64,000 nt of DNA, taken from positions 2,542,001 to 2,606,000 of the forward strand of contig NC_008319.1 of NCBI RefSeq assembly GCF_000014585.1, read 5' to 3'. The DNA is from Synechococcus sp. CC9311. Its GTDB lineage: Bacteria; Cyanobacteriota; Cyanobacteriia; PCC-6307; Cyanobiaceae. Positions 1 through 64,000 of this stretch are shown here, one piece after another. Within the stretch, counting starts at the first letter, position 1; each line of letters opens with the position of its first letter. Under the pieces are notes generated by a model, which was not told the DNA's origin, did not search any database, and saw nothing but the letters and a program-made list of their open reading frames with translations. A program made the position numbers and the translations under genes.

Positions 1-1
1 C

Positions 2-487
2 TCAGACAAACTCGGCAGTCGTAAGAACACCATGGCATTTTTAACAGGAGGCCTAGGGATTGGTTATCTCGTGATGAGCATGATCAAACCTGGCACGTTC
101 AGCGGAACGACAGGGATCATCATTGCTGTGTTGATCACCATGCTTGCCTCCTTCTTCGTTCAATCAGGAGAAGGGGCTACGTTTGCACTTGTTCCGTTGG
201 TGAAGCGTCGCGTCACGGGCCAAGTCGCTGGTTTGGTTGGTGCATACGGCAACGTCGGAGCTGTGACTTATCTAACGATTTTTAGTCTGCTTCCGATGTG
301 GATGGGTGGGGGTAAAGATCCTTCACCAGAAATCATCGCAGCCTCCAATAGTGCTTTCTTCCAAGTTCTGGGGGTCGCTGGCCTGATTGTTGCTTTCTTC
401 TGCTTCTTTTTCCTCAAAGAACCTAAGGGTTCCTTCGATGACTTACATGAAGGGGAAACAGCGAGTCCTGAATTCGCCAACAACTGA
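2..487 (+). CDS. nrtP: Nitrate/nitrite permease NrtP, C-terminal part (truncated by window edge)
   Basis: The frame is open from the first bases of the window, so only the last about 161 residues of a membrane permease are present. It would import nitrate and nitrite across the inner membrane. The stretch AGLVGAYGNVGAVTYLTI is the glycine-rich nitrate signature of the nitrate/nitrite porter branch of the major facilitator superfamily, and at least four hydrophobic segments are visible before a charged tail. It lies just upstream of narB in the same direction, as in marine Synechococcus nitrate clusters. An ATG at 32 exists but falls inside a conserved loop (SDKLGSRKNT precedes it), so it is not the true start. 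Confidence 0.9.
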   Translation, partial: SDKLGSRKNTMAFLTGGLGIGYLVMSMIKPGTFSGTTGIIIAVLITMLASFFVQSGEGATFALVPLVKRRVTGQVAGLVGAYGNVGAVTYLTIFSLLPMWMGGGKDPSPEIIAASNSAFFQVLGVAGLIVAFFCFFFLKEPKGSFDDLHEGETASPEFANN

Positions 488-515
488 TTCCATATACCTA
501 TTCATAACTGCAGTG

Positions 516-545
516 CACCCGGCGTCATTGACTCCGGGTGTTTCT
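516..545 (+). terminator. Hairpin between nrtP and narB
   Basis: CACCCGG (516-522) pairs with CCGGGTG (534-540). The 11-base loop can add GTC/GAC pairs, and TTTCT follows. It looks like an intrinsic terminator or attenuator in the short gap after nrtP. The U-tract is short, so termination may be partial, letting some transcripts run into narB. Confidence 0.55.
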
Positions 546-564
546 AAATACCTATCTTCAAATC

Positions 565-2793
565 ATGGCAGAGCAAACCACATCCATTCGCAGTCAATGT
601 CCTTATTGCGGAGTGGGGTGTGGTTTGGACTTACAACCACCAGCAAAAAAGGGGGAGGCCGTCAGGCGAGATGCAGATGGAACCCCCATGTGGACGGCTA
701 GAGGAGATCGACAGCATCCATCAAGTCTCGGTCAAGTTTGCATCAAGGGGGCCACAGTCGGAGAAACCCTATCGAGGGGCCGCCTGGATCAACCCCTCGG
801 TCGAACCAGTCTTGATGATGACTTCCAACCGATCAGTTGGGATGAAGCTCTTGAGCGCATCTCAAGCCAAATCAAAACAAGCCTGGAATACAAGGGACCA
901 GACTCCATCGCCATGTATGGCTCCGGACAATTCCATACCGAAGACTATTATTTGGCTCAAAAACTACTCAAAGGAGCGCTAGGAACTAATAATTTCGACG
1001 CCAATTCAAGACTTTGCATGAGTTCTGCCGTCGCGGGTTATACCCGCAGCTTGGGCTCAGATGGTCCCCCATGTAGCTATGAAGACCTAGACCACTGCAC
1101 TGTGGCGTTTCTCATCGGAACCAACACCGCTGAATGCCATCCAGTGCTCTTTCAACGATTACTTAAACGTAAAAAAAGACATCCTGGCTCTGTCACCATC
1201 GTGGTAATTGACCCACGCCAAACCGATACCGCAAAGGCTGCTGACATCCACCTGGCGGTAGCTCCTGGGAGTGACCTTGCCCTCCTTCACGGCATCGCCC
1301 ACCTGGTGATGCGTGAAAACGGACAGGACCCTACATTTATCGATAATTGCACAGACAACTACGACTCCTTTTTTGATGTCGTAGCCCGCTGGACGCCTAG
1401 ACGGGTGGCCTTGTTTTGTGGCATTCCTGAAAAACGCCTACGGGAAGTCGCCCAACTTTTTCATCGTCGTGAAAAAGTCTTAAGCCTCTGGTCGATGGGA
1501 GTAAATCAACGGCGAGAAGGAACCGCCGTCGTGGGTGGAATCATCAATCTGCACTTATTAACAGGACAAATCGGCAAGGAAGGAGCCGGACCTTTTTCAC
1601 TGACAGGGCAACCCAACGCCATGGGAGGCAGAGAAGCAGGTGGCCTCTCCCATCTTCTTCCTGGATATCGCCAAGTCACGAACCCAGAGCACCGCGCTGA
1701 AGTCGAGCAAACCTGGGGATTTCCCAAAGGGAAAATTTCTCCCAATCCTGGCCTAACGGCCTGGCAACAGGTCGAGGCGATGGAACGAGGAGAGCTGGAT
1801 TTGTGGTGGGTCGCTGCGACCAACCCTCTCGTGAGCATGCCAGACCTTGAACGCGTAAAAACAGCGATGAAGCGCTGCCCATTAGTCGTTGTTAGTGAAG
1901 CTTATACAGACTCAGAAACATCGCATTACGCTCACCTACTTCTACCAGCTGCTCAATGGAGTGAAAAATCAGGAACCATGACCAACTCTGAACGCAGGGT
2001 TACTTACTGCCCTGCATTTAGGAATCCCAATCGAGAAAGCCGTGCTGATTGGGAGGTCTTTGCCGAGATCGGAAAGCGGCTTGGTTTTGAAAAACAATTT
2101 ACATACGATTCTGCGGCTGAGGTCTATGCAGAATTCACAGCACTAACGAAAAAGCGATTATGTGATGTCTCAGGGTTAAGTCATGACGTTTTGGCCAAAG
2201 AAGGGCCACAACAATGGCCATTTCCACAAGACAGTTCACCATCTCAAGAGACAAAACGGCTCTACACCAATCAAAAGTTTTCAACCGCGAATGGACGTGC
2301 ACGATTCTGTACCGACCAACCGCTTGGTCTTGCAGAACCACCCTGTGACACCTACCCACTGGTTCTCACCATTGGCAGATATCTGGGGCAGTGGCACACC
2401 ATGACGCGCACCGCGAAGGTGAAGCGCTTAACAACGATGCACCCCGAACCTCTGCTTGAGATTCACCCAAAGGATGCCGATCAGTTCGCTGTTCAACATG
2501 GAGAACTCGCGGCCATCAGCTCACGCCGCGGTCAACTCACCGCTCGCGTGCTGGTCACAGACAAGATCCGAAAGGGCACGGTGTTTCTTCCGATGCATTG
2601 GGGTTTTACGCAAACTCACGCCTGTGAGGTCAATGCGCTGATGCATGACCATGCTTGCCCCATTTCGAAGCAACCTGAATTGAAAGCCAGTGCCGTCATC
2701 GTGGCCCCAGCCGTCTCAGTTATCAAACCCATCGAACAGCATGGCAATCGCCTAGATATTTTGCGGCGCATGATCATCCCAGCACTTCGTTGA
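565..2793 (+). CDS. narB: Ferredoxin-nitrate reductase NarB
   Basis: Cytoplasmic molybdoenzyme that reduces nitrate to nitrite with electrons from ferredoxin; it carries one [4Fe-4S] cluster and a bis-MGD molybdenum cofactor. The N-terminus has the cluster motif CPYCGVGC (Cys 12, 15, 19) with the fourth Cys in LGQVCIKG near residue 59, and the expected Mo-ligand Cys in SRLCMSSAV near residue 150. The C-terminal dinucleotide-binding domain contains HWGFTQTHACEVNAL. I chose ATG 565 because it leaves 11 residues before the first Cys; a frame-compatible start at 538 would only add a non-conserved leader. Length 742 fits the family. Molybdopterin genes follow downstream, and narM overlaps its 3' end on the other strand. 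Confidence 0.96.
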   Translation: MAEQTTSIRSQCPYCGVGCGLDLQPPAKKGEAVRRDADGTPMWTARGDRQHPSSLGQVCIKGATVGETLSRGRLDQPLGRTSLDDDFQPISWDEALERISSQIKTSLEYKGPDSIAMYGSGQFHTEDYYLAQKLLKGALGTNNFDANSRLCMSSAVAGYTRSLGSDGPPCSYEDLDHCTVAFLIGTNTAECHPVLFQRLLKRKKRHPGSVTIVVIDPRQTDTAKAADIHLAVAPGSDLALLHGIAHLVMRENGQDPTFIDNCTDNYDSFFDVVARWTPRRVALFCGIPEKRLREVAQLFHRREKVLSLWSMGVNQRREGTAVVGGIINLHLLTGQIGKEGAGPFSLTGQPNAMGGREAGGLSHLLPGYRQVTNPEHRAEVEQTWGFPKGKISPNPGLTAWQQVEAMERGELDLWWVAATNPLVSMPDLERVKTAMKRCPLVVVSEAYTDSETSHYAHLLLPAAQWSEKSGTMTNSERRVTYCPAFRNPNRESRADWEVFAEIGKRLGFEKQFTYDSAAEVYAEFTALTKKRLCDVSGLSHDVLAKEGPQQWPFPQDSSPSQETKRLYTNQKFSTANGRARFCTDQPLGLAEPPCDTYPLVLTIGRYLGQWHTMTRTAKVKRLTTMHPEPLLEIHPKDADQFAVQHGELAAISSRRGQLTARVLVTDKIRKGTVFLPMHWGFTQTHACEVNALMHDHACPISKQPELKASAVIVAPAVSVIKPIEQHGNRLDILRRMIIPALR

Positions 2794-3229
2794 AAGCAGC
2801 ATCCAAGTTGTGGTGATCATGGCCAGGGCGCGCCAACTTACACAAAGCAAAACGCTCTAATTCGAACAAAGAAGCCCATTGGCTAACACTGATCTCAATC
2901 GATTTCTTTCGAGCCGATTCCTGCACAATGCTGGGTAGCTCTCCCAACACTTGCCATGGTTCATCAACCCCAATCGGCAAGTCTTTAGCCATCCCCTCTG
3001 CCATCAACCGAGTCAGAAGTCGCAAGTGCTTACGCAACTCATTCAATGCTGGTAATTCATCAGGCCAATCCACAAGCATTTGGCGCTGTTCCTGAGTGAA
3101 CTCAAGCCAATGGCTCAATTTCAGCTTGACGCCGATGAGATCTAGCTTCCGGCGTACACAAAGAGGAATGCAACGCCAGTTCCCAACAAAATCTTTCTCA
3201 AACCCAAAGCAATGACTGGCTTGATTCAT
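2774..3229 (-). CDS. narM: Nitrate reductase-associated protein NarM
   Basis: Small cyanobacterial protein (151 aa) known to be needed for nitrate reductase activity; its biochemical role is not settled. The N-terminal half has the family pattern F-FEKDFVGNWRCIPLCVRRKLD followed by GVKLKLSHWLEFTQEQRQ and a helical segment with LRLLTRLMAEG. It is convergent with narB and the two coding regions overlap by 20 bases, so the stop codons of both genes sit inside each other. The position next to narB agrees with the assignment. Confidence 0.88.
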   Translation of the reverse strand: MNQASHCFGFEKDFVGNWRCIPLCVRRKLDLIGVKLKLSHWLEFTQEQRQMLVDWPDELPALNELRKHLRLLTRLMAEGMAKDLPIGVDEPWQVLGELPSIVQESARKKSIEISVSQWASLFELERFALCKLARPGHDHHNLDAAFNEVLG

Positions 3230-3341
3230 GCATTCAACGACATAAATTGTTCATGTTGAACCATTTATAGACATCGCTCCCGAAAATGGTCTCAATCGCA
3301 ACCTCGAACTTCAACATTCAAAGAGAAGATTTTTCGAGCTT

Positions 3342-3515
3342 ATGACCTCTTCTGTGCGTTTAGCCATTTCACTTGGACTTCTTCTTGGCTCTCTTCACGG
3401 CTGGTATACCAGCGAAGCCAATGCACATGCAGGCACGCCCTACGGCGTTAAGAATGTGAATTATCCTGGAGCTTTTCCTTCATTTGGTAGCGATTCACTC
3501 AACACGTTTCCATAG
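3342..3515 (+). CDS. Small secreted protein, 57 aa, unknown
   Basis: ATG 3342 opens a 57-codon gene ending at TAG 3515. Residues 1-30 form a clear signal peptide: a short N-region with one Arg, the hydrophobic core LAISLGLLLGSL, and a likely cleavage site SEANAHA. The mature part would be only about 27 residues (GTPYGVKNVNYPGAFPSFGS and a short tail), rich in Gly, Pro and aromatic residues. It sits between narM and moaC in the nitrate cluster. No function is recognised; the family may be restricted to picocyanobacteria. Confidence 0.55.
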   Translation: MTSSVRLAISLGLLLGSLHGWYTSEANAHAGTPYGVKNVNYPGAFPSFGSDSLNTFP

Positions 3516-3542
3516 TGAGAGTCTGAATTCTTCAATTTAGGC

Positions 3543-3863
3543 ATGAACTCTGGGGTCGTCTCTACAGGAAATCGCAGCCAAATCGCAATAGCGACGGGCT
3601 TTCTAGGAGCCTTCATTGTTGGGTCGCTTGCGGTACAAATGGTGCGAAGTCAAGTTGGGGTTGCGAGCAACGGCAATAGACCCAACGCAAAAGTGGAGCC
3701 AGTGATTGCTTCACCAGCCACCCTCTGGGCCGATATGGGATCCCGCAGCGAGTTGGTGGAGGAACTTTCGTCATCACCAGCCATCAACGCATCGCCAAAA
3801 GCCGTAGTCGATCCAGTTGTGGGATCTGAGGCAACACTGTGGTCTGCCTTAGGAAACCGCTGA
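3543..3863 (+). CDS. Hypothetical membrane-anchored protein with internal repeat
   Basis: 106 codons, same strand and 27 bases after the small secreted gene, ending two bases before moaC. One hydrophobic segment ([20 protein letters not shown], about residues 15-34) is followed by a soluble tail. The tail contains an imperfect internal repeat: [16 protein letters not shown] and [16 protein letters not shown], about 40 residues apart. No known domain recognised. The close spacing suggests co-transcription with moaC. Confidence 0.6.
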
Positions 3864-3865
3864 AC

Positions 3866-4342
3866 ATGGAAGAAGGCCTCACTCACCTCAACACAGCAGG
3901 TGAAGTTCACATGGTTGACGTGGGTGATCGCCGTCCAACGAAACGCGAAGCAACAGCTAGGGGCTGCCTTCAAATGCAGCCAACCACGCTGGAACTGATC
4001 CGTTCCGGAAACACACCGAAAGGTGATCTCCTTGCTGTTGCGCGAGTCGCTGCCATACAGGCGGCAAAACGGACCTGGGAACTGATTCCCCTTTGCCACC
4101 AGTTACCACTCAGTGGAGTGGAAGTCACGATTGAACCGGATTCCTCACTACCGGGCCTCATCCTGTGCTGCCGGTGCAGCACAACAAACAGCACGGGTGT
4201 TGAGATGGAAGCGATGACATCAGTGTCCATTGGATTACTCACGCTTTACGACATGCTCAAGTCCATTGATCCAGGGATGACCTTGGGTCAGATCGCTCTC
4301 ACCCATAAAGATGGAGGTCGCAACGGTGCCTGGTCCCGCTGA
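3866..4342 (+). CDS. moaC: Cyclic pyranopterin monophosphate synthase MoaC
   Basis: Second step of molybdopterin synthesis: rearranges the MoaA product to cyclic pyranopterin monophosphate. Diagnostic segments are [18 protein letters not shown] near the N-terminus, [21 protein letters not shown] with the active-site [22 protein letters not shown] and the C-terminal [13 protein letters not shown]. Length 158 is normal. ATG 3866 is preferred over a GTG 27 bases upstream because it leaves the usual short leader and avoids overlapping the previous gene. Its last 32 bases overlap the start region of moeA. Confidence 0.95.
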
Positions 4343-5585
4343 ACCCTATGGGCGCGAAGGGTTACCTCTTAGCGAAGCCAGACATCGCCTTCTCGAAGAC
4401 ATCAGCCCGATCAATGCCCTCACAACCGTGCTTCTCCAGGAGGCGCTTGGGCGCGTCAATGCCAAGTCAATCAATGCTCCTGCCTCGATCCCAGGATTCC
4501 GAGCCTCGATCATGGATGGGTATGCCTTAGGGCAATACCATCAACCGACAGTCGGCCAGCAATGGGCTCTGCAAGGTCGATCAGCCCCTGGTTCTCCATT
4601 TAATCGGGTCTTAAACGCTGGTGAAGCCATCCGAATCTTGACCGGTGCCCCCCTCCCAGAAGGAGCAGGCTGGGTCTTGCCACAGGAATGCGTGGAGACC
4701 AGCCAAACGCAACTGACCTTGGCTGCTGAAGTTTCGGATCAACCCTGGATCCGAGCCGAAGACGAGGAATGCAAAGCCGGGGACCTATTGATCAATCCTG
4801 GCCAGCGCTTGACGCCTTCCCAGCTTGGACGTTTAGCAGGTTGCGGCATAGCCACGCTTGAAGTCCATCGCAAACCTCGCATTGGCCTCCTCATCAGCGG
4901 GGATGAGCTCGTGCCAGCCGGGCTAGAGCGACGAGCAGGAGCCATATGGGAAAGCAATAGCACCCTGCTTGAGACGATCCTGAACAGCCTCCACCAAGTG
5001 GTGCATGCAAAATGCGTGGTTCCCGACCAACCAGAAGCTTTGCGGCGGGCGTTAGCTGAGCTCAGCAACACCTGTGATGTTGTGGTGAGCACAGGGGGGA
5101 TTTCAGCAGGTGACAGTGACTGGATCCGAACGCTGGTGGACGAATTAGGGCAGGTGAGTTTCTGGAAACTATTTCTGAAACCAGGGCGCCCCTTTGCCTT
5201 CGGGCACATCAAAAGCCAGAAAGGATCCGTGCCTTTCTTTGGCCTCCCTGGAAACCCAGTGGCTGCAGCGGTCACCGCCCTGCAACTGCTCTGGCCAGCC
5301 TTACAGATCTTGGAGGGTCAACAGGAGCCTGAGTACTTTCCACGCGTCAAAGTCAAACTGGCCAACGCTTTGGCTCGTCGGCCTGGCCGCCCCGAATTAG
5401 CCCGCGCTCGCTTGGAGGTCAATGCCAATGGAGAACTAATGGCGCGGGTGAGCGACTCTCAAGCCTCATCCCGCATTGGCTCCCTGGTTCAGAGCGATCT
5501 TTTGCTGGAGATTCCCGCACAAACAGGAGGGTTAGAAGCCGGCGAGAGTCTTTGGGCGCAACTCATACGATCCCGCCTCCTCTAA
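4311..5585 (+). CDS. moeA: Molybdopterin molybdenumtransferase MoeA
   Basis: Inserts molybdenum into adenylated molybdopterin. Visible landmarks are [13 protein letters not shown] (N-terminal substrate site), the beta-rich lid [16 protein letters not shown], the MogA-like domain with [15 protein letters not shown], and KPGRPFAFG followed by [12 protein letters not shown]. Length 424 is typical. The start is uncertain because ATG 4311 overlaps moaC by 32 bases; GTG 4317 and GTG 4326 are in-frame alternatives. The moaC-moeA overlap points to translational coupling. Confidence 0.95.
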
Positions 5586-5593
5586 GAAGAAGC

Positions 5594-6028
5594 TCAAAGT
5601 GGCGTATTTCCGCTAACCCACGAGCCCTGTCCGTTCCTCCACTCTTTTTTCCAAAAAGGGGCCTGATGCTTAATCGCTTCAAGCAAAGCCATGCAACAAC
5701 GTTGCGCAGGGCCACGGCGATCAGCCTCAACAGCCACAAGCACGATGACCTCATGAGGCGATAAGCGTCCAACCCGATGGATCACAAGCGCTCCTGTCGC
5801 ACCATGCAGCATCAACAACCTTTCCGCATCCTCACGGATCAAGCTTTCGCACAGTCCTGGATAGTGCGTGAGCTCAAGCGCTTCAAGCGAAATCCCATTT
5901 TCAGCCACATCTCGAACACGTCCACTGAATGAGGCTGAAGCAGCGGCAGTTGATGACCATTCAGACAACCGAATCCAAGGATCAAAGGGTTGGCTATGAA
6001 TCTCAACTGTTATTTCCAGTTTTTGCAT
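5594..6028 (-). CDS. moaE: Molybdopterin synthase catalytic subunit MoaE
   Basis: Large subunit of molybdopterin synthase, which transfers sulfur from MoaD thiocarboxylate to cPMP. Family pattern: SFSGRVRDVAENG, LELTHYPGL, HRVGRLSPHEVIVLVAVEADRR, then KHQAPFWKKEW with the catalytic lysines. ATG 6028 gives 144 residues; a longer form starting at 6073 would overlap moaD and add a non-conserved leader. It lies 7 bases after moaD on the same strand, forming a moaD-moaE unit convergent with moeA. Confidence 0.94.
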   Translation of the reverse strand: MQKLEITVEIHSQPFDPWIRLSEWSSTAAASASFSGRVRDVAENGISLEALELTHYPGLCESLIREDAERLLMLHGATGALVIHRVGRLSPHEVIVLVAVEADRRGPAQRCCMALLEAIKHQAPFWKKEWRNGQGSWVSGNTPL

Positions 6029-6035
6029 CAACCCT

Positions 6036-6290
6036 TCAACCTCCAGTAAAGGGTGGAAGAAAAGCAACTTCATCCCCTATTTGAACAGGGGTAAGCGAAT
6101 TCACCAACCGCTGATTAATAGAAATCTGAACAGAGGCAGGACGAGGTCCAAGTTTTAATTGATGCCAGATATCATCAGCCGTCACAACATCTTTGTCGGG
6201 AAGCAAAATACACTGTTCATCCCAACCAGCCTGATCTCGAAGCGAAGCAAACAACAACACCTGGAGTGTTCTCTCCGAAGATTTCGTCAT
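6036..6290 (-). CDS. moaD: Molybdopterin synthase sulfur carrier subunit MoaD
   Basis: Ubiquitin-like small subunit of molybdopterin synthase. With ATG 6290 it has 84 residues and ends in the required Gly-Gly (DEVAFLPPFTGG), whose C-terminus becomes the thiocarboxylate. Core features: TLQVLLFASLRDQAG and ISINQRLVN. A longer frame to 6368 exists but would run into the 5' end of the divergent moaB gene. The intergenic space to moaB is therefore very short and must contain both start regions. Confidence 0.93.
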   Translation of the reverse strand: MTKSSERTLQVLLFASLRDQAGWDEQCILLPDKDVVTADDIWHQLKLGPRPASVQISINQRLVNSLTPVQIGDEVAFLPPFTGG

Positions 6291-6340
6291 AGCGAACAAC
6301 TGCAAGTCCTGATTCGTTCTAGCGTCATCTTGCATTCGCG

Positions 6341-6880
6341 ATTCTGGAGCTGGCCCTCTCAATTGCACTCCTCACCATTTCCGACCGCCGCACCAGGGCG
6401 GAAGACACCAGCGGTGACGCACTGGAACAACGCCTCACAGCCGCAGGTCATCAACTCAGTGACCGACGGATCTGCCCTGATGATCGCTATCAGATTCGCT
6501 CAGAACTCAGTCAGTGGATTGCCAATCCAACCGTTGATGTAGTGATAACAAGCGGCGGAACAGGCCTGACAGGCCGAGACGGGACCCCAGAAGCAGTCTC
6601 CCCATTGCTGGACAAAACCATCGACGGTTTTGGTGAACTCTTTCGCGTTCTTTCCTACGAGAGCATTGGAACGAGCACATTGCAAAGTCGTTGCCTAGCA
6701 GGCGTCGCCAATGGAACCATCATCTTTGTTCTTCCCGGTTCGTTAGATGCCGTTCAAACAGCTTGGGACCGATTGATCTCCAGCCAATTGGACGCGAACA
6801 CGCGTCCCTGCAACCTCGTGCAACTATTGCCGCGATTACGGGAAGCATCTTGGAAAGCCACAGCGAATCCTGATCCGTGA
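6341..6880 (+). CDS. moaB: Molybdenum cofactor biosynthesis protein MoaB/MogA type, non-canonical start
   Basis: Molybdopterin adenylyltransferase-like protein. The frame reads IALLTISDRRTRAEDTSGD, then VVITSGGTGLTGRDGTPEA with the conserved GGTG motif, then SYESIGTSTLQSR and GTIIFVLPGS, all typical of the MogA/MoaB fold. From the upstream stop at 6320 to GTG 6542 there is no ATG, GTG or TTG, yet GTG 6542 lies just before the GGTG motif and would remove the first third of the fold. Candidate starts are ATT 6341, CTG 6344, CTG 6350 or ATT 6362 (GGAG at 6346-6349 could serve the last). The start coordinate is therefore a guess. Divergent from moaD. Confidence 0.85.
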   Translation: MLELALSIALLTISDRRTRAEDTSGDALEQRLTAAGHQLSDRRICPDDRYQIRSELSQWIANPTVDVVITSGGTGLTGRDGTPEAVSPLLDKTIDGFGELFRVLSYESIGTSTLQSRCLAGVANGTIIFVLPGSLDAVQTAWDRLISSQLDANTRPCNLVQLLPRLREASWKATANPDP

Positions 6881-6945
6881 ATCCTGATTAGGTGATTGAG
6901 ACGTTTTGCTGATTTGGGTCGTCGCTGGTGCCAAAGGAGCGGACT

Positions 6946-7719
6946 TCAAAATGGAATCGGCATCGTGACCGCCGCTGGCTCAGGAGCACAGGCACTCACT
7001 TGTTGGTTCACCACATCTCCCACCACCACGATGGAAGGTGAAGCAAATTGTTCTAGTCGAGTGGCCTCTGCCACCTCGCGTAGGGGTGCCTTTAGACAGC
7101 GTTGACCCACCACAGTGCCCTGCTGAACCACAGCAACAGGTGTGTCGCCGTCAAGGCCGCCAGCGATTAATTCCTCAGCAATACGCGGGAGATTATGCAA
7201 ACCCATATAAATCACTAAGCCATCACTTGCGGTCGCCAAAGCACGCCAATTCACTGATGGACGACGTTTATCGATCTCCTCATGACCGGTCACAAAGGTG
7301 ACCGACGAGCCTGCTCGTCGGTGCGTCACCGGTATTCCGGCATAAGCGGGAGCCGCAATCCCGGCCGTCACGCCAGGCACAACCTCGACTGCAACGCCAT
7401 GGGAAACCAGATGGGCTGCTTCCTCTCCACCACGGCCAAACAGGAAGGGATCTCCACCTTTTAAGCGCACAACCGTTTTATAGCGCTGACCCAAGGCCAC
7501 CAACACTGAGTTGGTACTGGGCTGAGGCACGGAATGGTGCCCTCGGCGCTTGCCGACAAAGTGTCGCTCACAGGTCTCGGGAACAAGTTCGAGAACCTCA
7601 CTTGGAACCAATGAGTCGTAGACGAGGGCATCACAACATTGCAGTAGGCGATGAGCTTTCACGGTGAGCAGATCAGGATCGCCTGGTCCAGCTCCAACGA
7701 GATACACAGTGCCCGTCAT
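6946..7719 (-). CDS. cobA: Uroporphyrinogen-III C-methyltransferase
   Basis: SAM-dependent enzyme making precorrin-2, the precursor of siroheme (and of cobalamin). Signature VYLVGAGPGDPDLLT at the start, VRLKGGDPFLFGRGGEEA, VVPGVTAGIAAPAYAGIPVTHR, and GLVIYMGL. ATG 7719 gives 257 residues, usual for a single-domain enzyme without the CysG dehydrogenase/chelatase part. An in-frame start at 7752 would overlap the upstream chelatase-like gene by 22 bases. It lies in the nitrite reductase region, where siroheme is needed by NirA. Convergent with moaB. Confidence 0.95.
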   Translation of the reverse strand: MTGTVYLVGAGPGDPDLLTVKAHRLLQCCDALVYDSLVPSEVLELVPETCERHFVGKRRGHHSVPQPSTNSVLVALGQRYKTVVRLKGGDPFLFGRGGEEAAHLVSHGVAVEVVPGVTAGIAAPAYAGIPVTHRRAGSSVTFVTGHEEIDKRRPSVNWRALATASDGLVIYMGLHNLPRIAEELIAGGLDGDTPVAVVQQGTVVGQRCLKAPLREVAEATRLEQFASPSIVVVGDVVNQQVSACAPEPAAVTMPIPF

Positions 7720-7730
7720 GGTCGAGTCAG

Positions 7731-8417
7731 TCACGGCAATAGGGCAAGACAATGAATAAGTCCCTGACGAAGCTGGGGATTTTCAAGGAGGGATGGCAGG
7801 CCACCAACCTGACGCAACGCCTCAGACATCCGATTGGGCGCTAACGAAAGAGGTAATGGAACCACGTTGGGATGGTCGATAGCAAACTGGTCCCAGACAT
7901 CAAACGGCACCACAGGCAAGTCAAAACGAGCCTGAATTGAAGCCAGGAAACGATCAGACAGCCCTGGCCTCAATGGATGATGAACCAAAGCCATAGAAGG
8001 ATGCTTCGCAGCAACATCCGCAATCCAACACGACATGAGACCCCACCAACAATCCCAAGCGCCAAGAAAAGGAAGCGACTTCACAACAACACCCTCAGCC
8101 TTCAAGCGCTCACGAATCAGCGGCACGTCACTGCGTGCATGACTGCCAGGCAGTAGGAGCAGAGGGACAAGCCACTGGCTATCGCACTGCACAGGCGATG
8201 GATGCTCTGCAGTCAGCACTTCCAATTCAACTGGGGCCGTTCGGCGCTCAGCCACAGCATCCACAATCTGCTGCAAGCAAGGGGATATCAATCCACCTGA
8301 ACGTCCATGGATCACAAGACGAAGGGCAGTTCCACCACTCAATTCGCCACGTTTCCGTAACAACGGCCACGGATCTGAAGCCCCTGGAACTGATCTAGTC
8401 AGGTGGTTTTCATTCAT
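7731..8417 (-). CDS. CbiX/SirB-like sirohydrochlorin chelatase
   Basis: About 228 residues with the two-histidine arrangement of the CbiX family: LVIHGRSGG near residue 35 and LLLLPGSHARSDVPLIRERL near residue 90. These proteins insert Fe or Co into sirohydrochlorin. The partner enzyme cobA lies 11 bases downstream on the same strand, so the pair plausibly supplies siroheme to NirA. The first His is followed by GRSGG rather than the common GSR, and the second half (HPLRPGLSDRFLASI) is divergent, so the metal and even the activity are inferred from family and context. ATG 8417 is preferred; an in-frame start exists at 8447. Confidence 0.8.
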   Translation of the reverse strand: MNENHLTRSVPGASDPWPLLRKRGELSGGTALRLVIHGRSGGLISPCLQQIVDAVAERRTAPVELEVLTAEHPSPVQCDSQWLVPLLLLPGSHARSDVPLIRERLKAEGVVVKSLPFLGAWDCWWGLMSCWIADVAAKHPSMALVHHPLRPGLSDRFLASIQARFDLPVVPFDVWDQFAIDHPNVVPLPLSLAPNRMSEALRQVGGLPSLLENPQLRQGLIHCLALLP

Positions 8418-8423
8418 GCATGC

Positions 8424-8603
8424 ATGACTAACTACCGCAGAAGGCATTCTCGCGCTCCCATGCAGTCCACTGCTCGCAGCAACCGAGCACCAAAGCGATT
8501 TAAAAACGATTTTGATCGCGATTTAGCGGCCATGGCAAGGGTTTGGTCCATGATCCGCCATGGTGCCGTTCGCTGGATCGGAGAAATAGGCCGCCAATAC
8601 TGA
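8424..8603 (+). CDS. Small basic protein, 59 aa, unknown
   Basis: Short gene divergent from the chelatase, reading MTNYRRRHSRAPMQS then a basic stretch and DFDRDLAAMARVWSMIRHG, ending RWIGEIGRQY. It is rich in Arg and looks like a helix with alternating charge. Starts at 8424 or 8460 are both possible; the second would not overlap anything. No domain is recognised. It lies upstream of nirA in the same direction. Confidence 0.45.
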   Translation: MTNYRRRHSRAPMQSTARSNRAPKRFKNDFDRDLAAMARVWSMIRHGAVRWIGEIGRQY

Positions 8604-8824
8604 TTCAATTCTCTGCCGTTAAGGAGGGGTTAATCGAGCCAGAAACCGCAGAACTTCTTTGTAGCAAATCAAACAAAAATGCGAGTCCGTAGACGCTGAT
8701 TTGGTTCCAACCGATACCGAAAGATCACACCACAGATCGCTATAAACCTTTTCTCAGCACGAACATTTCTGATGTGCTGGAAATCTCGCTAACTGACGAA
8801 TTCCTGTACCAGGGCATCAGCACT
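8604..8824 (+). promoter_or_regulatory. Upstream region of nirA with an imperfect NtcA-like site
   Basis: 221 bases without a gene. NtcA, the cyanobacterial nitrogen regulator, binds GTA-N8-TAC. The best match I find is GTA (8661-8663), 8 bases, AAC (8672-8674), one base off in the second half-site. No convincing -10 box lies about 22 bases downstream. The assignment rests mainly on the function of nirA. An AAGGAGGGG run occurs at 8620-8628 but is far from any start. Confidence 0.3.
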
Positions 8825-10366
8825 ATGAGCATTCAAGTCCCCACAAGACCATTCCTAGAAAACAAGAAGCTCAATAAAATTGAGCAGAATAAAGCAGCAA
8901 AGGATGGGTTACTCGTTGGCAACGAGATTGAAGAGTTTGCGAGAGTTGGCTGGGAAGAAGTCGATGAAACCGATCTTCAGCTTCGTCTTAAATGGTATGG
9001 AATGTTTTGGCGTCCCAAAACACCAGGCAAGTTCATGCTTCGCTTGCGAGTCCCCAATGGCGTCATTAATCATCAGCAGCTTCGGGTTGTGGCCTCAATC
9101 GTGGAGCGCTACGGCGAGAATGGAAGCTGCGACATCACAACACGCCAAAACCTACAACTGCGTGGCGTACTGCTGAATGATTTACCAGATATTCTCAAGC
9201 GACTGAAGGACGTTGGACTGAGCTCAATCCAATCAGGCTTTGATAATCCAAGAAATGTAACCGGCAATCCGCTTGCAGGCATTGATCCAAACGAAATCAT
9301 CGATACACGACCTTTCACCACTGAACTTCAGGACTTTCTGACAAACCATTGTGAAGGAAATCCAGAGTTCTCCAACCTCCCTCGAAAATGGAATACAGCT
9401 GTTGCTGGGGCAAAAGACAACTTTCTACTCCACAACGACATCGTCTTTCACCCTGTTGAACGGGATGGTGTTTTGGGTTTCGGCGTATGGATCGGAGGAA
9501 TTCTCTCATCACAAATGAATGCATATGCCATCCCCCTGAATGCTTGGGTGAAGCAGGATGAAATTTGCAGAATGACCGATTGCGTCATTCGCCTCTGGCG
9601 TGACAACGGCGAACGAAACAAGCGCCCCAAAGGCCGCTTCCGCATGTATCTCGACCAGCTCGGTATCGACGCGTTCAGAAGTGAAGTGGAAAGCCTCTTT
9701 GGTCCTCTCATAGAGGATCCAGGGTCAGTCTTTAACTCCACACCTCGGTCTCACTACGGAATCCACCCACAGAAAAATGCCGATGAGTTTTTCGCAGGAC
9801 TGCATGTCAGCGTTGGACGACTCACAGCAACAGATCTGCACGACTTAGCCACTGCAAGTCTTGATTACGGGACTGGTGAAATTCGCCTTACAGAGGACCA
9901 GAACGTCATCATCGTGGGGCTTTCATCAGCAAATTTGGATCGTTTCAAAGCAGATCCATTGTTGCAACGCTTCCCACTTGAACCAGGTGCCATCGCCGCT
10001 GGCACGGTTTCCTGCACAGGAAACACCTACTGCAGCTTTGGTCTCACCAACACCAAAGACCAAGCCATTGCTGCTGCGAAACAACTCGATGCAGAGCTCG
10101 AATTACCCGAAGAGCTCAAAATCCATTGGACCGGTTGCCCCAATACCTGCGGGCAAGCGTTCATGGGTGCGATCGGCCTAACAGGCACCAAGGCGAAAAA
10201 CAGCAAGGGCGAAATGGGTGAGGGCTACACCCTGAGCATCGGAGGATCTCAAGGCGAAAACCCTCAGATCGGGGAAGTCCAGCAAAAGGCAATCCCCGCA
10301 GAAGACATTCAAAACGTTCTTCGACAGGTGCTTATCGAACAATTCGGAGCAAAGCCTCGGGCTTAA
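8825..10366 (+). CDS. nirA: Ferredoxin-nitrite reductase NirA
   Basis: Six-electron reduction of nitrite to ammonium with ferredoxin; binds siroheme and [4Fe-4S]. The four cluster/siroheme cysteines are in SCTGNTYCSFG and TGCPNTCGQA near the C-terminal third. N-terminal family segments include FMLRLRVPNGV, CDITTRQNLQLRG and SGFDNPRNVTGNPLAG, the siroheme-binding parts. ATG 8825 gives 513 residues, standard for plant-type NirA; a start at 8774 would only add 17 atypical residues. Followed by a 44-codon gene and a nitrite/formate channel. Confidence 0.96.
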   Translation: MSIQVPTRPFLENKKLNKIEQNKAAKDGLLVGNEIEEFARVGWEEVDETDLQLRLKWYGMFWRPKTPGKFMLRLRVPNGVINHQQLRVVASIVERYGENGSCDITTRQNLQLRGVLLNDLPDILKRLKDVGLSSIQSGFDNPRNVTGNPLAGIDPNEIIDTRPFTTELQDFLTNHCEGNPEFSNLPRKWNTAVAGAKDNFLLHNDIVFHPVERDGVLGFGVWIGGILSSQMNAYAIPLNAWVKQDEICRMTDCVIRLWRDNGERNKRPKGRFRMYLDQLGIDAFRSEVESLFGPLIEDPGSVFNSTPRSHYGIHPQKNADEFFAGLHVSVGRLTATDLHDLATASLDYGTGEIRLTEDQNVIIVGLSSANLDRFKADPLLQRFPLEPGAIAAGTVSCTGNTYCSFGLTNTKDQAIAAAKQLDAELELPEELKIHWTGCPNTCGQAFMGAIGLTGTKAKNSKGEMGEGYTLSIGGSQGENPQIGEVQQKAIPAEDIQNVLRQVLIEQFGAKPRA

Positions 10367-10462
10367 ACAGACCGAATTAGATCTACAACGTAAAACCGTG
10401 GCGCTTTGTTTTGAAGCCATGGTTCAACGCATTTAAAAAATCAAACTTTTATTCATTTTGCA

Positions 10463-10597
10463 ATGACTTTCAAAGGTGATTTCCTATCGCGTTTTGTCAA
10501 TTGGCTTAGCGCAAGTGGCAAAGACAAAGAACCAGTTTCTGTATCCCCACAGCACCAAGATGTCTTCTCACGCTTCATGAATCGCGTTAGCGGTTGA
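10463..10597 (+). CDS. Very small protein (44 aa) between nirA and the FNT channel
   Basis: ATG 10463 to TGA 10597 encodes a 44-residue peptide beginning MTFKGDFLSRFVNWLSASG and ending DVFSRFMNRVSG. It has two amphipathic segments, each with the pattern SRF-N, separated by a polar linker. It sits 28 bases upstream of the FNT gene on the same strand with no other gene in the space, which favours a real gene. Function unknown. Confidence 0.45.
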   Translation: MTFKGDFLSRFVNWLSASGKDKEPVSVSPQHQDVFSRFMNRVSG

Positions 10598-10625
10598 TTT
10601 CCTTTTCATTTACTAAAACCCAATC

Positions 10626-11534
10626 ATGAGCGCAACAGCGTCCCAGATGGACTACGTCCTACCTAATGAACTCGTCGACGGCATGATTTTAGCCGGCGGC
10701 AAAAAAGCAACAGTCAGCATTAAAAATCTGCTGATCCGTGGCTTTTATTCTGGCGCCATTCTTGGTCTTGCCGTCATCCTGGCCCTCACGGTAGGAATCC
10801 TTACAAAACTACCGTTTGTGGGATCTCTTCTGTTCCCCTTTGGATTTGCCAGCATCGTCCTGTTCGGAATGGAGTTGGTCACTGGCAACTTCGCGTTGCT
10901 GCCGATGGCAACCTGGGCCGGCAAATGTAGCTGGAGTGCAACCTTCCGAAATTGGACATGGGTCTGGATTGGCAATTTCATCGGTACGCTCGTTGTGGCG
11001 ATCATCATGGCCATCAGCCTCACCAGCGGAAGCATGGATGCTGCTGCTGAGAACGTTGGTCCACCGATTTGGGATCTTGTAGCTCAAAAGATCGTTGCTC
11101 TTAACCAGATCAACGTTGTGAAAAAGTACGAGGCCCTTGGAAGTATGGGTTTCTTCTTGGCTTTCTTGCGTGGAGTTGTTGCAAACTGGTTGGTTTGCCT
11201 CGGCGTCACGATGGCTCTTGTGAGCAAAAGTGTTCCCGGAAAATTGCTTGCCTGCTGGTTGCCGATTACGGCCTTCCAAACAATGGGCATGGAGCACATT
11301 GTTGTAAATCAATTCCTGCATACAGCTGGACCAATCCTCGGTTCAGGCGTTCCGTTCTACAAAGTGATTTTCTGGAATTTCCTCCCGGTCACCTTGGGAA
11401 ATATTGTTGGAGGAATGGTGTTCATCGGCATGCTCTTTTACAGCACCCATCGCACCAAAATTTCCGATGTGCTTCCCACAGAGCATGATGAAAAGCTAGA
11501 ACGTGAACTCGCCGCTGAACTCGGCGCCCGCTGA
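10626..11534 (+). CDS. Formate/nitrite transporter (FNT) family channel
   Basis: 302-residue inner-membrane protein with six hydrophobic segments. Family landmarks: the first helix region ending GFYSGAILGLAVILALTVG, the FGMELVTGNFALLP loop, WIGNFIGT, and GFFLAFLRGVVANWLVCLGV. These match FocA/NirC, pentameric channels for small monovalent anions. Placement right after nirA suggests it handles nitrite, though formate cannot be excluded. It ends with a charged tail of about 30 residues. Eleven bases separate it from the HEAT-repeat gene. Confidence 0.9.
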   Translation: MSATASQMDYVLPNELVDGMILAGGKKATVSIKNLLIRGFYSGAILGLAVILALTVGILTKLPFVGSLLFPFGFASIVLFGMELVTGNFALLPMATWAGKCSWSATFRNWTWVWIGNFIGTLVVAIIMAISLTSGSMDAAAENVGPPIWDLVAQKIVALNQINVVKKYEALGSMGFFLAFLRGVVANWLVCLGVTMALVSKSVPGKLLACWLPITAFQTMGMEHIVVNQFLHTAGPILGSGVPFYKVIFWNFLPVTLGNIVGGMVFIGMLFYSTHRTKISDVLPTEHDEKLERELAAELGAR

Positions 11535-11545
11535 CTTCAAACCTT

Positions 11546-12262
11546 ATGAGTGCCATTGATGAAGCCTCCCTTTGGGATCGGCTGTCCAATGCACGGAGGA
11601 TCCCATTGAATCCAAGCTGGCTGGGAGAGATCTACTCTCCCAGCCTTTCTGATGAACTCCGTTTTGCAGTGGCTGAGCGTTTGGGAATGTTGGCAGAAAC
11701 GGGCTGGCCGATCATCCAAACCCTGATCCAACAGCACGGAATTTGTCCTGAATTAATCCATGCAGCCGGCCTCTGCCATCAACCTGAAGCCAAGGATTGG
11801 TTACTCAAACAACTGAACCAATCCAATGATCCAGATGCCTTATTGCTCAACGCACTGAGTTGCTGGGGTGCAGAACTCACATTGTCTCAATTTGAGCATA
11901 TTTTGCAATTACCTGGACAATCACAACGCCTCGCAGGCCTCAATCTTCTTGGCTTCAAATCTCATCAACTACAAGCCATTGAATTACTACAGTTATGTGA
12001 ACCTGCTCTTCAAGATTGGCGTGATCCTGTTGTCATCGCTTGCATACGTTTACTACAACGAAGAGACGACACTCTTATTAGCACCAGGCTAGCCAACCTG
12101 GTCCAATCAGGATCTGATCCAGCTGCTGAAGCTGCTTTAAAAGCCTTGGGATGTATCGCCACAACTCACAGCAAAATAACGTTGAAGTCACTGAGCACAG
12201 AACTCACCAATCCAGAGCGACGGAAGCAAGCCATACGCCAACTTCAACAGCAATATGAATGA
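11546..12262 (+). CDS. HEAT-repeat protein in the nitrite locus
   Basis: 238 residues, mostly helical, with repeated pairs of helices such as ADELRFAVAERLGMLAETG-like SDELRFAVAERLG, EAKDWLLKQLNQS, QRLAGLNLLGFKS and DPAAEAALKALGCIA, consistent with HEAT/PBS-lyase-like repeats. No catalytic residues are evident; such proteins are usually assembly scaffolds or lyase-like chaperones. The tight link to nirA and the FNT gene suggests a role in nitrite reductase assembly or activity, but that is inference. Ends just before a bidirectional terminator. Confidence 0.75.
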   Translation: MSAIDEASLWDRLSNARRIPLNPSWLGEIYSPSLSDELRFAVAERLGMLAETGWPIIQTLIQQHGICPELIHAAGLCHQPEAKDWLLKQLNQSNDPDALLLNALSCWGAELTLSQFEHILQLPGQSQRLAGLNLLGFKSHQLQAIELLQLCEPALQDWRDPVVIACIRLLQRRDDTLISTRLANLVQSGSDPAAEAALKALGCIATTHSKITLKSLSTELTNPERRKQAIRQLQQQYE

Positions 12263-12270
12263 TAATAAAA

Positions 12271-12291
12271 AAGCCCGGCATCACCGGGCTT
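12271..12291. terminator. Bidirectional intrinsic terminator
   Basis: AAGCCCGG (12271-12278), loop CATCA, CCGGGCTT (12284-12291), with an A-run on the left and TTCT on the right. It lies between the convergent HEAT-repeat gene and cynS and can serve both. Confidence 0.9.
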
Positions 12292-12310
12292 TCTGAATTC
12301 AATCAAAAAC

Positions 12311-12790
12311 TCACCACTTTTTGTAAGGCAAAAATTTCCCACACATCGTAACTTTGACCCTATCACCTTTTGGATCTTCAACCTTATCTACATCCAAAGT
12401 AAAATCAATTGCACTCATGATTCCATCACCAAACTTTTCCTGAATAACATCTTTCAGAGGCATTCCATAAACCTGCATGATTTCATAGAAGCGATAGATC
12501 AGTGGATCTGTAGGGATCACAGGATCAAGACTGCCTTTCGTTGGAAACTCTTGCAGTGCAGCAGTTATGGCTGGATCAAGACCCAACAATGTTGCTAATT
12601 TCTCTGCTTCTTCAGGAGAAGCGGTTGCCTGTCCATAAAAGAGAGAAGCAATCCAAACCTCATCGAGCCCAAGGGCTACCTCTAAATCAGCGAAGGACAG
12701 TCCCTTTGCCTTTTTGGCCGCCATGAGCGAAGCAGTGAGCGTCGACGGTGAGGGAGCAGCCAATGACGGCGCCAAGGTAGAAGTAGTCAT
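12311..12790 (-). CDS. cynS: Cyanate hydratase (cyanase)
   Basis: Decomposes cyanate with bicarbonate to ammonium and CO2, giving a nitrogen source. 159 residues; the catalytic Arg and Glu are in [14 protein letters not shown] (Arg100, Glu103) and the catalytic Ser in [10 protein letters not shown] (Ser126), matching the E. coli triad with an offset of four. The N-terminal helix-turn-helix-like domain ([20 protein letters not shown]) is intact and preceded by a Ser/Pro-rich leader of about 20 residues. It closes the nitrogen cluster; no cyanate ABC transporter is visible nearby. Confidence 0.96.
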
Positions 12791-13244
12791 GTAATAAGAC
12801 CAATAAACGAACTACTAGAGATCAGCAACCCTTGCGGTGCCACTCAGCAGTAAATGAATCATCTACAAAATCAAGGTCTAAAACTGATGCATTAACTACC
12901 GATTCATAATCTCGACAGAGCCAATAGCAGCATCGGCGACAGAACGACGGCAAGGAAGACAGCATCATGTATTTGTTGATGGTTAGTTCGTTTTATGTTT
13001 CTTTCAGCAATCGTGAATCAGTTCAATCAAATTCAGAATCAAATCCTAAAAATCATTAATAGCTTCCTAACGATTGACTCTTTGCCAGTGACACCAACAG
13101 TTGTAAGTCAAACCTTCCCAAACCTGCTGATTGAACGCCTTTATTACGCCGAGGGGCGTCAGCATCCATTCCATCCCCTTCATGGAAGCTATGCAGGCCT
13201 ATGCAGGACCTAGCTCCGAAGCTTCATAAAAGGCTCAGGTATCA
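12791..13244. other. 454-bp divergent intergenic region upstream of cynS
   Basis: No convincing gene. A 72-codon frame at 12995-13213 has low-complexity, non-conserved-looking sequence and I do not call it. The region contains AAACGAACTA (12805-12814) next to the cynS start and its exact reverse complement TAGTTCGTTT (12984-12993), which could be paired operator sites. A short direct repeat ATGCAGG-CCT occurs near 13193-13208. I found no clear GTA-N8-TAC NtcA site. Confidence 0.4.
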
Positions 13245-14378
13245 ATGAATACCGCCGAAGGGGATAATTCTGCGGAACGATCGCCTTCGGTTCCGGGCTT
13301 ATCAATGCAAACCTCTCCTGAAACCACGAAGCGTGCATCTTTCAAGCAATTGCTCCGCAAGATTGGCAGTGGAGAGCACACCAGCAAGGGGTTGACTCGA
13401 AGCGAAGCCGATGAGGCTATGGAATTGATGCTCACAGGCGGAGCATCAGACGTTCAAATCGGCGCCTTTCTGATCGCCCATCGCATTCGTCGGCCCGAGC
13501 CTCAGGAGCTCACCGGCATGCTCGACACCTATAAAAGGCTCGGGCCCTGTCTTCTTAGTGAACCCGATCAACGTCGGCCGATCTGCTTTGGGATGCCCTT
13601 TGACGGCCGATCTCGGACAGCACCGATCTACCCCTTAACGGCCTTGCTGCTGGTGGGATCCGGACAACCCGTGGTCTTACAGGGAGGGAGGCGAATGCCG
13701 GTGAAATTTGGAATTACTGCCGCAGAACTATTTGCTTCCATCGGGCTCAACTTGCATGGACTAACCATCAAGGATGTTCAAGCAGGATTCAACCTGCATG
13801 GTCTTGCCCTGATTTATCAACCGGAACACTTCCCCCTAGGAGAGGCTCTTCTGCCCGCTCGGGATGATCTCGGGAAACGCCCTCCTTTAGCCAGTGCCGA
13901 GCTGCTCTGGACTGCACACCAAGGGCACCACCTGCTTGTCAGTGGCTTTGTGCATCCACCAACAGAAAACCGAGCCTGGCAAGCCCTAGAGCTCGCCGGA
14001 GAAACGGAAATCATCACCGTAAAAGGCTTAGAAGGCGGCACAGATCTTCCTGTCAGTCGGGCAGGAATCACGGCTCGGATTCACAACTCAGGGGATCCTG
14101 AACGACACATCGTTCATCCCCGAGATCATGGCTGCTTCGGAGATGATCCCCGCTGGGAATCAGAAGAGGCCTGGGCTACGCATGCCAAAGAAGCACTTCT
14201 TGGCCAAGGGCCCATGGCCCAGTCCTTGCGTTGGAACGCAGGCTGCTACCTCTGGTTGAGCGGACTCAGCAAAAGCTTGGAGGACGGTGTTGAGGAAGCC
14301 AAAACCATGCAAGCCAATGGAGTTGGCACCGCGGCTTTAGAGCAACTGATCAAGTGGCGAGCGTCTGTGGGAGGTTGA
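13245..14378 (+). CDS. Anthranilate phosphoribosyltransferase-like (TrpD2-type) protein
   Basis: 377 residues with the glycosyltransferase-3 N-terminal helical domain (SFKQLLRKIGSGEHTSKGLT, EAMELMLTGGASDVQIGAFL) followed by the nucleoside phosphorylase-like alpha/beta domain. True TrpD binds PRPP with a GTGGD loop; here the equivalent region reads CFGMPFDGRSRTAPIYPLT and the loop is missing. It is therefore probably not a tryptophan enzyme, and resembles the TrpD2 paralogues whose role is uncertain. ATG 13245 is used; ATG 13305 is an alternative that would drop a variable leader. It follows the cynS region as part of the same neighbourhood. Confidence 0.8.
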   Translation: MNTAEGDNSAERSPSVPGLSMQTSPETTKRASFKQLLRKIGSGEHTSKGLTRSEADEAMELMLTGGASDVQIGAFLIAHRIRRPEPQELTGMLDTYKRLGPCLLSEPDQRRPICFGMPFDGRSRTAPIYPLTALLLVGSGQPVVLQGGRRMPVKFGITAAELFASIGLNLHGLTIKDVQAGFNLHGLALIYQPEHFPLGEALLPARDDLGKRPPLASAELLWTAHQGHHLLVSGFVHPPTENRAWQALELAGETEIITVKGLEGGTDLPVSRAGITARIHNSGDPERHIVHPRDHGCFGDDPRWESEEAWATHAKEALLGQGPMAQSLRWNAGCYLWLSGLSKSLEDGVEEAKTMQANGVGTAALEQLIKWRASVGG

Positions 14379-14397
14379 ATAACCGCCTCGATCGAAC

Positions 14398-15621
14398 GTG
14401 CGCCGTCCTCACGTTCCAACATTATTAAGTGCGTTCCTGACGCTGCTTAATGACCGACTGAGCGAAAGCATTGTTTTTCCATTGCTGCCATATCTGTTGG
14501 CATCGTTCAATGCCGACGGTCGCACCCTTGGGCTGTTAGCTGGCAGCTACGCCCTCGCGCAGTTCGCAGCGACGCCACTCATCGGAGCCCTGAGTGATCG
14601 CTTCGGCCGCCGACCCGTGATCGCCATCTGCGTCAGTGGTTCCGTCCTGGGCCTCGGACTGTTCGCGATCACGGTGAGCCAAGACTGGCCCGCTGGTGCA
14701 GTGTTGCCCCTCTTTCTCCTATTTGGAGCCCGTCTGATCGATGGGGTGAGTGGTGGAACAGCCGCAACGGCAGGCGCTGTACTCGCAGACATCACACCGC
14801 CGGAAAAACGGGCAAGGGCCTTCGGATTGATCGGAGTGGCCTTCGGCCTCGGTTTCATTATCGGACCCTTTCTCGGCGGCCAACTGGCCAGGATTGCTGT
14901 CACGGTGCCGATCTGGGTGGCAACCGGCTTCTCCGTCCTCAACCTTGTCGTTGTATTGACGTTGCTCCCTGAAACCCATCCGGTGTCAGAGCGCCGCGTT
15001 CTTCCTCGCAAACGGGAGCTCAACCCCTTCGCTCAAATCGCGCGGGTGATTGGCAATCCAGCAGTCGGGCGTCTGGCCTTGGGCTTTTTTCTATTTTTTC
15101 TTGCCTTCAATGGTTTCACCGCAATCCTGGTGCTCTATTTCAAGCAACGATTCAACTGGGGCCCAGAGCTCGCTACCACTGCCTTTTTAATTGTTGGGGT
15201 CGTCGCCACCGTGGTCCAGGGTGTACTGATCGGTCCGTTGGTGAATCGTTTTGGAGAGTGGAAACTCACGCTGATCGGCCTCGGTTTCGTCATCACCGGC
15301 TGCTTGCTGATCCCCACTACAAATCCTGAGCAAGCCAGGATCGGAGTGTTCACAGCTGTGGGGATTTTGGCCAGCGGCACGGGTCTCGTGACCCCGAGCC
15401 TTCGCAGCCTCGTATCTCGCCGTCTCAGTGATGAAGGGCAAGGCGCAGCCCTTGGCAGCCTGCAAGCACTGCAGAGTCTTGGCAGTTTTTTAGGTCCACC
15501 ATTGGCTGGACTGGGATACGACCTGCTGGGTCAAACCAGTCCATTCTTTGGAGGCGCAGGATTGCTCGTGGTCGTGGTGCTCTTGGTGACCCGCAGTCCC
15601 CTTGAACACGCCACCGGCTGA
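14398..15621 (+). CDS. MFS transporter, drug-exporter-like
   Basis: 407 residues, about twelve hydrophobic segments. The loop between helices 2 and 3 reads GALSDRFGRRPVIAI, the hallmark MFS motif A, and motif C-like GFIIGPFLGGQLA lies in helix 5. This layout matches tetracycline/multidrug exporter-like members, but the substrate is unknown. GTG 14398 is the likely start, 19 bases after the TrpD2-like gene. Six bases separate its stop from the earliest possible start of ppk. Confidence 0.88.
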   Translation: MRRPHVPTLLSAFLTLLNDRLSESIVFPLLPYLLASFNADGRTLGLLAGSYALAQFAATPLIGALSDRFGRRPVIAICVSGSVLGLGLFAITVSQDWPAGAVLPLFLLFGARLIDGVSGGTAATAGAVLADITPPEKRARAFGLIGVAFGLGFIIGPFLGGQLARIAVTVPIWVATGFSVLNLVVVLTLLPETHPVSERRVLPRKRELNPFAQIARVIGNPAVGRLALGFFLFFLAFNGFTAILVLYFKQRFNWGPELATTAFLIVGVVATVVQGVLIGPLVNRFGEWKLTLIGLGFVITGCLLIPTTNPEQARIGVFTAVGILASGTGLVTPSLRSLVSRRLSDEGQGAALGSLQALQSLGSFLGPPLAGLGYDLLGQTSPFFGGAGLLVVVVLLVTRSPLEHATG

Positions 15622-15684
15622 CGGACGATGATTGCTACCTTTCCCTTGCGAGCACAGTGCTCAAAACACATCATTAACGGCGTC

Positions 15685-17814
15685 ATGCTTCCCGAGAATC
15701 TCTACATCAATCGGGAACTCAGCTGGATCTCCTTCAACAGACGCGTGTTGGCTCAGGCGCTTGACCAAAGAACGCAGTTATTGGAACAGGCCAAATTCAG
15801 CGCCATTTTCAGCAACAACCTTGATGAGTTTTTCATGGTGCGCGTGGCGTCCTTGAAGTCTCAGGTTGAGGCTGGCATCGACAAGCGAAGCGAGGACGGC
15901 CTCACGCCCCGAGAGCAACTCCATGAGATTCGCAACCAGCTCTCAGCTCTGCTGGAAGCGCAACAAAAGCACTACCTCAACCATCTCCGCGTTGGCCTCG
16001 AAGACTATGGGGTGTTTCTGTTCAACTACGAACAACTGAACGAAGCACAACGTGACTGGGTGGCCAACTTCTTTCAAACGGCGATTTTTCCGGTCTTAAC
16101 GCCCCTGGCTGTGGATCCTGCTCATCCCTTTCCATTCGTTAGCAATCTCAGCCTCAACGTGGCCGCCCTGATCCATGACCCAGAGTCGGGCCAACGCCAA
16201 CTCGCTCGAGTGAAGGTGCCTCAAAAGATCCTTCCTCGCTTTGTATCGATTCCAGTTGAGCTTGGCAGCGATGAATCCAAGCCAATCCACACAGCAGTTC
16301 CTCTTGAGCAGGTGATTGCCTTCAATCTCAGCCTGCTCTTTCCAGGAATGAGCATTGAAGGCCATTACTTTTTCCGGGTCACCAGGGATGCAGACCTAGA
16401 GCTCCGCGACCTTGAAGCCGACGATCTCATGATCGCAATCGAACAAGGCCTCCGAAAACGGCGCATGGGTGGTGAAGTGGTCCGCCTGGAAGTTGCTGAA
16501 GACACCCCTCAAGACGTCATGGAGATGTTGATGGAGGGCATGTCCGTTGTTGAAGAAGACCTCTACAGGGTGAACGGACCTCTCGGGCTCGATGACCTCT
16601 TCGGCTTGATGAGCCTGCCGCTACCGCACCTCAAAGACACCACGCACTCAGGTCAAACTCCCACCGTCCTCAGTCGTACTCAGAGGGGCATGTTGGAAGA
16701 CGGATCCATCAAAGAAGAGGAATTTGAGAGCATTTTTTCGGTGATACGCCGCCACGATGTTCTCCTGCATCACCCTTACGACTTGTTTTCCACGTCAGTG
16801 GAGGAATTCATCAATCAAGCAGCAGATGATCCCCTCGTGATGGGCATCAAGATGACCCTCTACCGCACCTCCAAAGATTCTCCGATCATCGCAGCACTCA
16901 TCAGGGCAGCAGAAAATGGAAAACAGGTGATGGCACTGGTTGAGCTAAAAGCACGTTTCGACGAAGACAACAATATTCAGTGGGCCAAACATCTGGAGCG
17001 CTCAGGAGTGCATGTGGTCTACGGAGTCATTGGCCTTAAAACGCACACCAAGATTGTTCTGGTTGTTCGCAAAGAGAAAGAACGCTTGCGCAGCTATGTC
17101 CATATCGGCACTGGCAATTACAACTCCAAAACCTCACGTCTTTACACCGATTTAGGCCTACTTTCAGCAAGACCGGAACTCGGCCAGGACCTCGTGGAGT
17201 TGTTTAACTATCTAACCGGCTTCTCCAAACAACAAAGCTTTCGCAAGCTACTCGTAGCGCCTGTCTCCTTAAGAAAAGGAATGGAGCAATTAATCCGTCG
17301 TGAAATCGAACATGCTCAGCAAGGGCGAGGTGGATCGATCAAAGCAAAAATGAATTCCCTAGTAGATCCAGGAATCATTGCTCTTTTGTATGAAGCATCT
17401 CAAGCCGGAGTAAAAATCCAATTGATCATCCGAGGGATGTGCAGCCTTTATCCCGGCCTTGAAGGAATTAGCGACAACATCAGCGTGGTAAGCATCATTG
17501 GCAGATTCTTGGAGCATTCACGTATTTTTTGGTTTAACAATGGCGACAAACCGGAGGTGTTCATCGGAAGCGCCGACTTAATGCCACGCAATCTTGACAG
17601 ACGTGTTGAAGCGGTTGTGCCCATTGAAGAACCAGATCTAAGAGCACAGCTCGAACGCCTGCTTGGGTGCTACTTAAGCGACAACAGGGGCGCATGGGAC
17701 ATGCAACCTGACGGTTCTTTCATTCAGCGACACCCTGAGGGAGAGGAGTACAACTCCCAATTGCAGTTAATCGATGGTTGGAAAGGAAGCGCCCTAGTTC
17801 AGCCAACTCGCTAG
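15685..17814 (+). CDS. ppk: Polyphosphate kinase 1
   Basis: Makes polyphosphate reversibly from ATP. N-terminal domain YINRELSWISFNRRVL and NLDEFFMVRVASLK; head and catalytic domains include DDPLVMGIKMTLYRTS, the histidine motif GLKTHTKIVLVV (autophosphorylated His) and HIGTGNYNSKTSRLYTD (second His). ATG 15685 begins the conserved N-terminus (709 aa); an in-frame ATG at 15628 would add 19 residues. All phosphotransfer histidines are present, so the enzyme should be active. Confidence 0.96.
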   Translation: MLPENLYINRELSWISFNRRVLAQALDQRTQLLEQAKFSAIFSNNLDEFFMVRVASLKSQVEAGIDKRSEDGLTPREQLHEIRNQLSALLEAQQKHYLNHLRVGLEDYGVFLFNYEQLNEAQRDWVANFFQTAIFPVLTPLAVDPAHPFPFVSNLSLNVAALIHDPESGQRQLARVKVPQKILPRFVSIPVELGSDESKPIHTAVPLEQVIAFNLSLLFPGMSIEGHYFFRVTRDADLELRDLEADDLMIAIEQGLRKRRMGGEVVRLEVAEDTPQDVMEMLMEGMSVVEEDLYRVNGPLGLDDLFGLMSLPLPHLKDTTHSGQTPTVLSRTQRGMLEDGSIKEEEFESIFSVIRRHDVLLHHPYDLFSTSVEEFINQAADDPLVMGIKMTLYRTSKDSPIIAALIRAAENGKQVMALVELKARFDEDNNIQWAKHLERSGVHVVYGVIGLKTHTKIVLVVRKEKERLRSYVHIGTGNYNSKTSRLYTDLGLLSARPELGQDLVELFNYLTGFSKQQSFRKLLVAPVSLRKGMEQLIRREIEHAQQGRGGSIKAKMNSLVDPGIIALLYEASQAGVKIQLIIRGMCSLYPGLEGISDNISVVSIIGRFLEHSRIFWFNNGDKPEVFIGSADLMPRNLDRRVEAVVPIEEPDLRAQLERLLGCYLSDNRGAWDMQPDGSFIQRHPEGEEYNSQLQLIDGWKGSALVQPTR

Positions 17815-17985
17815 AAATTCACAGCAAATACTCAAAGTCGAAACGGAAAGAAACCATGATTTTCCGTAGCAATTGACACCGCCAACGACTCTAAATAATT
17901 AGTTACCGAAAAGCTTCAGATTTACATCCATCTATCAGTCCTCAAGGTGCTAAGTTGCGCCCAAATTCGTCAGGAGGCCAGGGTG

Positions 17986-19008
17986 ATGGGGATCCCTCTG
18001 GAGTCCAAAGAAGTTGCCACTAAAGGCTCTTCTAAGGAACTTTTATTGCCTAAAGCTAATCGCCGCAGTGCGACCAATCGCTCAAGTGGCACAGGCTCTG
18101 GTCGGGGTAATCGTTCAAGTGGACGCTTAGCAACCGATTCGATTGGTCATTACTTAAGCAGCATTGGTCGAGTTCCTCTGCTTACAGCTGCTGAAGAAAT
18201 TGAACTTGCACATCATGTGCAAGCCATGAAAGAGCTTCTTGACATACAGGAAGAAGAGCGCACTCCCAAACAACGCCATCGCATCCGGATGGGAAAGAGG
18301 GCACGCGATCGGATGATGGCGGCCAACCTCAGGTTGGTGGTGAGTGTGGCCAAGAAATACCAAAACCAAGGTCTCGAACTTCTCGACCTTGTTCAGGAAG
18401 GGGCCATCGGGCTTGAGCGTGCTGTCGACAAATTTGACCCAGCCATGGGTTACAAGTTCTCGACTTACGCCTATTGGTGGATTCGCCAAGGCATGACACG
18501 AGCGATCGACAACAGTGCTCGCACGATCCGCCTGCCAATTCACATCAGTGAAAAGCTGTCGAAAATGCGCAAGATCACCCGGGAGCTCTCCCATCGTTTC
18601 GGGCGTCAACCAAACCGCTTGGAATTGGCTCATGCCATGGGCATTGAACCGAGAGACCTCGAAGAACTCATCGCCCAAAGCGCCCCCTGCGCCTCTCTTG
18701 ATGCTCACGCCCGAGGCGAAGAGGACCGCAGCACCCTTGGAGAACTGATCCCAGATCCCAATGGGGATGAGCCGATGGAAGGCATGGATCGCAGCATTCA
18801 GAAAGAACACCTAGGCGGCTGGCTTTCACAGCTGAATGAACGCGAACAAAAAATCTTGCGTTTACGGTTTGGCCTCGGCGGCGAGGAGCCTCTCACCCTT
18901 GCCGAAATTGGTCGTCAAATTAATGTTTCTCGCGAACGTGTACGCCAACTCGAATCGAAAGCAATTCTGAAATTGCGCACGATGACCAATCATCAGCAGG
19001 CTGCCTGA
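17986..19008 (+). CDS. Group 2 sigma-70 factor (RpoD-like alternative sigma)
   Basis: RNA polymerase sigma subunit without region 1.1. Region 1.2 DSIGHYLSSIGRVPLLT, region 2 ANLRLVVSVAKKYQNQG followed by FSTYAYWWIRQGMTRAI, region 3 helices, and region 4.2 LAEIGRQINVSRERVRQLE are all intact. A Ser/Arg/Gly-rich linker of about 50 residues precedes region 1.2. ATG 17986 is preferred over an in-frame GTG at 17947. Cyanobacteria carry several such non-essential sigmas with overlapping promoter recognition; I cannot tell which paralogue this is. Confidence 0.93.
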   Translation: MGIPLESKEVATKGSSKELLLPKANRRSATNRSSGTGSGRGNRSSGRLATDSIGHYLSSIGRVPLLTAAEEIELAHHVQAMKELLDIQEEERTPKQRHRIRMGKRARDRMMAANLRLVVSVAKKYQNQGLELLDLVQEGAIGLERAVDKFDPAMGYKFSTYAYWWIRQGMTRAIDNSARTIRLPIHISEKLSKMRKITRELSHRFGRQPNRLELAHAMGIEPRDLEELIAQSAPCASLDAHARGEEDRSTLGELIPDPNGDEPMEGMDRSIQKEHLGGWLSQLNEREQKILRLRFGLGGEEPLTLAEIGRQINVSRERVRQLESKAILKLRTMTNHQQAA

Positions 19009-19015
19009 GTCGTAC

Positions 19016-19666
19016 TTGCCTCTGCCATCTCTGTTGTTCATCGCCCTCTGGATGGCTGGTGTGCTCGGCAGCGCTCTGGCCTGCCGTCAACGCTGGCCCA
19101 ACCAACGCGAGTTGAGCCGAAAGATTGTTCATATTGGTACTGGTCCGGTTTTACCACTCGCCTGGTTCCTACACATTCCATATTTCATCGCGGTGCCTTG
19201 TGCGTTGGTGGTCACCCTGATCACCTTCATCAATCACCGCTTGAAGTTGCTGCCTGCGGTAGAAGACGTGGGGAGAAACAGCTATGGGACCGTTGCCTAT
19301 GGCTTCGCGATCTGTTTACTTCTAATCATGTTTTGGGCTGACAATCCTGCTGCTGCCTGTGCCGGAGTGCTGGTGATGGCCTTTGGTGATGGCCTGGCAG
19401 GTCTGATTGGGCGAGCCGTTGATTCCCCGAACTGGACGATCTTGGACCAGCGCAAGTCCTTCGTCGGAACAACCACGATGGCCATCGCAAGTGCTGTGGT
19501 GTTGCTCGCTTTAGTGCTGGTGACCCAAAGTCAACTCATCCCACTTCGGCTTTTAGCCGTCTGCACGCTGGCTGTCGGGCTCGAACAATTAAGCGTCTGG
19601 GGCATCGACAACCTGACCGTGCCCCTTGGAGTGGCCTTGAGCTGGACCTGGATGACGACTGGCTGA
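19016..19666 (+). CDS. Phytol kinase-like (VTE5/dolichol kinase family) membrane protein
   Basis: 216 residues with about six hydrophobic segments. The family motifs ELSRKIVHIGTG near the N-terminus, GRNSYGTVAYG, MAFGDGLAGLIGR (substrate/CTP-binding) and QRKSFVGTTTM are visible, matching the VTE5/phytol kinase branch of CTP-dependent polyprenol kinases. It would phosphorylate phytol released from chlorophyll, for tocopherol or chlorophyll re-use. TTG 19016 is the probable start, 7 bases after the sigma factor. Substrate is inferred from the cyanobacterial context. Confidence 0.85.
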   Translation: MPLPSLLFIALWMAGVLGSALACRQRWPNQRELSRKIVHIGTGPVLPLAWFLHIPYFIAVPCALVVTLITFINHRLKLLPAVEDVGRNSYGTVAYGFAICLLLIMFWADNPAAACAGVLVMAFGDGLAGLIGRAVDSPNWTILDQRKSFVGTTTMAIASAVVLLALVLVTQSQLIPLRLLAVCTLAVGLEQLSVWGIDNLTVPLGVALSWTWMTTG

Positions 19667-19687
19667 TCAACGCCACAAAAGGGCGAT

Positions 19688-20746
19688 CTAGCTGAACCTT
19701 GCTCGAGCAACTGAAGCAGCGAGCTCTCCAAGCAATTCAGCAGTGGTTTCAAGACTGATACAAGCATCCGTCACGCTCTGCCCATACGTCAGAGAGCTCC
19801 TGTCCGCAGACAACTTTTGATTGCCTTCCACGAGGTGGCTTTCAAGCATGACTCCCATCACATGGTCTGACTTCTGATCGACCTGAGAGGCAACTGCCTG
19901 TAAAACCTCGCTCTGACGGCGAAAGTCTTTACTGGAATTGGCATGGCTGCAGTCCACCATCAAGCGATCCGGGAGACCGGCACCCGTCAGTTCGGCAGCT
20001 GAATCCTGAATCGCTTCCAGGTGGTAGTTGGTTCCACGATTGCCACCACGCAAAACCAAGTGCCCATTTGGGTTTCCAGAGGTACTGACGATCGAAGCAT
20101 GGCCCTCACGATTGATACCCAAGAAATGATGAGGCTTGGCTGCAGCCTGCATTGCATTAATGGCAATCGTGGCGCTGCCATCGGTGCTGTTCTTGTAGCC
20201 AATGGGCATCGATAAGCCTGAAGCCATTTCACGATGGGTCTGGCTTTCAGTGGTGCGTGCACCAATCGCTGTCCAGCTGATTAGATCCGCGATGTACTGA
20301 GGGACTACAGGATCCAATAACTCAGTCGCTGTGGGCATTCCTTCTCGAGCCAAATCAAGCAACAGGGAGCGGGCCATCCGTAGCCCTGTATTGATGTCGT
20401 AAGAGCCATCGAGATGGGGATCGTTAATCAACCCCTTCCATCCAACAGTGGTACGGGGTTTTTCGAAATACACCCGCATCACAATCTCCAGCTCGGCTGC
20501 ATGACGCTCACGCAGAGGCGCCAAACGACGGGCGTAGTCGCGAGCAGCCTCCACATCGTGCACAGAACAAGGACCAACAATCACCAGCAGTCGGCGGTCT
20601 AATCCACGCAAGATGGCTTGAATGCGGCTGCGAGCCGTCACCACTGTCTCTAAAGCCGTTGGATCAATTGGCAGATCGCGATGCAACAGAGCGGGAGGGA
20701 TCAGTGGTCGCGTGTCCACCACATGGAGATCGTGGGTGGTGGTCAT
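19688..20746 (-). CDS. aroG: 3-deoxy-7-phosphoheptulonate synthase (class I)
   Basis: First step of the shikimate pathway (PEP plus erythrose-4-phosphate). Family segments: LLVIVGPCSVHD, MRVYFEKPRTTVGWKGLINDP, GARTTESQTHREMASGL, IGYKNSTDG, and DCSHANSSKD. 352 residues, as for AroF/G/H enzymes. Whether it is Phe-, Tyr- or Trp-sensitive cannot be read from the sequence, so the symbol is a family choice. Convergent with the phytol kinase-like gene, divergent from acnB. Confidence 0.94.
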   Translation of the reverse strand: MTTTHDLHVVDTRPLIPPALLHRDLPIDPTALETVVTARSRIQAILRGLDRRLLVIVGPCSVHDVEAARDYARRLAPLRERHAAELEIVMRVYFEKPRTTVGWKGLINDPHLDGSYDINTGLRMARSLLLDLAREGMPTATELLDPVVPQYIADLISWTAIGARTTESQTHREMASGLSMPIGYKNSTDGSATIAINAMQAAAKPHHFLGINREGHASIVSTSGNPNGHLVLRGGNRGTNYHLEAIQDSAAELTGAGLPDRLMVDCSHANSSKDFRRQSEVLQAVASQVDQKSDHVMGVMLESHLVEGNQKLSADRSSLTYGQSVTDACISLETTAELLGELAASVARARFS

Positions 20747-20782
20747 GCCTTGGCCTGAAATTCAATTCAGATTACGCAAGTC

Positions 20783-20812
20783 GTTCCACCACAACAAACA
20801 ACAGTGTGGAAC
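20783..20812. promoter_or_regulatory. Inverted repeat between aroG and acnB
   Basis: GTTCCAC (20783-20789) and its exact reverse complement GTGGAAC (20806-20812), 16 bases apart, lie in the divergent promoter region. The spacing is about two helical turns centre to centre, as for many dimeric regulators. No regulator is identified. Confidence 0.35.
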
Positions 20813-20860
20813 CCTGACCAACAACAATGGTGTGTATCGCTGTCTGCGCCGCCAAAACCG

Positions 20861-23443
20861 ATGCTGAGCACCTATCGCGAGAATGCCAAGGAACGGGAAA
20901 GCCAGGGCATCCCGCCGCTTCCTCTAGATGCCGCTCAGACCCAGGCCCTAACGGAGCTTCTCCAAAAACCGCCTGCAGGGGAGGAGCAAACCTTGCTGTA
21001 CCTGCTGAGCGAACGGATTCCACCAGGCGTCGATGAAGCGGCCTATGTCAAAGCAACCTGGTTAAGTGCCGTCGCTCAAGGCCAAGCATCCAGCCCATTG
21101 GTGACTCCTTTGGAGGCGGTCCAACTGCTGGGCACCATGGTGGGCGGATACAACGTCGCCGCACTGATCGAGCTGCTGAAGCATCCAGAGGAGGCGCTTG
21201 CGAGCTGTGCTGTTCAAGGTCTGAGCCGCACCCTTTTGGTCTATGACGCGTTCAATGACGTCATGGAGCTGGCAACCAGCAACCATTACGCCCAACAGGT
21301 CGTGGACAGCTGGGCTGCAGCGGAATGGTTTACCCGTCGAGATCAGCTCGCCAAAGAAATCACCGTCACCGTGTTCAAGGTGGACGGAGAAACCAACACG
21401 GACGACCTCTCACCAGCCACCCACGCGACAACGCGTCCAGACATCCCATTGCACGCCCTGGCGATGTTGGAAACCCGTGACCCAGAGGGACTCAACACCA
21501 TCGAGACCCTCAAGAAGCAAGGTCATCCCGTGGCTTATGTGGGTGATGTGGTCGGCACCGGAAGCTCTCGAAAAAGCGCCATCAACTCTGTGCTTTGGCA
21601 CACCGGCGATGACATCCCACATGTCCCCAACAAGCGTGCCGGAGGAGTAATTATTGGCGGCAAGATTGCACCAATCTTTTTCAACACAGCGGAAGATTCC
21701 GGCGCCTTACCAATTGAGTGCGATGTCAGCGATCTGAACACCGGTGATGTGATCACAATTCGCCCTTACGCCGGCACGATAGAACGCGACGGATTGGTGA
21801 TCAGCCGATTTGACCTCATGCCAAGCACGATCAGCGACGAAGTTCGTGCTGGCGGTCGTATCCCACTCATGATTGGTCGCGCTCTCACCGACAAGGTGCG
21901 CAGCCAACTTGGACTTGCCCCGTCTGAAACGTTCATCCGGCCAAGTGCTCCTGCCGACACTGGAAAGGGCTTCACCTTGGCTCAAAAGATGGTGGGCAAA
22001 GCCTGCGGTCTTCCAGGTGTCCGTCCCGGCACAAGCTGTGAGCCGCTGATGACCACCGTTGGCAGTCAAGACACCACGGGCCCGATGACGCGGGACGAAA
22101 TGAAGGAATTGGCCTGCCTGGGCTTTTCTGCTGATTTGGTGATGCAGAGCTTTTGCCACACCGCTGCATACCCCAAACCTGTTGACCTACAGACCCAAAA
22201 GGACCTCCCTGATTTCTTTGCCCAACGCGGCGGTGTCGCCCTTCGCCCCGGTGACGGCATCATCCACAGCTGGCTCAATCGCATGCTCTTGCCCGACACC
22301 GTGGGCACAGGCGGTGACAGCCATACCCGATTCCCGCTCGGTATTTCCTTTCCCGGAGGCTCCGGGGTTGTGGCCTTTGCTGCCGCCATCGGCGCCATGC
22401 CGCTCGATATGCCCGAATCGGTCTTGGTCCGGTTCAGCGGCTCTCTTCAGTCGGGGGTCACACTCCGCGATGTGGTGAATGCCATCCCCTGGGTCGCAAT
22501 CCAAAAGGGCCTGCTCACCGTGGAGAAATCCAACAAGAAAAACGTCTTCAATGGCCGAATTTTGGAAATTGAAGGGTTGCCAGATCTCAAGTTGGAGCAA
22601 GCATTCGAGCTCACAGACGCCTCAGCCGAACGCTCTTGCGCTGGCTGCACAATCAAACTCTCCGAAAGCACGGTGAGTGAGTACTTGAGCAGCAATGTGG
22701 CCCTGCTCAAAAACATGATTGCTCGGGGCTACAACGATGCCCGCACCCTGGCGCGACGCATCAAGGTGATGGAGGAGTGGCTAGCCAACCCCCAACTCCT
22801 TCAAGCCGATGACGACGCTCAGTACGCCGAGGTGATTGAGATCAATCTGGATGAGCTCACCGAACCCGTCCTCGCCTGCCCAAACGATCCCGACAACGTG
22901 AAGCTGCTCAGCGAAGTGGCTGGCGAAGCCGTTCAAGAGGTGTTCATCGGCTCTTGCATGACCAACATCGGCCATTACCGCGCTGCGGCCAAAGTGTTGG
23001 AAGAGGCAGGCGACATTGCCGCCAGGCTCTGGGTTTGCCCGCCCACGCGCATGGACGAGGACATGCTCAAGCAAGAGGGCTACTACGCCACATTTGAGGC
23101 GGCAGGAAGCCGGATGGAAATGCCAGGCTGCTCGCTCTGCATGGGCAATCAAGCCCGGGTGGATGACGACACCACCGTGTTCTCCACCAGCACTCGCAAC
23201 TTCAACAATCGATTAGGCAAAGGGGCACAGGTCTACCTGGGCAGCGCCGAATTAGCAGCTGTCTGCGCCCTACTCGGACGCATTCCCACACCCGATGAAT
23301 ACCAAAGGATTGCCGCGGAGAAAATCGACCCACTCTCCGCAGAGCTGTACCGCTATCTCAATTTCGACCAGATCGATCAATTCGTCGAACAGGGACGGGT
23401 GCTGAGCGCTTCGGAACAAGCGGAGGTCATGGCCGGCGCCTAA
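20861..23443 (+). CDS. acnB: Bifunctional aconitate hydratase 2 / 2-methylisocitrate dehydratase
   Basis: TCA-cycle enzyme interconverting citrate and isocitrate through a [4Fe-4S] cluster. It has the AcnB layout: N-terminal HEAT-like domain ([20 protein letters not shown]), then the swivel domain, then the catalytic core. Cluster cysteines are in [11 protein letters not shown] and [13 protein letters not shown], spaced as in E. coli AcnB (Cys710, 769, 772). About 860 residues from ATG 20861; a GTG or ATG farther upstream (20804) would add an unrelated leader. Nineteen bases separate it from the ClC gene. Confidence 0.96.
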
Positions 23444-23462
23444 GCGGCGTCCGCGCAAAGCC

Positions 23463-24869
23463 ATGAGTGACTTAAGCGACCAAACAGCAAAACGAGATCC
23501 ATTCGGTTCGAGTCGAAGCATCCGCTATCTGCTGGAACGCCGCTGGCTGGTTGTTGTCCTCGCCTTGATGTTCACGGGGCTTGGCGCAGCCCTCACCGGA
23601 GTGATGTTCAAGGTTGGCATCAAGGTTTTAGGGGCCTGGCGACTGGAACTGCTGGCAGACCTTCCTGCTTGGGCCGTTCTCCCTGGCTTAGGTGCAACAG
23701 GTGGTTTGGTGTCTGGATTGCTGGTCTCTCGGCTCGCTCCAGCAGCCGGTGGATCCGGAATCACCCACATCATGGGCTTCTTGAAGCATCGGGCCGTACC
23801 GATGGGTCTCAAGGTGGGCTTGGTCAAACTCATTGCCGGAATTGTTGCCATCGGCAGTGGCTTCCCCCTCGGGCCAGAAGGTCCTGCTGTTCAGATGGGG
23901 GGATCGGTGGCCTGGCAGATGGCTCGATGGTTGAAAGCACCTGTGGCCTTCCGTCGCGTAATCGTCGCCGCGGGAGGTGGGGCAGGGATTGCCGCTGTGT
24001 TTCACGCTCCCATTGGCGGATTTTTCTACGCCATTGAGGAGTTGCTGCATTCGGCAAGGCCGGTTGTGCTTCTGCTGGTGATCGTCACAACGTTCTGGGC
24101 TGACGCCTGGGCGGATGTGTTGGGATTAGCGGGTTTAAGCACTGGTGGTGGCGGGCTGGACACGGCCCTTGGCTTTCAACTGGAGAAGGAGTACGAGCCA
24201 CTGGTGAGTTTTTTGCCCATTGATCTGGGATACCTCATCGGATTGGGCGTTGTTGTGGGTGTGTTGGCCGAGCTGTATTGCCGCTATGTACTCGCCATGC
24301 AGAAGCAAGGGCATCGTTGGTTCGGCGACCGTCTTGTTCTGCGGATGGTGATCAGCGGTGCACTGCTGGGTGGGGTGTATGCATGCCTCCCCTCCGAATT
24401 TCACAACCTAGAGGGCCTACAACACCTCATCGCTGATGGGAAAGCTGATATTCCAATGGCGCTAGGAACCTTTGTAGTGCTGTTTTTCAGTACGGGCTTA
24501 GCAGCAGCATCTGGTGCACCCGGAGGCTTGTTTTTCCCAATGTTGACCCTGGGCGGTGCCATAGGCCTCGCCTGTGGGATTTGGGTGGAAGCTCTCACCG
24601 GTCACGTCCCCAGCACCTATGTCTTTGCGGGGATGGGAGCATTCGTGGCCAGTTGTTCACGCACACCAATCACGGCCATGTTTTTGGCCTTCGCTCTAAC
24701 CAAGGATTTATTGGTCTTAAAACCAATTCTGGTGGCCTGCTTAGCGAGTTTTCTGATTGCACGCCTGTTTGATCACCGCTCGATCTACGAACGACAGATG
24801 GGGCTTGAGTTGCTGGAGGAAGATCACCTCCAAGCCGAAAACGAACGTCGTAGAGGCCTGCACCATTAA
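23463..24869 (+). CDS. ClC-family chloride channel/antiporter
   Basis: 468 residues with 10-12 hydrophobic helices. The three selectivity motifs can be traced: GGSGITHIM (GSGIP-like, with Thr instead of Pro), GFPLGPEGPAVQMGG (the GxEGP gating glutamate motif) and GAPGGLFFPMLTLGG. The gating Glu is present, so the protein could be an H+/Cl- exchanger or a gated channel; the sequence alone does not decide. It follows acnB closely, perhaps cotranscribed. Confidence 0.92.
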   Translation: MSDLSDQTAKRDPFGSSRSIRYLLERRWLVVVLALMFTGLGAALTGVMFKVGIKVLGAWRLELLADLPAWAVLPGLGATGGLVSGLLVSRLAPAAGGSGITHIMGFLKHRAVPMGLKVGLVKLIAGIVAIGSGFPLGPEGPAVQMGGSVAWQMARWLKAPVAFRRVIVAAGGGAGIAAVFHAPIGGFFYAIEELLHSARPVVLLLVIVTTFWADAWADVLGLAGLSTGGGGLDTALGFQLEKEYEPLVSFLPIDLGYLIGLGVVVGVLAELYCRYVLAMQKQGHRWFGDRLVLRMVISGALLGGVYACLPSEFHNLEGLQHLIADGKADIPMALGTFVVLFFSTGLAAASGAPGGLFFPMLTLGGAIGLACGIWVEALTGHVPSTYVFAGMGAFVASCSRTPITAMFLAFALTKDLLVLKPILVACLASFLIARLFDHRSIYERQMGLELLEEDHLQAENERRRGLHH

Positions 24870-24871
24870 TT

Positions 24872-24900
24872 GGAAGGCTCTACATCGCGTCGAGCCTTCC
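24872..24900 (+). terminator. Strong hairpin after the ClC gene
   Basis: GGAAGGCTC (24872-24880) pairs perfectly with GAGCCTTCC (24892-24900) across an 11-base loop, three bases after the ClC stop codon. No U-run follows, so it may act as an mRNA 3' stabiliser or a poor intrinsic terminator. Confidence 0.5.
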
Positions 24901-25151
24901 CAGCACCCAAGCCCGAAACATCAGAACCAAGCAACGAAAACTGAACATTGAGCTGGCAATGACAGTGCATCAGATAGCAGATCAAGACTGGTTTTTTAAG
25001 AAGTAGCACTGATTAAAAGCACTTAACCACTAAAACACCAAAGCAGAATGCAGAAGAGCATTTACTAAGAAGGGTTAATTCAAATCTAAAAAAAACAGAA
25101 GCGACCGACCTACGCCAACCTAGAATTTGTTATCGACAGCATTGATCCCCG
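24901..25151. other. AT-rich spacer before the subtilase block
   Basis: About 250 bases of AT-rich sequence with short A-runs and no coding frame or RNA gene that I can support. It marks the left edge of an accessory block. Confidence 0.4.
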
Positions 25152-25697
25152 ATGGATCTCGCAGTTACTTGGCTAGATGAGCCACTGAATCTTTCTCTAG
25201 TGGCAAGGAATACATTCAGAAGAAGGTCACTTCAAGAGCGATTAACCGAAACCTCAAAATTCCCTTGGCAGGCAGAAGAAACCAATTCCTTCACTTTAGA
25301 GAAAACCACAGCCAACTACGAATTCTCCAACAAAGCAAACAGATCGATTGAAATTATACATAATAAAGAAACATCAATACCTGCCCATGCCTTCCTAAGC
25401 AATTCATCTGAAAAAGATGGCTTTCGAACGCAAAACAATAAGCACTCTAGTGTCAAAAGTTGCACTGATTCAAGCGCATGCTTTGACCCTTCATGTTCAC
25501 GAGTAAATCTATTGAGTGAGGGCAGCAATGTCTTAAAGGAATTAGCACTGCATGAATGGGAGGCTCGATTCGCCGACGGGCTTTTATGCCGACGACGACG
25601 ACGGTTCCAATTCAGGACTCAAATACCCGCGAACAGACAGAAGAAGCATGAACGAGATAAAAGCAGATTGGCTTCAGCCAATCAATTGCTGCACTAG
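25152..25697 (+). CDS. Hypothetical orphan protein, 181 aa
   Basis: An open frame of 181 codons with ATG, low in GC like the subtilase that follows. The N-terminal part is mixed charge (MDLAVTWLDEPLNLSLVARN), the middle is Ser/Asn-rich with three Cys (KSCTDSSACFDPSCS), and the C-terminus becomes strongly basic (LLCRRRRRFQFRTQ). There is no signal peptide, membrane helix or recognised domain. From about 25552 a second frame reads NGRLDSPTGFYADDDDGS, which looks at least as protein-like, so a frameshift near 25550 is possible. It may be a decayed gene. Confidence 0.3.
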   Translation: MDLAVTWLDEPLNLSLVARNTFRRRSLQERLTETSKFPWQAEETNSFTLEKTTANYEFSNKANRSIEIIHNKETSIPAHAFLSNSSEKDGFRTQNNKHSSVKSCTDSSACFDPSCSRVNLLSEGSNVLKELALHEWEARFADGLLCRRRRRFQFRTQIPANRQKKHERDKSRLASANQLLH

Positions 25698-25859
25698 AGG
25701 CCAAGAATGCATTCCTAACCTTTACAAGGGCTCGGATATATGCGACAACAAGACTTAATTGTTGGATGACAATCACACCTATGGTCCTTCAACACTGAAG
25801 AACGCCTTAGCAAGTCCAAAGTTCAGTCAATTGCCAAAGCCTAACTCAAGGCAAAATCC

Positions 25860-28800
25860 ATGAATTCTTCTCAAAACTTTTTGGATGCGGCTCTCGAGCT
25901 CATCAAAAAAACTAGGCGTTCAAGGTCTTCAAGCCCAGAAGAATTGCGAATTTATCCGGGAGAAAATAATGACAAATTTAGAACAAGCGGATTAGCAAAA
26001 GGAGCAAATGCACTTGAAGCCTCAAGCAGTTCACTATTGAACAGAGAAATAATACCTTTACTAACCAATGCAAGCAAAGAAATTATCCCCGAAGCCACGT
26101 CATTTTCAATCCAGAAAATACCTTATGAACAAGCTAAGCAGACATTGCCGAGCAAAGAGTTTACCTTAAGCAGTAACTCAAATTCGATCGAGCCTCAAGG
26201 AGACCCAACTGATACTTATTATTACGTACAATGGGGCCTTGAAGATACAGAGTCTGGAAGCAATGCAAATGCAGCATGGGATCTTGGAATAACCGGCTCA
26301 CTTTCAAACGTCATTGGGGTGATAGACACCGGAATAGACTACAAACACCCTGACCTATATTTAAACATTTGGCTCAATCCGGGCGAAACTCCAGGCGGAG
26401 TGATTGACATAAATAATGACGGATTAATTACCTTTCACGACCTCAATGACAGCCGCAACTCATCTTTTGCCTGGGATTTTGATCTAGAAGGAGAATATGG
26501 GCATGGCTATGTAGACGCAGGAGATCTTTTCAGGAATAGCATTTGGATGGATGGCATTGACAAAGAAAGCAACGGTTACACAGATGATTTAATCGGATGG
26601 GACTTTGCTAATAATGACTTTGACCCTTATGACGACAATTTTCATGGCACTCATGTTGCTGGAACAATTGGAGCGCTTTCAAACAATCAACAAGGAGTCG
26701 CTGGTGTCAACTGGGATATTCAATTAACACCTCTAAAATTTCTTAATGGGAATGGAAGCGGTTCTACTCAGGGAGCAATTGATTCCATAAACTATTTTAA
26801 TGATGCTGCCAGTAGATACGATTCATTACTCACGAACAATGGTAATGCACGCTACTTAGCAACAAATAACTCTTGGGGCGGAGGGGGATACAACTCAGCT
26901 CTTGATGCATCGATACAGGAAGGAGCAGAACTCGGCATTATTTTTGTAGCATCTGCAGGCAATGACGCAAACAATAACGATCTAGTCGGATATTATCCTG
27001 CGAACTATCAGGCAATTCAAAACAATGTGGATCATGTTATTTCAGTTGCATCAATTGATGCAAGTGGAGCAGCTTCCTCATTCACCAACTATGGGACTGA
27101 GACTGTGGATATCGCAGCTCCTGGAGGGAGCATTGGCTCAACTTCCCCAAATAACAGATATGTGTATTCATCGGGGACTTCGATGGCAGCTCCACATGTA
27201 TCAGGAGCGCTAGGACTTTTAGCAAGCAAAAATTCACAAGCCACAAGCTCAGAGCTAATCCAAGCTCTGTACTCTGGCGCGGATCAGGACAATAATTTAC
27301 GCGATATATCAAAAGATGGCAAACGCTTAAATATAACTGGCTCACTAGATGTATTGCCTCAGAATAACACCATAGCTACGCCTACCCTCGCCATTGCTGC
27401 TGACTCACCAACACAAAATGAAGGTGATCAAAACAGCACTGCTTTCTCTTTCACCGTCACCAGAGAAGGTGATCTCTCCAATGACAGCTCCGTTCTCTGG
27501 TCTGTCATCAATGGCTCAACCACTGATAATGATTTCTTAAATGGCTCTCCTCCTTCCGGAGAGATCTTTTTTACGGATGGTAGTGCATCTCAAACCATCA
27601 CAGTTAATGTCGCAGGAGATACACAAGTCGAAACGAATGAAACCTTCTCTGTGGTTCTTTCTTCGGCCAACAACGCAACCATTAATACTCCTTCTGCATC
27701 AGCAATCATCATTAACGATGATCAAGAGCCTGCGCCTACCCTCGCCATTGCCGCTGACTCACCAACACAAAATGAAGGTGATCAAAACAGCACTGCTTTC
27801 TCTTTCACCGTCACCAGAGAAGGTGATCTCTCCAATGACAGCTCCGTTCTCTGGTCTGTCATCAATGGCTCAACCACTGATAATGATTTCTTAAATGGCT
27901 CTCCTCCTTCCGGAGAGATCTTTTTTACGGATGGTAGTGCATCTCAAACCATCACAGTTAATGTCGCAGGAGATACACAAGTCGAAACGAATGAAACCTT
28001 CTCTGTGGTTCTTTCTTCGGCCAACAACGCAACCATTAATACTCCTTCTGCATCAGCAATCATCATTAACGATGATCAAGAGCCTGCGCCTACCCTCGCC
28101 ATTGCCGCTGACTCACCAACACAAAATGAAGGTGATCAAAACAGCACTGCTTTCTCTTTCACCGTCACCAGAGAAGGTGATCTCTCCAATGACAGCTCCG
28201 TTCTCTGGTCTGTCATCAATGGCTCAACCACTGATAATGATTTCTTAAATGGCTCTCCTCCTTCCGGAGAGATCTTTTTTACGGATGGTAGTGCATCTCA
28301 AACCATCACAGTTAATGTCGCAGGAGATACACAAGTCGAAACGAATGAAACCTTCTCTGTGGTTCTTTCTTCGGCCAACAACGCAACCATTAATACTCCT
28401 TCTGCATCAGCAATCATCATTAACGATGATCAAGAGCCTGCGCCTACCCTCGCCATTGCCGCTGACTCACCAACACAAAATGAAGGTGATCAAAACAGCA
28501 CTGCTTTCTCTTTCACCGTCACCAGAGAAGGTGATCTCTCCAATGACAGCTCCGTTCTCTGGTCTGTCATCAATGGCTCAACCACTGATAATGATTTCTT
28601 AAATGGCTCTCCTCCTTCCGGAGAGATCTTTTTTACGGATGGTAGTGCATCTCAAACCATCACAGTTAATGTCGCAGGAGATACACAAGTCGAAACGAAT
28701 GAAACCTTCTCTGTGGTTCTTTCTTCGGCCAACAACGCAACCATTAATACTCCTTCTGCATCAGCAATCATCATTAACGATGATCAAGAGCCTGCGCCTA

Positions 28801-30974
28801 CCCTCGCCATTGCTGCTGACTCACCAACACAAAATGAAGGTGATCAAAACAGCACTGCTTTCTCTTTCACCGTCACCAGAGAAGGTGATCTCTCCAATGA
28901 CAGCTCCGTTCTCTGGTCTGTCATCAATGGCTCAACCACTGATAATGATTTCTTAAATGGCTCTCCTCCTTCCGGAGAGATCTTTTTTACGGATGGTAGT
29001 GCATCTCAAACCATCACAGTTAATGTCGCAGGAGATACACAAGTCGAAACGAATGAAACCTTCTCTGTGGTTCTTTCTTCGGCCAACAACGCAACCATTA
29101 ATACTCCTTCTGCATCAGCAATCATCATTAACGATGATCAAGAGCCTGCGCCTACCCTCGCCATTGCCGCTGACTCACCAACACAAAATGAAGGTGATCA
29201 AAACAGCACTGCTTTCTCTTTCACCGTCACCAGAGAAGGTGATCTCTCCAATGACAGCTCCGTTCTCTGGTCTGTCATCAATGGCTCAACCACTGATAAT
29301 GATTTCTTAAATGGCTCTCCTCCTTCCGGAGAGATCTTTTTTACGGATGGTAGTGCATCTCAAACCATCACAGTTAATGTCGCAGGAGATACACAAGTCG
29401 AAACGAATGAAACCTTCTCTGTGGTTCTTTCTTCGGCCAACAACGCAACCATTAATACTCCTTCTGCATCAGCAATCATCATTAACGATGATCAAGAAGA
29501 TACTCCTGTTACCCCAAGTGAACAGATTATCTTCTCCGATGACTTTGAATCAGCAAACTTTGAGAACAACTGGCAACAAGACTCTCAAAACGATTGGCGA
29601 CGACGTCAAAATGCAAGATCGATAGACAACTTCTCTGCTGAATTTGATGGTCGGGCCAATAACGCAACGCTTCAATTGCGTGAATCACTCGACATTTCTT
29701 CCTTTGACGACGTTCATATCAGTGTGCAATGGCTTATTGAAACCTCTTTTGACAATAATGAGTTCCTGGCCATTGACGTATCCATTGACAATGGATCGTG
29801 GCAAGAAATTGATCTATTATCAGGAGCCAGTGGAATTGGCGGAGACGAACAATCGGGAAATCCTTTTCAAGATGGTGTCTTTAAATTAAGTGACTCTCTT
29901 ACTAATTTTGCTAACGCATCCACTTTAGACCTGAGATTTAGAGGCACGGCCAGCAGAGGAAATGAAGATGGTTATGTTGATAATGTCATAATTACAGGGT
30001 TGAATCAAAATGGGGTAAAGCCTGCGCCTACCCTCGCCATTGCCGCTGACTCACCAACACAAAATGAAGGTGATCAAAACAGCACTGCTTTCTCTTTCAC
30101 CGTCACCAGAGAAGGTGATCTCTCCAATGACAGCTCCGTTCTCTGGTCTGTCATCAATGGCTCAACCACTGATAATGATTTCTTAAATGGCTCTCCTCCT
30201 TCCGGAGAGATCTTTTTTACGGATGGTAGTGCATCTCAAACCATCACAGTTAATGTCGCAGGAGATACACAAGTCGAAACGAATGAAACCTTCTCTGTGG
30301 TTCTTTCTTCGGCCAACAACGCAACCATTAATACTCCTTCTGCATCAGCAATCATCATTAACGATGATCAAGAAGATACTCCTGTTACCCCAAGTGAACA
30401 GATTATCTTCTCCGATGACTTTGAATCAGCAAACTTTGAGAACAACTGGCAACAAGACTCTCAAAACGATTGGCGACGACGTCAAAATGCAAGATCGATA
30501 GACAACTTCTCTGCTGAATTTGATGGTCAGGCCAATAACGCAACGCTTCAATTGCGTGAATCACTCGACATTTCTTCCTTTGACGACGTTCATATCAGTG
30601 TGCAATGGCTTATTGAAACCTCTTTTGACAATAATGAGTTCCTGGCCATTGACGTATCCATTGACAATGGATCGTGGCAAGAAATTGATCTATTATCAGG
30701 AGCCAGTGGAATTGGCGGAGACGAACAATCGGGAAATCCTTTTCAAGATGGTGTCTTTAAATTAAGTGACTCTCTTACTAATTTTGCTAACGCATCCACT
30801 TTAGACCTGAGATTTAGAGGCACGGCCAGCAGAGGAAATGAAGATGGTTATGTTGATAATGTCATAATTACAGGGTTGAATCAAAATTCTGAGTCAAGCT
30901 TTGCATCTATCCATCAATTCAACTCTTCTTATTCTCTAACAGATTTTGGATTACTCCCTGACCCAATTAGTTGA
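25860..30974 (+). CDS. Giant S8 subtilase with tandem Calx-beta repeats and duplicated jelly-roll-like domain
   Basis: 1704 residues. Subtilisin-type serine protease domain at about residues 120-490 with the catalytic set complete: Asp156 (GVIDTGIDYKHPDL), His262 (HGTHVAGTIGAL), oxyanion Asn337 (NNSWGGGG) and Ser441 (SSGTSMAAPHVSGALG). No classical signal peptide; the first 120 residues may be a propeptide. From residue 508 come six adjacent Calx-beta-like modules of 118 residues (pattern EGD--FSFTVTREGD through ETFSVVLSSAN to AIIINDD). Then comes a roughly 170-residue beta-rich domain beginning FSDDFESANFENNW, then a seventh Calx-beta module and a second copy of the beta-rich domain. A unique tail ends the protein. 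Calx-beta domains usually bind calcium in extracellular adhesins, so this is probably a secreted or surface protein exported without a Sec signal. Target unknown. Confidence 0.9.
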   Translation: MNSSQNFLDAALELIKKTRRSRSSSPEELRIYPGENNDKFRTSGLAKGANALEASSSSLLNREIIPLLTNASKEIIPEATSFSIQKIPYEQAKQTLPSKEFTLSSNSNSIEPQGDPTDTYYYVQWGLEDTESGSNANAAWDLGITGSLSNVIGVIDTGIDYKHPDLYLNIWLNPGETPGGVIDINNDGLITFHDLNDSRNSSFAWDFDLEGEYGHGYVDAGDLFRNSIWMDGIDKESNGYTDDLIGWDFANNDFDPYDDNFHGTHVAGTIGALSNNQQGVAGVNWDIQLTPLKFLNGNGSGSTQGAIDSINYFNDAASRYDSLLTNNGNARYLATNNSWGGGGYNSALDASIQEGAELGIIFVASAGNDANNNDLVGYYPANYQAIQNNVDHVISVASIDASGAASSFTNYGTETVDIAAPGGSIGSTSPNNRYVYSSGTSMAAPHVSGALGLLASKNSQATSSELIQALYSGADQDNNLRDISKDGKRLNITGSLDVLPQNNTIATPTLAIAADSPTQNEGDQNSTAFSFTVTREGDLSNDSSVLWSVINGSTTDNDFLNGSPPSGEIFFTDGSASQTITVNVAGDTQVETNETFSVVLSSANNATINTPSASAIIINDDQEPAPTLAIAADSPTQNEGDQNSTAFSFTVTREGDLSNDSSVLWSVINGSTTDNDFLNGSPPSGEIFFTDGSASQTITVNVAGDTQVETNETFSVVLSSANNATINTPSASAIIINDDQEPAPTLAIAADSPTQNEGDQNSTAFSFTVTREGDLSNDSSVLWSVINGSTTDNDFLNGSPPSGEIFFTDGSASQTITVNVAGDTQVETNETFSVVLSSANNATINTPSASAIIINDDQEPAPTLAIAADSPTQNEGDQNSTAFSFTVTREGDLSNDSSVLWSVINGSTTDNDFLNGSPPSGEIFFTDGSASQTITVNVAGDTQVETNETFSVVLSSANNATINTPSASAIIINDDQEPAPTLAIAADSPTQNEGDQNSTAFSFTVTREGDLSNDSSVLWSVINGSTTDNDFLNGSPPSGEIFFTDGSASQTITVNVAGDTQVETNETFSVVLSSANNATINTPSASAIIINDDQEPAPTLAIAADSPTQNEGDQNSTAFSFTVTREGDLSNDSSVLWSVINGSTTDNDFLNGSPPSGEIFFTDGSASQTITVNVAGDTQVETNETFSVVLSSANNATINTPSASAIIINDDQEDTPVTPSEQIIFSDDFESANFENNWQQDSQNDWRRRQNARSIDNFSAEFDGRANNATLQLRESLDISSFDDVHISVQWLIETSFDNNEFLAIDVSIDNGSWQEIDLLSGASGIGGDEQSGNPFQDGVFKLSDSLTNFANASTLDLRFRGTASRGNEDGYVDNVIITGLNQNGVKPAPTLAIAADSPTQNEGDQNSTAFSFTVTREGDLSNDSSVLWSVINGSTTDNDFLNGSPPSGEIFFTDGSASQTITVNVAGDTQVETNETFSVVLSSANNATINTPSASAIIINDDQEDTPVTPSEQIIFSDDFESANFENNWQQDSQNDWRRRQNARSIDNFSAEFDGQANNATLQLRESLDISSFDDVHISVQWLIETSFDNNEFLAIDVSIDNGSWQEIDLLSGASGIGGDEQSGNPFQDGVFKLSDSLTNFANASTLDLRFRGTASRGNEDGYVDNVIITGLNQNSESSFASIHQFNSSYSLTDFGLLPDPIS
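27381..29500 (+). repeat. Six tandem 354-bp coding repeats (Calx-beta modules)
   Basis: Copies begin at 27381, 27735, 28089, 28443, 28797 and 29151, each exactly 354 bases, in frame (118 codons). By eye they are identical except for one synonymous site, the 18th base of each copy: T in copies 1 and 5 (27398, 28814), C in the others. A seventh copy starts at 30027. Such identity at silent positions means very recent amplification or continuing homogenisation. Confidence 0.95.
29151..30887 (+). repeat. Duplicated 861-bp composite unit (Calx-beta plus beta-rich domain)
   Basis: 29151-30011 and 30027-30887 are the same sequence offset by 876 bases. I find one difference: G at 29653 and A at 30529, changing Arg (GRANNATLQ) to Gln (GQANNATLQ). 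A 15-base linker separates the copies. The unit contains the sixth and seventh Calx-beta copies, so the composite duplication arose after the Calx-beta array existed. Confidence 0.93.
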
Positions 30975-31083
30975 AGCTCAGAGCTCCTAAACTCGATTTT
31001 ATTTTTTAGCCAAGTCCAAGACTCTGAACCAAGAAACATTACTTTTTGATCCTGCCGTTCCAGAACCCGGCGCCCTGCGCACC

Positions 31084-32676
31084 GTGCTGGCATTCCCCAG
31101 CACCTACACCGTGGGCATCACGAGCCTTGGCTACCAACTCGTATGGGCCAGTCTGGCCATGCGATCCGATCTGGATGTCAGGCGACTGTTCACTGATCAA
31201 GGGGATCCACCACACCGTCGCTGCGATCTCTTTGGCCTATCTCTGAGCTGGGAACTCGATGGACCTGTTCTGTTGGATCTCCTGGAACAACAAAGGATTC
31301 CCCTCTGGAGCCATGAGCGGGGTGATCAGGATCCAATCGTGTTCGGTGGTGGTCCCGTTCTGACCGCCAACCCCGAACCGCTGGCCCCATTTTTTGACGT
31401 TGTGCTCCTCGGAGATGGAGAGGAGTTGCTGCCCGCCTTCATCGATGCCCTGCTTCAGGTGCGGGAGGAACCCCGTCACAAGCGCCTTCATCATTTGGCG
31501 CAGATTCCTGGCATCTACGTACCCGATCTCCATACTCCGCAATTCAGTGCCGAAGGTGCCCTTCTCGGCATACAACCCAGAGAGGCAGATCTACCAGAGC
31601 GCATCGCGAAGCAAACCTGGAGGGGCAACAGCCTGAGCCACTCCACTGTGATCACCCCTGAAGCCGCGTGGCCAGACATCCACATGGTGGAGGTGGTGCG
31701 CAGCTGCCCAGAACTGTGTCGCTTCTGCTTAGCGAGTTATCTCACCTTGCCCTTCCGAACCCCATCTCTTGATGACGGACTGATTCCTGCAGTCGAGAAA
31801 GGACTGAAGGCAACCCGTCGTCTCGGCTTGCTGGGTGCCTCCGTGACCCAACATCCCCAATTCAACGACTTACTGCAGTGGCTGGATCAAGACCGCTTTG
31901 ATGACTTACGCGTAAGTGTCAGCTCCGTGCGAGCTGCCACCGTGACTCCTCAATTAGCTGGAACCTTGAGTCGCCGCGGTAGCAAGTCGGTCACGATCGC
32001 CATCGAGAGCGGTAGTGATCGGATGAGACGCGTCGTGAATAAGAAACTCAACCGAGAGGAAATCAGCGCTGCGGCCCGGTATGCAAAAGAGGGAGGACTC
32101 AAAAGCCTCAAGCTCTACGGAATGGTGGGACTTCCCACAGAGCAGGACGACGACATCGAGGCAACCGCCGATCTACTTCTGGACCTCAAGAAACAGACCC
32201 CAGGGCTGCGCTTCACCTTGGGCGTGAGCACCTTCGTTCCCAAAGCCCACACACCATTTCAGTGGCAAGGGGTCAGGCCAGAAGCTGACAAACGCCTCAA
32301 ACGACTCGCCAAACGACTGAAACCGAAGGGTGTGGAACTACGACCTGAGAGCTATGGCTGGAGCGTGATCCAGGCCCTGCTCTCTCGCAGTGACCGTCGA
32401 CTAGCGCCCGTCATCGCAGCTGTGAGGGGCTCCCAGGAGAGTCTTGGCGGCTGGAAAAAGGCCTATCGCGCCGCACGCGCAGAAGAATTACCACCCGCCA
32501 GCTCCGCCGGAGTGCTTTTACCCCGCCCCCCAGCCTGGGAGGAGGTCGTCCATCACACCTGGGCCGATCACCACATTCTTCCCTGGTGTCATCTTGATGG
32601 TCCCCTGCCCAGCGACACGCTTCTCAAGCATCAACACCAAGCGCTGAGTCCAGAGAACGCTCCTGACCAGGCCTGA
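31084..32676 (+). CDS. B12-binding-domain radical SAM protein, start uncertain
   Basis: At least 530 residues. The N-terminal part (FPSTYTVGITSLGYQLVWA, then VFGGGPVLTANPEPLAPF and DVVLLGDGEE) resembles the cobalamin-binding Rossmann region of this family, and the SAM domain carries the cluster motif SCPELCRFC (Cys208, 212, 215). The later IAIESGSDRMRRVVNK and KLYGMVGLPTEQDDDIEAT segments are standard radical SAM. GTG 31084 is the first ordinary start codon. Conserved-looking sequence (LLFDPAVPEPGALRT) runs in frame upstream to about 31024, where only a CTG is available. Substrate unknown. The last 53 bases overlap the convergent membrane gene. Confidence 0.85.
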   Translation: MLAFPSTYTVGITSLGYQLVWASLAMRSDLDVRRLFTDQGDPPHRRCDLFGLSLSWELDGPVLLDLLEQQRIPLWSHERGDQDPIVFGGGPVLTANPEPLAPFFDVVLLGDGEELLPAFIDALLQVREEPRHKRLHHLAQIPGIYVPDLHTPQFSAEGALLGIQPREADLPERIAKQTWRGNSLSHSTVITPEAAWPDIHMVEVVRSCPELCRFCLASYLTLPFRTPSLDDGLIPAVEKGLKATRRLGLLGASVTQHPQFNDLLQWLDQDRFDDLRVSVSSVRAATVTPQLAGTLSRRGSKSVTIAIESGSDRMRRVVNKKLNREEISAAARYAKEGGLKSLKLYGMVGLPTEQDDDIEATADLLLDLKKQTPGLRFTLGVSTFVPKAHTPFQWQGVRPEADKRLKRLAKRLKPKGVELRPESYGWSVIQALLSRSDRRLAPVIAAVRGSQESLGGWKKAYRAARAEELPPASSAGVLLPRPPAWEEVVHHTWADHHILPWCHLDGPLPSDTLLKHQHQALSPENAPDQA

Positions 32677-33928
32677 GCAAACAGCGCAATCCCGCTAACA
32701 AAATCCAGCCAGCGATATTCACGCGGCTATCAAAAAACGGCAAATCGCTGCCGTGCAGCACCATCAAGGTCAGCACTGCTGCCCACCAGGCGCGATCAAA
32801 CAATCGTGATAGCCCGCGACGGAGCGCCACAATCAACAAGGCCAGCACCAGCGCCACCACCAGCGCCGCTACTGGCAATCCATGGGCAATGGCCAGTTCA
32901 AGCGGAAGGTTGTGAGCATGGCCATGCCATTTCCCTGTTCTCAGCGGATAGATCACCGAAAAAGCCGCTGCCCCCCATCCCAGCCAGGGCCTCTCAACAA
33001 TCAACTGAACCGCCACACCCCACTGACTCAGACGCGTGGAGGCAAGAACCCGCTCACCAGCGTGCTGACTATCGCTGAGCCGGCCCCAGATCCCCTCTGG
33101 CACAAGCGACCGTGCGGGGGCCTGAAGCAACAACGGCACCCCGGGAACAACAGACACAAACAACAAGCCAAGGCCAACAACCAACAGCGGAACAAGCCAA
33201 GGCCAGCTAGGAGGACCCAACACAATCGGAAGCGCAAGCACCAATGCGCCCCAGCCATTCCGTGATTCCGTGAGCACAAGGGCCGTCACAAAAGCAACCA
33301 CCAGGCCCAGAACAACACTCCTCCGCAGCCTGCTCAAACCAGGTTGAATCAGAGTTGCCAACGCCAACGGCCAAACCAGTGCCAACCAGGCGGCAGCGAT
33401 ATTGGCGTAATCAAACAACCCTGACAGACGACCCTCTGGTTCACCACCAGGGGTCATGAACCAAATAATCAATCCACCCAAAGCTTGCCAGGGACCTTGC
33501 CAGCCCCACCACAGTTGTCCCAAACCCGTCAACACCACTGGGAAGCTACCCGCTACCAACCAAAGCGCTGAGCGACGGCGTGCATCAGCCGAGCTGACGT
33601 AGGGCTGAAAGCCCCAAAACGCCCAAAAGAAAGGCAACCAGTTCCCCATGCCCACCCAGGCGAGAGATCCGGAATAGGAGCTAAAGCATCCAATCACCAT
33701 CAACAACGACGCCAAAAACAAGGGCGCGTTCCAGGGGTCACGCCAAAACGGACGCTCACTCCTCCAACTGCCCATCAGCAGAGAGGGAAACAACAACAAG
33801 CTGGCCAGTAACGCCGAAGAGGGCAGTAAGAACAAGCCAATCTGGAAACATCGCCAACCCCAGCGCGACGCTTCAAGAGGGCGGGACGCGTCGATTTGCT
33901 GGATCACGCGCCTCGGGACCAACGTCAT
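32624..33928 (-). CDS. O-antigen ligase-like membrane protein (Wzy_C/IctB-like)
   Basis: 434 residues with about ten hydrophobic segments and a large periplasmic loop. The loop ends in WLGWGAAAFSVIYPLRTG and HAHNLPLELAIAHGLP, the conserved histidine region of the Wzy_C (O-antigen ligase) family. In cyanobacteria the same family includes IctB, once proposed as a bicarbonate transporter; I cannot decide between glycan ligase/polymerase and IctB. The ESRNGWGALVLALP segment is also typical. It follows purU by 10 bases on the same strand. Confidence 0.8.
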   Translation of the reverse strand: MTLVPRRVIQQIDASRPLEASRWGWRCFQIGLFLLPSSALLASLLLFPSLLMGSWRSERPFWRDPWNAPLFLASLLMVIGCFSSYSGSLAWVGMGNWLPFFWAFWGFQPYVSSADARRRSALWLVAGSFPVVLTGLGQLWWGWQGPWQALGGLIIWFMTPGGEPEGRLSGLFDYANIAAAWLALVWPLALATLIQPGLSRLRRSVVLGLVVAFVTALVLTESRNGWGALVLALPIVLGPPSWPWLVPLLVVGLGLLFVSVVPGVPLLLQAPARSLVPEGIWGRLSDSQHAGERVLASTRLSQWGVAVQLIVERPWLGWGAAAFSVIYPLRTGKWHGHAHNLPLELAIAHGLPVAALVVALVLALLIVALRRGLSRLFDRAWWAAVLTLMVLHGSDLPFFDSRVNIAGWILLAGLRCLLRPGQERSLDSALGVDA

Positions 33929-33938
33929 ACCAACGCCC

Positions 33939-34793
33939 TCATGCGAAGACCGCAGTTCGGCCGCGATACACCATGACCTGTCGGCACAGATGCAACCGCA
34001 GAGCCCGGGCCAAGGCCAACCGCTCCGTGTCTCGACCCTTGCGGATCAAATCCTCCACCTCATCACGGTGACTCACAGAAAGGGTGGCCTGCTCAATGAT
34101 CGGTCCATCATCCAATTGTTCGGTGACGTAATGCGCCGTAGCACCAATCAACTTCACCCCCCGATCCCAGGCGCGGTGATACGGCTGAGCGCCTTTAAAC
34201 GCCGGCAAAAACGAATGATGGATATTGATCACCTGGGGGAAGCGCTCTAAAAATTCGCCACTCAGCACCTGCATGTATTTCGCCAACACAGCGAGCTCAA
34301 TACCCTGATCTTCAAGGAGATCAAGAATGGAGGCTTCAGCGTCCCGCTTAGTTGCTGAAGTAACCGGTACGTGAACAAATCGCCCACCAAAGTCACCACA
34401 GAGTGGTTCCAAATCGGGATGATTGGAGATCACTAAAGCAACCTCCATCGGCAATTCACCACTGCGAGATCGCCAGAGCAAATCCAGTAAACAGTGGCTC
34501 TGCTTACTCACAAAGATCGCAACACGGGGCAACTCATCGGAGAAATGAAGCTGTGCCTCACCACCGAGCCGCTCTGCGAGGGCACGAACCGCTGGCTCAA
34601 TCGCATGCCGAGGCAATCCAAAGCCATCAAGCTCCCACTCAATCCGACTTAAAAACAACCCTGCACCCGAGTCGGTGTGGTGGTCAGCGTGACGAATATT
34701 GCCGCCATTGGCCGCCACCCATCCAGCCAGCTCACTCACCAGTCCTGACCGATCAGGACAGATCAGTTGAAGGATGACCGTTGACTCGTTCAC
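33939..34793 (-). CDS. purU: Formyltetrahydrofolate deformylase PurU
   Basis: Releases formate from 10-formyl-THF. N-terminal ACT domain (ILQLICPDRSGLVSELAGWV), then the formyltransferase fold with VALVISNHPDLEPL, AVLAKYMQVLSGEF, VINIHHSFLPAFKGAQPYHRA (catalytic His) and GATAHYVTEQLDDGPII. 284 residues is standard. The formate could feed PurT, which is encoded further along (50984-52153). Confidence 0.96.
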   Translation of the reverse strand: MNESTVILQLICPDRSGLVSELAGWVAANGGNIRHADHHTDSGAGLFLSRIEWELDGFGLPRHAIEPAVRALAERLGGEAQLHFSDELPRVAIFVSKQSHCLLDLLWRSRSGELPMEVALVISNHPDLEPLCGDFGGRFVHVPVTSATKRDAEASILDLLEDQGIELAVLAKYMQVLSGEFLERFPQVINIHHSFLPAFKGAQPYHRAWDRGVKLIGATAHYVTEQLDDGPIIEQATLSVSHRDEVEDLIRKGRDTERLALARALRLHLCRQVMVYRGRTAVFA

Positions 34794-34893
34794 GCTCTGC
34801 AGAAATTCACAAGTTCATTCTCTCTTGACAGTCCGCGCTCTGGGATCGAGAGCACGCAGGTAAAATCGCGGCCTCACTTACCTCCCTTTCCCC

Positions 34894-35352
34894 ATGCTGA
34901 GCGCCCTACGTCGCCTCGCTGCGTTCTGCCTCTGCGTGTGCCTCTGCTTCGGCCTTGCGGCTTGCAGCGGTAATGGCAATGCCAAGCCCGCAACGATTAG
35001 CCCTGAAGACATGGCTGTGATCCGCAGGCAGGCTGAGGGATTCACGCAAGCCCAGGAACGCCTCCCAGACCTGGCCGCCCTCGTCAATCAGCGCGATTGG
35101 ACCTTCACCCGCAATCTGATTCACGGACCCATGCAAGAGGTCGGTCGCGAGATGTTGTACATCAATCAACGTCTCCTTCCAAGCGACCGCGCCGAAGCCA
35201 ACAAACTGGCGGCAAAGCTCAAAGAAGCTCTCGCTGATGTGGATGAGGCCGCCCGTCTCCAAAACGGAACACGCTTGCAAAAGTCCTACACATCCGTTGC
35301 AACGGGTTTTGCTAATTACGCTCGCGTCATTCCCGCCGAAGCTTTGAGCTGA
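34894..35352 (+). CDS. psbQ: Photosystem II lipoprotein PsbQ (CyanoQ)
   Basis: 152 residues, thylakoid-lumen lipoprotein of photosystem II. A lipobox LAAC with Cys24 follows the hydrophobic leader; the leader itself has four more Cys. The rest is a four-helix bundle pattern: DMAVIRRQAEGFTQAQERLPDLAALV, DWTFTRNLIHGPMQEVGREM, AKLKEALADVDEAARLQ and TSVATGFANYARVIP. This is the PsbQ fold of cyanobacteria. Its stop codon overlaps a possible ATT start of the next gene. Confidence 0.9.
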   Translation: MLSALRRLAAFCLCVCLCFGLAACSGNGNAKPATISPEDMAVIRRQAEGFTQAQERLPDLAALVNQRDWTFTRNLIHGPMQEVGREMLYINQRLLPSDRAEANKLAAKLKEALADVDEAARLQNGTRLQKSYTSVATGFANYARVIPAEALS

Positions 35353-35366
35353 TTACTTCGATTGCC

Positions 35367-36473
35367 GTGATTGGTGCTGGTGCCGTTGGCGCCGGCACGG
35401 CTTGGCATCTAGCCCGTCAAGGACACAACGTCACGTTGATCGATCCGTCATTAGACGCGGCGATACAGCGCAGCAACAGCCGTGGCCAAGCCCTCAATGG
35501 CACGACTGCATCGCTTGGTGTCTTGATGGGCAATGTGTTTCGTCGATCCAGCGGACGTGCATGGCGTTTGCGTCAACGCAGCATGGAACTCTGGCCTCAA
35601 TGGGTGGAGAGGCTGAACCATCCCGATACCCCCCTAGAGCTCGATTCTCCGCTGATCCAAATGGCTTCTAGCCCTGCGGAAAAAGAACGCATGCAGAACC
35701 TGGCCAATCAACGGCGCGAGCTTGGACTCGAAAGCTTCAGCTCAGCGAACACAGAGACCCATCAGACGTTCGAACCAATTCCTTGGCCCAATCCCGGGCA
35801 TGGAGGATTGCGTTCCCAAAATGACGGCCGTATTGATCCCCTGGCCCTGCAACGGGCGCTTCGCCGCAGCCTCAAAGCGGAAAAAGTGGATCTCTTACCA
35901 GCTCGCGTGACGACACTCCATCGACCGGGTCACGGCGACGGAGACCTCTGGAACCTGGAACTGGATACAGGACACAACATCCACTGCGACTTTGTTGTGA
36001 TCTGCACAGCCTTGGCCAGTGCACTGTTGCTGCAACCTCTAGGGCACGAGTTTCCGATGGAAGCAGTCTTAGGCCAGGTGCTGGATCTTCAAGTGTCGGT
36101 CTCTGCCAAGGCCTGGGATCACTGGCCAGCAGTGCTGATCTGCAACGGAGTCAATTTGATTCGTCATGGAAGTAACAGGCTTTGGCTTGGCGCAACCCTG
36201 GAACCAGGTACGGAGCCTTCCGCTGAGGAGTCTTCGATCATGCAGCGATTGGATGGCTTGGCACCGAACTGGCTGCAACAGGCCAAGGTCGTTGATCAAT
36301 GGCATGGCCTCAGGGCTAGACCCTCTGGGCGGCCAGCTCCATTGCTTGAAGTGTTGGAGCCAGGCTTAATTCTGGCTAGTGGTCATTATCGAAACGGGGT
36401 TCTTTTGACACCTGCTACGGTAGACTGGGTTGGTCAGCAAATCATGACTACTACACCGATTGAAGCCTCCTGA
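35367..36473 (+). CDS. FAD-dependent amine/amino-acid oxidase (DAO family)
   Basis: 368 residues with the Rossmann motif IGAGAVGAGTAWHLARQGH at the extreme N-terminus, then PNPGHGGLRSQNDGRIDP and a C-terminal WHGLRARPSGRPAPLLE and ASGHYRNGVLLTPAT, typical of the glycine/D-amino-acid oxidase family. GTG 35367 leaves only two residues before GAGAVG, too short for the first beta strand. The in-frame sequence ITSIAVIGAG from ATT 35352 would complete the strand, overlapping the psbQ stop by one base. Substrate unknown (glycine oxidase ThiO is one possibility). Confidence 0.82.
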   Translation: MIGAGAVGAGTAWHLARQGHNVTLIDPSLDAAIQRSNSRGQALNGTTASLGVLMGNVFRRSSGRAWRLRQRSMELWPQWVERLNHPDTPLELDSPLIQMASSPAEKERMQNLANQRRELGLESFSSANTETHQTFEPIPWPNPGHGGLRSQNDGRIDPLALQRALRRSLKAEKVDLLPARVTTLHRPGHGDGDLWNLELDTGHNIHCDFVVICTALASALLLQPLGHEFPMEAVLGQVLDLQVSVSAKAWDHWPAVLICNGVNLIRHGSNRLWLGATLEPGTEPSAEESSIMQRLDGLAPNWLQQAKVVDQWHGLRARPSGRPAPLLEVLEPGLILASGHYRNGVLLTPATVDWVGQQIMTTTPIEAS

Positions 36474-36527
36474 CCTTGTCGTAACTCGATTTTTATTGGT
36501 TTTTGACACCTCAGATGTAGAGATGAC

Positions 36528-37559
36528 ATGCAAGTAAATCGCTCACTCGACCTCATGCGTCGCCGTTTCTTGAACCGCTCCAGCACTGCACTGATCGGCG
36601 TTGTAGCCGCTTGCAGTCTTACTGCCTGCTCGTCGAGCGATCAGGAAACTGGCAAACAACAAGGCCGTCTATCAGCTGCAGGGGCATCGTTTCCAGCTGC
36701 GATTTACCAGCGCTGGTTCCAGGATCTGGCGCCACAAGGAATCCAGGTCAATTACCAATCCGTTGGATCAGGTGCAGGAGTCCGTCAATTCACTGCAGGC
36801 ACCATTGATTTCGGGGCTTCTGACAAGCCAATGCAAGCCGAGGCCATTGCCAAAGTGAGTCGCGGCGTCGTCCAAGTTCCGATGACAGCGGGCGCCATTG
36901 CGGTGGCTTACCACAATCCCGACTGTGAATTGAAGCTCACTCAAGAGCAATTAGCTGGAATCTTTTTAGGCAACATTCGTGATTACAGCGCATTGGGCTG
37001 CCAAGCCAAAGCAATCAAGGTGGTGCATCGCTCTGATGGCTCTGGCACCACTTACAACTTCACCAAGCACCTCTCTGCCATCAGTCCAAAATGGAGCAGC
37101 GATGTAGGCGCCAATAAATCCGTGCAATGGCCCACAGGTGTGGGTGCCAAAGGCAACGAGGGTGTAGCCGCACAACTCACCCAGATTGATGGCGGAATTG
37201 GCTATGTCGAGCTGGCTTATGTGAAAGGGGATCTACAGGCGGCGGCTATTCAAAATGGCTCCGGACAAAAGGTGGTTCCAACGAATGCCACAGCGAGTCG
37301 TGCCCTTGGTTCGATCGACCTCGGACCCGATCTCATCGGTAGCAATGCCAACCCAATGCACGGTTATCCCATCGTGACCTTCTCTTGGGTGCTTGCCTAC
37401 GCCAACGGCAACGGAAGCAACACGGCTGTACTCAAATCAACATTCGATTACATGTTGTCTGAGGAATCACAAGCGAAAGCACCCGAGCTGGGCTATATCT
37501 CCCTTCCCCCAGAGGTGATTGTTCAAGCAAAGGCAGCAGCCAACACGATCAAGGAATAA
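36528..37559 (+). CDS. pstS: Phosphate ABC transporter substrate-binding protein PstS
   Basis: Periplasmic phosphate-binding lipoprotein of the Pst uptake system. Lipobox LTAC with Cys34 after a leader containing RRRF. Binding-site segments: GAGASFPAAIYQRW-like AAGASFPAAIYQRW, VGSGAGVRQFTAGTIDFGASD and HRSDGSGTTYNF. 343 residues. ATG 36528 or ATG 36555 may be the start. No pstCAB follows, so this is a stand-alone copy, as is frequent in marine Synechococcus. I could not make out a clear Pho box in the 54 bases upstream. Confidence 0.94.
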   Translation: MQVNRSLDLMRRRFLNRSSTALIGVVAACSLTACSSSDQETGKQQGRLSAAGASFPAAIYQRWFQDLAPQGIQVNYQSVGSGAGVRQFTAGTIDFGASDKPMQAEAIAKVSRGVVQVPMTAGAIAVAYHNPDCELKLTQEQLAGIFLGNIRDYSALGCQAKAIKVVHRSDGSGTTYNFTKHLSAISPKWSSDVGANKSVQWPTGVGAKGNEGVAAQLTQIDGGIGYVELAYVKGDLQAAAIQNGSGQKVVPTNATASRALGSIDLGPDLIGSNANPMHGYPIVTFSWVLAYANGNGSNTAVLKSTFDYMLSEESQAKAPELGYISLPPEVIVQAKAAANTIKE

Positions 37560-37583
37560 CAGCAATCAACAGAATGAAGACAC

Positions 37584-37612
37584 AAAAAAGGGGGACTAAA
37601 GCCCCCTTTTTT
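37584..37612 (+). terminator. Intrinsic terminator after pstS
   Basis: Six A and GGGGG (37584-37594) pair with CCCCC and six T (37602-37612) across a seven-base loop. A textbook intrinsic terminator 24 bases after the pstS stop. Confidence 0.93.
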
Positions 37613-37696
37613 ATATGCTTAATGAATCAAAAACCAAGACTTCAATTACTTGGAGGAAGTGAATTCAATTTGCTCGAAAACAGTAGGTCAATAAAA

Positions 37697-37960
37697 TCAA
37701 CGATAGTAAGGAGTTTGAGCATCACAGTCACAACCTGGCAACAGGCATAACTGACTTACAATCAACTTACAATCTGATGAGATGAATTCTGGTGAGTCGT
37801 TTTGACCAGAAATCTTTGATGCATATCTGCAAATCCCATCGAACTCATCAGACAAAAAAAGGAAGGCCTCCCACAACCTCCCTAATAACGACGCATCCCC
37901 GTTCTCAGGGACATAAGCATTTTTACCCATCAGGTGGAACCCTTTTGTAAGGACGGGCAC
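37697..37960 (-). CDS. Doubtful small protein, 87 aa
   Basis: Open frame starting with GTG 37960 (ATG 37930 also possible), three bases downstream of the DUF1651-like gene on the same strand. It has several Cys (CRYASK, SDCKLIVSQLCLLPGCDCD) and no recognised domain. The tandem ACTTACAATC repeats lie inside it and encode its KLIVSQ segment, so it may simply be island non-coding DNA. Confidence 0.25.
   Translation of the reverse strand: MPVLTKGFHLMGKNAYVPENGDASLLGRLWEAFLFLSDEFDGICRYASKISGQNDSPEFISSDCKLIVSQLCLLPGCDCDAQTPYYR
37754..37776. repeat. Left-end ACTTACAATC tandem repeat of the integrase island
   Basis: ACTTACAATC occurs at 37754-37763 and again at 37765-37774 (period 11). The second, extended to AACTTACAATCTG (37764-37776), has a perfect 13-base inverted partner at 41002-41014. 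Confidence 0.6.
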
Positions 37961-37963
37961 CTT

Positions 37964-38101
37964 TCAAGGTTCTGCATCAGCACCCCAGACGGCAGGAACC
38001 TTCTGCCAACCATTCCGAAGCAGATCCCTCCACATACCCTCTGCCTGCTCCCTACGAAGGTGCTTACGGATCTTTAGAAGAGCAGGAGAACCATCAGGCA
38101 T
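37964..38101 (-). CDS. DUF1651-like small protein, 45 aa
   Basis: ATG 38101 to TGA 37964, 45 residues: starts MPDGSPALLKIRKHLRREQA and continues MWRDLLRNGWQKVPAVWG. The pattern of a basic helix followed by W--LL--GW--VP--W is the C-terminal signature of the DUF1651 family common in Prochlorococcus and marine Synechococcus. Family members are usually longer, and an in-frame stop lies 27 bases upstream of the ATG, so this may be an N-terminally truncated copy. Function unknown. Confidence 0.5.
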   Translation of the reverse strand: MPDGSPALLKIRKHLRREQAEGMWRDLLRNGWQKVPAVWGADAEP

Positions 38102-38306
38102 TGCACCAATACAACCAACAAATAAATTTTAGCAGAATTGACATTTATACTTACTTGTTCGCGATCACTTAAATGAGCACAAAAATCCACTAGTTCTTGC
38201 GAGATTAGGAATTCAATTGCATTTCGAACGAATTTGAAGTTTGAGTTCACATATTAATATTCATGTTAGAATAATTAGACAATCTTCAAAAAATACCTCA
38301 TTAGTC
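38102..38306. other. AT-rich spacer before the acyltransferase gene
   Basis: About 200 AT-rich bases without a supported gene. It would have to contain the promoter of the acyltransferase gene; several A/T runs are present but no clear -35/-10 pair. Confidence 0.35.
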
Positions 38307-40364
38307 GTGATCAGCGAAAAATCCCTAGAAGTAAAAAAAACAAGATATCGACCAGAGATTGATGGTCTAAGAGCATTTGCAGTGGTTGCGGTCATCATCA
38401 ATCATTTCAATAAAGACGTACTGCCAGGAGGATATCTTGGTGTTGATATTTTCTTTGTGATATCTGGATATGTCATCACATCATCTTTGTTCGGAAGACC
38501 AAGCAAAGATTTCAAGGATTTCATCAGTGGGTTCTATGAGCGGAGGATCAAGCGACTAGTTCCTGCACTCTCTGTTTTTATACTGATCACAAGCATTGCG
38601 ATCTGCTTATTCAATCCATCGCCAGGGACATCACTGAAGACAGGAATAACGTCATTATTCGGACTATCAAATCTCTACCTATTTAAGAATTCGACGGATT
38701 ACTTTGCTCAGTCAACAGAACTCAATGTCTTCACGCACACATGGTCTCTTGGGGTTGAAGAGCAGTTCTACATATTGTTTCCTTTCCTGATTTGGTTTTC
38801 AGGATTTGGACGACAAACCAAGAATGGTGCTCGCAACCTTTTTTTAATAGTTGGGATATTGACGATTGCATCTCTGATTGGATTTCTTTATCTGTATCCA
38901 ACGAACCAACCAGCAGCATATTTCTTGATGCCATCAAGGTTTTGGGAGATGGCAGCAGGTTGTCTGATCTTTATTGGATTTCAGAAGCGAGCATCAGTTG
39001 AACAATTGCTAGAGAAAGTGCCACCTCTCCTGGTGGTGGCACTGATTGTGGGTGTGATGTTTCTTCCGATGTCGATGGCAGCAGTATCCACCATTGCAGT
39101 GGTGGTGCTGTCTTCCATCCTCATCGCCTCCTTGAAGAAACAGACAGCAGCATTCAAGGTCTTTACTAATCCCCAGGTCGTCAATATCGGTCTGATCTCC
39201 TACTCGCTGTATCTATGGCACTGGGGGGTGCTCTCGATCAGTCGTCGGACTATTGGCATCCACTGGTGGTCAGTTCCCTTCCAGGTCGCCCTGATGCTTG
39301 GTCTAGCGATTGCTTCTTACCGATGGATCGAGACACCACTTCGCAAGGGCAACTGGTTTGGGAAGCGATGGAAGACCTTGGCAGTTGGCGGAGGAGTGTT
39401 GGTTGCTCTTTCTGGAGGTCTGATTGCTCTTTACAAACCACTGAAAGGCAAGTTCTACACAGGAAACCCTAATTACAATAGATTTGGCGGGAAAGTTGTT
39501 ATCAACAATATTACGTTAAACGATGAATGTACACCAAGAGAAGTCGTAGATGGTCTCAAACCAGAGTGCATTAATCTGCACTCAAAACCCAGCGGACGCA
39601 TTCATTTGCTTGGGGATAGTCATATGCAGCATTACCTTCCCATGTTTGAACGCTTATCAGAAGAATATGGTTGGAGTTATTACTTCTATGGAAGGTCAGG
39701 ATTCCCTGTAGGAAAGAGATACTTAAAAGGGAAGCAAGGAAAACTAGTGGACGATGCCGACATGAAATATGCTATTAATAAGGTTATAGAAAGATTAGAT
39801 TCTGGGGATATATTCATAATTTCGGAAAGAAATGAACGGAACTTCTCGCCTTATATGTTTGATCTTGGTGCTGGATATGTAAAATTTGTGGATGAAAATG
39901 GAGATTCTGTGCCCAAGAGAGAAGCACTTAAAAACTATAAAGAATACTTAATACGATTAGCGGGAAAAATAAATTCTCGGGGGGCAGTTATGATTTTGTT
40001 TCAACCTACGCCTTCGTTTAAGGGTATTGTAAATGGCGTGGATGCTATTTGTTCTGAGTGGTATGGAAAATATAACAATCATTGCTCTTATTCCATGGGG
40101 AGTATTGACAGACGCGAATGGGTAGATCACGTATCTGTTATCAAAAGGATGCATGAGCAAGTTGCAAATATTTATGGCAACACGCTGACATTCGATCCGT
40201 TTACTTACTTATGTCCCCCAAATATGGACAAATGCCCAAGGAAGATGAACGGCAAGATGCTTTATTTTGATGATGATCACTTAAGCGACTACTCATCAGA
40301 ATACATCTATTCCAACTTTGCATCTTTCCTGAGAAGCAAGGGATTACTGAGAAGGAGTGATTAA
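38307..40364 (+). CDS. Membrane O-acyltransferase (acyltransferase-3) with C-terminal SGNH domain
   Basis: About 685 residues. Residues 10-380 are the acyltransferase-3 (OafA-like) membrane domain: YRPEIDGLRAFAVVAVIINH, LGVDIFFVISGYVIT, YERRIKRLVPAL, and THTWSLGVEEQFYILFP with the catalytic-region His and Arg. The C-terminal half is an SGNH hydrolase-like domain with IHLLGDSHMQHYLP. Such fusions acetylate surface polysaccharide or peptidoglycan. GTG 38307 is my preferred start; a TTG at 38241 is in frame. The gene sits alone in an AT-rich island next to an integrase remnant, suggesting acquisition by transfer of a cell-surface modification gene. Confidence 0.9.
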   Translation: MISEKSLEVKKTRYRPEIDGLRAFAVVAVIINHFNKDVLPGGYLGVDIFFVISGYVITSSLFGRPSKDFKDFISGFYERRIKRLVPALSVFILITSIAICLFNPSPGTSLKTGITSLFGLSNLYLFKNSTDYFAQSTELNVFTHTWSLGVEEQFYILFPFLIWFSGFGRQTKNGARNLFLIVGILTIASLIGFLYLYPTNQPAAYFLMPSRFWEMAAGCLIFIGFQKRASVEQLLEKVPPLLVVALIVGVMFLPMSMAAVSTIAVVVLSSILIASLKKQTAAFKVFTNPQVVNIGLISYSLYLWHWGVLSISRRTIGIHWWSVPFQVALMLGLAIASYRWIETPLRKGNWFGKRWKTLAVGGGVLVALSGGLIALYKPLKGKFYTGNPNYNRFGGKVVINNITLNDECTPREVVDGLKPECINLHSKPSGRIHLLGDSHMQHYLPMFERLSEEYGWSYYFYGRSGFPVGKRYLKGKQGKLVDDADMKYAINKVIERLDSGDIFIISERNERNFSPYMFDLGAGYVKFVDENGDSVPKREALKNYKEYLIRLAGKINSRGAVMILFQPTPSFKGIVNGVDAICSEWYGKYNNHCSYSMGSIDRREWVDHVSVIKRMHEQVANIYGNTLTFDPFTYLCPPNMDKCPRKMNGKMLYFDDDHLSDYSSEYIYSNFASFLRSKGLLRRSD

Positions 40365-40946
40365 TGTTTCACAAATGCAAGGTTGGTCTCGTGGACCTTT
40401 GCTGAGTATCTGTGATCGATGCAACGAGACATCTGGAACATCGCATACTGCGAGTAGAGATGATTGAAGAAGGTAACGATGGTCAACTCTTGCCTCACAG
40501 TGTCTTTTCTTTTACATGCCTTCAATCGAATATCAACAAAATCAGCAATTTCAGCATCTGAAATATCGTTGACTTTCTTTGACTCACCAAAATAATGAAT
40601 GAATGCATTACTGAGATACATCAACTGCTTTTTATACCAGTCATTTCCAATCATTCCTCTTTGCAATTCTTTCTTGATTTCCTCCTCATATTTGACAAAT
40701 GCATCACCTAATGAACTTGTAAAAACTTTTTCTGCTCTTGCAACTTTAACTTGCAGTTCTTTGTATTTGGATTTTGCTCTTTCTATTGCATCAAAATGAG
40801 ATTTGGTCTTCAAACTTTGGGAGAAATGTTTTTTTCATTTGCAACCAAACTCTCATATACCAATTAGGTGAGTTGGGTCGTTTGTAGACCACCAATTCAC
40901 CTTCAAAGAGTTCTGTCTTGTCTTGAACCCAAGTCGAACCACCCAT
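40361..40946 (-). pseudogene. Tyrosine-integrase remnant: N-terminal part, frameshifted and truncated
   Basis: From ATG 40946 one frame reads FEGELVVYKRPNSPNWYMRV, the arm-binding start of phage-type integrases, then runs off after a seven-base homopolymer (40829-40835, A7 on the coding strand). With one A removed it joins the second frame, which continues KKHFSQSLKTKSHFDAIERA, YKKQLMYLSNAFIHYFG and ISDAEIADFVDIRLKA, the core-binding domain. It stops at 40361, overlapping the acyltransferase stop by four bases, before any catalytic R-H-x-x-R-Y motif. So it has a one-base frameshift and has lost its catalytic domain. Confidence 0.75.
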
Positions 40947-40956
40947 TTTTCAATCC

Positions 40957-41014
40957 ACTTACAACCGAGTTCAGTGGGAGCAAGTGAATTCTACCCCCCC
41001 CCAGATTGTAAGTT
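40957..41014. repeat. Right-end ACTTACAAYC repeats of the integrase island
   Basis: ACTTACAACC at 40957-40966 (plus) and CAGATTGTAAGTT at 41002-41014, the exact reverse complement of the left repeat at 37764-37776. A run of nine C (40994-41002) touches the second repeat. Confidence 0.55.
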
Positions 41015-41043
41015 TCAATCTGCACCTATTCTCAATAGGCAAT

Positions 41044-41073
41044 AAAAAGTCCCCCACCTTGAGCGAGGGACTT
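41044..41073 (-). terminator. Intrinsic terminator of dnaK
   Basis: On the minus strand AAGTCCC-type stem: AAGTCCC (41047-41053) pairs with GGGACTT (41067-41073). The run of A at 41044-41048 gives the U-tract for leftward transcription. It lies 56 bases past the dnaK stop. Confidence 0.8.
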
Positions 41074-41128
41074 GAGTTTGACGAAATACGAATGCTTCTC
41101 TTATTGAGAAAAATTAGATTTCATCGTG

Positions 41129-43042
41129 TTACTTGGTTTCAGTAAATTCAGCATCGATAACATCATCTCCAGCATTGCTAGATCCATCCCCGGAGTTGCC
41201 AGCTGCTGCACCCTCTTCACCAGAAGCTGCTGCTTCTGCACCAGCCTGTTGGTAAACAGAAGCACCAACCGTATAAAGCTCCTGCTGTAGCTCCTCAAGG
41301 AGAGACTTCATCGACTCAAAGTCTTCTTTTTCAGTGGCTTCCTTGAGCTTGGTGGACTTCTCTTCAACCTTGGACTTGGCCTCGGCATCAACTTTGTCGC
41401 CAAGTTCAGCCAGTTGCTTTTCGGCCTGATACACGAGGGTTTCAGCCTGATTCTTCAGGTCGATCTTCTCCCGCTTCTCCTTATCAGCGCTGGCATTGCT
41501 CTCAGCATCCTTCACCATCTTCTCCACTTCATTGTCAGAGAGGGTGGAGGCTCCGGTGATCGAAATCGACTGCTCTTTGCCGCTGCCCTTGTCCTTGGCT
41601 GTGACACTCAAAATGCCATTGGCATCAATGTCAAACGTGACTTCGATCTGAGGAACGCCACGAGGGGCGGATGGGATGCCATCCAGACGGAAGGTACCGA
41701 GACTCTTGTTATCGGAAGCCATCTCGCGCTCACCCTGGAGCACGTGAATTTCAACGTTGGTTTGACCATCCACAGCAGTGGAGTAGGTCTCTGATTTTTT
41801 GGTTGGGACGGTGGTGTTCCTCGTGATCATTTTCGTCATCACCCCACCCAGCGTCTCGACGCCTAGGGATAGGGGTGTGACATCCAGCAACAGGATGTCC
41901 TTGACTTCACCAGCCAACACACCGCCTTGGATGGCGGCTCCGATCGCCACCACCTCATCAGGGTTCACGGTTTGGTTGGGGTCCTTTCCGGTGGTGCGCT
42001 TCACGAGCTCGAGCACAGCCGGGATCCGAGTGGAACCACCCACCATCACAATCTCGTCAAGCTCACTCGATGAAAGCTTGGCGTCTTTCAGAGCCTGCTC
42101 AACCGGGATGCGGCAACGATCGATCAACGTGGAAGCCAGCTCTTCAAACTTGCCGCGCGTGAGGGTGAGATCGAGATGCTTAGGTCCTTCCGGGGTCGCC
42201 GTAATAAAGGGCAGATTGATTTCGCTCTGAGTCGCGCTCGAAAGCTCAATTTTCGCCTTCTCAGCGGCTTCGGTGAGACGCTGCAAAGCCTGCTTGTCCT
42301 GACGAAGATCGATTCCTTCGTTGGATTTGAAGCTTTCGGCCAGGTGATCAACAATCACCTTGTCGAAATCATCACCACCTAGGTGCGTATCTCCCGAAGT
42401 GGAGAGCACTTCAAACACTCCATCTCCCACTTCCAGCACAGACACGTCAAAGGTGCCGCCTCCAAGGTCGAACACGAGGATGCGTTCGTTGCTCTTTTTA
42501 TCGAGGCCGTAGGCCAACGCTGCAGCTGTGGGCTCGTTGATGATTCGCAGCACTTCAAGGCCGGCGATCTTTCCGGCGTCTTTTGTGGCCTGGCGCTGAG
42601 AATCGTTGAAGTAAGCGGGAACGGTAATGACCGCTTGGGTCACGGTTTCACCGAGGTACTTACCAGCATCTTCAGCCAGTTTGCGCAGCACCTGAGCGCT
42701 CACCTCTTCAGGAGCGAACTGCTTATCGAGAACGGGGCACTTGACCTTCACATTGGAGCCGGCCTTTTCAACGCCGTAGCTCACCTCTTTCGATTCCTCG
42801 TTGACCTCATCAACGCGGCGACCAATGAAGCGCTTAACGGAATAAAACGTGTTGTCGGTGTTCATCACCGCTTGGCGCTTTGCGATCTGACCGACCAGCT
42901 GATCCTGATTTTTTGTGTAGGCCACCACCGATGGAGTGGTGCGGAAGCCCTCAGCATTGGCGATCACGGTGGGCTTGCCGCCCTCCATCACCGAGACACA
43001 ACTGTTGGTGGTACCTAAATCAATGCCGACAACCTTGCCCAT
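41129..43042 (-). CDS. dnaK: Chaperone DnaK (Hsp70)
   Basis: 637 residues from ATG 43042. Actin-type ATPase with [17 protein letters not shown], the signature [15 protein letters not shown], and [15 protein letters not shown]; the substrate-binding domain starts after [17 protein letters not shown]. The C-terminus ends [12 protein letters not shown], the EEVD-like tail of DnaK2-type cyanobacterial chaperones, after a Gly/Ala-rich linker. A longer frame (start 43156) exists but has no homology before MGKVVGID. No dnaJ or grpE is adjacent. It is divergent from aroE. Confidence 0.95.
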
Positions 43043-43174
43043 CAGTGCCCTCCTATCCCTCGAAAAAAGTGTGACTAGAACATGTGCATCTTCGGCAGAG
43101 ACATCACCAAGAGGCGAGGTGTGGTTCCCGAACAGCCCGAACGGCAGGCTGGTCACGGCCTGTCAAACAAAGGA

Positions 43175-44068
43175 ATGATCAGCGGAACCACGGCACTGGT
43201 CGCACTGTTGGGACAACCAGTCAGTCACTCACTCTCACCGGCCATGCAAAACGCAGCCCTGAAGGCGATGGGGCTCGACTGGAGCTTCCTGGCACTGCCC
43301 TGCAGCGCTGATGATCTCGCCAACGTGCTTAAAGGACTGGAGGCCGTGGGATGCCGTGGGCTCAACGTCACGATCCCCCATAAGCAGGCCGTCTCCCAGC
43401 TCTGTAACGAACTCAGTCCGCTGGCTCAACGGCTCGGGGCCATTAACACCATGACTCCATTGCCCAGTGGTGGCTGGCACGGGCACAACACTGATGTAGA
43501 GGGCTTTTTGGCCCCGCTCCTTCACAACAACGCCAACTGGAGCGGAACACGAACTGTGGTGGTGGGTTGTGGCGGCAGCGCCCGAGCAGTTGTAGCGGGA
43601 TTGCAGGACTTAAACCCAAGCGAAATCACAATCGTGGGGCGTCGGGATAAAACACTCCAACCGTTTTGCAGCGATCTTCAGCAAGGAAGACCAGCCAACA
43701 GTGTCCAGTTACAACCTCTTTTAGACAACGACCCACAACTTCAAACCCGAATTCAGCAAGCGGATCTGGTGGTCAACACCACCCCCATTGGCATGAGCAG
43801 TCATCAGCCTGATCAAGGCCCCGTTCTGCCACTCGGCGAGGACATCTGGAACAACCTCACCGCTCACACTGTGCTCTACGACTTGATCTACACACCACGA
43901 CCCACGCCATGGCTGCAGCGCGGGGAAGCGTTGGGCTGCCGCACCTATGACGGCTTGGAGATGCTTGTGCAGCAAGGGGCCGCCGCTCTCCGGTGTTGGA
44001 GCGGCATGGATGAGGTTCCAGTAGACGCAATGCGGGAAGCAGCACTCAAAAACCTGAGCCATCCCTAA
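43175..44068 (+). CDS. aroE: Shikimate dehydrogenase
   Basis: NADPH-dependent reduction of 3-dehydroshikimate. N-terminal substrate domain LLGQPVSHSLSPAMQNAAL with SxS motif, catalytic NVTIPHK (Lys) and HNTDVEGFL (Asp), Rossmann loop VVVGCGGSARAVV. ATG 43175 with AAAGG six bases before it starts the conserved part; an ATG at 43082 would add 31 unrelated residues. 297 residues, normal. Forms part of aromatic synthesis with aroG elsewhere in the window. Confidence 0.95.
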   Translation: MISGTTALVALLGQPVSHSLSPAMQNAALKAMGLDWSFLALPCSADDLANVLKGLEAVGCRGLNVTIPHKQAVSQLCNELSPLAQRLGAINTMTPLPSGGWHGHNTDVEGFLAPLLHNNANWSGTRTVVVGCGGSARAVVAGLQDLNPSEITIVGRRDKTLQPFCSDLQQGRPANSVQLQPLLDNDPQLQTRIQQADLVVNTTPIGMSSHQPDQGPVLPLGEDIWNNLTAHTVLYDLIYTPRPTPWLQRGEALGCRTYDGLEMLVQQGAAALRCWSGMDEVPVDAMREAALKNLSHP

Positions 44069-44106
44069 GCGCGACCTAGCCTTAAAGCATTCACCAGCTT
44101 CAACCT

Positions 44107-44574
44107 GTGCCCATCCCCATCTGGCAGCGCCTGCTTGGTTTGTTGGTTTACGTCTTGCCATGGAGCGATGCCATTCCTATTGGCCAACATCTGCTCATTC
44201 AGTTCCCTGTGTTGCAGTGGCTGACCCTTCCGGCCTTGCCTCTGTTCATTTTGGAACGGGGAATTCCTTTCGGTCTTGGAAACCTTCTGGTGTTTTTCTT
44301 GCTGTTCTTAGCGGTGGTGAGGAATCCAAACGTTCCTTACTTCATTCGCTTCAACACCTTGCAAGCGCTATTGGTTGACATCGTGGTTGTACTGCTCGGT
44401 TATGCCTTCACCATCCTGTTACCCATCGGTGGCGGACTGATGATGCGCACGCTCTCCAGCACTGTGGTGGTGGGTGTTCTGGCTGTTGTGATCTTTGCTG
44501 TGATCGAGTGCTCTAGAGGTCGAGAGCCCGACCTGCCTGGCTTGAGTCAGGCGGTTCGGATGCAGTTGTACTGA
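44107..44574 (+). CDS. Tic20-like membrane protein
   Basis: 155 residues with four hydrophobic helices. The pattern LGLLVYVLPWSDAIP--G, then NVPYFIRFNTLQALLVDIV is the characteristic region of the Tic20/Ycf60 family, homologous to a subunit of the chloroplast inner-envelope import complex; in cyanobacteria the role is unclear. GTG 44107 is the start, 38 bases after aroE. It is followed by rpsF. Confidence 0.85.
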   Translation: MPIPIWQRLLGLLVYVLPWSDAIPIGQHLLIQFPVLQWLTLPALPLFILERGIPFGLGNLLVFFLLFLAVVRNPNVPYFIRFNTLQALLVDIVVVLLGYAFTILLPIGGGLMMRTLSSTVVVGVLAVVIFAVIECSRGREPDLPGLSQAVRMQLY

Positions 44575-44602
44575 TCCCCATAACTCCAGGCGATATGGTG
44601 GT

Positions 44603-44646
44603 AGATCCGTCGCTCATTCACTGAGCCTTCAGTCCCCGTCGGATCT
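44603..44646 (+). promoter_or_regulatory. Possible S6-type structured mRNA leader of rpsF
   Basis: AGATCCG (44603-44609) pairs with CGGATCT (44640-44646), and inside this GCTCA (44612-44616) pairs with TGAGC (44622-44626), leaving an unpaired CTTCAGTCCCCGT segment on the 3' side. The outer 3' arm ends six bases before the rpsF ATG, so folding would cover the ribosome site. S6 or S6:S18 autoregulatory leaders with a C-rich bulge are known upstream of rpsF in many bacteria; the match here is by eye only. Confidence 0.4.
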
Positions 44647-44652
44647 GTCTCC

Positions 44653-45018
44653 ATGACCCAACAGCCTTACTACGAGACCATGTACATCCTCCGTCCGGAC
44701 ATCCCGGAAGAGGAAGTTGAGTCTCACGTAACCAAGTACCGCGACATATTGACTGAGGCGGGTGCCGAGGTTCTCGACAATCAAATGCGCGGTAAGCGTC
44801 GCCTGGCCTATCCAATCGCCAAGCACAAGGAAGGCATCTATGTGCAGCTGAGCCATAACGGTGATGGCCAACAAGTGGGCGTCATCGAAAAAGCAATGCG
44901 CCTCAGTGAAGATGTGATTCGCTATCTCACCGTGAAGCAAGAAGGCCCGTTGCCTGCTCCTCGCGTCGCGCCTGGAACAGAAGCACCTGCCGAACCTGAA
45001 GCGGCTGCTCCTGCCTGA
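44653..45018 (+). CDS. rpsF: 30S ribosomal protein S6
   Basis: 121 residues. [21 protein letters not shown] at the N-terminus, [20 protein letters not shown] in the middle and [15 protein letters not shown] near the end are the S6 core. A C-terminal Ala/Pro/Glu-rich tail of about 25 residues is typical of cyanobacteria. Unlike in many bacteria, rpsR and rplI are not next to it. Confidence 0.96.
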
Positions 45019-45059
45019 CGGCCATTGTGCAAGCCATGGACGAGCGATAACGTCCGCCC

Positions 45060-45377
45060 ATGGCGCATCAGGACTCAAACTATTGCTCACCTCCCCCGGT
45101 CTGGAAAGCCGCTCGACCGCCGAGTGGTGACGTCGAAGCACTCAGAGCCAGGGTGTATGAACTCGAAGAGCAGGTCAGGGATTACGAAACGCTATTAAGC
45201 GAGCTGCCCGAACTGTTTGAACGCAAATTCCAACAAAGATTGGAACCGCTTTTGGAGCGTTATCGGTTGTTGGCTCAGGCTCAGCAACTAAAGGCTGCAC
45301 CCCCCGAAGCCGAGATTGTCCCTCTGCCCTTACGCGCCGATCGACAAGGGCAGCAGCGCCACAACATCGCAGCCTGA
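45060..45377 (+). CDS. Coiled-coil hypothetical protein, 105 aa
   Basis: 105 residues, 41 bases after rpsF. Residues 25-75 form a leucine/charged heptad region (VEALRARVYELEEQVRDYET, RLEPLLERYRLLAQAQQLKA) typical of a short coiled coil; both ends look unstructured. It resembles the small uncharacterised cyanobacterial proteins found near argG or rpsF. Convergent with argG, stop codons two bases apart. Confidence 0.7.
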   Translation: MAHQDSNYCSPPPVWKAARPPSGDVEALRARVYELEEQVRDYETLLSELPELFERKFQQRLEPLLERYRLLAQAQQLKAAPPEAEIVPLPLRADRQGQQRHNIAA

Positions 45378-45379
45378 TC

Positions 45380-46585
45380 TCAACGCCGATGCTTGGCGGC
45401 CCACAAGCGTGTGGGCAGGCCCCAGACGTAGATAAAGCCTTCCGCAGCACGATGATCGAACTTGTCTTCGCTGCCGTATGAGGCCATCTCGGGAATGTAC
45501 AAGCTGTTGTCTGTAGAAGCTCTCCCAGTCACCGTGGCATTGCCCTTGTGAAGTTTCAGGCGCACAACCCCATTCACATGAATCTGAGTGCGATCCATGA
45601 AGCCATCAAGAGCCTCTTTGAGAGGACCAAACCAGAGGCCTTGATAGACGAGATCTGCCCATTGCATCTCGAGCTGGCGCTTGGTCCGCAATACATCGGC
45701 GGCGAGAGTGAGACTCTCCAACTCCTGATGCGCCTGAATCAACAGTAGTAATCCAGGCGTTTCGTAAATTTCCCTGCTTTTAATTCCCACCACACGGTTC
45801 TCGATCATGTCGAGACGACCAATGCCATGGGTGCCTGCCAAGAGGTTGGCTTCCCGGATCAGCGACACGGGCTCGAGCCTTTTGCCATTGATTGCTACAG
45901 GATTACCACCTTCAAACTGGATCTCGATCTCCTCGGCATCGTTCGGGGTTTGGTCCACGGAACGGGTCATCGCAAAGACCTCTTCCGGTGGCGCCACCAT
46001 CGGGTCTTCCAGGGGACCAGCTTCAATGCTGCGCCCGAGCAGATTGAGATCGATTGAATAAGGGGATTTTTTGCTCACGGGTGATGGCATGCCAAACCGC
46101 TCGCCATAGGCAATCGTTTCCTCCCGGCTCATGCCCCATTCACGCGCTGGCGTTAAAACCTTTAAGTCGGGCGCAAGCGATGCAATCGCCACATCAAAAC
46201 GCACCTGATCGTTTCCCTTGCCGGTGCAGCCATGGGCCACAGCATCAGCTCCTACCTCTCGTGCCACCTCAACGAGACGACGAGCGATCAAAGGGCGCGC
46301 CAAGGCCGTTGAGAGGGGATAGCGACCCTCATAAAGAGCATTCGCGCGAATCGCAGGAAAGGCGAATTCCTCGATGAATGGCTTAATCAGGTCACCAACC
46401 AAAGATTGAGTCGCTCCCGCCTCGAGCGCTTTGAGTCGTATCGGCTCAAGTTCATCGCCCTGACCGAGATCAGCGGCGAAGGTGATCACCTCCTCCACAC
46501 CCCATTCCTGCTTGAGGTAAGGGATGCAGACGCTGGTGTCCACCCCACCGGAATAGGCGAGAACGACCTTGGTTGCGCGTCCCAT
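45380..46585 (-). CDS. argG: Argininosuccinate synthase
   Basis: 401 residues, ATP-dependent joining of citrulline and aspartate. N-terminal ATP loop [18 protein letters not shown], then [29 protein letters not shown] and [31 protein letters not shown] near the C-terminal part. Its ATG overlaps the stop of the upstream membrane gene (ATGA), so the two are translationally coupled. Confidence 0.96.
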
Positions 46586-46839
46586 CAGGTGGACTCCTGC
46601 TCTGAATCAGATTGCACTGATTCTCCACTCCCGCCGGCCCGCTGGACCGATTGGGGAGTCACACGAGCTAGCCAAAACAGCCAAATCGCCATGAAAAAGG
46701 CAGGAACAAACAACAGTGCAAGCACTGGAAACGTGGACACCACCAGCGGATCTGGATGTAAGCGCCCCCACTTCCAAAGACCAAAACTCAGTAACAACGC
46801 CCCGCCCCACACAGAGAGGAGCAGCCACACCTTGGCCAA
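46585..46839 (-). CDS. Small two-helix membrane protein upstream of argG
   Basis: 84 residues with two hydrophobic segments ([39 protein letters not shown]) and a polar Ser/Glu tail. Stop overlaps the argG start by one base (ATGA). The family looks cyanobacteria-specific; function unknown. Confidence 0.65.
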
Positions 46840-46892
46840 GAGACATCCTCAAGACTGCACTGAACTATGATGATCGATTACGGAACTGGACA

Positions 46893-47156
46893 GTGTCGTC
46901 TGAGTTGAGCGCCCTCGACAACATCAATCCAGCTCTAACGCGTTACGGGCGAAAAGAACCCGCACCGGTGTTGCCCCTGCGCGAAGAGCCCGATTTACTG
47001 AGCTGGCTGGAAACAAGCGGTCGCCTTGTGGAAGACGAAGAATCCAGCACAGCTGAGGTGAGCACGGTAGAAGAAGAAGAACTCTCTGCGCTCATGGGCG
47101 AGAAAGAGGATTACAACGCTGCAGATGAGCAAACAGAAGAGAATTGGGAAGATTGA
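46893..47156 (+). CDS. DUF3134-family protein
   Basis: GTG 46893 gives 87 residues; the core INPALTRYGRKEPAPVLPLR and DLLSWLETSGRLV is the DUF3134 pattern of cyanobacteria, followed by an acidic tail (many Glu). The reading frame continues upstream to 46716 but overlaps the divergent membrane gene there and does not look conserved. Twenty-three bases before mraY. Confidence 0.75.
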   Translation: MSSELSALDNINPALTRYGRKEPAPVLPLREEPDLLSWLETSGRLVEDEESSTAEVSTVEEEELSALMGEKEDYNAADEQTEENWED

Positions 47157-47179
47157 TTTAAGGTCCCTGCCCTAAGCCG

Positions 47180-48292
47180 TTGAAGGAACGGGACGTGAAC
47201 GACGCACAAGAGACTCCTCCACCCCTAGAGGGGAAAGTCTCTGCCGGTGTGCTTGCCGTTGTTGTGTATGCAGCAGCATTTGCATCAGACCGCTGGATCC
47301 CCAACAGCCTCCTAAGCCTCCCCTTGCTGATTGCGACGCTGATCGCAGCAATTGTGACCTGGTGGGGTGTACCAAAGCTGCGTGGCTTAAAGCTCGGGCA
47401 AGTGATCCGAGAAGAGGGGCCCCAGGCCCATCTCACAAAATCAGGAACACCCACAATGGGCGGACTCCTGGTGGTGCCGGTCGGCGTGATCGTGGGCGGC
47501 CTCATCAGTTGGAGCGGTCAAGCCGCTGAACAACTTTTAGCTGTGGCGTTCATCACACTCGCTTACATGGTGGTAGGTGGAATTGACGATTGGCGCAGTC
47601 TCACCAAACACACCAACACCGGTTTAACGCCACGCGGCAAATTACTTCTTCAAGCCTTAGCCGCCGTGATCTTTCTGATCTGGGCAGGAATGCGCGGTTG
47701 GATCAGTGGTGATGTGGCCTTGCCGTTTGACATCAATCTTCCCTTGAACTGGCTGATTTGGCCTCTTGCAGTGTTTGTGTTTTTAGCCGAAAGCAACGCC
47801 ACAAACCTCACCGATGGCCTCGATGGTCTGGCCGCCGGTTGCGGTGCCTTGGTGTTCACGGGAATGGCACTCCAACTCACACTGCGCGGAAACAGCGGAG
47901 ATCCAAGCCTTGCTGGGTTCTGCATGGCCATGGCGGGCTGCTGGATTGGTTTTCTTGTGCACAACCGAAATCCAGCCAAAGTGTTTATGGGCGACACCGG
48001 CTCTCTAGCCATGGGAGGTGCTCTCACTGCTGTAGCCCTGTTAACAAACAGCCTTTGGCCCTTGCTGATCATGGGTGGAATATTCCTAGCGGAATCTCTC
48101 TCCGTGATCATTCAAGTGTGGGTTTTCAAAGCAACCAAAGGCGCTGATGGCATTGGACGCCGTGTTTTCCGAATGTCACCCCTGCACCATCACTTTGAGT
48201 TGGGCGGCACACCAGAGCAGCTGGTAGTTCCGGGATTCTGGCTAGCAACAGTATTCTTAGTATTAATTGGAATCTTCTTTAAACCTAATTGA
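47180..48292 (+). CDS. mraY: Phospho-N-acetylmuramoyl-pentapeptide transferase MraY
   Basis: Membrane enzyme making lipid I of peptidoglycan. Ten hydrophobic segments; motifs [32 protein letters not shown] (Asp-Asp), [29 protein letters not shown] and the histidine triad [10 protein letters not shown]. 370 residues; GTG 47195 is an alternative start. No other mur genes are adjacent, as usual in cyanobacteria. Confidence 0.95.
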
Positions 48293-48555
48293 AATAACCT
48301 AATCAAAGTCATTGGCTAGAAACAATCAGGAAATTTATACTTGGGCATTGCCCATAAAATTGTATTCGTATCAGAATACACATAAACTATGTTATTAGAT
48401 TCAACGCATTTATGCCAATATCAAAATCGTCCCTGATGCAGCTCATCCTTTATTAAGGATTTTCTAAGGAAATGAGCGGCACGCTCTATTGAAAAACCAA
48501 GAATACTCTCTAGGATAATTTTCTATGTAATTCATAATCTGTAATTTCAGCGATC
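48293..48555. other. AT-rich spacer with inverted repeats upstream of the outer-membrane gene
   Basis: 263 bases, markedly AT-rich. It holds three palindromes: GGGC/GCCC with an ATT centre near 48343, TGTATTC/GAATACA (48361-48367, 48374-48380) and ATCCTT/AAGGAT (48445-48450, 48455-48460). The last may be a weak terminator of mraY (TTTTC follows); the middle one looks like an operator. Confidence 0.4.
48361..48380. promoter_or_regulatory. 20-bp palindrome, possible operator
   Basis: Seven-base arms TGTATTC and GAATACA around a six-base centre. It lies about 180 bases upstream of the outer-membrane protein gene. Regulator unknown. Confidence 0.3.
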
Positions 48556-50283
48556 ATGAAACTAATTAGTAATTCAATTTATGTTGGATCTTCCTTTTTA
48601 ATGGCATCCAGTCTGGCTATAAAGCCTGCTTTGTCAGATCAATATTTTCAGTCTGTTAAAACGGATGCAGGTAAAACCTATTGCATTGGAATTGAGAGAG
48701 GATTTCTTGATTGGCCTGGTCCTCAATTTAGTGATGGAGGAAATCAGGGCAAATGGTCACTTGATGATCAAGATTGGTATGTTGGTTACCAGACTTCAAA
48801 ACGTGGAGCATTAGCAAAAGAATTATCAAATAAAAGCGGTTTTCTTTACGCATTCGGTACAAATGTAGATAATAATATTGAGTGGAGGAACAGTGGGTTC
48901 AGGCAACAGACTTATTACAGCAATAGCAATAATAGCGAACCGGGCTTAAAAAATGTCGGAAACTTTGCCAAAGCATTTGATTCAGAACAATGCGAATCAC
49001 CTGATCCAATCCTTCCAATCAATCCGGGCGACATTACTGTTCCCCTTGATCCCGCCAATCCTGACAACGAAGTTCAACCTTCACAACCAACCCTTATTGA
49101 TTACTTAAGTGGCATAGATCGAGAAACACGACTTCGAAATCTCGGCAGAGCTGTCAATGCTCTCGTGATTCCACGCAACGTTACAGCCAGTGGTTTAGCT
49201 ACTCAAGCATATGTAAATGATCTTTCTGACACAATCTTAGAACGATTACCATCCCGCCAACTCAAGACTGAATTATCTGAAGTAAATTCGCAAAACCAAG
49301 ACAGCAATCAAGAATTTGAAATAGGAGGAAAAAAATACTTTGAAAGTTCGGACCTTCAAAGCTCGTTTTTAGAGTCTGCGGGTACACGAGGCTGGGTACG
49401 AGGTTTTGGAGGAAGTAACTCACCTTCCAAAACAGGCGGCCTCACAAGAAATAATATTGAATACCCTGACGTATACAACAACTTTTATTCCACACATGGA
49501 GGCTTTGTTGTTGGCATCGATACATCCATCACAGAGAATATTCAATTAGGCTTTTTTGGTAACTACGGTAATATTTCTCTTCAGCAGTTTTCAGGGGATT
49601 ACACAGGTGGTGGCTCATGGAATCCTGAGGGCTGGGGTGGTGGAATCTCGGCTTCTTATTGGACGGAAAGCTTTTACATTCAAGGACTTTTTGGTGCAAC
49701 ATCATTTTCCGGAACAAACATACGTGAAGTAAAGATTCCACGTATTATCAATGAAAATTATCGTGCCACTAAAAATACAACTTCTTATATGGGTGCCTTA
49801 AGGATAGGAGCACCTCTAACATCTGGTAGAACAATTATTGAACCACAATTTACAGCAATTTGGAATGGCATTCAAAACTCCGAATTTACTGAATCAGGTC
49901 GTTTTGACAGCCTAGCCCTAAAAACTAATTCTTATTACGAGCAATTTCTCCAGACTGCATTAGGCGCCAAACTTTCATGGCCGATTCCCCAAAAGAATGG
50001 CAACTTATTCACACCTACAGTTCGTGTTGCATGGCTTGCTGATTGGAACACTGGGAATGGAGATATTTCTTTTGAACTTGCTAATGCCAAAAATTCTGTT
50101 AAAGCAAAAATTCCATCAAACCAAACAAACGAGAATGGTGTCTTATTAGAAGGGGGAATTGATTATGCAATCTTTAATGGTCCAACTTCAGGGTGGAAAC
50201 TATATTTCAAAGGGGGTGCGAAAATTTGGGCAAATAGATCAACAGATTGGCGTACCAGCGGAGGCCTTACGTTTCAATTCTAA
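48556..50283 (+). CDS. Autotransporter-like outer-membrane beta-barrel protein
   Basis: 575 residues. A Sec signal peptide (residues 1-26, ending KPALS) is followed by a soluble region with Asn/Ser/Gly and a Pro-rich linker (PINPGDITVPLDPANPDNE), a helix with repeated polar residues, and then a C-terminal domain of about 290 residues starting GTRGWVRGFGGSN. The alternating hydrophobic strands and the terminal Phe (SGGLTFQF) are the pattern of autotransporter-type barrels inserted by BamA. The passenger is short and has no catalytic motif. The surrounding DNA is AT-rich, so it may have been acquired. Function unknown; adhesion is one guess. Confidence 0.75.
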   Translation: MKLISNSIYVGSSFLMASSLAIKPALSDQYFQSVKTDAGKTYCIGIERGFLDWPGPQFSDGGNQGKWSLDDQDWYVGYQTSKRGALAKELSNKSGFLYAFGTNVDNNIEWRNSGFRQQTYYSNSNNSEPGLKNVGNFAKAFDSEQCESPDPILPINPGDITVPLDPANPDNEVQPSQPTLIDYLSGIDRETRLRNLGRAVNALVIPRNVTASGLATQAYVNDLSDTILERLPSRQLKTELSEVNSQNQDSNQEFEIGGKKYFESSDLQSSFLESAGTRGWVRGFGGSNSPSKTGGLTRNNIEYPDVYNNFYSTHGGFVVGIDTSITENIQLGFFGNYGNISLQQFSGDYTGGGSWNPEGWGGGISASYWTESFYIQGLFGATSFSGTNIREVKIPRIINENYRATKNTTSYMGALRIGAPLTSGRTIIEPQFTAIWNGIQNSEFTESGRFDSLALKTNSYYEQFLQTALGAKLSWPIPQKNGNLFTPTVRVAWLADWNTGNGDISFELANAKNSVKAKIPSNQTNENGVLLEGGIDYAIFNGPTSGWKLYFKGGAKIWANRSTDWRTSGGLTFQF

Positions 50284-50411
50284 AACATAAATACTAAAGT
50301 GATTTGATAACTTTCGACAGCATAGGCAGATGATCAAAAATGTGATACTTCAAATCTTTAACTAATTAGACATCCTTACATCGAATTAATGTTGACACGC
50401 TAAAAGACGAT

Positions 50412-50431
50412 ATCAAATTAAAATATTTGAT
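50412..50431. repeat. Palindromic ATCAAAT element
   Basis: ATCAAAT (50412-50418) and ATTTGAT (50425-50431) form a seven-base inverted repeat; a second TTTGATAT follows at 50431-50438. It lies in the 229-base AT-rich gap after the outer-membrane gene, where I found no gene. A TTGACA at 50392-50397 might be a -35 box for the next gene, without a good -10. Confidence 0.3.
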
Positions 50432-50512
50432 TTGATATTGCCATCATATCTAATTCAACTCTAAGGTCATTAACGCAAGCCCAGCCTTCAGTCCAATCGG
50501 AGTGATTTAAAG

Positions 50513-50776
50513 ATGTCTTATTTCACCTGGAAAGAAGCTGGTCTCACGAGCGACTGCTCCAGCCTTGAGGCGATGGCCTCCCGCTTTGAAGAAGCAGCCA
50601 GCCTGATGCGCCGCATGGCACAACAAGGCTTTGAGCTCAACTCAAAAGGACGTCAACAACGCATCACCCACAGCGATGCCGAAGTCTTTGAGTCTTGGGG
50701 CTTCGTGAATGAAGAATCTGCCTTCCGCCAGCTCACCTTGATGAGCGATCCATCCACCGAATCGCCCGCAACCTAA
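50513..50776 (+). CDS. Hypothetical protein, 87 aa
   Basis: 87 residues, predicted helical: SSLEAMASRFEEAASLMRRM then GFELNSKGRQQRITHSDAEV and FESWGFVNEE. No membrane helix or signal peptide. Looks like a conserved picocyanobacterial family, but I do not recognise it. It is convergent with the 53-codon gene; their stop codons abut. Confidence 0.65.
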   Translation: MSYFTWKEAGLTSDCSSLEAMASRFEEAASLMRRMAQQGFELNSKGRQQRITHSDAEVFESWGFVNEESAFRQLTLMSDPSTESPAT

Positions 50777-50938
50777 TCAACGACGGCGAAAGCCACCAAT
50801 CACCCACACCAGTACAAACAAAAAGGAAGATAGCCCGAGGTAGATCAAGGCCCACTTTTGAACAGTGGCGATCTCCCAGCCGAACAGCAGACCATTGGCC
50901 GCGTCTCCAGCCGTTGTAAACGCAAGCGGCAAAGGCAT
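50777..50938 (-). CDS. Small single-helix membrane protein, 53 aa
   Basis: ATG 50938 to TGA 50777. Reads MPLPLAFTTAGDAANGLLFG, then a hydrophobic helix WALIYLGLSSFLFVLVWVIGG ended by FRRR. One transmembrane helix with a positively charged C-terminus (positive-inside, so the C-terminus would be cytoplasmic). It is the size of small photosynthetic or NDH subunits, but I cannot assign it. Divergent from purT with 45 bases between the starts. Confidence 0.6.
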   Translation of the reverse strand: MPLPLAFTTAGDAANGLLFGWEIATVQKWALIYLGLSSFLFVLVWVIGGFRRR

Positions 50939-50983
50939 GAGGGCAGAGCGAGAAGATCAAGCCATGCTGCCTTGAAAACCGCC

Positions 50984-52153
50984 ATGACGAACTTCCCAAA
51001 AACAGTGATGCTGCTCGGCAGCGGCGAACTGGGCAAAGAGGTTGCGATCGCCGCCCAGAGACTGGGTTGCCACGTCATCGCCTGCGACCGTTACGCCGAT
51101 GCGCCAGCCATGCAGGTCGCAGATCAGGCCGAAGTGCTGACCATGACCGATCCAAACGCCCTAAAGACTGTTGTGAACAAGCATCAGCCGGATGTGCTGA
51201 TCCCAGAAATCGAAGCGCTGGCAGTGGATGCCTTGCAAGCACTGGAAGACACCGGCATTTGCGTGATTCCCACCGCCAGGGCCACTGCAGTAACGATGAA
51301 TCGCGACCGAATCAGGAATCTTGCTGCGGGTGAACTCGGACTACGCACCGCACGCTTTGCCTATGCCTCCGATGCACAGGAGCTCCAGCGTGCCGCCGCA
51401 CCGTTGGGTTGGCCCGTGGTCGTCAAGCCAGTGATGAGTTCCTCGGGGAAAGGCCAAAGTGTGGTTCACTCCGCTGCTGAATTAGATAAAGCCTGGGAGA
51501 TCGCCATGGCAGGAGCCCGAGGCAGTTCCGCCCAGGTGATCGTGGAGGAATTTCTTGATTTTGATCTTGAAATCACCCTGCTCACCATCCGTCAACACGA
51601 TGGAACCACCCTGTTTTGCCCACCGATTGGGCATCAACAAGCCAATGGCGACTACCAATGCAGTTGGCAGCCTGCGTCGATCTCGCCCAGCCAACTGCAA
51701 CAAGCCCAAACGATGGCCCGCACAGTCACCGACAACCTTGGCGGTGCCGGTCTGTTTGGGGTGGAATTTTTCTTATGCGGCGATGAAGTGGTGTTTTCTG
51801 AGCTCTCTCCACGACCGCATGACACCGGGCTAGTGACGTTGATCAGCCAAAACCTAAGCGAATTCGACCTGCATCTCCGTGCCGTATTGGGGCTACCGAT
51901 CCCCTCGATCACTGCTGCCGATGCTGCAGCCAGCCGCGTCATCCTGGCCGAGAGCCAGGGACACCATGTTCAATTCAGTGGTGTGGAACAAGCGCTCACG
52001 GAGCCAGACACCAACCTTCTGCTCTTTGGCAAACGAGAGGCTCGGCCAGGGCGTCGGATGGGCGTTGCCCTAGCCCGCGGTACCCAGATCAACGAAGCCT
52101 TAGCCAAGGCAGACCGCTGTGCAGCGGCAGTGAAGGTTCAGGTCATGGATTGA
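50984..52153 (+). CDS. purT: Formate-dependent phosphoribosylglycinamide formyltransferase PurT
   Basis: 389 residues, ATP-grasp enzyme of purine synthesis using formate. N-terminal VMLLGSGELGKEVAIAAQRLG, ATP-grasp segments PVVVKPVMSSSGKGQS and VIVEEFLDFDLEITLLTIR, metal-binding GVEFFLCGDEVVFSELSPRPHDTG. ATG 50984 starts the conserved part; an upstream ATG (50858) would add 42 basic residues overlapping the small membrane gene. Its 3' end overlaps the convergent sucrose-phosphate synthase gene by 16 bases. Confidence 0.96.
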   Translation: MTNFPKTVMLLGSGELGKEVAIAAQRLGCHVIACDRYADAPAMQVADQAEVLTMTDPNALKTVVNKHQPDVLIPEIEALAVDALQALEDTGICVIPTARATAVTMNRDRIRNLAAGELGLRTARFAYASDAQELQRAAAPLGWPVVVKPVMSSSGKGQSVVHSAAELDKAWEIAMAGARGSSAQVIVEEFLDFDLEITLLTIRQHDGTTLFCPPIGHQQANGDYQCSWQPASISPSQLQQAQTMARTVTDNLGGAGLFGVEFFLCGDEVVFSELSPRPHDTGLVTLISQNLSEFDLHLRAVLGLPIPSITAADAAASRVILAESQGHHVQFSGVEQALTEPDTNLLLFGKREARPGRRMGVALARGTQINEALAKADRCAAAVKVQVMD

Positions 52154-54294
52154 TCCTGCCGGGCTCGTCCGCCCAAAAACCGATAGTGCTGGATCCCTTC
52201 CAGCACGCCTGGTAATTGGGAGCGACTCGCAAAGTAAACACGCTGTTGCTTTCGAAAATCATCCAAACAAGGATCGTGATCGCCCAAAACAACGGTGGTG
52301 GGTCGACCGCAAACCAACTCACCATCTCCCTGTTCACTGGCCACAACCAACATCTGTTCCAGTGGAAGGCCCCAGCGCAAAGCAAGAAAACGGATCGCTT
52401 CGCTGCGGGATGCCCGCATCGGCAACACGTCTAGAAACCAATGACAGCGCAATTGAGGACGCGCCGCCTGGTGACGCTGGCGCAGACGTTGTCGGATCAA
52501 GGGAAGGATCTCTTCTCCAGCATCGCGAATCGTGTAGCTCAACTTGTACGAACCTTGCTGCTCAGGTCGCTGCAATGCAATGTGATCGGTGAGGTCAGCC
52601 AGGGCACTTTCCACACCTGCGCGGTCCCAATCCACTCCAATCTGAGCCGACCAAAACAAATCAGGTTCACTTTCCTGGCCGTAGTGAATCTCCGTACCAG
52701 CCCCAGTGATCCACACTTTGGGTTCCGGTAACAACAGCTCCCCAAAACGTTGTCTGGCAGCAGGCAATGAACGGCCCGACAGAATCCCTAAAGAACAACG
52801 GTCGAGCTGCTCACGCAAAACCTTGAGTGCATCACCATCCGGCTGTTCCAAATTGCTGTCGAGATCAAGCAACAGCAACCGGTCGCCCAAGGGCCGGAAA
52901 CCTCCAGTGGAGACGGTCTGACTGGATGGAAGCGCGATTGGCTGGGTTACCGCCATCAGACGCTCCTGCATCAATGCCAGGTAAGAACAAACGTGAGCGT
53001 CCCAACTGAAGTGGCGACTCACCGCCTCCACGCCGTTGTCACTCCAGCGGCTCCAGCGTTGAAGATCAGAACCCGCACACTCCAAAGCATCTTGAAGCGC
53101 CTCTCGATCCGTCACATCTGCGAGTAAGCCGTTGTCACAGCGAGCAAGGATGTCCCGTGGACCTCCGTCATCGGTCGCAACCATCGGCAATCCGCAAGCG
53201 GCTGCTTCCAACAAGGTGAGTCCAAAAGGCTCTGTGAGCGCAGGATTCACAAAGAGGCCGCGGCGCTCGGCAGCCCAGCGATAGATGGCAGGAATCTGAT
53301 CGCGACGATGCTGCTTGGGATAGGCAATACGGCCATAGAGGTCGTAGCGATCAACGAGATCAAACACCTGCTGAAACACGTCGCGCTGCTGTTTCTCCAT
53401 CTGCCGGGGATCCTCCCGACAGCCGAGCACCAGCACCAAATTGTGTCGCTGCCGTAAAACAGCAGACCGACCGAACGCCTCAACCAGAGCGGGAATGTTC
53501 TTGCGACGAACAGCCCTAGAAATCGCTAAAAGCGGTGGAAGCTCAGGCTGACGCAAGAAAGGAGTTAAGAGCTCCTCCACTTCACGAGCCTCTACGGCCT
53601 CCGAGCCGGGGTGAAAACGGCGTGCGTCGACACCGGGAGGAACCACCTCAGCGCGTTCAGCGCGAAATCCGCCATAACGGGAATATTGCTGATCACATTC
53701 CTGACGCGTGCTGGTGATCACCAAATCGGCATGCGCCAGCGCTAGCTCCTCCGCATCAATGCGTCGGCTGATCGAATAGGTCTGCTCGAGCTGTTGATGG
53801 TCGCCACCTCCAGCTATCAGGCGACGCTGCTTCTCACGACCAAGAGAATGCCCTGTAAACACCAAGGGAATGCCAAGACGACGACTGAGCAATGCGCCGA
53901 CGTAACCAGCATCGGCGTAATGAGCATGAATCCAATCAGGTCGATTTTCGGGTTTCTGAAGATGCACCACAAGCTGATCAGCCAGATCCTCGAGATAAGG
54001 CCAAAGCAATTCCTTGCGTAGGTAGCGCTTAGGGCCGAAGGCAAAACGCTGGATGCCGGCACCGGCAGCAATCGCTTCCACTGGCTGGGCGTAATCAGCT
54101 GAAACCCGTCGGTCCTGAATTAGCCGAGTCACAACATCAACGCGATCCACTTCGGCCCGCGCCGCAAGGCTGCGCACCAGTTCGAGCACATAGAGGGTTT
54201 GTCCTCCGGTATCGGCGTCCCGTCCCAGCTCCAAATCATGGGAGCGAAACAGTCCGTGAAGATGGAGATGAAGAAGCCGAAAACCCACAATCAA
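52138..54294 (-). CDS. sps: Sucrose-phosphate synthase with C-terminal HAD (SPP-like) domain
   Basis: 718 residues. The GT4 glycosyltransferase part (residues 1-450) has RDADTGGQTLYVLELVRSL, WIHAHYADAGYVGALLSRR, TGHSLGREKQRRLI, VVPPGVDARRF and PALTEPFGLTLLEAAACGLP. It makes sucrose-6-phosphate, a compatible solute precursor. From about residue 470 a HAD domain follows: LLLDLDSNLEQPDGDAL, then SGRSLPAARQRFGELLLPEP and WITGAGTEIHYGQ. The phosphatase acid motif is altered (ASEQGDGELV in place of GDSGND), so it may not hydrolyse. Start is TTG 54294 or GTG 54288. Confidence 0.93.
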   Translation of the reverse strand: MIVGFRLLHLHLHGLFRSHDLELGRDADTGGQTLYVLELVRSLAARAEVDRVDVVTRLIQDRRVSADYAQPVEAIAAGAGIQRFAFGPKRYLRKELLWPYLEDLADQLVVHLQKPENRPDWIHAHYADAGYVGALLSRRLGIPLVFTGHSLGREKQRRLIAGGGDHQQLEQTYSISRRIDAEELALAHADLVITSTRQECDQQYSRYGGFRAERAEVVPPGVDARRFHPGSEAVEAREVEELLTPFLRQPELPPLLAISRAVRRKNIPALVEAFGRSAVLRQRHNLVLVLGCREDPRQMEKQQRDVFQQVFDLVDRYDLYGRIAYPKQHRRDQIPAIYRWAAERRGLFVNPALTEPFGLTLLEAAACGLPMVATDDGGPRDILARCDNGLLADVTDREALQDALECAGSDLQRWSRWSDNGVEAVSRHFSWDAHVCSYLALMQERLMAVTQPIALPSSQTVSTGGFRPLGDRLLLLDLDSNLEQPDGDALKVLREQLDRCSLGILSGRSLPAARQRFGELLLPEPKVWITGAGTEIHYGQESEPDLFWSAQIGVDWDRAGVESALADLTDHIALQRPEQQGSYKLSYTIRDAGEEILPLIRQRLRQRHQAARPQLRCHWFLDVLPMRASRSEAIRFLALRWGLPLEQMLVVASEQGDGELVCGRPTTVVLGDHDPCLDDFRKQQRVYFASRSQLPGVLEGIQHYRFLGGRARQDQSMT

Positions 54295-54552
54295 CCCTCA
54301 ACAGAACAAGACATCAGGTGCATGCCTTGATTAAGGGTTAAGGCGTTCAAACAAGTTCAAAGCTGAAGACATCCTTAGAAATCAGCAGCTAAAAGCGTTT
54401 ACTTCGGTTAAAAGCCTGTCTGAAGCTGGATCTTTCGCCATCAACGCATCAACGAGTAAACGCAATTTGATGATGAAATGCAACGCAAAACAGTGGAAAT
54501 CGATCAGCTTGTTCTGATGATTTGAAGACGACGTTTTAAGAAAATGGGTTTT
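54295..54552. other. 258-bp spacer downstream of the hydrolase
   Basis: Between the sucrose-phosphate synthase start and the end of the hydrolase gene, both leftward. No gene or clear hairpin is seen. It must contain the promoter of the sucrose-phosphate synthase gene. Confidence 0.35.
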
Positions 54553-56067
54553 TTAGAGCTGTCCAGTGACATCCACCAAAGGAACGGTCGTATTCCCCCA
54601 ACCGCCTCCACTGAAGGTGTAGGGCGACGGAACAGCAAGCTTTTCATTGATCCAAGCCAAGATCATCGGCCCAAGAATCGGGGATTCCTTCTGATCCACA
54701 GGAGCCCACAGATTGAAATGGCTGCCACCTGAAGCGAGAACAAGACGATGACCATTCGCTAGTGGATTCCCGCCCTTCAATGGCACCACTGCCTCAGGAT
54801 CGGAGGGAACCACCCAATCTTTGGTTCCACTCACCAACAACACCTTTGCCTGCAGGGAAGGGCCGCTCGACTCATCAAAAAGAAGCCTCATTGGTGCACT
54901 GACCACGACGGCTGCTTTGACACGGGGGTCAGCCAGTGATCCCTGATCAGCTCCTGACAACCAGCTGCATTGCAAGACCCAACTGAGATTTCGATCTGGA
55001 TCGCGAGGATCTTGACAACGCATTTTCAGCTTCCTGCTGGTGGTCTGCAAACCACTCAATTGCAACGCCGCTGTGGCACCCCATGAATGCCCCACAACCG
55101 CTACGTCATTAACAGAGATCTGTTGTCCCGAGAGCAAGGTACCGGCTTCAACTCCATCTAGGAGAGCTGAAACATCGAGAGGACGGAAACGTAGCTCCTC
55201 AGAACTGGGTGGAGGTGACGCTCCATCAAATAATTGCTTTTGCTGCTTAGCGTCACTTCCTGGATGATCTGGAAGAAACACGGTGTATCCATTGGCAGCC
55301 AACAAACGGCCCCAGCCTTCAAAACTGCCCGGCTCATCCCACAATCCGTGGGAAATCACCACAAGCTTTCCGTTGGATGTTCGCTGTGGCGTCAACACAG
55401 TGATGTCGAGTGGCTCAGAGCGATGGCCAACCGAAAAGCGAATCTCAGCGCGTGTCCAACCCTCAGACCCCGATTCAGCCAAAGACTTGGGAGCAGGAGC
55501 CGTCGCTGTTCCTTGCTTCACGAGGGAGCGGGCATCATCCTGATTGGCCTGTAAACGTTTGGCGTTAAAAGCCAAAGCCTGAAAGTCGATCGATAAAGAG
55601 TCGCCAGGGACATGACGGAGCAAGCCGAGCACATTGGGCTCTCCATCGCGATAGGCGGCTTGCAGAGCATCCGACAACATTTGTCCACTGGTATCAGCAG
55701 GCAAACCCTCCACCTTCACCAACTCGGACGCCGTCAATAAGGCTTGCTCCAGCAATGGATGACCCACAGATTGATCCAACACGCCTGGTGTGCTCTGAGG
55801 AAGGGGTGCAGTGAGGAACTGAGCAAGCAGTCGGGACACAGAACCATCGCCAGCTTGATCTAGTTCCTTGAGATCAGGATTGGCCTCAATCAACTCCGCC
55901 GTTGTGCGTGCCCCCTTCAAATTGAGCGAGAGATTGATATCCAAAAATGGAAGTTCAATCGCGAGTCGTTCAACGGCAGAAACCGACCCAGCCAATGAAA
56001 CGCTCAATAAGGACGCCAACGCAGCCGCACGAACGCCTTTAACCCTTCGATCAAAGAAAAAAATCAT
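54553..56067 (-). CDS. Secreted alpha/beta hydrolase with N-terminal DUF1400 domain
   Basis: 504 residues. A signal peptide (AALASLLSVSLAGSVSAVE) precedes a DUF1400-type helical region (residues 30-180), then a dienelactone-hydrolase-like alpha/beta hydrolase: LVVISHGLWDEPGSFEGW (oxyanion), VAVVGHSWGATAALQLSG (nucleophile Ser in GHSWG), and ASGGSHFNLWAP with the His. The acid is probably Asp in KDWVVPSDPE. Cyanobacteria-specific family of unknown substrate, likely periplasmic. Its start overlaps the uvrA stop (ATGA), making it the last gene of recN-uvrA-hydrolase. Confidence 0.85.
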   Translation of the reverse strand: MIFFFDRRVKGVRAAALASLLSVSLAGSVSAVERLAIELPFLDINLSLNLKGARTTAELIEANPDLKELDQAGDGSVSRLLAQFLTAPLPQSTPGVLDQSVGHPLLEQALLTASELVKVEGLPADTSGQMLSDALQAAYRDGEPNVLGLLRHVPGDSLSIDFQALAFNAKRLQANQDDARSLVKQGTATAPAPKSLAESGSEGWTRAEIRFSVGHRSEPLDITVLTPQRTSNGKLVVISHGLWDEPGSFEGWGRLLAANGYTVFLPDHPGSDAKQQKQLFDGASPPPSSEELRFRPLDVSALLDGVEAGTLLSGQQISVNDVAVVGHSWGATAALQLSGLQTTSRKLKMRCQDPRDPDRNLSWVLQCSWLSGADQGSLADPRVKAAVVVSAPMRLLFDESSGPSLQAKVLLVSGTKDWVVPSDPEAVVPLKGGNPLANGHRLVLASGGSHFNLWAPVDQKESPILGPMILAWINEKLAVPSPYTFSGGGWGNTTVPLVDVTGQL

Positions 56068-59000
56068 GCCGCCGCCTCGATTGATTCAGGTGGATGCTGC
56101 TCCAACACTTGCTTGAGGTAACGACCCGTATGGCTCGTTTCATGTTGAGCCACTTCTTCAGGGGTGCCAGTCACAACAATCTGACCGCCCTTATTACCAC
56201 CCTCTGGACCTAAATCAATAATCCAATCCGAGCAGCGAATCACATCCAGATTGTGCTCAATACAAATCACGGAATTACCTTTGTCAACAAGTCTCTGGAT
56301 CACATCCATTAATTTATGAACGTCATAGAAGCTGAGTCCGGTGGTTGGTTCGTCAATTAAATAGAGAGTTTTTCCGGTGGCCCGGCGCGATAATTCAGTG
56401 GCAAGTTTCACCCGCTGAGCTTCTCCACCAGAAAGGGTGGGAGCTGGCTGACCAAGCTTCACGTATCCCAAACCAACATCAACCAACGTGGTTAAGCGAT
56501 CAGCAGCCTGAGGGATCGCAGAAAACACATCAGCAGCCTGTTCCACTGTCATTTCTAGAACATCAGCAATCGTGTTGCCTTTGTAGGTGACCTGAAGGGT
56601 TTCGCGATTAAAACGAGCCCCTTTGCAGACATCACATTGCACATAGACGTCAGGCAAAAAATTCATTTCAATGACATTCACACCCTGGCCACGACAGGCC
56701 TCACAACGACCACCTTTCACATTGAAACTGAATTGACCCACTTGATAACCGCGAGCCTTTGCCTCCACCGTTGCCGCAAAAATCTGACGAATAGGATCAA
56801 AAGCTCCTGTATAGGTGGCGGGATTAGAGCGGGGAGTTCGACCGATCGGAGACTGATCGATCACGATCACTTTATCGATCGATTTCAGACCACGAAGTTC
56901 TCCCAATCCTTGAGGAAAAGGAATCTTTCGACCAAGGCCATGTTCAAGCGCTGGATGCAGAAGCTCATTCACCAAAGTGCTTTTTCCACTGCCACTTACG
57001 CCAGTAATCGAAACCAAACGTCCTAGCGGGAACTCCACATTCAACCCCTCGAGATTGTTACGAGAGCAGTCGAGAAGTTTTAAACTCCTGGTACCAACAT
57101 TGCGCCTCTCAGCAGGAGTAGGAATACTCTTATGACCACTTAGATAAGCACCAGTTACTGAATCCTTAGCCCTCAACAAGTCATCAATCGAACCCTCCGC
57201 CACGATGTAACCACCATGGACTCCTGCTCCAGGGCCAATATCCACGAGATGGTCGGCAGCGCGGATCGTGTCCTCATCATGTTCGACAACCACCAAGGTG
57301 TTGCCTAAATCCCTCAGACGTTCAAGCGTGGCCAATAAGCGATCGTTGTCTCGCTGATGCAAACCAATACTTGGTTCATCGAGTACATAGAGCACCCCGG
57401 TTAAGCCAGCACCAATTTGCGTGGCGAGACGGATTCGCTGTGCTTCCCCTCCTGAGAGCGTCATCGCCGGTCGATCCAAGCTCAAATAATCCAAACCCAC
57501 GTCAAGCAAAAAACGCAGACGCATTCGGATCTCTTTCAGGACAAGATCTCCGATCTGTATCTGTCGAGAATTCAAGAGGGGATCAGAACCTTCAGAGCTG
57601 CCAACACCCATCAAGCTTTCAATCCGCTCGAGGGTCTGCCCCACACTGACCGCCGTCAGATCCGTAATCCGATACGGCCCAATTTTCACTGCAAGCGCCT
57701 CAGGTCTCAAGCGCAATCCAGCGCAACTCTCACACGGAACTAGCTCTAGATATTTTTCAAGTTTCTGACGCTGTGCTTCTCCACTCGCATCACGAAGCTG
57801 GCGTTCAAGGATGGGCAAAATTCCTTCAAAAGGCCTCATATAGGTCTGAGACTTTCGATAACGGCTGTCCGCCTGAATTTGTATGGGTTCACGACTGCCA
57901 TTCAGCAGAATATCTTTTTGCTCATCAGTAAGATCTTTCCATGGCGTTTTAATTTCAAACCCAAAAGCTTCGCCTACGGAGTAAAGGAGGGAGAAATAAT
58001 ACGAGTTATCTTTTTCTGCCCAAGGCACGACAGCGGAATACACAGGCTGAGTTGGATCTGGAACCACCCGATCAACAGTGAATTTCCGTATGTAACCAAT
58101 CCCATGGCAAACCTCACAGGCTCCATAAGGACTGTTAAAAGAAAAAAGTCGAGGTGAAAGCTCTTCCATCACCGCCCCATGAACAGGGCATGCATAGTTC
58201 TCGGAATAGAGCCTTTCTTTCTCCACACCTTCGGGCAATTCTTCTCCCTTTTTTGGTACCACTTCAACAAGAGCTAAACCGTCACCACGTTTCAATGCCG
58301 TACGCAAAGAATCATTCAGACGTTCCTGAATTCCTTCTCGAGCGACCAGACGGTCCACCACAACTTCAATAGCGTGCTGATGATTTTTGTCGAGCTCAAT
58401 ATTGTCTGCCAGCTCACGAACCTCACCATCGATGCGTATCCGAGCAAAGCCTTCAGCAGCCAAACCACTGATCAATTTGCTGTGCGTTCCTTTTTTTCCG
58501 CGCACAACCGGCGCTAAAAGTTGATAACGCGTTCCCTCAGGAAGCGTCAAAATCTGATCGACCATTTCATCGATGGTCTGGGGCCGAATGGAACGGCCAC
58601 ATTCAGGACAGTGGGGCTCCCCTGCACGACCAAACAAGAGACGCAAATAGTCGTGAATCTCCGTCACCGTGCCAACAGTGGAGCGAGGGTTATGACTGGT
58701 TGATTTCTGATCAATTGAAATCGCCGGTGATAACCCTTCAATCGCATCCACATCTGGTTTATCCACCTGGCCAAGAAACTGACGCGCATACGCAGACAGG
58801 CTCTCTACGTAGCGACGCTGACCTTCCGCAAAGATCGTGTCGAACGCTAAGGAGCTTTTTCCGCTGCCACTGACACCGGTAAAGACCACCATTTTGTTGC
58901 GCGGAATCGTGACATCCACGTTTTTGAGGTTGTGCTGCCGGGCACCACGAACCTGAATTACCTCCTCCGAGGACCTCTCACTTAAGTTCTCAGCCTTCAA

Positions 59001-59072
59001 CGAAGCAGCCTTCGACGATGTGGAATCATCCTTTGCGGTCGGAGCAGGGCGCCCCATACGGAGTGTGTTCAA
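56064..59072 (-). CDS. uvrA: Excinuclease ABC subunit A
   Basis: DNA damage-recognition ATPase of nucleotide excision repair. Two ABC modules: Walker [15 protein letters not shown] and [15 protein letters not shown]; signatures [16 protein letters not shown] and [16 protein letters not shown]; zinc-binding CPECGRSI-type and CEACRGQGV / CDVCKGARF cysteine pairs. 1002 residues, about 50 longer than usual because of a Ser/Lys/Glu-rich N-terminal extension before [16 protein letters not shown]; an internal start is possible. Thirty-one bases after recN. Confidence 0.96.
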
Positions 59073-59103
59073 TAGCCGCTGATTCTAGGGAGACTGCCGC
59101 TGT

Positions 59104-60804
59104 TCAAGCTGCTCGCTGCTCCAACAAACTTGCCGCATACGCCTGAGCGTCATCAAAATCCCCTCCAGCCAATTCAGCCAATTCTTGGCGTCTAGCCTGA
59201 GTGTCCCGCAGATGGGACACTCGCGAGCGTGTTTCTCCATCCACCACCTCCTTACTAACCCGGAAGTGATGATCTGCTGCTGCGGCTACTAACGGTTGAT
59301 GGGTCACACAAAACACCTGGCGATGCTTGGCCATCGTTCGCAGCAAGTTGGCCATTTCTCCACTGACGCGACCGCTCACACCACTGTCGATCTCATCGAA
59401 CAACAAGGTGCTGGAACCATCTACATCAGCCAAACAGGTTTTAAGGGCTAAAAGAAAACGCGACATCTCCCCTCCTGAAGCCACCTCTGCTAGGGGAGCA
59501 AGGGGCTGACCTGGATTCGCCGAAAACAAAAAACAAATGGCATCGGCGCCTAGATCCATCGGCTCAACGGCAGAGAAATCCACCCGAAAGCGAACATTTT
59601 CAAGACCCATCGGCCGCAAATGGGTCATCAATCGCTCCTCCAAACACGCTGCGGAAGCTTGTCGCAACATCGTGAGCGACTGGTTACAGGAATCCCGATG
59701 CTTGCGAGCCTCCTGTTCCTGGTGCCGCAACTCATCCAAAGCCGCGTCAGCACCACCGGATGCGTTTTGAGCGCGAAGAGTATCGCGTCGCTCGATCAAC
59801 ACCTTCAGTTCAACGCCGTAACGCCGCTCCAAGCGTTTCAGCAAAGCGAGCCGTTCCTGCAGCACACCCAATCGTTCTGGATCGCTCTCTAAAGACGCCC
59901 CATACGCTTCAAGACCCCGAATTAAATCGAGCAAACCAGCCTCCATATCCAGGCATCTCTCAGCAGAAACACTCAAAGAGGCATCAAGGGTTTGCAATTG
60001 CTGCAGCTCATGGCAACAGGCAGTGAGGTGATCCAAAGCTGATGGAGCCTGTTCAGCTCCGTCTTGAAGCCGGCTAATCAACACAGCAAGACCTTCGAGC
60101 AAGCGCACGCCATGGACCAAGCGGTCTTGCTCTTGTTCCAGCTGTTGAATTTCAGCGGGATCGTCGAGGAAAGCGGCCTCGAGTTCCATCAACAATGCGT
60201 CTTGTTCCTCCTGCTGTTCCTGAAGACGACGTCGATCGGTCTCCATCTTCAACACGTCGGCATGACAGTTTTGCCAAACCTGCCAAGACTCACTCACGGT
60301 TTGTAGACATTGAGCGAGTGGTTCTCCGCCCAGTCGATCGATCCAACGACGTTGCTGACCCGAATAAGCAAGCTGCTGGGTTTGACCCTGCACTGTGAGG
60401 TCAATCAACAAAGGCCTGAGCTGAAGCAATTGCTGCCGGTTCACGACAGTGCCATTCAGTCTTGAGCGGCTGCTCAAACGATCGTCTTGACGGCGCCACT
60501 CCCGCGACAAGACCAAATCTCCGCCTTCATCATCCAGTTCATGCTCTTGAAGCCAACGCCGCGCAGCATCGGTCGAGGTGAACGTTGCTTCAATCACCGC
60601 GCGATCACAACCCGTCCGCACCAACCGCCCCGCAGATGTTCCCTGCATTCCACCCAGTAGGGCGTCGAGTGCATCCAATAACAGTGACTTGCCTGCGCCT
60701 GTCTCACCGGTCAACACAGAAAAACCGTGTTCAAACGCCAGCTCCAAGCGCTCAATCAGTGCGATGTTGTCCAGTCTCAGACCGGTCAGCACGGCGAACC
60801 CCAA
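59104..60804 (-). CDS. recN: DNA repair protein RecN
   Basis: SMC-like ATPase of double-strand break repair. Walker A SVLTGETGAGKSLLLDALDA near residue 35, two coiled-coil arms (Gln/Glu/Leu-rich), then ASGGEMSRFLLALKTCLAD, LLFDEIDSGVSGRVSG (Walker B) and FCVTHQPLVAAAADHHF. 566 residues, normal. First gene of recN-uvrA-hydrolase, divergent from the ABC1 kinase gene with only about 55 bases between starts. Confidence 0.95.
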   Translation of the reverse strand: MGFAVLTGLRLDNIALIERLELAFEHGFSVLTGETGAGKSLLLDALDALLGGMQGTSAGRLVRTGCDRAVIEATFTSTDAARRWLQEHELDDEGGDLVLSREWRRQDDRLSSRSRLNGTVVNRQQLLQLRPLLIDLTVQGQTQQLAYSGQQRRWIDRLGGEPLAQCLQTVSESWQVWQNCHADVLKMETDRRRLQEQQEEQDALLMELEAAFLDDPAEIQQLEQEQDRLVHGVRLLEGLAVLISRLQDGAEQAPSALDHLTACCHELQQLQTLDASLSVSAERCLDMEAGLLDLIRGLEAYGASLESDPERLGVLQERLALLKRLERRYGVELKVLIERRDTLRAQNASGGADAALDELRHQEQEARKHRDSCNQSLTMLRQASAACLEERLMTHLRPMGLENVRFRVDFSAVEPMDLGADAICFLFSANPGQPLAPLAEVASGGEMSRFLLALKTCLADVDGSSTLLFDEIDSGVSGRVSGEMANLLRTMAKHRQVFCVTHQPLVAAAADHHFRVSKEVVDGETRSRVSHLRDTQARRQELAELAGGDFDDAQAYAASLLEQRAA

Positions 60805-60858
60805 GGTTCAACAAACCGTAGCGACGGCTTCGGTCGTTTAGAAGGGATCACCAACGCA

Positions 60859-62733
60859 GTGGCGGCTGTGGCACAACACGAGCTAGGAGATTTCATTGAG
60901 GCCGCAGGTCTGCTCGAGTACGACCCGGCTGCGATCACGCGAATTTACGCCGGACATCCGCAGCGCCTGCTGCGCCGCCTCTGGCAAACCCTTGTGCCCA
61001 TTGGGCTTTTACTGATCGGAATTGGTGTCGACAAGCTTCTAGGACTGCTCAGCAATAAAGAACGAGCCAGAACAAGAGCCAGGGAATTTGCCAATTTGCT
61101 CGTTGATCTGGGTCCGGCATTCATCAAGGCTGGCCAGGCACTTTCTACGCGTCCAGACATCGTTCCTCCTGTGCTGCTCGAGGAACTGGCCCAACTCCAA
61201 GATCAACTTCCTGGCTTCGATAGCGACCTCGCCATGGCCTGCATCGAGGATGACTTGGGTGCACCGGTCGACAGCATCTATGCCGAGCTCGATCGTGAGC
61301 CCATCTCCGCGGCATCTCTTGGTCAAGTGCATCAGGGTTATCTCAAGAGCGGCCAAAAAGTCGCGGTCAAGGTGCAACGACCTGGTTTACGAGAGCAAAT
61401 CACTCTTGACCTTTACATCGTTCGCAACATTGCTGCTTGGCTTAATACAAATATCGGACTAATTCGTAGCGATCTTGTTGCATTGATCGACGAATTAGGA
61501 AGCCGAGTGTTTGAAGAAATGGATTATCTAAACGAAGCGGCTAATGCAAACAAATTCCGTGAATTACATCAACAGAATCCACGCATTGCTGTTCCAGAAA
61601 TCTTCGCTGATGCCACCAGCAGACGCGTGCTGACGATGGAGTGGATTGATGGAGTAAAGCTCACCAATCTTGAAGCTGTTCGCGACTTAGGAATCGATCC
61701 CAATGACATGGTTGAGGTGGGAGTGAGCTGCAGCCTGCAACAGCTTCTTGAGCATGGGTTTTTCCACGCTGATCCTCATCCCGGCAACCTTCTTGCAATG
61801 GCCGATGGTCGACTTTGCTATCTCGATTTCGGAATGATGAGTGAGGTCAGCCGTGAATCACGTACCGGACTCATTCAGGCTGTCGTTCATCTTGTGAATC
61901 GTAATTTTGGAAAGCTCTCCAAGGATTTCGTCACGCTCGGATTTTTAGCCGAAGACGTGAATTTGGAACCGATCGTTCCTGCTTTTGAATCCGTCTTCAG
62001 TCAAGCCATCGAGATGGGCGTGAATCGCATGGATTTTAAAAGCGTGACTGACGATATGTCGGGCGTGATGTACAAATTCCCCTTCCGCGTTCCGCCCTAT
62101 TACGCTTTGATCATTCGCTCCCTCGTCACGCTTGAAGGGATCGCTCTCAGTGTTGATTCGGAATTCAAAATTCTTGGTGCGGCCTACCCCTACTTCGCCA
62201 GACGCTTGATGGAAGATCCAGATCCTCAACTGCGTCAAAGCCTGAAAGAGATGTTGTTCGAGGGTGACGCGTTCCGATGGACAAGGCTGGAAAATCTCGT
62301 CGCAAGCGCTGCAAGTCAAAGCCAACTAGATCTCGAGACATTGCTTGATCAAGTGCTCGATTTTCTGTTTTCAGCTAACGGCGGAATGCTCCGCAATCAA
62401 TTGGTTGAAGCTGTAGCTGATCGTTTAGATGCCATTGGCTGGACAGCCCTGCAACGCATTGGTCGCAGCTTGCCGCGGCCTTTTCAACCACCGTTACTAC
62501 TCGATATTGCCCCGTCTCTCAACGAAGACAGTTATCTCGACCTGGAACCGATCCGGCAGCTGATCAGCGTTTTACAGCAATTGCCAGGTTTCAATCCTGA
62601 CCTGGTGTTTAGTCGGCTCCCGCGCTTGATTCGTGAACGCGATGCAAGACAAATGGGAGTGGCGCTGGCACAAGGATTAGCCGAACGCGGAGTTGTCCGC
62701 CTCGTCAAAGCAGCAGCGGGAAGTCCGAATTAG
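60859..62733 (+). CDS. ABC1 (AarF/UbiB) atypical kinase
   Basis: About 624 residues. Kinase-like motifs: KLLGLLSNKERARTRAREFA before the ALSTRPDIVPPVLLEELAQLQD region, the Ala-rich nucleotide loop AASLGQVHQGYL, VAVKVQRPG (Lys), HADPHPGNLLAMADG and LDFGMMSE. C-terminal hydrophobic stretches are typical. Cyanobacteria have several ABC1K proteins linked to quinone/tocopherol metabolism; the target is unknown. GTG 60859 or 60868 is the likely start; an earlier ATG (60727) would run into recN. Confidence 0.9.
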   Translation: MAAVAQHELGDFIEAAGLLEYDPAAITRIYAGHPQRLLRRLWQTLVPIGLLLIGIGVDKLLGLLSNKERARTRAREFANLLVDLGPAFIKAGQALSTRPDIVPPVLLEELAQLQDQLPGFDSDLAMACIEDDLGAPVDSIYAELDREPISAASLGQVHQGYLKSGQKVAVKVQRPGLREQITLDLYIVRNIAAWLNTNIGLIRSDLVALIDELGSRVFEEMDYLNEAANANKFRELHQQNPRIAVPEIFADATSRRVLTMEWIDGVKLTNLEAVRDLGIDPNDMVEVGVSCSLQQLLEHGFFHADPHPGNLLAMADGRLCYLDFGMMSEVSRESRTGLIQAVVHLVNRNFGKLSKDFVTLGFLAEDVNLEPIVPAFESVFSQAIEMGVNRMDFKSVTDDMSGVMYKFPFRVPPYYALIIRSLVTLEGIALSVDSEFKILGAAYPYFARRLMEDPDPQLRQSLKEMLFEGDAFRWTRLENLVASAASQSQLDLETLLDQVLDFLFSANGGMLRNQLVEAVADRLDAIGWTALQRIGRSLPRPFQPPLLLDIAPSLNEDSYLDLEPIRQLISVLQQLPGFNPDLVFSRLPRLIRERDARQMGVALAQGLAERGVVRLVKAAAGSPN

Positions 62734-62755
62734 ATTCCGGCAAATGATTTTGACC

Positions 62756-63325
62756 ATGCCTCGCAGATCCAGCCGCCAAACCATCCTGGCGCTTGGTGCC
62801 GCAATCGGTCTCAGCGTTGCATCTGCGCTTCAACCAGCCCATGCGGCCAAGGATGTAGCTCTCGTAACCGGGGCCTACAAACGATCGATCTCTGTGAGTG
62901 ACCTCGTCTATCTCGCAGACACTGGCAAAGCTCGGGGCATTCTTTCTGACATTCTTCGCCTCGGAAAACAGGATCCCAAAGAAGTCGCAAAATTACTGAA
63001 TCAGAAGCTTGATCTTCCTCTAGTTCTAACCAGTCGTTTGATGTCCACTCGCATTGGAGACGTCATCATCCGGCGAGTCGCATCGATCATTTATCCCCTC
63101 AAAGTGCCCGATCCATCGGTCAGTGTTCCTGCGATCCGAGCCGGTGTGATTAATGGTTTGCAAAAAGAAGAGGGGGGCCTCACAGTGATCAGTTTTCTGG
63201 ATGCCTATCCAGCAGAGGTGATGGAAGTGAATATTCCTGCCCTAATGGCCTTAATTGAAAAAGCTGAATCCATTGCTGGCTTAGTGAAATTCTTCTCCGA
63301 TTCCCCGCTCGACGGTTTGAAATAA
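62756..63325 (+). CDS. Stand-alone DUF1400-like secreted protein
   Basis: 189 residues from ATG 62756: a signal peptide (TILALGAAIGLSVASALQPAHA) and a helical region VSVSDLVYLADTGKARG... LNQKLDLPLVLTSRLMSTRIGDVI and VSVPAIRAGVINGLQKEEGG that match the N-terminal DUF1400 part of the cyanobacterial hydrolase family, here without the hydrolase. It resembles residues 30-180 of the hydrolase at 54553-56067. Function unknown. Overlaps nothing; 22 bases after the ABC1 kinase. Confidence 0.7.
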   Translation: MPRRSSRQTILALGAAIGLSVASALQPAHAAKDVALVTGAYKRSISVSDLVYLADTGKARGILSDILRLGKQDPKEVAKLLNQKLDLPLVLTSRLMSTRIGDVIIRRVASIIYPLKVPDPSVSVPAIRAGVINGLQKEEGGLTVISFLDAYPAEVMEVNIPALMALIEKAESIAGLVKFFSDSPLDGLK

Positions 63326-63438
63326 AGCCCGCGTAAAACCCAGCCACTCGATCCAGACACATAGATTTCTGGAATTGCTGCTCTCTGCGGGTGTCCGTAC
63401 TCAAGAACCTCCGCCGGCGTTTCACGGCCAAACCAGTC

Positions 63439-64000
63439 ATGCAGGACTGGCCAGGACTGATTGAAGCCTATCGATCCTGGCTTCCCGTTTCCTCAGCCAC
63501 TCCAGTGATCACCTTGCACGAAGGTGCCACTCCGCTCATTCCCGTCCCATCCATTGCGGAACGAATTGGCCGCGGCGTGAAAGTTTTCATCAAATACGAC
63601 GGTTTGAATCCCACCGGATCCTTCAAGGATCGAGGGATGACCATGGCGATCAGCAAAGCCAAAGAAGCAGGGTGTGAAGCGGTGATTTGTGCCAGCACTG
63701 GCAACACCAGTGCCGCCGCCGCCGCCTATGCCCGTCGAGGCGGAATGCGAGCCTTCGTGTTGATTCCAGACGGATACGTCGCACAAGGAAAACTGGCGCA
63801 GGCCCTGGTCTATGGAGCTGAAGTGCTGGCGATCCGGGGGAATTTCGACCGTGCTCTCGACATTGTTCGAGAAGCAGCCGAGAAATATCCGATCACCTTG
63901 GTGAATTCGGTCAACCCCTACCGACTGCAAGGGCAAAAAACTGCAGCCTTTGAAATCGTCGATGCCTTAGGAGATGCTCCCGACTGGCTATGCATCCCGA
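63439..64000 (+). CDS. thrC: Threonine synthase (5' part, cut by window end)
   Basis: PLP enzyme forming threonine from O-phosphohomoserine. Visible: [37 protein letters not shown], the cofactor lysine in [29 protein letters not shown] and [17 protein letters not shown] 63439 fits the usual cyanobacterial start; GTG 63391 is an in-frame alternative. The frame is open to the end of the window. Confidence 0.93.

Follow-up and report, generated by a model that had tools for sequence, protein, structure and literature searches.

The window analysed here is a 64,000-nucleotide stretch (bases 2,542,001–2,606,000) of the genome of Synechococcus sp. CC9311, which a table in PMC2441476 gives as complete, with one contig of 2.61 Mb and 52.5% GC. 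The protease gene described next, its parts, and the upstream open reading frame lie on the plus strand. A subtilase gene (25860–30974) encodes a protein of 1704 amino acids, and the list of open reading frames, the translation, and Pfam give its layout as a protease, six A units, B, A, B, and a short tail. The single-copy N-terminal part (25860–27374) carries a Peptidase_S8 domain (amino acids 151–474), as identified by Pfam and structure–sequence comparison. It is followed by a tandem array of six 354-bp Calx-beta units of 118 amino acids each (A1–A6, 27375–29498), found by self-comparison, Tandem Repeats Finder, and Pfam; by B1 (29499–30020), a 522-bp domain of 174 amino acids recognized by self-match and predicted from a model to be a MAM/reelin-like jelly roll; by a seventh Calx-beta unit, A7 (30021–30374), which equals A6 away from the edges in the copy comparison; by a second B copy, B2 (30375–30896), in which the self-match detected one base unlike B1 away from the edges; and by a short C-terminal tail that includes the stop codon (30897–30974, from the translation). 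One A and one B together form an 876-bp block (354 + 522), which is itself duplicated. The insert that contains the protease gene also holds an upstream open reading frame of 181 amino acids (25152–25697), for which a profile search returned no Pfam or NCBIfam match.

The Pfam match of the N-terminal part to Peptidase_S8 (E = 1.1e-49; 169.8 bits against a cut-off of 21.8) places the protein among the subtilases, and D156, H262, S441, and N336, located by motif, are presumably its catalytic and oxyanion residues. The nearest solved relative of the protease part is the S8 enzyme deseasin MCP-01 (E = 8.4e-61), which is alike in the catalytic domain; the 334-residue chain that was compared differs in having no Calx-beta/jelly-roll array. 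Seven stretches behind the subtilase domain belong to the Calx-beta family (PF03160; E = 4.1e-76 in Pfam), in accordance with the original prediction that Calx-beta modules are joined here to a protease. In a structural model of A-B (mean pLDDT 81, pTM 0.52), the A part, with pLDDT mostly above 84, was similar to the CBD1 crystal structures of NCX/CALX, with TM-scores to the target of 0.73–0.85. Calcium binding is a property of some Calx-beta members, and the A unit ends in an acidic motif, NDDQE; by homology, the A units are predicted to bind calcium. Several weak Pfam names in the repeat region (among them CPT_N, Grp7_allergen, and DUF4330) were dropped because identical copies sum up weak matches, and no stretch passes by itself.

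The model of B alone (pLDDT 82, pTM 0.82) resembles MAM, reelin, carbohydrate-binding, and gingipain adhesin domains, with TM-scores by query of 0.42–0.64 among the 50 matches listed, and B is probably a ligand- or carbohydrate-binding jelly-roll domain. In searches with B, Pfam listed no match up to an E-value of 5, and none of the solved structures was related in sequence up to an E-value of 1. The K3 adhesin domain of gingipain Kgp (3m1h; TM-score 0.57–0.59, 14% identity) is one among many folds, of the MAM, reelin, and carbohydrate-binding kinds, that the model resembles. Gingipain-type proteases bear cleaved-adhesin jelly rolls, and their peptidase family differs from S8; the present protein further differs from them in its two B copies and in showing no evidence of processing. 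Four cyanobacterial loci (L151–L154) have relatives of B behind proteases of the HExxH type, a motif recognized by eye in the translated sequences; a collection scan added 15 loci with such relatives, namely seven of the Planctomycetota type, five of the Patescibacteria type, and one each from Omnitrophota, a further bacterium, and Synechocystis (the genome of L151). B (29499–30020 in the window; L190–L204) seems to represent a family without a Pfam entry that is present in cyanobacteria and in Planctomycetota-type and candidate-phylum MAGs.

Identity of the repeat copies in CC9311

The start-to-start spacing of the seven A copies is 354 bp five times and then 876 bp, which agrees with the prediction of seven near-identical Calx-beta modules, six in tandem and one 876 bases on. 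Tandem Repeats Finder reported a period of 354 with 6.0 copies and 99% matches at 27379–29497. When the copies were compared over 354 columns with copy 2 as the reference, copies 3 and 4 showed no difference, copy 5 had a single change (C to T at unit position 23), copy 1 had T at the same position and one deviating left-edge base, and copies 6 and 7 differed only at two edge bases, where B starts. With six columns trimmed from each edge, any pair among the seven copies shows 0 or 1 differences in 342 columns. The T/C site, whose order along the copies is T C C C T C C, occupies the third position of an alanine codon (GCT/GCC, position 27398) and is therefore silent. Silent divergence among the copies, the check proposed with the original prediction, thus comes to one T/C site across seven A copies; the accompanying statement that the modules differ only at one silent base holds, apart from the few edge bases that differ as well.

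A self-match of A plus B at an offset of 876 covers 29143–30011 with one mismatch, at 29653 versus 30529, where B1 encodes R and B2 encodes Q. The offset of 876 reflects this second, larger duplication of A+B, whose end coincides with the end of the predicted repeat at 30887, although the prediction mentioned Calx-beta modules only. At an offset of 354 the gene matches itself exactly over 1061 bases, and at an offset of 876 over 510 bases, which excludes chance similarity. A search of the whole genome (2,606,748 bases, single contig) with one A unit yielded seven matches, all inside the protease gene, and a genome-wide dispersed repeat was likewise dismissed. Protein-level selection alone was rejected as the source of copy identity because the silent sites of the copies are identical too.

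Comparison with strain G006

In a search of the genus with the protein, 14 of 31 genomes gave a match, but the gene itself is present only in the source genome (100% identity) and in the sister strain G006 (90–95%); matches in the remaining genomes share 30–49% identity and involve the protease domain only. Calx-beta was found in those same two of the 31 genomes. The G006 ortholog occupies the corresponding genomic site, and its array contains a 100-N scaffold gap with an adapter-like 19-mer on both sides; four A copies, two of them partial, are readable, so that G006 has at least four units versus seven in the source strain. The adapter-like 19-mers in the G006 protease gene (L032, 9772–9909) keep the reading frame open and, once translated, would lead protein annotation astray.

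These observations bear on whether the array is an assembly artefact, its true length being shorter or longer than six units. A 2.1-kb array of units that are 99–100% identical is hard to assemble, the G006 assembly breaks exactly in the array, and the repeat-rich swmB gene of another marine Synechococcus was rebuilt by hand, according to the consulted part of the report (PMC4559175). The source genome, however, is one contig, its T/C site splits the copies into two kinds, and the A-B-A-B arrangement is present in both strains. We consider an artefact improbable; it would put in doubt how many units there are exactly, but not that the array exists.

The two strains share the B1–A7 junction (NQNGVKP), which is unlike the B2–tail and A–A junctions, and also the R/Q site that distinguishes B1 from B2. 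These shared features indicate that the AB-AB block predates the strain split. In the two-strain count over this block, the first 42 A columns, absent in one copy at the gap, were omitted, and the last 12 B columns, of which the eight positional ones are the junction itself, were counted apart. On this basis, five A columns group by strain (two silent), none by position, and one is private. Among the B columns, 13 group by strain (four silent) and one by position; of 15 others, 9 and 5 changed in one G006 copy only, and 1 is of another kind. The readable A copies (seven from the source strain and four from G006, edges trimmed) show 0–1 differences within a strain and 4–7 between strains. A6 and A7 are identical in the source strain, and in G006 a single difference separates them over the 306 bases compared. 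Since A6 and A7 are alike within but different between strains, and AB-AB is older than the split, the A copies have been homogenized since then, i.e. they have undergone concerted evolution. The suggestion that the array is being homogenized now was borne out, as recent homogenization, against the second strain, with five A columns grouping by strain and none by position. The B copies are less tightly homogenized than the A copies: B1 and B2 differ at no silent and one other site in the source strain and at seven silent and eight other sites in G006, where homogenization is incomplete (15 differing sites). The locus thus provides a tested case of concerted evolution within one gene of an ocean phototroph.

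Recombination is the simplest candidate agent of this homogenization. Gene conversion and/or unequal crossing over would keep the A units identical within a strain while the strains drift apart, and the B domains would be kept alike by the same process, less tightly. Taken as a whole, the locus is best explained as a recombination-homogenized repeat tail on an accessory, probably exported subtilase, a reading to which we assign a probability of roughly 0.7. Homogenization may also have proceeded at constant length, by gene conversion with a stable number of units, the repeats then serving as a binding or stiffening tail. The likeness of A6 and A7 in both strains, across the intervening B1, is naturally read as conversion and favours this version. 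The number of identical copies in a tandem array would in general be expected to change, and in other subtilases of the genus modules of other kinds occur 1.8 to 6 times, which speaks weakly against a constant length; we place it somewhat below even odds.

Genomic setting, origin, and export

The protease insert is flanked by two genes, one for a ClC channel and one for a radical-SAM protein. A close homologue of the latter is present in 29 of the 31 genomes, G020 and G030 having a distant paralogue only. Outside the source genome (G000) and G006, ClC adjoins radical-SAM in 25 of 27 loci, with aligned ends 118–323 bp apart, and is not within the fetched flank at the other two; in the source strain, the gap between the two annotated genes is 6214 bp. 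The protease gene has a GC content of 0.435 and a GC3 of 0.345–0.394, compared with a GC3 of 0.588–0.664 in three neighbour genes. The gene is therefore an accessory, AT-rich insert found in two of the 31 genus genomes. The 181-residue upstream open reading frame also occurs in G006, with 67% protein identity over amino acids 1–171. Elsewhere in the window, a 575-residue autotransporter beta-domain protein (48556–50283) lies in a low-GC stretch (0.41 at 48001–50000) and is a candidate accessory surface gene, and an acyltransferase–SGNH fusion (38241–40364) marks a second such stretch (0.42 at 38001–40000).

Between-strain silent divergence is 0.45 in acnB, 0.35 in clc, and 0.24 in radical-SAM. 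Within the protease gene, it is 0.17 in the protease part, 0.20 in the tail (33 codons), 0.06–0.12 in B (same position), and 0.02–0.055 in A (three pairs). A thus diverged less at silent sites than the protease part did (p = 0.0008 for the first copy and 0.003 for the last in Fisher tests, uncorrected and with sites taken as independent). Low divergence of A between the strains may reflect exchange of the array between lineages, which would blur timing. Under a star model, the probability of at most two silent changes in seven independent copies is 0.026, 1e-5, and 1.5e-19 at dS values of 0.024, 0.055, and 0.169, respectively; copies evolving independently would seldom retain such a low number of silent changes. 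A ready-made array that arrived very recently would be too young to have diverged and would need no homogenizing; it would accord with an AT-rich gene confined to two of 31 genomes and with silent divergence lower than that of the flanking genes. Between the strains, however, five columns of A and 13 of B differ in a way common to both copies of each strain, indicating that changes arose after the split and then passed from copy to copy, and such an arrival is accordingly very improbable.

No donor of the array was found: outside G000 and G006, identity was at most 53% among the matches listed, apart from one fragment at 54%. Matches to A-B occurred in 61 of 400 genomes of the family and 92 of 386 genomes of the phylum, and among the matches listed only those in G243, G413, G475, and G492 cover much of B. 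With the whole protein, tblastn matched 41 phage records, none of them with as much as 60% identity (the best 20 cover the protease part), and A-B gave 22 plasmid records, also all below 60%; an exact 33-base A pattern had no match in viral contigs. A scan of the genome collection with the whole protein returned 10 stretches that fit a pattern, among which no relative was confirmed. In cyanobacterial Calx-beta loci outside the genus, the units are identical in some cases and not in others; since these loci were hand-picked from match lists, partly for equal scores, no rate was drawn from them. Among the papers listed by the literature searches, none described the protease array.

Judged by its type, the protease is probably secreted, and a type I system is the putative export route; the C-terminal tail behind B2 might conceivably carry an export signal. 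Signal peptides and membrane segments were judged by eye, with no evident signal peptide, and Pfam listed no anchor domain for the 1704-residue protein and no HemolysinCabind match in the protease gene, i.e. no sign of the RTX type. The location at the cell surface that the original prediction assumed is therefore putative. Genes for an ABC transporter and for an HlyD-type adaptor that scores above the curated cut-off are present elsewhere in the source genome, away from the protease gene; in a control search, the HlyD-type adaptor gave a match in 13 of 14 genomes, one of them above the cut-off. In a locus of the source genome outside the window (L206, 1370–9000), ABC transporter and HlyD-type genes are followed by a large DUF5801/VWA open reading frame, a possible export substrate.

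Array length and related repeat proteins

Because all unit lengths (354, 522, and 876) are divisible by three, gain or loss of units stays in frame. On/off phase variation by unit number, which had been proposed for this array, is therefore unlikely, and a frame-shifting form of it was rejected. Gain or loss of A units would instead change the tail in steps of 118 amino acids and leave the protease intact. By homology of its domains, the tail is most likely a spacer and binding module that would set the reach or avidity of the protease.

Periscope Proteins, in the consulted parts of two reports (PMC8201768, PMC9704523), consist of a single chain with tandem repeats that fold individually and are highly identical to one another; they vary in length and project a functional domain. 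As far as those parts go, the examples SasG, Rib, Sgo_0707, and CdrA are like the present protein in their near-identical arrays of folding domains, in an N-terminal functional domain, and in DNA identity high enough to permit intragenic recombination; they differ in being adhesive or biofilm proteins, whereas here the head is a protease and Pfam found no anchor. The protease shares the single chain and the identical, individually folding repeats that characterize this group and, by analogy, may work in the Periscope manner with a protease as its head, as an unproven candidate member.

Size variation of the Periscope type, in which unit number differs between cells or strains and is selected so as to tune protease reach, is compatible with a recombination-homogenized tail and adds real length change to it. 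Near-identical, individually folding repeats are the hallmark of Periscope Proteins, whose length varies most at the highest identity according to the same portions of the reports (PMC8201768, PMC9704523), and the T C C C T C C order is one that block-wise unequal exchange could leave. No copy-number difference was observed, however, between the one source assembly and the gapped G006 array, and an anchor family was lacking in Pfam. We regard such variation as a tentative possibility, below even odds.

Within the genus, SwmB, a protein of 10,791 amino acids that serves motility in marine Synechococcus according to the excerpt consulted (PMC4949707), makes the earlier label 'giant' generous for the present protein of 1704 residues, which has a catalytic domain. 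Like it, SwmB and further giant repeat proteins from the genus contain, in the portions of the reports seen, repetitive regions that hinder assembly, and these proteins are often strain-specific (PMC4949707, PMC4559175, PMC9387257).

Near-identical repeated modules, defined by at least 99.6% self-identity in a 240-bp window, were also detected in five of the 15 other subtilase loci obtained from the genus protein search. These comprise modules of 345 bp (4.84 copies, G007), 336 bp (5.63 copies, G004), and 348 bp (1.89 copies, G009), all W_rich_C, and of 357 bp (5.95 copies, G024) and 282 bp (1.82 copies, G015, placed before the protease), both without a firm family. Like the CC9311 gene, the five carry 1.8–6 near-identical modules of a length divisible by three; unlike it, they have no Calx-beta, and their protease domains share 36–42% identity with the source protease. 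The other ten loci have no such modules, the best self-identity being 0.858 in one and none reaching 0.8 in nine; among them, G014 ends at a contig end, and G022 and the second locus of G007 lack a protease motif in their longest open reading frames.

The kind of feature is known, and its interest lies in the protease head and in the recurrence beside some other Synechococcus subtilases. It extends the idea of a stalk of identical repeats from adhesins to a protease, and since identical modules of other kinds stand beside other Synechococcus subtilases, the tuning of extracellular enzymes by repeat number becomes a testable question in bacteria. A broader proposal, that marine Synechococcus carry interchangeable, self-homogenizing module arrays on secreted subtilases, with a different module in each lineage (Calx-beta, W_rich_C, or an unassigned 357-bp module) beside the protease, amplified in frame to about five or six identical copies and recombining continually, is speculative and rather unlikely as a whole; if true, the reach or avidity of extracellular proteolysis would be a rapidly adjustable trait in the ocean.

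The modules of G007, four complete ones of 345 bp plus the 291 bp present of another, are identical to each other in DNA sequence and share 62% protein identity with those of G009, the same within-versus-between pattern as above in a comparison confined to sequence identity. The G007 subtilase also carries nine HemolysinCabind stretches. DUF7383 and DUF6805 were dropped as family labels for the G024 module, as identical copies add up weak matches. Behind the G024 subtilase (L166, 3201–5325), almost six 357-bp modules are present, with an exact self-match of 1768 bases.
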